Below, in pieces: positions 1-24,107 of a DNA stretch of 24,107 bases. A program made the position numbers and the translations under genes. The stretch is taken from positions 1 to 24,107 of IMG/VR virus record IMGVR_UViG_3300005264_000136. One strand, given 5' to 3'. Under the pieces are notes generated by a model that searched no databases, had not been told where the DNA came from, and saw nothing but the letters and a program-made list of their open reading frames with translations. Positions within the stretch are counted from its first letter, which is position 1; each line of letters opens with the position of its first letter. Origin of the DNA: a virus.

Positions 1-83
1 TCTCTTTTTCTGTCAACGACAGGAACTCTATTTGTCTTTAAATGGTAACCTTATCTGTTAAGTTTGGGAATACATCGGAAAGG

Positions 84-365
84 TCAGCTGGCGGGGAACA
101 CCATAACACCATAATGACGAAGAGGCCATATCTTTTTAAATGCCGATTTGTCTACAGAGAACAATTTCTGCAGCTCATCCATAGATGGTGGCTAATTTGG
201 CTTCCGGACAATCTTGATCCGTTCTATATAATCCATAGGATTTTTACCAATATAATGCTCCCTCATGGTCTCATGGAAAATTATCTGGAGAGTCGTCATG
301 ATATGATCCTTTGTACCATCGGAGCATTTCAGTGTCATAAGAAATGAATCTATCTTAGCTACCAT
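84..365 (-). pseudogene. Decayed tyrosine recombinase (integrase) fragment
   Basis: Read on the minus strand from an ATG at 365, this frame looks like the end of the SAM-like core-binding domain of a phage integrase and the start of its catalytic domain. It contains stretches such as TTLQIIFHETMREHYIGKNP, then MDELQKLF and KIWPLRHYG. An in-frame TAG at 192-194 interrupts it and it ends at a TGA at 84-86, before any catalytic Arg, His or Tyr. There is no ribosome binding site at the ATG and no upstream N-terminal domain, so it is a remnant. A possible out-of-frame continuation (HLKTNRVPVVDRKR) runs to the window edge. It lies just outside the candidate attachment site, in the place where an earlier element in the same site would keep its integrase. 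The family assignment is from pattern resemblance. Confidence 0.6.
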
Positions 366-481
366 ATGTCAGCTGAAAGAAAGCTTTTAAACTAAGGGTG
401 AATATGAGTCTTTAAGATCCCGGCCCTCCACTCTGCAGTAGACTTCTGCAGGCGGCCCTTTGAATACCGGGGAGAGCTCCA
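366..481. other. Short stretch with no recognisable gene
   Basis: I see no convincing coding sequence, RNA or repeat here. A short minus-strand open frame crosses it (387-578) but also runs through the terminator and the tRNA-like fragment, so it is not credible. It separates the integrase remnant from the terminator. Confidence 0.4.
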
Positions 482-483
482 AG

Positions 484-520
484 CATAAAAAAAACCTGCC
501 CCATGGACAAGGTCTTTTTT
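484..520 (-). terminator. Intrinsic terminator, possibly bidirectional
   Basis: An imperfect GC-rich hairpin (arms 495-501 and 505-512, one bulge) is flanked by eight A residues at 487-494. On the minus strand this gives a hairpin followed by eight T residues. On the plus strand the hairpin is followed by TCTTTTTTT, so it may work both ways. It lies about 25-60 bp downstream of the tRNA-like 3' fragment in the same orientation, consistent with being the host tRNA gene's own terminator. Confidence 0.6.
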
Positions 521-545
521 TCTTTATGATATAAAGCTTTATTAT

Positions 546-590
546 TGGGGAGCGCCGGATTCGAACCGGCGACACCATGCATGTCGAGCA
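546..590 (-). tRNA. tRNA 3'-end fragment, candidate prophage attachment site
   Basis: On the minus strand, 570-554 forms a perfect T arm: stem GCCGG, loop TTCGAAT, stem CCGGC. It is followed by a 3' acceptor strand GCTCCCC (553-547) and an A as possible discriminator (546). CCA is not encoded. I could not fold a full cloverleaf upstream. A 5-bp stem with a 7-nt loop (CGACA, TGCATGG, TGTCG) sits immediately before the T arm, but the loop lacks the U33 expected in an anticodon loop. This is what remains when a phage integrates into the 3' end of a tRNA gene and takes the 5' part to the other junction. The isotype is undetermined. A tmRNA 3' end was considered but the expected GGAC before the T stem is absent. 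Confidence 0.5.
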
Positions 591-691
591 ACCTAAGCCC
601 CTGCCCTTGTCTTTATATACCTTTATAACCCCATTCTATCAGGGTTTCAAGCCTTTTCACTGGATAGCTCTGGATGCTATTAAAAAAATAA

Positions 692-721
692 ATGTTGAAT
701 AGATGTTGAATAAATGTTGAA
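692..721. repeat. Three 11-bp-phased direct repeats near the att-like site
   Basis: The sequence ATGTTGAATA occurs at 692-701 and 703-712, and ATGTTGAA again at 714-721, giving an 11-bp period, about one helical turn. The array lies about 120 bp inside the tRNA-like fragment and directly upstream of the plus-strand gene at 774. It could be arm-type integrase or excisionase binding sites, or an operator for the downstream gene. A weak promoter-like pair overlaps it (TTGAAT 706-711, AACAAT 729-734, 17-bp spacer). Confidence 0.5.
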
Positions 722-773
722 AGAATGAAACAATAAGTAAACAGTTGCTAATGTTTTTGATTGAGGTAAGTAA

Positions 774-1070
774 ATGGGACATAATGATCGTTATGATTCT
801 GAAGATCGCGACAAAGAAGAATACTTAGGATCCTTACTTGAAAGACTTGATTCTAAAGCTCAAGGGATTACAAAATTAGTTATAGATAAAGGAGAGGATG
901 CATTATCCCCAAAACAAAAATACGTATTCCAAAGAGAAGTTGTGGATCAATACATCATCACTGAATGCAAGTTATGTAAAGACTCAGTCGCATGGTGTGA
1001 AATGGCGTTCACTATAGAAAGTGGAGGATATTGTCCACACTGTGATCATCTTATGAATAAAGATGATTAA
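774..1070 (+). CDS. Small five-cysteine (zinc-ribbon-like) protein, unknown function
   Basis: This 98-residue protein is the only credible complete plus-strand gene in the window. The N-terminal half is charged and probably helical (residues 1-60, with LSPKQKYVFQREVVDQY). The C-terminal third carries Cys65, Cys68, Cys75, Cys87 and Cys90 in a CxxC ... CPHC arrangement that could bind one zinc ion. A weak ribosome binding site (GAGGTAAG) precedes the ATG. It is AT-richer than the phage structural genes and sits between the attachment-like site and a convergent DUF2971 gene, the usual place for prophage cargo. It resembles small uncharacterised proteins I associate with mobile elements, but I know no tested function. 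It could be a regulator or part of a defence or lysogeny cargo; that is inference. Confidence 0.75.
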   Translation: MGHNDRYDSEDRDKEEYLGSLLERLDSKAQGITKLVIDKGEDALSPKQKYVFQREVVDQYIITECKLCKDSVAWCEMAFTIESGGYCPHCDHLMNKDD

Positions 1071-1126
1071 ATAGGGTTTGATAGAGTCCATGTTTAGCTC
1101 TGAAAGTGTCACCTTTTGATCTACTA

Positions 1127-1930
1127 TTAATAATAATCAACAATATTTAGACCATACTCAGTTTTAATAGGTTCTGCTTGTTTAAAAACCACTTTTGATT
1201 TCTCTTTATTTTTGAAAATGTCAATAATATATTCTTTATGATCATTGGAACAATCCATTCCAAAGATAACTTCTTGAATTGTATCTGTATGATATTTCAT
1301 TTTTTGATCATAAATATCATGAATGAAAGCAGTTGTACGATATTCCTCTTCATACGACCAATCAAAATGCTTTGTAAGAATAAATCGCTCTAATGCATGA
1401 TCATTATCTTTTATATACAGCATGTTTACTGCACTTGGCATTTCATATTTGTATTTTACCTCTGAAAAGGGGATATATCCTTGAGGATAATCATGAACCA
1501 ATTCCCGAGTAAAATTGCATGCTCTAAATTTAACTCCAATATCACCATACCATTTGATGGTTTTTATTTTAACACAAATTCCAGTATGGTTATTTGCATA
1601 ATGGCTCCACATTAAGATATTTTCTGGATTTGTTGTAACAGAGAAAATCTTTATTCCATCACGTGCAGCTTTATATTCCTCCGGAGTAAAATCATCCAAT
1701 TGAATATCATAATTATGAATATGCTTTGCAAGCATATCAATATCTTTATTTTTAAAGTCTTTTTTCTGAAGCCATTTTTTAGTATCAGATTCATCACCTT
1801 TCCATATGAGATTAACCCTACAATCAAAAGGATCATTTAATTGACTTGGAGATGAAAAATAAAAATAATCCTCACGAAGAGCTTCCCAAGTAAAATCACT
1901 ATTTAGAGAATAGTACTTATAAAAATCCAT
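1127..1930 (-). CDS. DUF2971 family protein (prophage cargo)
   Basis: This 267-residue protein shows hallmarks of DUF2971: an N-terminal LYKY-like opening (MDFYKYYSLN), SQLNDPFDC near residue 30 and the core motif ILMWSHYANNHTGICVKI near residues 106-123. Its length is usual for the family. The molecular function of DUF2971 is not established; members are common in prophages and genomic islands, and some are suspected of anti-phage roles. The gene is strikingly AT-rich compared with the structural genes, suggesting separate acquisition. It has its own promoter-like sequence at 1937-1965, whose predicted start falls at or next to the ATG. No Shine-Dalgarno sequence is visible, so the message may be leaderless. 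It converges on the small plus-strand gene, 56 bp away. Confidence 0.85.
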   Translation of the reverse strand: MDFYKYYSLNSDFTWEALREDYFYFSSPSQLNDPFDCRVNLIWKGDESDTKKWLQKKDFKNKDIDMLAKHIHNYDIQLDDFTPEEYKAARDGIKIFSVTTNPENILMWSHYANNHTGICVKIKTIKWYGDIGVKFRACNFTRELVHDYPQGYIPFSEVKYKYEMPSAVNMLYIKDNDHALERFILTKHFDWSYEEEYRTTAFIHDIYDQKMKYHTDTIQEVIFGMDCSNDHKEYIIDIFKNKEKSKVVFKQAEPIKTEYGLNIVDYY

Positions 1931-1936
1931 AATATG

Positions 1937-1965
1937 AATATATACGTATATTGATGTTAATTCAA
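1937..1965 (-). promoter_or_regulatory. Promoter with palindromic operator for the DUF2971 gene
   Basis: On the minus strand, TTGAAT (1965-1960) and TATATT (1942-1937) are spaced by exactly 17 bp and match sigma-70 boxes at 4/6 and 5/6 positions. A perfect 12-bp palindrome, ATATACGTATAT (1940-1951), fills much of the spacer and touches the -10 box, a good position for a repressor. A start about 7 nt downstream of the -10 falls on the ATG at 1930. Confidence 0.5.
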
Positions 1966-1968
1966 TTT

Positions 1969-2370
1969 TTACACTTTATTCCACTTATCCGCCACAACCT
2001 CTGCAGACTGCCCGATCACATACCCCCCCAGGGCAATTTTCAACAGCTCCCAGCTCTGCTCCGATAGTCTGAATTTCAGATACCCGAAACAATCCGCAAT
2101 GATCAAAGCAAACAAACCCAGCATAACAATCGGCCGCCAGTTCCTCTGCAGCCAGCTGTCCCCTTTCGCCTCGGCAATGATCACCTCAGCCTGAGCCTTC
2201 TTCACTTCCGATTCGATCTGCAGAGCCTTCGATTCCAGCTCTGCTCTCTTCTCTGCCGGCACATCATTGGTAATGGCCGACCGGATATCCTTGGCCAGTG
2301 TGCCGGCACCTTCCAAGGCGCCCTTGATGGTATCTCCACCGGGCTTAAAGAGTGATCCCAATATTCCCAT
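1969..2370 (-). CDS. Holin, three-TM GTA-release type
   Basis: This 133-residue protein has an amphipathic, charged N-terminal half (residues 40-68 rich in Glu, Lys and Ala, probably helical) and a C-terminal half matching holins of the gene-transfer-agent release type. WLQRNWRPIVMLGLFALII forms a membrane segment around residues 73-96, and LLKIALGGYVIGQSAEVV a weaker hydrophobic stretch near 109-126. Such holins assemble in the inner membrane and let the endolysin reach the cell wall. The start has a GAGGAG site. The endolysin gene ends only 9 bp upstream. It is the last structural or lysis gene before the cargo zone, and I see no terminator after it. Confidence 0.8.
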   Translation of the reverse strand: MGILGSLFKPGGDTIKGALEGAGTLAKDIRSAITNDVPAEKRAELESKALQIESEVKKAQAEVIIAEAKGDSWLQRNWRPIVMLGLFALIIADCFGYLKFRLSEQSWELLKIALGGYVIGQSAEVVADKWNKV

Positions 2371-2379
2371 AATAACTCC

Positions 2380-2871
2380 TCAGTAATCTCTACAAAGCTG
2401 AAAATGCATCCCGTCCGGAACGGACCAGGTACCGCCGTTCTCAAATCCCAGACTCTCACCGATCGCTACGATCTCAGCCGGGATCCGGCTTCTTTTTCCA
2501 AAGGGTCCCAGATGTGGCAGATAGTCAAAGGCCATTCCCCAGGCATGGACCGAGAGACTCCGGCCGCCCCGCTTGGACCGGAACTGGTAGCAGCCTCCCC
2601 AGATATCCAGATCCAGTTCCTTCATTTTTTGATATCCCCCGTAATAGCCCGCGACCTGGTCGAAAAATGTGTATATCCGGGGGGCTGCCAGCCGGTGGCC
2701 ATAGAGGTTCCGGCTGACCAGGTCAAGGTTCCAGGATAACCTGAGGGGATACGGCAGCGGGACTTTCACAAGGTTCCGCCTGGTAAAATCCGGATCCGGC
2801 GCAAAGTCATGGTTCCTGTCCGGATCCCCGTAGACACTTTTTATCTCATTCAATCCTGATGGAATCCTCAT
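2380..2871 (-). CDS. Endolysin, M15-type peptidase (D,D- or L,D-carboxy/endopeptidase)
   Basis: This 163-residue protein carries the zinc-peptidase signature of family M15 (VanY or phage L-alanyl-D-glutamate peptidase type): His109-x2-Gly112-x3-Asp116 in SVHAWGMAFDYLP and Asp153-Gly-Met-His156-Phe near the C-terminus. These supply the zinc ligands His109, Asp116 and His156. It should cut peptidoglycan stem peptides at lysis. The start at 2871 was chosen over an upstream one because it has a strong GGGAGGAAAG site and forms an ATGA overlap with the preceding gene. There is no signal peptide, so release would depend on the holin encoded next. The exact peptide bond cleaved cannot be told from sequence. 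Confidence 0.85.
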   Translation of the reverse strand: MRIPSGLNEIKSVYGDPDRNHDFAPDPDFTRRNLVKVPLPYPLRLSWNLDLVSRNLYGHRLAAPRIYTFFDQVAGYYGGYQKMKELDLDIWGGCYQFRSKRGGRSLSVHAWGMAFDYLPHLGPFGKRSRIPAEIVAIGESLGFENGGTWSVPDGMHFQLCRDY

Positions 2872-3125
2872 GAGACTTTCCTCCCTGATATCACATATAC
2901 CAATAATCCGGATTGTAGGGCCGCCAGACCGATGTGTAGCACCTTGTCCCAAGCCACTTTTTTTATTATTTCAGTCTCTTTTCGTTTTAAATGAGCTGTC
3001 CATAACACTCCGACCTTCCTTCGCATACCGTATTCATCACCGGGGACACCTAACATATCCCTTTCAAATTCCTGAAATCGTTCCCGGCAGAAAGGCCGGA
3101 TTTCTTTCACTTCCTCATCACTCAA
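2868..3125 (-). CDS. Small membrane-anchored lysis-cassette protein
   Basis: This 85-residue protein has a charged N-terminal part (residues 1-60) and one hydrophobic segment near residues 62-80 (VLHIGLAALQSGLLVYVISG), so it is probably a single-pass membrane protein. The start is TTG, preceded by GGGAGGGATATA, a strong ribosome binding site. It overlaps the endolysin start by an ATGA junction, so the two are probably translationally coupled. Position and topology fit a second holin, an antiholin or an inner-membrane lysis accessory, but I recognise no family. Confidence 0.65.
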   Translation of the reverse strand: MSDEEVKEIRPFCRERFQEFERDMLGVPGDEYGMRRKVGVLWTAHLKRKETEIIKKVAWDKVLHIGLAALQSGLLVYVISGRKVS

Positions 3126-3167
3126 TATATCCCTCCCGGTTCCACCAAACTTCTGCTGTTAATAAAA

Positions 3168-3509
3168 TCAGGTACCTGTTTTTTCAAATGATTCAACCTT
3201 CAAAAATAGATCCCAGAAATACCCACAGTCTCCCATGCTCCGATGAATGAAATACCGGCTGCATTCCTTACCAATGCATTTCCCGAATCTTCGATGTGGA
3301 CATTTTCTCCTTATATCTACAAATCCGAACCTTACAAAGGAAATTACTGGTTTATACCCCTGTGCTTTCTGGACAAACTCTCCTCCGGACTGAATCACCA
3401 ACTCAGGTTCTTTCTGATCTGTTTCACGAATTGTAATCCCCTTTATTTTAGATTGATCCAGGGCTTTTCTGATCTTTTTCAGATGCTTCTTATTAGCTCT
3501 TATTTCCAC
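3168..3509 (-). CDS. Cys-rich small phage protein, unknown function
   Basis: This 113-residue protein has a basic N-terminus and a C-terminal cluster Cys70, Cys78, Cys83 and Cys95 (CPHRRFGKCIGKEC, then GDCGYFW), which could bind zinc or an iron-sulfur cluster. The start is GTG with a GGGAGAG site upstream. It begins 3 bp after the stop of the preceding gene, so it belongs to the late operon. I have seen similar CP-x-x-x-x-GKC patterns in uncharacterised phage proteins near tail fibre genes, but I cannot assign a role. Confidence 0.65.
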   Translation of the reverse strand: MEIRANKKHLKKIRKALDQSKIKGITIRETDQKEPELVIQSGGEFVQKAQGYKPVISFVRFGFVDIRRKCPHRRFGKCIGKECSRYFIHRSMGDCGYFWDLFLKVESFEKTGT

Positions 3510-3512
3510 TGA

Positions 3513-4109
3513 TTACTCTCCCACTATGATGATTTCAGAAAAGTCGACCAGTTCAGGCATAGACTGACCATTTACGATCAGATCCTGCAAGTAATCAAAA
3601 CCATTCTCTCCTGCTAATTCCAGAGGAAGGATCTCTTTAAACTCATCAACCTGAGTGATTACAGGAGGTGTTTCCACGTAAGAGGATTCTGCTTCCGTAA
3701 GGACATAGGTCGGATCCATTTCAATCTTTTTCAGGATTTTGGATTTTTCAGCATTCCATTCAGCAAAGGCTTTTTCATAGACAGCCTGAGCTTCAGCCAC
3801 AGCAACTTCATTAGCTTCTTTATCATCAATCTGTTTCTGTATGGCTGCCTTATAGGCAGTGATATCATTAAAGACCTTTTCCAGGACTTCATCCCTTGAA
3901 GCATCCTTAAGAGATCCCCAGAGAATGGGTTCCCTTTTCTTCATAATATTGAGCCTGACAGTCTTTATGAATGAGACAAGAGCGGGATCATAGGCTTCCC
4001 CATAAATGACATCAGATGAGAGAAGGACTTCCATCTGATTGTTATTCCTATCCGTGTACCGATTCACCTCTTTGAGGATCATGCCATTGTTCAGTTTTAT
4101 TGCTTTCAT
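3513..4109 (-). CDS. Coiled-coil protein downstream of the tail fibre, unknown
   Basis: This 198-residue acidic protein follows the tail-tip fibre gene by 10 bp, with a good GGAGCG site before its ATG. Residues about 70-140 are predicted by eye to form long helices or a coiled coil (many Ala, Glu and Lys; VAEAQAVYEKAFAEWNAEKS). There is no signal peptide or membrane segment. Genes in this position often encode fibre assembly chaperones or minor tail proteins. That is the most likely role, but only from context. Confidence 0.65.
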   Translation of the reverse strand: MKAIKLNNGMILKEVNRYTDRNNNQMEVLLSSDVIYGEAYDPALVSFIKTVRLNIMKKREPILWGSLKDASRDEVLEKVFNDITAYKAAIQKQIDDKEANEVAVAEAQAVYEKAFAEWNAEKSKILKKIEMDPTYVLTEAESSYVETPPVITQVDEFKEILPLELAGENGFDYLQDLIVNGQSMPELVDFSEIIIVGE

Positions 4110-4119
4110 TATTCGCTCC

Positions 4120-4899
4120 TTAGGCGCATTTTTTAATAAAGATCATTGAATAGAAGGCAGGACGATTATCTATCGGGCTGCCGTCTCCTGTTGCTCCTGA
4201 ATCACCCGTAAAGGCAGGAATATCGATTGGATGAGAATGACTGTATGCAGAGGCTCCTCCTGAAGTTCCACCATAGTTTGGCAGGTTAACCGAATGCGAA
4301 TGGGAATCTGTTGAAGATTTTGGATAATAACCACCAGCAGTTCCCTGAAACTCTGACGTTGTAGATTTACTAGTGGAAGTTGTATATCCGTGAAGCATGT
4401 TTGGTGTACCAGATGATGCGAAATTAACTCCATGAATATGGTAATGACTATCACTACTCGAAGTTACAGAACCGTGATCATGATTGATACTATGCGTATG
4501 CGCCACACCGCCAGAAGCTGAATTAAATGCTCCATGATCATGATCAATGGCATGAGTATGAGATGGCAGATTTGCCTCTGTTAATATAAGGCTGTTTGCT
4601 CCCCCAAGTTCACCCTCAGCATCGGCCGCTTTACCCATTACAAAACGCCCTGTCATATCCGGACAGCCCCTTGAGGCATTCTCTGCCGTACAGGCATAGA
4701 ATCCCGGCAGATCAACATCATCCTGCCAATCAGATCCGTCATACATCCAGACAGTTCCCACAGGTAGACTCTTGATCATATAATCCCGGAGTTTTTTTAA
4801 TGTGACCTTACGGTCTGTCAGCCCATTAATTAAATAAAGAATATGAGAATCCGCCGGGGTCATTTCCTCCGGGCATTCCAGTACTGATTTCTTACCCAT
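4120..4899 (-). CDS. Tail fibre/collar-type protein with HxH metal-binding repeats
   Basis: This 259-residue protein has a collar-like core (residues about 45-110: LPVGTVWMYDGSDW, then CPDMTGRFVMG) followed by a Gly/Ser-rich region with repeated His-x-His motifs (PSHTHAIDHDHG, HTHSINHDHG, SHYHIHG, DSHSHS, YSHSHP). It ends in IDNRPAFYSMIFIKKCA, a typical C-terminus of phage tail-collar or fibre tips. In the T4 gp37 needle, HxH pairs from three subunits coordinate iron ions; a similar trimeric tip is inferred here. It should contact the host receptor. It overlaps the upstream baseplate gene by 8 bp and has a strong AGGAGTG site. Confidence 0.85.
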   Translation of the reverse strand: MGKKSVLECPEEMTPADSHILYLINGLTDRKVTLKKLRDYMIKSLPVGTVWMYDGSDWQDDVDLPGFYACTAENASRGCPDMTGRFVMGKAADAEGELGGANSLILTEANLPSHTHAIDHDHGAFNSASGGVAHTHSINHDHGSVTSSSDSHYHIHGVNFASSGTPNMLHGYTTSTSKSTTSEFQGTAGGYYPKSSTDSHSHSVNLPNYGGTSGGASAYSHSHPIDIPAFTGDSGATGDGSPIDNRPAFYSMIFIKKCA

Positions 4900-5506
4900 A
4901 AATCACTCCTATTAAATCGTTTCCATCAAGCAATGCCATTTCTTCTCCTTCCTGATTTATAACCGAGTGAGCCAATAACAAATCCACACCCGAGGGAAGA
5001 AGTCCCCCCAGTATTGATTCTGATGACTCATCAACCCCACGGCCCACAAGGGAGTCCCCATCCATCAGACCGATATAATTACCATCCATACTCACAAAAT
5101 CAGAGACTATAAATATTCCGAACTCTCCATTCTCCCAGATCCGAACCTTTGCCGGGTATACCGGGTGATAATCCACAATAGAAGCCCCATAGAGCTGCTG
5201 GATTGCCTGGATAAGAATATCCGGCTCACCGCTTGATATATTGATAAGGATTTTCAGAAAGATAAGGGTACGGTAGGATTCATCATCCCGATCACCTCTT
5301 GTCATTCCAATGACTTCACCGGCAATATCAAGTTGATGACCGATACAATTTGACAGGGTGTCATTGATCAGATCGAACATAGTTTTTTCAAGAGAGTCGG
5401 CCCGCTTGTTTCCTATACTCACCATTCCCCGGAACATCTCTTTATCGCGTAACTTGGAAATAACAAGGGGAAGGATCACATCATCATAACTGGTAATCTG
5501 CCCCAT
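4892..5506 (-). CDS. Baseplate protein, P2 gpI/DUF2612-like
   Basis: This 204-residue protein has the region LDIAGEVIGMTRGDRDDESY (about residues 77-96), typical of DUF2612 and gpI-type tail proteins that join the J-like wedge to the tail fibres. The start at 5506 was chosen because the ATG overlaps the upstream TGA (TGATG) and lies 7 nt after GGAGG; an in-frame TTG one codon upstream is less likely. The C-terminal half has short acidic repeats (IGLMDGDSLVG and MALLDGNDLIG) that look internally duplicated. Its position between the J-like protein and the fibre fits this role. Confidence 0.75.
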   Translation of the reverse strand: MGQITSYDDVILPLVISKLRDKEMFRGMVSIGNKRADSLEKTMFDLINDTLSNCIGHQLDIAGEVIGMTRGDRDDESYRTLIFLKILINISSGEPDILIQAIQQLYGASIVDYHPVYPAKVRIWENGEFGIFIVSDFVSMDGNYIGLMDGDSLVGRGVDESSESILGGLLPSGVDLLLAHSVINQEGEEMALLDGNDLIGVIYG

Positions 5507-6948
5507 CAAAGGACCTCCAGGACAACCCTACCGGCCGAGACTTCTGCATAATCTGTTTCATCGACGGGAAAATTATTCTGATGATATACCGGATCATCTT
5601 CCGGAGCCGCGGTTATAGCGATATAGACATTGGCCTCATCGATACCGGAAGTTTTATATACAGGTCCAATCAATCTTTTACAAATAACATCCTGACCCTT
5701 CTTATATTCCTCAAGGGCAAAATCAAGAATTGATTGCCGGATCTGTTCTTCACCATCAGAAGGGAAATCCTCTTCTGAATAGAGGGAGTACTCAATTCTG
5801 ACCCAGAGATATTTTACGGAAGGTCTTGAAAAACAGACAGTCTGATCACCCCCCATAATATCCTTAACAGTTTTATTTATATGACCGTAGGGCTCGATAC
5901 CGCTTCCCATCTTCTCCCAGATTTTTGCAGCAATTTCATCTTCATTTCCGCCTTCCACCACAGCTTCGAAGCAGTGACCAGGGCGGCCTTTATCATCGGG
6001 ATTATCTTTCCTGTTAGAAATAACAACAGCATCAGCGACACCATCCACATCCTGAAGAAGACCGCTTCTGATGGCCTCATCAGTACCGTTTCCTTTTGCA
6101 CTGAGAGACAGTCTTCTCCGGATCCGCAGCTCTTCGTTGCTTTCCGTATCCCGCCCGCTAATGCCCTGGACAGGATTCTTTACAGTATCCCAATCGGTTT
6201 GAGTTGAAACGATGGTATCTATTGTCCCGGCCGGGGCCGGATACTTACCTGTTTTTTCCGCATCAGTAATACCGGGAGTCCAGAACTCATCCATAGAAAG
6301 TTCCTCATTACACCCAGCAGAAAAAGCAGTCTCATAATCATAGGTCATGAGATAAAGATCATCTTTGATACTACAGTTCCCGCTCCAGGTTTCTGTTATC
6401 TGCAGATAAAGAGCCTGCAGGATCTCATTCAAGGAAGCATCCACAGACGATGTATATTCAAATAACACTCCATTCAGGGTGATTGAATAAAGGGTTGAAC
6501 CTTTTACCTCCGGCACAGAGAAAAGAGCTTCCTGAACATTGGCACTTGTGATGGTTACTTTATCCCGGAGGATATAGTCTACCTGGTATGAAGCAAATGA
6601 TTGTTCTACCCTTTTCCCGGCTTCAATGATCTTCCCCTCCCTTCCTTTGAGAAGTATGGGAGCATATGTTTTTAGAGCCTTAAGCCGCTTTACACCGGTA
6701 TAATCACAAATATTATCCAGAGGAATATCCTCTGCAGAAGATGGATCCCTGGATGCATAGACCTCAGCCATCTGTTCCCAGAGCAGGGCTTCCCGCTTGG
6801 CTGATGTTCCGATCCACTGACCCATTACCGATTCTGCAGAGACATCCAGATCATCACCGTAGAGCTTTTTATAATCCCCTTCCATCTCGCTTATGATCAG
6901 CTGTAGGGGCTTAGGAATGAATCCCTGAGGCGTTAAGCCATAAATCAT
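5506..6948 (-). CDS. Baseplate J-like wedge protein
   Basis: This 480-residue protein matches the baseplate J family of contractile tails. The N-terminal LTPQGFIPKPLQLIISEMEG is followed by a region about which enzyme-free wedge proteins of P2 gpJ and Mu gp47 type are built. The conserved NPVQGISGRDTESNEELRIR segment lies near residues 258-277. The protein builds the baseplate periphery and carries the fibres. A GGAG site precedes the ATG, which overlaps the stop of the gp25-like gene (ATGA). The length is at the upper side of the usual range for the family. Confidence 0.9.
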   Translation of the reverse strand: MIYGLTPQGFIPKPLQLIISEMEGDYKKLYGDDLDVSAESVMGQWIGTSAKREALLWEQMAEVYASRDPSSAEDIPLDNICDYTGVKRLKALKTYAPILLKGREGKIIEAGKRVEQSFASYQVDYILRDKVTITSANVQEALFSVPEVKGSTLYSITLNGVLFEYTSSVDASLNEILQALYLQITETWSGNCSIKDDLYLMTYDYETAFSAGCNEELSMDEFWTPGITDAEKTGKYPAPAGTIDTIVSTQTDWDTVKNPVQGISGRDTESNEELRIRRRLSLSAKGNGTDEAIRSGLLQDVDGVADAVVISNRKDNPDDKGRPGHCFEAVVEGGNEDEIAAKIWEKMGSGIEPYGHINKTVKDIMGGDQTVCFSRPSVKYLWVRIEYSLYSEEDFPSDGEEQIRQSILDFALEEYKKGQDVICKRLIGPVYKTSGIDEANVYIAITAAPEDDPVYHQNNFPVDETDYAEVSAGRVVLEVL

Positions 6949-7301
6949 ATAAACTCCTCATATTTTAGAGTTTCACCATTCTGCAGAGATACGGAGAAAT
7001 TAAGTAGAAGCTCTCTCTTAACTGTCAATGAGAGCTGAAATGTAGGGATCTTTCGGATCTCTGATATGGAGATAATTTCTTTCTTAAACAGGTCTCCCAC
7101 AATCTTCAAATCAGGATTCTTCTTATAGATATCCTTGAAATAGGAGATCCCCTTTGAAAGGTCCAGAAACCACTCTCCTTTTACGAGAGTCAGTTTGAAA
7201 CCCAGTTTCTGAGAGACATATTCACTTTCAGTTTTAGTGAATGCCAGGTCAAAGTCCTTAATAACAACATCACCGGTTTCACCCAATAACAGATCTTTCA
7301 T
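6945..7301 (-). CDS. gp25-like baseplate wedge protein (lysozyme-like fold family)
   Basis: This 118-residue protein resembles the GPW/gp25 and DUF2634 group: DVVIKDFDLAFTKTESEYVS at the start, GEWFLDLSKGISYFKDIY in the middle. The start at 7301 was preferred over one 51 bp upstream because a TAAGGAAAATAGG ribosome binding site lies just before it, and because the longer form adds an Arg-rich, unrelated leader. In contractile tails this protein links the sheath to the baseplate wedge. Gene order (spike, gp25, J, I) is the classic one. Confidence 0.8.
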   Translation of the reverse strand: MKDLLLGETGDVVIKDFDLAFTKTESEYVSQKLGFKLTLVKGEWFLDLSKGISYFKDIYKKNPDLKIVGDLFKKEIISISEIRKIPTFQLSLTVKRELLLNFSVSLQNGETLKYEEFI

Positions 7302-7311
7302 CCTATTTTCC

Positions 7312-7911
7312 TTATACCGGTAATGGCGGCGTTGTAGGCCGACCTTCCGCATCTGTGTGTTTATGCCCCAGGGCTGAATATTTCCCCGCAGCTGATATGA
7401 TATCCATTCCAGCTTCAGAGAACTTGATACTTGTTAGGAGTCCAAAGCTCATAAGAATTTCAGAATCAAGGACTTCCAGTTTTGTCTTCTTGAATTCGGC
7501 CACCAGCCCTTTCTTCGAACCAGGACGGGTATTCTTCCTGGAGAAAGTCCCTGGTATGAAAAAAGCATCATCCAGTGAGTAACGCCGGGGATCCTCCGGA
7601 AGTCCGGCGCGGCCGCTTTCCATCCACTGATCAATAGACCTTTCTGAGAAGAGGATCATCCCTTCATCACCTTTCTCCAGGGGAAAACTGACAGAGGCTG
7701 CTTTTGAAGCGGGAAACTGAACCGGAACATTATGAATCACCGGCATAGCCAGTTCCTTCCCGCTTTTATATTTCTTCTTCATGGCCGGAACAACGGAAGC
7801 CGTTCTGCTTGTCGGATCATAGTTCTCTATATAACCAGGTAAACCAGTATGAAAGTCATCCTGGAAAGCCGTCATCATATCTTTCAGGACATCAAATAGG
7901 TTCTCATTCAT
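7312..7911 (-). CDS. Baseplate spike protein, Gp138/gpV-like
   Basis: This 199-residue protein begins with a region like the Gp138 N-terminal OB-fold domain (PGYIENYDPTSRTASVVPAM near residues 24-43) with VPVQFP and GDEGMILFSERSIDQW further on. It ends in a short beta-rich tail and a C-terminus with HKHTDAEGRPTTPPLP, typical of central spikes, which often bind a metal at the tip. It would form the trimeric membrane-piercing spike below the hub. It starts in an ATGA overlap with the hub gene. Confidence 0.8.
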   Translation of the reverse strand: MNENLFDVLKDMMTAFQDDFHTGLPGYIENYDPTSRTASVVPAMKKKYKSGKELAMPVIHNVPVQFPASKAASVSFPLEKGDEGMILFSERSIDQWMESGRAGLPEDPRRYSLDDAFFIPGTFSRKNTRPGSKKGLVAEFKKTKLEVLDSEILMSFGLLTSIKFSEAGMDIISAAGKYSALGHKHTDAEGRPTTPPLPV

Positions 7912-8735
7912 ACTGGACTTATCTCCGCTATGGCCTGAAAATTATCCCTTCGATTGCTCCCTGAGAATACAACCGACTCTACCTTGAAGAATCCATTCAG
8001 CTTTTTCGAGAGGACTTTTATCCGGCCCCGTGGAATGATCTCCGGGAAGAGGAATGAAGTAACCCTGTATCGTTTTACTGCTTCTCCCTCTCCTTCCGGC
8101 TCTTCCGAGATATCTTCCGGAGAACCGATCAAACCAGTACTGGAAGATAGGAACAATCCCGTCACACTGGCCGGTTTCTCCTTCTCATAAACGAGATATG
8201 TTTCATTCTGAATGGTCCAGCAGATCCCCCCGACAGCCTTAACCACCTTTTCAAGTGCAGCCGTAACCTTTCCAATAAATGAAAACCCTCCGGAGAATGA
8301 TCCTGATATCAGATCAGTTCCCTGAACGGGCAATCCAAGAGCCTGTATAAGATCCTGAAAGACAGCTTTCCGGCTTACCCCAGGCTTATAGGAAACTGAG
8401 ATTACCTTCTCTTTTCCATTTTTGAATCCATCAAAGGCAGTGATAATAGTTTCTCTATCAGGAGAAGAGCTTCCGGTTTTTATATCTTTGATAGAACCGA
8501 AGAAAAGACCTTTCACCCCCTCATCCTCATATCCCGCACGAAGAACCAAGGCTTTATTCTTTCCTGAAATCTTACTGATGGTGTGATCTGAAAGATTGTA
8601 GATTTTCACAAGCGCTTCATTCAGACTTTCTTTCTCTGTCTTCTTCACTTCGAATAGGATCTTCAAGTCAGTTATTTCAATGCCAGGTTCTCCAGGAGTA
8701 CCAATCTGACAAATTACCTTCCGTTTAAAGGCCAT
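7908..8735 (-). CDS. Baseplate hub protein (gpD/gp44-like)
   Basis: This 275-residue protein sits between the plug and spike genes and has hub-like features: EITDLKILFEVKKTEKESLN near residues 20-39, SLNEALVKIYNLSD, and a C-terminal part with RGRIKVLSKKLNGFFKVESV. Such proteins form the trimeric hub that joins tail tube and spike, corresponding to P2 gpD, Mu gp44 and T4 gp27. A GGAGGAAG site precedes the ATG, which overlaps the end of the plug gene by 11 bp. The assignment rests on gene order as much as on sequence. Confidence 0.7.
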   Translation of the reverse strand: MAFKRKVICQIGTPGEPGIEITDLKILFEVKKTEKESLNEALVKIYNLSDHTISKISGKNKALVLRAGYEDEGVKGLFFGSIKDIKTGSSSPDRETIITAFDGFKNGKEKVISVSYKPGVSRKAVFQDLIQALGLPVQGTDLISGSFSGGFSFIGKVTAALEKVVKAVGGICWTIQNETYLVYEKEKPASVTGLFLSSSTGLIGSPEDISEEPEGEGEAVKRYRVTSFLFPEIIPRGRIKVLSKKLNGFFKVESVVFSGSNRRDNFQAIAEISPV

Positions 8736-9057
8736 TAGCTTCCTCCTCGCTTAGGTACACAAGGAAGAAACGCTTCCCCAGGTTCTCATAAGTCATGACC
8801 GCATCAGTTAAATCATTCTGTTTATCCAGGACAATCAGTTCTCCCTTAAACCTGTCTGAATGAATCTCTGTTAAGGGATAATTGGGTACAAGCCGTTTCC
8901 CCGTTATCAGGGGATTTCCATCAGCATCAAATACATGAAGGAACCAGCTCTCTGATCTGGTATTCCACCTGATCCGGAGACTATAGAAGATTCCACCCAG
9001 TTCAATCTTCTGAATAAATCCGGAGGCTATTTCAGGAAAGACAGGGATATTAACCAT
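8725..9057 (-). CDS. Baseplate plug protein (cyanophage Pam3 gp18-like)
   Basis: This 110-residue protein has the pattern of the Pam3-type plug domain found in simple myoviruses: VNIPVFPEIASGFIQKIELG at the start, LRIRWNTRSESWFLHVFDADGNPL shortened here to its core WNTRSESWFLHVFDADG, and GKRLVPNYPL in the middle. In the Pam3 structure this protein closes or lines the bottom of the tail tube near the hub. It overlaps the Dit-like gene by 8 bp and is preceded by GAGAGGATAGC. Confidence 0.75.
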   Translation of the reverse strand: MVNIPVFPEIASGFIQKIELGGIFYSLRIRWNTRSESWFLHVFDADGNPLITGKRLVPNYPLTEIHSDRFKGELIVLDKQNDLTDAVMTYENLGKRFFLVYLSEEEANGL

Positions 9058-9667
9058 ACTCAGCTATCCTCTCATCAAGGTCTTTATTCTTCTCTTCCAG
9101 ATTCTCTTTCATTCTCTCAAAGAGGGTTTTCTGCTCTTCTTCATCCCCCAGAGCTTCATTGGTTGAATCGCTGGTCTGTCCCATATCCGCATCACCCTCA
9201 GCCTGTTTGTCTTCCAGAACTGAAACGGGAATTACAGCCGTCTGGGAACGGATGATTTCAATCTGTTTCAATGTCAAACTGAACTCAACGGACTCTCCCA
9301 GCTGCGCATTCCGGGGAATTGTCAGCTGTTCAATAGCCATATTCTCATAGACATTCTGAGTGGCCACAATTGTAATCGGCAGGGCCTGCAGACGGATCTC
9401 TTTCAATGTCTGAATGGAGTCCTGATACCTTGTTGCCAGATTCCCATCCACATCTTTCACCGGAGAGTTTGTAATGAACCCCGATATCTTCAGAGTGAGA
9501 GGATCAACCTCGATTGAATCAGAAACGTCATAGCCCTCTTCAACCGGATTTGATGTAGCCCTGCCGTTCAGCTGTTCTTCTTCTGACAGGATCAAATCAA
9601 GATTGAGATCTCCGATGAAGTACTCCCGGTCTGAATTAAAATAGAGGTTCGCTTCCTGAATATCCAT
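9050..9667 (-). CDS. Dit-like baseplate/tail adaptor protein
   Basis: This 205-residue protein follows the tape measure and resembles Dit-like tail proteins of simple myoviruses: a beta-rich N-terminal domain (residues 1-150, with SDSIEVDPLTLKISGFITNS and ESVEFSLTLKQIEIIRS) and a C-terminal acidic tail (150-205) rich in Glu, Asp and Lys that is probably helical. It would join the tail tube end to the hub. The ATG at 9667 overlaps the tape measure stop as TGATG and lies 7 nt after GGAGAGG. An upstream in-frame TTG is the alternative. Confidence 0.7.
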   Translation of the reverse strand: MDIQEANLYFNSDREYFIGDLNLDLILSEEEQLNGRATSNPVEEGYDVSDSIEVDPLTLKISGFITNSPVKDVDGNLATRYQDSIQTLKEIRLQALPITIVATQNVYENMAIEQLTIPRNAQLGESVEFSLTLKQIEIIRSQTAVIPVSVLEDKQAEGDADMGQTSDSTNEALGDEEEQKTLFERMKENLEEKNKDLDERIAEYG

Positions 9668-11382
9668 CAACGGACCTCTCCACCGGCCGTGTTTGCCATT
9701 GCCGATTTCATCTGTCTATCCCAGGCCGCCTGAACTGCCCTCTCCGCATTCTCCCGGAGAGACTGCTGCTGATACTGAGGTGTTCCTTCAGGAACCGCCA
9801 GAGAGATTGAAGACTGAACATTTATGGAGCGGCTATTATTATTCATTGTGCCTGGTCTCACCACAGAAGAATATGCAGGAGCAAGCTGAGGATTGGATTC
9901 ATCTCCAAATCCAAGGAAATCACCGACCCTATCAATCCCTCCTTTGATCTTATCCAAAGCCCCGGAGAACTTTCCCGAAAGGAAGTTATAGAGAGGTTCA
10001 ATCCATCCCCATAACTTATTGATATCGATACCCATGAAATCAATAATGGATGCGAAATACTCCTTCAGGAATCCAAAGGCAGAAATAAAATGGTCTTTAA
10101 ATCCATCAATATCCCCCGTAAAAAGAGCAAACAGTCCCTGGAACAGATTTTTAAAGAATCCGAAGGCGCTACCGGCCAGCTCCTCAATAAAGGAGAATGT
10201 ATCCGCCACGACCTGAGCAAGACCGGGAAAACGATCAGAGAACCAATTCCAGAACATAAGGAACCAGAGCATGAGCTGCTTGATTAAAGCCGTAATCGCC
10301 AGATCAGACAGTTGTCTTGCCTGATCAAAAAAGGTGGCAATACCCAGGATGACATCCTTTCCTTTCTCCTTCACTTTATCCAGGTTTTTAACAAATAGAA
10401 CTATGATGGCTATCAGAGCGGCCACACCTATAATGATCAAGGCTATGGGATTGGCCATCATGGCAGCATTGACTGCCAGGACGGCCCCTTTGAGCATCTT
10501 GGCAACCTTTACAGCTGTCCCGATCAGACCTATGACCTTCCCGATAATAAGGAGAGCCGGAGCCAGGCCTGCAGTTAACAATGTCAAAAATACAACTATC
10601 TTCTTTCCTGTCTCATTCATATTCTGAAAGCCCTTAACAAGAGTTGTGACAAGGTCCGAAAGCTTACCGACAGGATTCAGAATAACTTCTCCGAAACCGG
10701 CACCCAGCAGGAAGAAATTATCCTTCAAAGTGGATATTTTTCCATTCAGTGTCTGACTCTGCCGTTCCATTCCTTTATAGAACTGGCCGCCCTCTGATGT
10801 CATTTTCTGAAAAGCAGACGTGATCATATCGGATGATATGGATCCGGTTGATGCCATCTTAATGATCTGAGCTTCAGACTTCCCATACATGGAAGCCAGA
10901 GTCCCCAGAATAGGGACACCCGCATCAATCATCATGTTCAGCTCTTCCATGGACGCCTTGCCCTTGGCAGAGGTTTTACCGAAGGCACGAGTCATGGTAT
11001 CCAGTTTCTGAGCATTTCCTCCGGCCGTATCACCAAGCATCCGCATGGTTTCGATGATCTTTCCTTCTTCAATCCCGAAGGCTTTTAACCTCTGGGAACC
11101 AGTATTCAGATCATCAAGCTGAAAAGGAGTAGAAGAGGAGAATTCCTTAATCCGCTGAAACATGGCATCCGCTTTGTCAGCACTTCCAAGGAGGGTTTCC
11201 CACTGTGAAGTCATAGCCTGGATTGATGCAGCTCCTTTGATCATCCCGAAGGCCAGACCTCCTGCAGCTGCAGAAACATATTTTGCCTTTTTAGCCAGGG
11301 AGACAAACTTCTTCTCGGCATTATTAAAAGCCTTCTCATCTACCTTAAAGCCGATTTTGTTAATCAGTTCTCTCAGTATCAT
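9667..11382 (-). CDS. Tape measure protein
   Basis: This 571-residue protein has the N-terminal tape-measure domain (residues about 55-215, with TRAFGKTSAKGKASMEELNM and DAGVPILGTLASMYGKS). Long hydrophobic segments follow near 256-290 and 305-330 (MANPIALIIIGVAALIAIIV), then a Phe-rich region and a polar C-terminus. It sets tail length and is ejected at infection. At roughly 0.15 nm per residue it would give a tail of about 85 nm, short for a myovirus. Its ATG overlaps the end of the chaperone extension (ATGA), the usual position right after the G/GT genes. Confidence 0.9.
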   Translation of the reverse strand: MILRELINKIGFKVDEKAFNNAEKKFVSLAKKAKYVSAAAGGLAFGMIKGAASIQAMTSQWETLLGSADKADAMFQRIKEFSSSTPFQLDDLNTGSQRLKAFGIEEGKIIETMRMLGDTAGGNAQKLDTMTRAFGKTSAKGKASMEELNMMIDAGVPILGTLASMYGKSEAQIIKMASTGSISSDMITSAFQKMTSEGGQFYKGMERQSQTLNGKISTLKDNFFLLGAGFGEVILNPVGKLSDLVTTLVKGFQNMNETGKKIVVFLTLLTAGLAPALLIIGKVIGLIGTAVKVAKMLKGAVLAVNAAMMANPIALIIIGVAALIAIIVLFVKNLDKVKEKGKDVILGIATFFDQARQLSDLAITALIKQLMLWFLMFWNWFSDRFPGLAQVVADTFSFIEELAGSAFGFFKNLFQGLFALFTGDIDGFKDHFISAFGFLKEYFASIIDFMGIDINKLWGWIEPLYNFLSGKFSGALDKIKGGIDRVGDFLGFGDESNPQLAPAYSSVVRPGTMNNNSRSINVQSSISLAVPEGTPQYQQQSLRENAERAVQAAWDRQMKSAMANTAGGEVR

Positions 11383-11648
11383 GTTTGATCCCTGTTCTCC
11401 CAGGCTCTTGCCGCAGCCTCATAATCCTCTCTCATATCCAATAGCCCGTTAAGCTTCTGAATATCCGTAAAACTCATCTTGTCCACTTCTTCCAGTGACC
11501 GGCCGTCCAGAACAATTCGCCAGACCGGCCACTCTTCATCCAGATCAGGAGATAAATCCCCCACATGCCCCAGGGAGGGGCGCATTGATTCAGCGGCTCT
11601 TAACCATCCATTTCCTTTGTTTCTGTTCCAATAAGAGCCGCCTGTGAG
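11379..11648 (-). CDS. Tail chaperone T extension (made by -1 frameshift, GT product)
   Basis: This 89-residue extension is open in the -1 frame from the slippery heptamer at 11648-11654 to a TGA at 11379. It begins LTGGSYWNRNKGNGW and includes WPVWRIVLDGRSLEEVDK. An internal ATG at 11585 could be read as a 68-residue gene, but there is no ribosome binding site before it. A shared reading frame with the slippery site and placement between the G-like gene and the tape measure fit a lambda G-GT type arrangement. The fusion would be about 225 residues. In lambda the T part binds the tape measure and recruits tail tube subunits. Confidence 0.7.
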   Translation of the reverse strand, partial: LTGGSYWNRNKGNGWLRAAESMRPSLGHVGDLSPDLDEEWPVWRIVLDGRSLEEVDKMSFTDIQKLNGLLDMREDYEAAARAWENRDQT

Positions 11649-12055
11649 AAAAAATCCGGAAAGTTCACCTGGATAACAAATACAGCCACTTTAAAAGCAG
11701 CAATCAGACTGCAGGAGAAAAACTCATCAAAGGACTCTTCATTTATAAAGACTTCCTTTCCGTCCTCACCCCGTTCCGTGTTCTCCAGGATCATCAGGAG
11801 AAGGTCCAGAATCTCATCTTCCGAATACCTGTCAAACAGACCGTCTAAGGCCTTAGTGATAGCCTCGCCATCAATATCAATATCACCCAGGGATTTAATC
11901 TCCTTGCTCTTCAGAGATCCCAGCATTCCCGAGAGAGCGCCGATAGAAGGAGTAAGCAGTTTCATTAGCCTGTAGTTAATTCTGAGAGCCTTACGGCCCT
12001 TGAATGGGGTAACCCTGTAGATATCCCCATCTATTCGTTTCTTTGTTGTACTCAT
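11600..12055 (-). CDS. Tail assembly chaperone, G-like
   Basis: This 151-residue acidic protein lies between the tail tube and tape measure genes, where tail assembly chaperones are encoded. The N-terminal part (YRVTPFKGRKALRINYRLMK) and LLMILENTERGEDGKEVFIN near residues 94-113 recall chaperones of other myoviruses. Near its end, codons Asp-Phe-Phe (GAT TTT TTC) contain a perfect T TTT TTC slippery site in the correct frame. The ATG at 12055 has no obvious ribosome binding site but lies 3 bp after the tube gene's stop, so coupled translation is likely. Confidence 0.75.
   Translation of the reverse strand: MSTTKKRIDGDIYRVTPFKGRKALRINYRLMKLLTPSIGALSGMLGSLKSKEIKSLGDIDIDGEAITKALDGLFDRYSEDEILDLLLMILENTERGEDGKEVFINEESFDEFFSCSLIAAFKVAVFVIQVNFPDFFSQAALIGTETKEMDG
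11648..11654 (-). promoter_or_regulatory. Programmed -1 frameshift slippery heptamer (T TTT TTC)
   Basis: On the minus strand TTTTTTC falls exactly as X XXY YYZ in the zero frame (third base of GAT, then TTT, TTC). Slippage by one base continues as CTC ACA GGC and stays open to the stop at 11379, whereas the zero frame stops at 11600. This is a classic tail chaperone frameshift signal. Confidence 0.75.
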
Positions 12056-12058
12056 GAT

Positions 12059-12481
12059 CTACACCACATTATTCCCGCCATTTACGAAGGCGGCCTTTCC
12101 CGTATCAAATCCCCATTCCTTGGTTCCGATTTCTTCACCGAAATCAACGGAAGCCCTTTTCTTGATCCAGGCAACCTTTGCAAAGAACAATGTTGCCCCC
12201 AGGAGATCCTTGATCAGGAGAGGGCCTTTCCCTTTACCGGTCTTTTTATCCAGATCATATTGAGCTGAAAGAACAACATTGCTCTTACTGGTCTGGGACA
12301 AATTGATAGTGACATTGCAGGTATCATCATTTACCTTGGAGCGGGAGACCTCTCCATCGGCTCCAACATGTTTTTTAAAGCCGTCTTCAGCTTCTTCAAT
12401 CTTTATAAACGAACCTTTCGCATACCCTGTAACAGGGACTCCGCAGAATGTTGCCACTACCTTTTTAGGATCGTAATCCAT
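12059..12481 (-). CDS. Tail tube protein (DUF3277-like)
   Basis: This 140-residue protein directly follows the sheath gene and matches the inner tube protein group DUF3277: FCGVPVTGYAKGSFIKIEEA near residues 12-31, GADGEVSRSKVNDDTCNVTI near 40-59, and FAKVAWIKKRASVDFGEEIG near 100-119. It polymerises into the tube through which DNA passes. GGAGGTTATCT gives an excellent ribosome binding site. The 12-bp spacing to the sheath gene fits high, coupled expression of the two main tail proteins. Confidence 0.8.
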   Translation of the reverse strand: MDYDPKKVVATFCGVPVTGYAKGSFIKIEEAEDGFKKHVGADGEVSRSKVNDDTCNVTINLSQTSKSNVVLSAQYDLDKKTGKGKGPLLIKDLLGATLFFAKVAWIKKRASVDFGEEIGTKEWGFDTGKAAFVNGGNNVV

Positions 12482-12492
12482 AGATAACCTCC

Positions 12493-13563
12493 TTATAGAG
12501 TTACTACACCTCTGATTTTTGTTTTATGAATGGCTCCCGCCAGATGGGCTTCGAATGAGGCCCCCGATAGTGACCGAGTCCCTTTATCTGTAATGGAAAC
12601 ATCTTCTGCCAGAGGAACAAATGTCACCGGAGCAGGCTCCGAAGTCAGGAGCTTATTCTCCACTCCCAGTTCCAAAGTTTCTTTCATGATGCTATCCACC
12701 TGACTGATTCCGGAATCCTCAAAGGAGATTTTTTCCCCTCTATCAGAAGCATTTTTCTTCAGCTGCAGAATGTTCTCCTGCATACGGGCATGAAGCCAGT
12801 CGATACCACGGATCACATCAATATATTCACCACTTCCAACAGTCCCTTCCTCTGTCATAGAGAGGCCTTTAACAGCTGTATAAATATTGGCATTCTTCCC
12901 CAAAACGGCATTCAATTCATTTGTACTCAGAGCATAGACATCCACACCTTTCAGGGTAACGAACTTCCAGGTCGTTTTTCCCGGTGTATAGGGAAACCTG
13001 TTTGCCAGCCAGGCGGCATCAGGAAATTGATCATCACCAGTACCGCTATCAGGATGATAGAGTACAAATGTACGGTCATAGTTATGACTCTTTATATGAC
13101 TGGCTATATCTGTCAGATCATTGGAATCTTTAATCTTGGCATCATTGGAAGACAATCCCAGAATCTTACCGTTAGCCTCCGCCCAGGCGGCCATTGCTTC
13201 CTGATCAGCCTGAACCCGGCTTGTAAAAATCAGACCGTACCAGCAGTCATTTTCAAGCTTGGCCGCTGCAGCTGCTTCCGTCCAGCTCTCTCCTTCATCT
13301 TTCCTGCAGACAACTATTTCCGCCGGTGATGGTTCCTGCATAAAAATGACATTGGCCACTTTTTTAACCAGGTCATCATCAGACCATCCGTCAGCTATCA
13401 TTTCATCAGTACCACTATATGTCCGTACCCTTTCATTGAATGCGGTAGTGGTTTTATCTGATGCAAACTCTCCCAATACGGCAATAACTCCAAATCCAGC
13501 CTGACTCACAACAGCCGTTGCACGGCTAATAGCCAGGTCAACTATCCGATCCGCTTCACCCAT
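12493..13563 (-). CDS. Contractile tail sheath protein (DUF3383-like)
   Basis: This 356-residue protein resembles DUF3383 tail sheaths: FGVIAVLGEFASDK near residues 23-36, AFNERVRTYSGTDEMIADGW near 40-60, and DNQFPDAAWL-type DDQFPDAAWLANRFPYTPGK near 177-196. It continues to GIDWLHARMQENILQLKKN and a C-terminal beta-strand region (TKIRGVVTL). It shows the phage is a myovirus. The start at 13563 was chosen because GAGGGGGATATCC lies just before it; a TTG five codons upstream overlaps that site. It overlaps the preceding neck gene by 8 bp. Confidence 0.85.
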   Translation of the reverse strand: MGEADRIVDLAISRATAVVSQAGFGVIAVLGEFASDKTTTAFNERVRTYSGTDEMIADGWSDDDLVKKVANVIFMQEPSPAEIVVCRKDEGESWTEAAAAAKLENDCWYGLIFTSRVQADQEAMAAWAEANGKILGLSSNDAKIKDSNDLTDIASHIKSHNYDRTFVLYHPDSGTGDDQFPDAAWLANRFPYTPGKTTWKFVTLKGVDVYALSTNELNAVLGKNANIYTAVKGLSMTEEGTVGSGEYIDVIRGIDWLHARMQENILQLKKNASDRGEKISFEDSGISQVDSIMKETLELGVENKLLTSEPAPVTFVPLAEDVSITDKGTRSLSGASFEAHLAGAIHKTKIRGVVTL

Positions 13564-14041
13564 GGATATCCCCCTCAAATTTTACTTCTTCAATAAATCC
13601 AACCTCTTCAGACTGGACAGATTTATATATAAATGCCGGTTCATATACAGCTCGTTCTTCATACCTGGTGCCGGTCCGGCTTGTTGCATCCTGAACCTCC
13701 ATAAGATCTTTCAAATAGGATGCACCAGAAGCATGGAGAAGTTTTTGAACCGAAAGCAGATCAAGACTTTCTCTCAGGTCGAAAAGGCTTTGATTTGCTC
13801 CCTCTCCATAACAGTGGATCGTTATACTAAACTGCTGTGTCGTATAACGAGAGATAACCCCCTGTTTATTAGCCCCAGCCTGATACGGCCGGTTTAGAGG
13901 CTTTGGTGTTTTCAAGGCCAGGGTGATAAAAGGACGTTCGGGAACAGGGGCATCACTGTTAGTCCAGATAACTTTTCCCGCAAACTGACCGCAGACCCAC
14001 GCCTCTATAAGCAACTTGATATCAGAGAGTTTCGTCAGCAT
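13556..14041 (-). CDS. Neck/tail terminator protein (gp12-like, LIC_12616 type)
   Basis: This 161-residue protein lies directly before the sheath gene and resembles the phage neck terminator family that includes LIC_12616: VWTN-like VIWTNSDAPVPERPFITLAL near residues 25-44, ISRYTTQQFSITIHCYGEGA near 65-84, and a C-terminal TGTRYEERAVYEPAFIY segment. Such proteins cap the tail and join it to the neck. The ATG at 14041 overlaps the preceding gene by 20 bp, with GGAGG three bases upstream, which is close. A TTG 39 bp upstream is the alternative start. Confidence 0.7.
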   Translation of the reverse strand: MLTKLSDIKLLIEAWVCGQFAGKVIWTNSDAPVPERPFITLALKTPKPLNRPYQAGANKQGVISRYTTQQFSITIHCYGEGANQSLFDLRESLDLLSVQKLLHASGASYLKDLMEVQDATSRTGTRYEERAVYEPAFIYKSVQSEEVGFIEEVKFEGDIHG

Positions 14042-14375
14042 GATCCTCCAGAGATTCCGCAAGCGCTTTGTAATGGGCAAGCCGCGTCCCGGTTCCCCAG
14101 GGCTTTACTGTCTTGATCTCATATTTTTCATTATTCCATTCAACAATATCCGCATTACGATTCTTATCAGATGCGTATAGAGGCTTCTTTGTTGTGATGC
14201 TGATTTCAGATTTTCTTCTCCTTCCTTCTTCGCTGGAATCCATACCATCACCAGGTGACGGTTGAACCGAAGCCCTCATGGGAACCGGTTCCTTTGAGGA
14301 ATCATTAACCCAACGATTCCCCTCCCAATGACCGCTTTTTCTTGTCACAAGAATCCTGTCTTTCAGTATCATCAT
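14022..14375 (-). CDS. Head-tail joining/neck protein, unassigned family
   Basis: This 117-residue protein begins MMILKDRILVTRKSGHWEGN and has a beta-rich middle (EISITTKKPLYASDK, then NNEKYEIKTVKPWGTGTRL). Short beta-barrel neck proteins with this look are usual between the connector and the tail terminator. It overlaps both neighbours. I cannot name the exact family. A structural role in the neck is inferred from position and from the hydrophilic beta pattern. Confidence 0.65.
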   Translation of the reverse strand: MMILKDRILVTRKSGHWEGNRWVNDSSKEPVPMRASVQPSPGDGMDSSEEGRRRKSEISITTKKPLYASDKNRNADIVEWNNEKYEIKTVKPWGTGTRLAHYKALAESLEDHADETL

Positions 14376-14881
14376 TTCACTGACACCACGGAATCAATCC
14401 CTTCCTGAAGAGCACCTTTATCCTCCAGGGGCTTTTTATCGTATCCTTTACGTTCCCTGGTATAGGGATCATTTTCCTTAAAGTCACCACTTTTCAGCTT
14501 GGTTAAAATCAGCTCTTTGCAGTTTTTCGCAACAGTATTAAGAGCTTCTTTTTTAGACTTACCTTCCCCGATCCTCAGAAAAGCCGTCTCAATCCATTTA
14601 TAGATCTGATCCAGATTCTCATCAAAGGAAGAACGGATAAAAGATCTCTCCGGAATAATGATTTCCGTTCCGACCTCCATACCTTTTGACCGAAGAAAGA
14701 AAAATTGTTTCTGACTTATTCTTCTCACACTTCCCATTTCAAGGGCATGGACTATTTCGGCAAACCCTGCCTTCTCGCCTGCAAAGAATCCGAACTTAAT
14801 ATAGGAACCATTCAGCTCTTTAAGCTGTTTTCTATATCTCAACCAACCATGATCAATGATCTCTACACCAGATTCACTCAT
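14372..14881 (-). CDS. Neck protein, HK97 gp10-like candidate
   Basis: This 169-residue protein shares the layout of gp10-type neck proteins: a helical N-terminus (RYRKQLKELNGSYIKFGFF), a middle with IPERSFIRSSFDENLDQIYK near residues 76-95 (P-x-R-S-F-x-R is typical), and a C-terminal helix region ending GALQEGIDSVVSVK, as in proteins with DTGxLxxSI. It would sit between connector and tail. It overlaps the connector gene by 4 bp (ATGA). Confidence 0.7.
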   Translation of the reverse strand: MSESGVEIIDHGWLRYRKQLKELNGSYIKFGFFAGEKAGFAEIVHALEMGSVRRISQKQFFFLRSKGMEVGTEIIIPERSFIRSSFDENLDQIYKWIETAFLRIGEGKSKKEALNTVAKNCKELILTKLKSGDFKENDPYTRERKGYDKKPLEDKGALQEGIDSVVSVK

Positions 14882-15444
14882 ACATGGGGCCTCCGGTATC
14901 CTTGAAAAATCTCCCTGGCATTAGTCGGGATCCGAGTTTCAAAGGAAGTACTCACACCGTCAACCTTCTCATTTTTGACTCCTACCCCATCATAAAGAAT
15001 GCGGTTGAAGTTCCATTTCACTGTTTCCAGAAGAGCCTGTTTAATATCAGCCGGAGTCTCTTCAAAACCGGCTTCATACTTGATCCGGACCGTGCGGCCG
15101 CAAGCCTTAACAGGGAATGCTCCCCAGAACAGATCAATCTGTCCCAATTCGCGAACCAGCCAGTATTCAGTTATATCCAATTGAGATTCGGGACCAAACT
15201 GAAATGAAAGATCAACAAAAAGGGCCGTAAGGGATTTGACCGGATACTCTTTCAGGAAAATAGACGACTGTCCGGTTCCATACAGTATTTCATCAACTGT
15301 CTTCAGGCTGATATTCCGCCCCATTATCCTCCGGGCCTGTAGAGAGGCAGAGCTGATAATGAGTTCAGTCACAGCCTGGTATTCATCCTCGATTGAGAGC
15401 AAGGTATTAACCTCGTCCCAGCTGATCAAATCCCCTACAGCCAT
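14878..15444 (-). CDS. Head-tail connector, HK97 gp6-like
   Basis: This 188-residue protein follows the capsid block and resembles gp6-type connectors: LISWDEVNTLLSIEDEYQAV near residues 5-24, LIISSASLQARRIMGRNISL near 28-47, and PADIKQALLETVKWNFNRIL near 138-157. It forms a ring below the portal. GGAGAAAAG precedes the ATG by about 8 nt. The ATG lies 3 nt after a TAA that was the ancestral stop of the small upstream gene before its 37-bp duplication, so coupling may now be lost. Confidence 0.8.
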   Translation of the reverse strand: MAVGDLISWDEVNTLLSIEDEYQAVTELIISSASLQARRIMGRNISLKTVDEILYGTGQSSIFLKEYPVKSLTALFVDLSFQFGPESQLDITEYWLVRELGQIDLFWGAFPVKACGRTVRIKYEAGFEETPADIKQALLETVKWNFNRILYDGVGVKNEKVDGVSTSFETRIPTNAREIFQGYRRPHV

Positions 15445-15525
15445 AAATTATCTTTTCTCCTTTGACTGTTTATCGGCTGTATTCTGAGGAGAGGTCTTTC
15501 CGGATGTTTTCTTATCCTTGTTTTC

Positions 15526-15599
15526 CATTTCCTCTTCCTTCAAGTCGTCCTCATCAGAAAGGCATTTCCTCTTCCTTCAAGTCGTCCTCATCAGAAAGG
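15526..15599. repeat. Perfect 37-bp tandem duplication
   Basis: Two identical 37-bp units lie head to tail (15526-15562 and 15563-15599) inside the small gene at 15554-15748. As 37 is not a multiple of three, the second copy shifts the reading frame and causes early termination. With no differences between the copies the duplication is recent. Confidence 0.9.
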
Positions 15600-15748
15600 C
15601 TTTTCTTGCCTGAATCGGAGCCGGTTCGATGAGCCCGGCCGGATTCTACCCAGATCTTCCCAATCTGAGCATCAACATCATATTCCTGCCCCTTCTCCAG
15701 AGGCTCATAATTCAATTTCATGTTTTCTGAATCGATAATAATTTTCAT
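15554..15748 (-). CDS. Small capsid-adjacent protein truncated by tandem duplication
   Basis: The 64-residue product starts at an ATG after GGAGGGACTGA and overlaps the capsid gene stop by 4 bp. The N-terminal part (MKIIIDSENMKLNYEPLEKG, then GKIWVESGRA) looks like small Mu/HK97-type proteins found after capsid genes; the C-terminus is acidic. A 37-bp duplication adds one base of frame shift so translation now ends EEEMPF. Without the second copy the frame would continue for about 26 more residues (ENKDKKTSGKTSPQNTADK and onward) to a TAA 3 nt before the next gene. The shortened form may still work, since the lost tail is low-complexity and charged. Confidence 0.7.
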   Translation of the reverse strand: MKIIIDSENMKLNYEPLEKGQEYDVDAQIGKIWVESGRAHRTGSDSGKKSLSDEDDLKEEEMPF

Positions 15749-16989
15749 TCAGTCCCTCCTGCTGCCAGCCCGACGAACGGAGCGTAGGTTATACCGTCCA
15801 TTCTCTTAACAGGAGCCAGTACCCAGGACTTCCCATCCACATCCCACAGAGCGCGGAGAGTAACCATTCTTTCTTTGAAGTCATTTCCGGAGTAGCCCAC
15901 ATCGATGCGGAAATTGGTTCCGTCACCAATCAGGTAATAACCAAAATTATTGAAAAGGATATCTCCGGGAGTACCGACAGCAGGTGTATGGGTATTCCAT
16001 TTAATGGGAAATCCCATCAGTCTGTCAGAAATACCCTTGGTGGCATCACCGGCGATAAAAATGGCGTTCCCGTTGTCATCGGACAGGCTCATGATCTGAG
16101 GCATCGCTGAGCGGGTAATGGTAAAGGAGGCTTTATTCAGATCCAGCTGACGGGCAATCATGGCTTTGATATCAGCAAAGGTGATCGTTCCCGTAGTCGC
16201 ACGAGTCAGTTTCAGCAAACCAGTTGAATTGAGAATACCCGTGGGGCCTTTCGTCCCGTCACCATTAAAAAACTGGAAGTCTTCAACGGCTGATTTGGCA
16301 GCAAGGATAGTTTTCCGAAGGAAAGCATCCAGACCAACAGTATTCCTCATCAGTTTCTCGGACACTCTGATTGTTCCTACCTGTTCAAAGGGTTTCAGTT
16401 TGACCTGTTCAAATTTCAGGTCATTATCAGAAGCGGGAGCGACACCATCCGCAAGGTTTTCAAAAGCCCATCCGCCGAACTCGCCAAGAGATCCGGTTTT
16501 AAGAGCAGGCATGATGATTTCCTGATCAGGATGAGAGGGATCTCCGGGTATCGCCAGAGCCAGGGGACGGACAACGGAAACATCCGCTTTAACATTCAGG
16601 ATGCCGTCGGTCTGTTTTGCGGGAACCAGATATCCGCCAGAGGGACCACCGTCAACCAGAAGATCTCTTTTCTCATGCTTATACCCACGCTGAGAGATCA
16701 CAGAATAGGCAGCTGAGGCGACCTCTCCAATGGAATCAAAGGAACGTTCCTCTCCACCACCCTCGGAACCACCATCTACCTGGGTAGTCAGGGCGGTTCT
16801 CAGATTATTCTGTTCATCCAGGTAGTTCCTCTCCTTCAGAGTACCCTGAATCTCACTATACCGTTGTTTACAACGGGCATATTCGGCCTCTTCATCATCC
16901 TTATATCCACGCTTTTCCTTGGCTACCGCACCGTTAATTCGCTCCATAGTAGCCAGACATTCTTCCATTTCCCTGATCAGTTCATCCAT
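15745..16989 (-). CDS. Major capsid protein, HK97 fold
   Basis: This 414-residue protein is a clear HK97-family capsid subunit. Residues 1-75 form a charged coiled coil (delta or scaffold domain), followed by a processing region rich in Gly and Glu (about 72-82). The shell domain starts near residue 110 (GGPSGGYLVPAKQTDGILN) and contains FFNGDGTKGPTGILNSTG near 241-258. The C-terminus (WVLAPVKRMDGITYAPFVGL) is typical. The prohead protease encoded just upstream should remove the N-terminal scaffold. It overlaps the protease gene by 13 bp. Confidence 0.92.
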   Translation of the reverse strand: MDELIREMEECLATMERINGAVAKEKRGYKDDEEAEYARCKQRYSEIQGTLKERNYLDEQNNLRTALTTQVDGGSEGGGEERSFDSIGEVASAAYSVISQRGYKHEKRDLLVDGGPSGGYLVPAKQTDGILNVKADVSVVRPLALAIPGDPSHPDQEIIMPALKTGSLGEFGGWAFENLADGVAPASDNDLKFEQVKLKPFEQVGTIRVSEKLMRNTVGLDAFLRKTILAAKSAVEDFQFFNGDGTKGPTGILNSTGLLKLTRATTGTITFADIKAMIARQLDLNKASFTITRSAMPQIMSLSDDNGNAIFIAGDATKGISDRLMGFPIKWNTHTPAVGTPGDILFNNFGYYLIGDGTNFRIDVGYSGNDFKERMVTLRALWDVDGKSWVLAPVKRMDGITYAPFVGLAAGGTE

Positions 16990-17609
16990 GACTGTTCACT
17001 CCTCATTTTCATGATTTCTATTTCCCTGGACCGGACTCCGCTTTCATGCTCCCCCGCTGGGGACAAGGCCGCTGCCTTATCATCAAGAGTGGAAACCCTG
17101 TCTCTGGCATTTATTGATGTATTTTCGTAAGCAGGAAAGGTCACAGGAGACACTTCCCACAGCTTGATTTTCTCTACCCGGCTCCGGATAATTCTCTTAT
17201 CACCGCTTCTGTCATCCGCAACGTTCTCTTTCAGAATGTCAAAGCCGAAGGACATCTGATTAACATCTCCCCGGTTAACCGATTCAAACTTGTCACGCCC
17301 CTCTTGAGAGTCCGGGAAATCGATTCCCACATGGACACCGTCTACTTTTTCCTCCAGGGAGAGTGTTCCGGCGGAACTTCGTCCCAGGACAATGTCATAG
17401 TTATGATTCCAGACGGCCCTGATATCATCACTCGCCAGGCTTTCAGTTGCGGCACCGCGGGAAATAATCTCCTCATAACGGATCGATTCATCCTCATAGA
17501 GAATCGTAGTCTCTTCATAGAGAATGGCCTTCCCGTCAGCCCTCTGCTGCCCCTCTTCTCTCTGTTCCGTGCGGAATTCACAGGGCTTACTTCTTTTCTG
17601 CATTTTCAT
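16977..17609 (-). CDS. Prohead maturation protease, HK97 type (S78)
   Basis: This 210-residue protein has the serine protease signature of HK97-type prohead proteases: catalytic His69 in AVWNHNYDIVLGRS and Ser120 in VNQMSFGF, with LWEVSPVTFPAYENTSI near residues 150-166. It cleaves the capsid scaffold domain during head maturation. The polar tail after about residue 170 is probably removed by self-cleavage. A GTGGAG site precedes the ATG. It lies between portal and capsid, the standard order. Confidence 0.92.
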   Translation of the reverse strand: MKMQKRSKPCEFRTEQREEGQQRADGKAILYEETTILYEDESIRYEEIISRGAATESLASDDIRAVWNHNYDIVLGRSSAGTLSLEEKVDGVHVGIDFPDSQEGRDKFESVNRGDVNQMSFGFDILKENVADDRSGDKRIIRSRVEKIKLWEVSPVTFPAYENTSINARDRVSTLDDKAAALSPAGEHESGVRSREIEIMKMRSEQSWMN

Positions 17610-17612
17610 AAT

Positions 17613-19592
17613 TCACTCCACTACCGGCTGTATGCCGCAAACACATCCGTCATGATACGGCGGATGACTCTTAATACTTGAAACTTTTAGAGGAGCATCA
17701 GCTCCATCAGGCTGAAACTGTCCCGGTTCCAGAAAGTTCTCTTCTATCCCAATGACCTTTCCATCCAGAGCGTCACAATAGGCGCAGCACCCTCCTTTGG
17801 AGACCGATTGAATCTTGGTAACTCCCACAGATCTCCAGACAGTTCTGGCAACAGCACTTTCCACAAGGATTCGTGCCTGAGAGACCTGTTCCGGCCGGAC
17901 TTCCTTCCAACGATCAGTTTGAGCATTCATCTCTTCCACAGTTTCCCGCTTCTTGATTTCCTGCTTGCTTCTGATGGAATAACGGAGACCGAAGGACTCC
18001 ACAAATCGATTGATAAAGGCCTCATATTCAGAATCAGCCATTGCCACACCGACTTCATCTTGAGCAATGGACCGGATCTCATCGGCATTGATCTGCACGA
18101 TACCGGCAGCCATACGGGAAACACTCCCTGCAAACCGCTCATAGAATCTTTCTAGAGCTTCATTCAACTCCTGCAGGTTCTCTCCGGAAGCGGAAATAAT
18201 GTTCCTAACAGCCGGGATCTCTTCCTCCAGGATGTTTCTGGCAAGGGTTTTATATTTCTTGGTAAACCTGTTTGTAATGGTCCGCCGTTTATCAAGTCCT
18301 CTTTGCTGACTGGGCAGTACTCCTCTGGCAGAGTTCTCCTGATTTGCTTCTTCCGGAAGCAGTGCCTGCTTCATATCGATCATATTGAGAGGCACGAAAT
18401 AAGCATCTCCCGAAGGATCATCGATCGGATTCATATTCTCTTTCTGCCGCCATTCATTGGCGCTCATTGCCCCGTTTTGACGGGCAAGCTGGTAAACCTC
18501 ATAACGGGTTTTGGAATCTCCCCGGAGTAGGCCATCCACCAGAAACTCAATGAAGTACTCCTTCTGTTCTTCCCGGGTTAACAAGGTTTTAGTCATGGCC
18601 TGCTCGATGCGGATAAGCCGTGGCAACAGAGAGTCCTGAACATAGTCTATGTTCTGATGCTCGATATTTGAAAAAGTGGACCGGCTCAGATCTTTGATTT
18701 TATGAGGCGGAATATTGAACCATCGGGCAACTTCTGTGACTGAAAATTCACGGCTTCCCAACATCTGAATCTCTTCCGCGTTAAACTGGATCGGCTTGAA
18801 CTCGCCCTCTTCCTCCAGGATGGCAGTTCTATGGTGGTTATGGACACCGCCGCCGTTAAAGGCCTCCCATGATCCCCTCAGCCTGTTAAAAGCCTCATCA
18901 GAAAGAGCTTTTTTCAACTGGATAATACCGGCTGGCTTTGAGCTGTTCTGATAGAAACTTTCTGCCTGTTCCTCTGCGGACTGCATAAGGGTGAAAGACC
19001 GGCGCCGTTTTGCTATGGGGTTGATACCATCAATACCGTTCAGAGTCATGACGGGAATATGGATCATCTGATCCTTTGGTATTTCATAAGCCTGTCCGTC
19101 AACGGTAGTCCGGTAGATTATTTTTCCATTTAATTTGTCCCGGTGAGTGACACCAGGATTCAATGGCCATAGCTCAATAGAACCGTTACCAGGGCGACAC
19201 ACCCATATATAAGTATCTCCCCAGAGTTCCTGATGAATGGCAGAGGCCTGTCTCATCTGAAAGCTGGTCATCAGTTCATTGGGTTCGATAGACAGAACTG
19301 AATACAGAGGATGATCAACCGCCCGGATCTTCCCGCCGCTTCCGGTCCGTTTGTATAGGATAAGCGGCAGCATAGCAATATGGCTTGAAAGCAGATCCAC
19401 TGCATTCCAGACAGCAGATAGATTCAATGCAGAAGTTTCATTCATCAGAGGCCTTCCATCTTTTGAAACCATATTCAGATAAGGGAAATTACCCTCAGAA
19501 ATATTCCGTTTCTGAGGGATCATACTTCCTATCCGGTTCACCATATTCATGGGAAACTGACGGATCTTATTCAAATCAATTGTTATATCCAT
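17613..19592 (-). CDS. Portal protein fused to a MuF-like head morphogenesis domain
   Basis: Residues 1-400 form an HK97-type portal: WNAVDLLSSHIAMLPLILYK near 65-84, IKDLSRSTFSNIEHQNIDYV near 296-315, and RGDSKTRYEVYQLARQNGAM near 358-377. The portal is the dodecameric DNA gate. A long extension to residue 659 is largely helical (430-560) and ends in a MuF-like domain with GGCCAYCDALDGKV near 609-622 and SHPPYHDGCVCGIQP at the end. Its Cys and His residues recall minor head proteins of the SPP1 gp7/Mu gpF type. In most phages these are separate genes. The gene overlaps terL by 10 bp. Confidence 0.88.
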   Translation of the reverse strand: MDITIDLNKIRQFPMNMVNRIGSMIPQKRNISEGNFPYLNMVSKDGRPLMNETSALNLSAVWNAVDLLSSHIAMLPLILYKRTGSGGKIRAVDHPLYSVLSIEPNELMTSFQMRQASAIHQELWGDTYIWVCRPGNGSIELWPLNPGVTHRDKLNGKIIYRTTVDGQAYEIPKDQMIHIPVMTLNGIDGINPIAKRRRSFTLMQSAEEQAESFYQNSSKPAGIIQLKKALSDEAFNRLRGSWEAFNGGGVHNHHRTAILEEEGEFKPIQFNAEEIQMLGSREFSVTEVARWFNIPPHKIKDLSRSTFSNIEHQNIDYVQDSLLPRLIRIEQAMTKTLLTREEQKEYFIEFLVDGLLRGDSKTRYEVYQLARQNGAMSANEWRQKENMNPIDDPSGDAYFVPLNMIDMKQALLPEEANQENSARGVLPSQQRGLDKRRTITNRFTKKYKTLARNILEEEIPAVRNIISASGENLQELNEALERFYERFAGSVSRMAAGIVQINADEIRSIAQDEVGVAMADSEYEAFINRFVESFGLRYSIRSKQEIKKRETVEEMNAQTDRWKEVRPEQVSQARILVESAVARTVWRSVGVTKIQSVSKGGCCAYCDALDGKVIGIEENFLEPGQFQPDGADAPLKVSSIKSHPPYHDGCVCGIQPVVE

Positions 19593-21262
19593 CTCATCCC
19601 CCGGTTTTCATATACTGATTCCTGCTGTTCTCCCTGAAGGAGATAGGCTCTGTAGTAGGCCATTACCATCATGATTACACCATCGATCCTAGAGGAGGTT
19701 TCCTCTCTCTTGGGCTTCACAATTTTCACGTTGTCATTTGAGTCCCGGTAAATTTCAGCGCAGGAGATCATAAAATCCATAACAGGATTGCCGTTATAGG
19801 CGACTTCCTGTGATAGGATTCCCCGTTCAGTATGCTTAACTGCGGGGGATATCTCCTTCATTCCCTGACTGAACCTGACACAATTCATACTTTGGGCTTC
19901 CAGATTGTTAATAATCCCCTGGGCGCCCCAGGGATCGAAGATAAACTCCGAAATGTTAAACTTCTCCGCATCCCGGCAGGCCCAGGCCTCAATCTCGTTA
20001 TAGTCGAGAACATTCCCATAGGTGGCACGGACCAATCCTTTACGAATCCACTCCCGGTAGGGAACATCTTCGCTTCTGGTATCAATGGATTCCTCGGGCA
20101 TAAAAAAACGCCAGAGGAACCGGTAAGGTTCATCCTGCATGACAGGGGGGAAGCACAGGCAGTACCCGGCAAGGTCTGTTGTCGTAGCCAGGTCAAAGGC
20201 CGCCACGCAATCTCTGCCGATAAGCTGTTCTTCATTGAAATCCTGCCGGCATTTTACCCATGTTTCATGATTGATCCACCTGGTATGGGCATCCACCCAG
20301 ATGTTCAGATGCTTTACTTTGAAGTTATTCTCTTTTTCAGGCCGGACAACGGCATCACGAAGAAGGGATTCAAGGAAATCCTGACCAACAGCCACATCCA
20401 GAAGCGGGTTAGACTTCTTCCAGACAGCCGGGTCCTTCCAATCATCCCCCTCATCAAGGGTGTAAATGATTCCAAAGTACTCCTCATCCTCTTCGATTCC
20501 CTGCAAAATCCGTTCAACCCGGTCCCGCTCTCTCTTACAGGCGCAATTCCGGTTAAATCCGGCAGTCGTAATGACCCAGAGGAGAGGCTGCAGACGGCTA
20601 CCCATTCCACCCTTGAGAAGTTCAAGGATCTGATCATTAGGATGGGCGTGGTACTCATCGACCAGCGCACAATGAACGTTCAGACCATCTTTATTTTTGT
20701 TATCCCTGGAAAGGGGTTTGAAAAAACTATTTGTGTTTGTGTGAACAATGGAACCGGTAAATGTTTTCAGCATCTTCCGGAAGTCTGGAGACTGAGCAAT
20801 CATTTCATTTGCCACACCCCACACAATCCGGGCCTGATCCTTATCCACAGCAGCAGAGTAAACTTCTGCTCCGCCTTCTCCGTCCAGAAAAAGCATATAC
20901 AAACCGATGGCCGCCAGGATTGTTGACTTGGCATTCTTCCGGGCTTTCTCTTCGTACACATAGCGGAATCTTCTGTTTCCGGAATCCTTGTGTTTCCAGC
21001 CGAAGACAACTGCCAGGACAAACTGCTGAGCTGGCTCAAGATGAATATTCCGGCCTTTCAACTGTCCTTTGACATGCTTGCAGAAACCTACAAAGTCAAT
21101 GATCCGACCGGCAACCTCTTCATCGAAGTAATAGGGATAGTTTGCTGATTCGGCTTTTACCAGGTCTTCAACATGGCGTTGAACAGAGAGCCGCACCCAT
21201 TTACAGGCGATCTCTTTCCCGGTAATCACATCATCAATGTACTGCTGGTATGTCTTTTCCAA
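19583..21262 (-). CDS. terL: Terminase large subunit (HK97-type packaging ATPase/nuclease)
   Basis: This subunit drives DNA into the prohead and cuts concatemers. The ATPase domain has a Walker-A-like ARKNAKST (residues about 107-114), a Walker B with catalytic acid CALVDEYHAH (about 198-207) and the coupling motif VITTAG. The nuclease domain starts with CVAAFDLATTTDLAGY. I chose a TTG start at 21262 (559 residues), 10 nt after AGGGAG, because the family usually begins just before the YxxDVxxGKxxACKWVRL segment. The ATG at 21334 would be 24 codons longer, but those codons are the hairpin and T-run of an intrinsic terminator, and it lacks a ribosome binding site. Confidence 0.9.
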   Translation of the reverse strand: MEKTYQQYIDDVITGKEIACKWVRLSVQRHVEDLVKAESANYPYYFDEEVAGRIIDFVGFCKHVKGQLKGRNIHLEPAQQFVLAVVFGWKHKDSGNRRFRYVYEEKARKNAKSTILAAIGLYMLFLDGEGGAEVYSAAVDKDQARIVWGVANEMIAQSPDFRKMLKTFTGSIVHTNTNSFFKPLSRDNKNKDGLNVHCALVDEYHAHPNDQILELLKGGMGSRLQPLLWVITTAGFNRNCACKRERDRVERILQGIEEDEEYFGIIYTLDEGDDWKDPAVWKKSNPLLDVAVGQDFLESLLRDAVVRPEKENNFKVKHLNIWVDAHTRWINHETWVKCRQDFNEEQLIGRDCVAAFDLATTTDLAGYCLCFPPVMQDEPYRFLWRFFMPEESIDTRSEDVPYREWIRKGLVRATYGNVLDYNEIEAWACRDAEKFNISEFIFDPWGAQGIINNLEAQSMNCVRFSQGMKEISPAVKHTERGILSQEVAYNGNPVMDFMISCAEIYRDSNDNVKIVKPKREETSSRIDGVIMMVMAYYRAYLLQGEQQESVYENRGMRWI

Positions 21263-21283
21263 ATCTGTACAACTCCCTGAGCC

Positions 21284-21320
21284 AAAAAAAAGACGCATCA
21301 AGCCTAAGGCTTGATGCGTC
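21284..21320 (-). terminator. Strong intrinsic terminator upstream of terL
   Basis: A perfect inverted repeat, GACGCATCAAGCC (21292-21304) and GGCTTGATGCGTC (21308-21320) with a 3-nt loop, is followed on the minus strand by eight T residues (21291-21284). On the plus strand it is followed by only three T residues, so it faces terL. Transcripts from terS would be stopped here unless antiterminated. Confidence 0.85.
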
Positions 21321-21427
21321 TTTGGTCGTTCCATTTAACACATCATCTTCACGATGATAAACTGTAATTGTACGTAACAGGGATCCGGTCTTTCCGCTAT
21401 CGCCCCTGGTACGGAATAATCAAATTA
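21284..21427 (-). ncRNA. Putative small structured RNA between terS and terL
   Basis: A promoter-like sequence at 21434-21463 and an intrinsic terminator at 21284-21320, both on the minus strand, frame a stretch of about 144 nt. It has hairpin 1 (arms 21404-21413 and 21373-21382, ten positions with one mismatch, 21-nt loop containing a smaller CGG/CCG stem) and hairpin 2 (arms 21353-21358 and 21342-21347, 5-nt loop), followed by the terminator hairpin. No plausible protein with a ribosome binding site lies inside. I recognise no known RNA family or riboswitch. It may be an independent small RNA or a structured leader of the terL message with attenuation. Start and end are inferred. Confidence 0.5.
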
Positions 21428-21433
21428 TGCTTT

Positions 21434-21463
21434 ACAATAAACCCAATAAAATTAATTTGTCAA
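21434..21463 (-). promoter_or_regulatory. Sigma-70-like promoter between terS and terL
   Basis: On the minus strand a perfect TTGACA (21463-21458) lies 18 bp before TATTGT (21439-21434), a 4/6 match to TATAAT, in an AT-rich stretch. It lies just inside the end of the region downstream of terS and points towards the hairpins and terL. The perfect -35 is the strong point; the -10 is weak. Confidence 0.5.
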
Positions 21464-21468
21464 GAGAT

Positions 21469-22002
21469 TCATGAACTTTTTACAAGACCAAACATTTTTT
21501 CAAACTCGGATTCATCCTGTTTATCATCTGTTATATCCAACCTCTTCCGGCTCCCTGGAGACAGGCCGAACTCATTCATAAACTTATGATACAGAGCCAT
21601 TGCCTTATTTTTGGCACTCCGGCAGTTATTCACCATTGAGGCATGATGCTTTATCAGGGCAAGCTGAGCCTTCAGCTCATCCGAATTCTCGGCCGACTTG
21701 ATATTCTGTTCTGCGTCCTTCTGATCTTTGAGGTGACTCTTCATATCATAGCTGGATTGAACCATATCATCGTAAGCCATACAGCAGGCTTCCAGGCATC
21801 CCAGGTCAATCTTCTTTAACAGCTCCTCATCCTTAAGCAACCTGACCAGTTTCCGCCACTGTTTCTTCCCGGCTGATCCCATGTGGGAAGGAGTCTCAAT
21901 TTTCTCAGGAAGATCCGTTTCTGCTTTAACTGATCCATGATCCCGATCATCACGGAAGGTGCCTGATAGTATTTTTAAGCCCGGTGCTTTCCTGTAGTTC
22001 AT
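21469..22002 (-). CDS. terS: Terminase small subunit (P27 family-like)
   Basis: This 177-residue protein recognises phage DNA and feeds it to TerL. It resembles P27-family small terminases: an N-terminal KAPGLKILSGTFRDDR segment, a helical core starting GSAGKKQWRKLVRLLKDEEL near residues 42-61, long helices around 75-150 for oligomerisation, and the C-terminal FGLSPGSRKRLDI near 146-158. A GGGGGAGATAGGGA site precedes the ATG. It lies after the HNH gene, the common HNH-TerS-TerL order. Unusually, about 200 bp with promoter and terminator signals separate it from terL. Confidence 0.88.
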   Translation of the reverse strand: MNYRKAPGLKILSGTFRDDRDHGSVKAETDLPEKIETPSHMGSAGKKQWRKLVRLLKDEELLKKIDLGCLEACCMAYDDMVQSSYDMKSHLKDQKDAEQNIKSAENSDELKAQLALIKHHASMVNNCRSAKNKAMALYHKFMNEFGLSPGSRKRLDITDDKQDESEFEKMFGLVKSS

Positions 22003-22082
22003 TCCCTATCTCCCCCTCTTCTGATAACTCTCAAATGACATTGCGATAATTTTGCTGTGGACGTGGAGGGCTTTCAACATAC

Positions 22083-22466
22083 TCATAGAGATTTAATCCC
22101 CCCTCCCCCTGTGGACTTCTTCCTGTTCCCCCAGCCACCATCATAGCGATTAGTTTTCTTTGAATGCTCACCTCTGGTCATCGGTACCAGTGTATAGTTT
22201 CTATGATCTGGTTCAACTCTTGGATCGTAAGGAGGCCGGTGATCTATCACATAATCTTTCCACTGTGATTCAGGTATATTATGAGCCTTCAGAGTTTCAA
22301 TTCTGATCCTCTTCCACTCTGAATCTGAGTTCCAAAGGTAGGAAGGCCGGGGTTTCCGTCTCTTGTATTGAACTTCTGTCTGGTGAATCTCACAGCGGGA
22401 TGATCCTTCGGTGGCATACCTTGGACATCCCACATGAGAACATGGTCTCTTTGCTTTTCTAGGCAT
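22083..22466 (-). CDS. HNH endonuclease (terminase-associated)
   Basis: This 127-residue protein has an N-terminal zinc-type cluster (Cys9, Cys14, Cys25, His28) and an HNH core: His76 in YVIDHRPPYDP, Asn90 in HRNYTLVPMT and His101 in GEHSKKTNRYDGGW. Such HNH proteins beside terminase genes help cut DNA at cos-type ends in HK97-like phages. The start at 22466 was chosen for the AAAGGAGTACTGCAA ribosome binding site and an 8-bp overlap with the integrase stop; a longer form lacks these. The C-terminus is Gly- and Lys-rich. Confidence 0.88.
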   Translation of the reverse strand: MPRKAKRPCSHVGCPRYATEGSSRCEIHQTEVQYKRRKPRPSYLWNSDSEWKRIRIETLKAHNIPESQWKDYVIDHRPPYDPRVEPDHRNYTLVPMTRGEHSKKTNRYDGGWGNRKKSTGGGGIKSL

Positions 22467-23352
22467 TTGCAGTACTCCTTTTCTTTCCTCTATTTCCATA
22501 TAGATCAAGATTCAATTCTTCCAGTGTCAGATCCTTCCCGTGATAGTACATCCCCAATGTTGTGGCCACATCTGAATGACCAAGATATCGGGATACAGCA
22601 TCCATATTGCCTGTTTTATCAATCAGAAATGTTGCATAGAAATGCCGGAAGGAGTGAGGATGAAGACCATAGATTGAAACTCTTTCACCAGCTCTCTTAA
22701 CCAGGTCATGAACTCCTTGCCGGGTATATCTCTTACCAGAGGATGATTCAAACAAGAATGTCATGGCATTAGGGAAAGCCTTATAGAGCCTCTTCCTGAG
22801 CCCTCCATTGATCCGTATGACTCTTTCCTTGCTACCTTTCCCCGTTACTCTTATCCGGAACTCTGATTCACGAACCTTCCGGACATGAGACAACCTGATC
22901 CCGGTCATCTCTGAAACACGACATCCGGTACTTGCAAGGAACTCGATAATGATTCTGGTCTGAAGATTAGAATGCTTTAAAATCTCATGAAGTTCTTCAC
23001 CGCTTACCAGATGCTCCCGATGCTTCCGGTTCATAACCCTTGGCAATTTGAAAGATTTGAACTCTGCTTCAATCTGATATTCAGCAATGATGTTCTCATT
23101 TGCGGTCAGACCGGTGGTATCCCGATTGTCCAGAAGATAGGATTTCACGGCATGACCATATGTCCTGATTGTCGATGCTGAAAGTCCCTGATCTTTCAAC
23201 GATTCAAGCCATTGAATTTCATTCCCCATATTTTCCGGAATCACCTGATCAGCACAAAATGAAATAAATCCTTTACAGATCTGCTTATATCGAGCATTTC
23301 TGTACGTTTTTTGCCGATCCGGTGAAATTAGATTTTTGTCAAGATTTTCCAT
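22459..23352 (-). CDS. Tyrosine recombinase/integrase
   Basis: This 297-residue protein has the two-domain plan of XerC/D-like recombinases: an N-terminal SAM-like DNA-binding domain (residues 10-100) and a catalytic domain with Arg145 (STGCRVSEMTGIRL), Lys172 (VTGKGSKERVIRI), His233 and Arg236 (HPHSFRHFYAT), His259 (LGHSDVATT) and nucleophile Tyr269 (GMYYH). All catalytic residues are present, so it should be active. It probably integrates and excises this phage, but lies about 22 kb from the att-like site and is embedded between replication and packaging genes. It might instead resolve dimers or invert DNA. It overlaps the 58-residue gene by 14 bp. Confidence 0.9.
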   Translation of the reverse strand: MENLDKNLISPDRQKTYRNARYKQICKGFISFCADQVIPENMGNEIQWLESLKDQGLSASTIRTYGHAVKSYLLDNRDTTGLTANENIIAEYQIEAEFKSFKLPRVMNRKHREHLVSGEELHEILKHSNLQTRIIIEFLASTGCRVSEMTGIRLSHVRKVRESEFRIRVTGKGSKERVIRINGGLRKRLYKAFPNAMTFLFESSSGKRYTRQGVHDLVKRAGERVSIYGLHPHSFRHFYATFLIDKTGNMDAVSRYLGHSDVATTLGMYYHGKDLTLEELNLDLYGNRGKKRSTANA

Positions 23353-23515
23353 ACTCTTTACCCGCTTTGATTACTGGTAGATTGATTGGTTTAATAAGGC
23401 TTACTTTCCCGTTCGATATCGTGAAAACAAGCCCGACATCACCAAAAGGTGTCTCTCTTACCCGGTCTTTCAGTTCTTCAATATGTGCTTCAACTTCTTT
23501 TGTCAGTATGTCCAT
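23339..23515 (-). CDS. Small 58-residue protein upstream of the integrase, unknown
   Basis: The protein starts MDILTKEVEAHIEELKDRVR, a helical, charged N-terminus, and continues with a beta-hairpin-like segment (GDVGLVFTISNGKVSLIKPI). The ATG at 23515 was chosen for the AGGATAAG sequence before it. A longer form from 23566 would overlap the upstream gene by 46 bp in another frame. It is translated in tight series with the recombinase, so a partner or regulator (for example an excisionase-like factor) is conceivable, but no known motif is visible. Confidence 0.6.
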   Translation of the reverse strand: MDILTKEVEAHIEELKDRVRETPFGDVGLVFTISNGKVSLIKPINLPVIKAGKEYGKS

Positions 23516-23520
23516 GTTGC

Positions 23521-24107
23521 TTATCCTGCTGCTTGGTTCCGATTGTGAGGCGTGCTTTCCCACCACTCACGGTGTTCCTTGATCTCCTGATGATTCTCAA
23601 AATCAGATAGCTCCATACCGCACTGAGGACACATAGAGAGCGTAGAGGATGCTGACCACATCTTCCCGCAAACGGGGCAGTGGTGAGGCGTAGGCTCTTT
23701 TGAAGTCTTTACCGACTTAACGCTCTTATCCTTTTTCATGGCTCTCTTGAGGAATTGAGGAATATCTTCTCCATGAAACTTATTAACCTGAGAAGGAGTC
23801 TTTCCTGTCAAATACTCCTGAAAAATCTCCATAAGCCTTTCAGATCCGAATCTGGTATAGGCAATACCGATCTGTTCTGACTCTTTGGGAGTGAAATAAA
23901 AAAATGAACTGGGATCCCTTTCTTTCACCATGCTGATGAGAAAGGTCTTCATAGTTGTTAACGAAGTGATGCCCGCCGCAGGCGGAGAGGTCACCAAGGG
24001 TGGAGAAGATGTCTCCCTTGAATCTGAGTTATCCACAGGCTGAGTACTCTCTTTTGATTCTTGCTCTTGTGGAAGGATTTCTTTTTTATAACTACCTTTA
24101 TAATTGT
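23521..24107 (-). CDS. Replication-type phage protein with C-terminal zinc ribbon (5' end outside window)
   Basis: The frame is open through the right edge (to 24105), giving at least 195 residues. The GTG at 24036 is not needed as a start because codons continue upstream without a stop (NYKGSYKKEILPQEQ and onward), so this is a partial gene. Visible parts are a linker rich in Ser, Pro and Thr, a helical domain (FYFTPKESEQIGIAYTRFGS near the middle, resembling C-terminal DnaD or phage replication domains), a basic stretch, then a CPVCGKMW ... CPQCGMEL zinc ribbon, with a short C-terminal tail. Position upstream of the integrase and packaging genes, and a DnaA box inside, fit a replication initiator. 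The function is inferred. Confidence 0.6.
   Translation of the reverse strand, partial: NYKGSYKKEILPQEQESKESTQPVDNSDSRETSSPPLVTSPPAAGITSLTTMKTFLISMVKERDPSSFFYFTPKESEQIGIAYTRFGSERLMEIFQEYLTGKTPSQVNKFHGEDIPQFLKRAMKKDKSVKSVKTSKEPTPHHCPVCGKMWSASSTLSMCPQCGMELSDFENHQEIKEHREWWESTPHNRNQAAG
24029..24037 (+). promoter_or_regulatory. Perfect DnaA-box 9-mer within the replication gene
   Basis: TTATCCACA, the consensus DnaA-binding 9-mer, occurs on the plus strand inside the putative replication gene, as origins of several phages (lambda O) lie within their initiator gene. It is a single box; I found no second copy or obvious iteron array nearby, so it could be chance. Confidence 0.35.

Follow-up and report, generated by a model that had tools for sequence, protein, structure and literature searches.

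What occupies the space between the two terminase genes of this phage, and does it act as an RNA? The window (the whole stretch of 24,107 nt that was analysed) is one contig of a 3.29-Mb draft genome, and its minus strand carries a temperate tailed phage of spirochaete bacteria, with the gene order integrase, HNH endonuclease, terS, terL, portal, prohead protease, capsid, head-tail adaptor, tail sheath and onward. The terS gene (21469..22002, minus strand; Pfam Terminase_4, 4.5e-15; PHROG 83 terminase small subunit, 8e-24) lies directly upstream of the element described here and has its stop at 21469, while terL (19583..21262, minus strand; Pfam TerL_ATPase, 4.6e-33, and TerL_nuclease, 5.2e-39) lies directly downstream and encodes, by its Pfam domains, an ordinary two-domain terminase with a TerS partner. 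The most likely start of terL is TTG 21262, judging from the usual start of TerL proteins and from the likely ribosome binding site AGGGAG (21273..21278, minus strand), which reads GGGGAG at the same place in the one relative discussed below. Given this start, the terS–terL gap is 206 nt. In about 80 other TerL relatives, the two genes for the most part overlap or are at most ~45 nt apart (the automatic figures for L094, L101 and L103 are invalid, as these loci were in the other orientation), and the gap of about 200 bp that a first-pass annotation had singled out as unusual is indeed so.

An upstream start for terL was considered as well. ATG 21334 opens a frame that runs through the terminator and is fused to terL; it was rejected as a conserved terL start, since a 4-nt loop insertion in the relative breaks the frame. 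Separately, the 3′ arm of the terminator (21298-21284) contains an in-frame ATG that would give TerL the N-terminal extension MRLFFG and that is GTG in the relative, a U-A to U-G change that preserves both the pair and the start codon.

Inspection of the gap confirmed the elements that the first-pass annotation had listed, all on the minus strand: two promoter-like boxes, two hairpins (the ATCATC/GATGAT hairpin being one) and a perfect 13-bp terminator hairpin followed by eight T. The -35-like box TTGACA (CTTGACAAAT; 21458..21463) is seen directly and is followed, 18 nt away, by the weak -10-like hexamer TATTGT (21434..21439), which together would place a putative transcription start at about 21427. 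Downstream of it lies the P1 hairpin (21373..21413), built of 4 bp, 6 bp, an asymmetric internal loop (CGAYAR/GA) and 3 bp that close a pentaloop AAAGA, so that its tip reads CGG-AAAGA-CCG (21386..21396). The P2 hairpin (ATCATC/GATGAT, ~21359-21341) follows, and the element ends in an intrinsic terminator (21284..21323) with a 16-bp hairpin, 13 bp of which are conserved in the relative, a TTA loop and T8. This terminator stands far above chance (16 bp versus at most 9 bp for the other minus-strand candidates in the same half of the window) and ends ~5 nt short of the ribosome binding site of terL. Within the operon no other strong minus-strand terminator was found; the next credible candidate, at 511-495, lies where the operon ends. 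The overall fold of the element has z = -4.9, which is due to the terminator; with the terminator removed, z = -0.4, so the case for the upstream hairpins rests on covariation and not on folding energy.

The promoter-like boxes were assessed in the same manner. TTGACA-18-TATTGT is the top-scoring minus-strand promoter-like site between 12000 and 24107 (10/12), with its -10 weak here and, as TAAGGT, in the relative. Counted by itself, TTGACA shows no excess over chance (12 in the window against 13.3 expected). In the relative, the box stands at the same 18-nt spacing and is preceded by unrelated sequence; homology between the two phages sets in exactly at CTTGACAAAT, which in each of them directly follows the stop codon of the gene upstream. 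The cassette thus has its edge at the box, even though TTGACA itself is frequent by chance.

The evolutionary comparison rests on two sequences, both from draft genomes, that of the relative being a metagenome bin. The one true relative found among whole genomes of the same class is a second Spirochaetales prophage of the same genus (G004 contig 192, locus L107), whose TerL is 80% identical. There, the element again stands directly before terL and is flanked by terS and terL, with a 75-aa DUF2188 gene between terS and the element, and the terS–terL junction thus appears to accept insertions. The DUF2188 gene (L107:9093-9382) has a promoter-like TTGACT-17-TATTTT of its own and is probably a moron.

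Fourfold-degenerate codon sites are 30-44% identical between the two phages, which is near saturation, while 96/130 positions of the whole element are identical. Identity varies by part: linker 1 appears unconstrained (4/16), P1 keeps 28/41 positions, the terminator with its T tract 36/39, and constraint is highest in 21344-21313 (30/32). All of the 30 tested pairs form in both phages, with five double and three one-sided changes, whereas control structures slid by 1-3 columns pair at just 22-45%. P1 contributes 13/13 kept pairs, four of them changed on both sides and two through G-U, and its predicted fold is identical in the two phages; under a simple random-substitution model with ten changes in paired positions, all 13 P1 pairs were kept in ~3/100,000 trials. 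The terminator likewise keeps 13/13 pairs, with one double change and one G-U change. P2 can form in both phages with a different loop and register and displays no covariation. Read on the minus strand, each of the three one-sided changes either creates or removes a G·U pair, which argues for an RNA over DNA repeats and for the minus strand as the one transcribed. On this comparative evidence, an RNA-level structure of the minus strand is under selection; the conservation and covariation of the stems by which the candidate RNA was to be judged, in relatives that share flanking terS and terL, are borne out in this relative.

The most constrained stretch coincides with a candidate antiterminator hairpin (21313..21344, minus strand), which can be written GAUGUGUU-AAA-UGG-AACGA-CCA-AA-GACGCAUC. 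Its 3′ arm, GACGCAUC, is also the 5′ arm of the terminator, and the two hairpins are therefore mutually exclusive. The 32-nt consensus of the two phages, GAUGUGUUAAAUGGAAMGACCAAMGACGCAUC, is predicted to form 8 bp, an internal loop and the tip UGG-AAMGA-CCA, at -9.8 kcal/mol in both. This second apical motif (UGG-AACGA-CCA, 21323..21333, minus strand; UGG-AAAGA-CCA in the relative) nearly repeats the tip of P1, which reads AGG-AAAGA-CCU in the relative. Each phage thus has two copies of the tip NGG-AAMGA-CCN, separated by 61-63 nt, and the four copies use three different outer pairs between them. The antiterminator hairpin was spotted post hoc, and its lower stem is invariant between the phages and so cannot itself show covariation. 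When its 24-nt 5′ part was shuffled, -9.8 kcal/mol was reached in 0/3000 and 11/3000 cases; with P2 competing, the pairing gain is ordinary among shuffles (p 0.10-0.37). P2 takes up GAUG, the start of the antiterminator 5′ arm, in both phages and in different registers, from which we infer that P2 would serve as an anti-antiterminator. The candidate antiterminator is ~14-16 kcal/mol weaker than the terminator, and a factor would therefore be needed to hold it.

How these parts could act together is constrained by the layout of the operon. A minus-strand promoter scan found no promoter-like site between the terminator and terL, and with no other strong terminator in the operon, terL mRNA must pass this terminator, which makes it a conditional one whatever its other roles. 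We give about even weight to the reading that the element serves as a structured RNA leader which carries an intrinsic terminator and works in cis as a conditional stop (attenuator) before terL and the structural operon. The default state would be P2 together with the far more stable terminator, and transcripts arriving from the local promoter or from terS would stop as a ~144-nt RNA. A factor bound to the twin NGG-AAMGA-CCN tips of P1 and the antiterminator would hold the antiterminator in place, so that the terminator could not form and polymerase would continue into terL, portal and capsid. Such a factor could be a late protein of the phage or a protein of the host; alternatively, polymerase itself might fill the role, as it does with the put RNA. 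That this amounts to a new class of phage RNA switch, in which a phage or host factor reads the twin tips and holds the antiterminator directly before terL, gating entry into the packaging and structural operon, is a more tentative proposal, and one that we hold to be rather doubtful at present.

The main competitor of the leader reading is a trans-acting small RNA cassette, a 'moron' RNA with its own promoter, a length of ~144 nt, a terminator and a seed, GUGUUAAAUGGAAMGACCAA, that would pair with host or phage messages. Such an RNA would account for the -35 box at the homology edge, for the terminator with T8, for the typical sRNA size and for the independence of the element from its upstream neighbour; the near-invariant linker can also be single-stranded, and its conservation fits a base-pairing seed as well. 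Against it, the 'seed' doubles as one side of a hairpin that overlaps the terminator, both phages have a weak -10, and the element stands directly before terL in both. Moreover, two weak tests, one on orthologous phage genes and one for near-perfect complements in the two genomes, found no antisense target shared by the two phages. We put the likelihood of the small RNA well short of even. Two possibilities had been left side by side at the outset, an independent ~144-nt RNA and an attenuating terL leader; the structured minus-strand RNA common to both stands, and the evidence leans to the leader because the alternative hairpin overlaps the terminator and because the element stayed by terL as its upstream neighbour changed. 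Alternatively, the element might be a plain insulator, whose strong terminator would silence terL and the structural genes in the lysogen and yield in lytic growth to a processive antiterminator of a general type, Q- or N-like, with a minor part for the upstream hairpins. A strong terminator at an operon junction is what such an insulator calls for, and Tn916 offers a precedent (PMC11658703), but the covariation of P1 and the 30/32 identity of the antiterminator core would be left unexplained, and we consider it improbable.

Two further readings draw mainly on location. Packaging sites are often found among terminase genes, and a DNA-level site (cos/pac or a repressor operator) might appear as inverted repeats at such a place. 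DNA palindromes, however, would not selectively tolerate changes that are all minus-strand G-U wobbles, and the T8 tract is strand-specific, which makes a DNA site very unlikely. Even less credible is the packaging role that had been suggested at first, a pRNA-like part of the packaging motor: only the position beside terL speaks for it, whereas TerL is an ordinary terminase with a TerS partner, Rfam offers no match, and model searches near TerL relatives at ~46% identity or less found no such RNA. This suggestion of the first-pass annotation is thus unsupported.

If the leader reading is correct, a conserved conditional stop between the terminase subunits would allow TerS to be produced when TerL and the structural proteins are not, and packaging would come under a checkpoint at the RNA level. 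The usual picture of phage late operons is one of control from a single distant promoter, and RNA regulation in spirochaete phages has, to our knowledge, been little studied.

Searches for further copies returned the two known ones. No Rfam 15 family matched above its gathering cut-off (the best weak match having E 0.1), BLASTN against phage records gave short, low-value matches only, and three DNA patterns run against viral contigs gave chance matches for two, on inspection, and none for the third. A covariance-model match in another genome (G049; E 2.8e-5, model with the terminator) was rejected, as it was driven by an unrelated terminator. A model stripped of the terminator, run over 395 members of the class with 10 candidates per genome scored, recovered the two known copies and one marginal match (E 0.047) of the kind expected by chance. 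In a different phage, IMGVR_UViG_3300044712_002001 (L062:3815-3985), ~170 nt before a distant TerL (33% identity) has z -5.1 and two long hairpins; it is not recognisably related and is perhaps another RNA at a terS–terL junction. Two viral contigs (L029:2990-3240 and L031:3800-4010) carry a GC-rich hairpin and a small ORF before terL.

Among known systems, the mechanism that we favour would, by analogy, resemble twin-hairpin (ANTAR) or RAT antitermination. ANTAR dual-hairpin antiterminators, the targets of EutV, NasR and AmiR (Ramesh et al. 2012, PMC3369931), likewise comprise two hairpins with matching tips on 3-bp stems, agree with the element in loop positions 1 (A) and 4 (G), the eut motif being AANGRR and the loop here AAMGA, and use the terminator base in the second hairpin, as GACGCAUC does here as the terminator 5′ arm. 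They differ in their hexaloops, where the element has pentaloops whose 5-nt size is set by covariation of the stem pairs, in the ~62 nt and the further hairpin that separate the tips here, and in their nitrogen and ethanolamine genes, as opposed to a phage packaging operon. An ANTAR-domain protein (PF03861) is encoded once in the window's genome (8.8e-20; G000:C49:4195-4350) and was found in only 3/61 genomes examined; none was found in the relative's genome (G004, 95% complete), leaving an ANTAR protein unsupported as the trans factor. For this reason, and for its loops of 5 and not 6 nt, the element does not qualify as a member of the ANTAR class. In RAT systems, the targets of BglG/SacY-type antiterminators, an alternative hairpin with internal loops overlaps the terminator 5′ arm, as it does here, the second matching hairpin upstream being the difference. 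A search for a CAT_RBD RNA-binding domain (PF03123), which matched its E. coli and B. subtilis controls, found none in either host genome (G000 and G004), leaving a BglG-type factor unsupported as well.

Further parallels come from mobile elements. The put RNA of HK022 (PMC9378689) also forms phage leader stem-loops just downstream of a promoter and ahead of terminators; it is ~70 nt long, acts on early operons and need not overlap a terminator, and its sequence and fold were compared with those of the element via Rfam only. The prophage sRNAs DicF and the EHEC anti-sRNAs (PMC5069750, PMC4104026) are, like the element, small phage-encoded RNAs, whereas the element has no Rfam match, no target found and a fixed position before terL. 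Finally, in Tn916 the T1 terminator, which overlaps the first gene, is read through by processive antitermination (PMC11658703). Like the phage terminator, it stands where a mobile-element operon is entered and has to be antiterminated; what distinguishes the phage element is that an overlapping hairpin and the covarying P1 adjoin its terminator.
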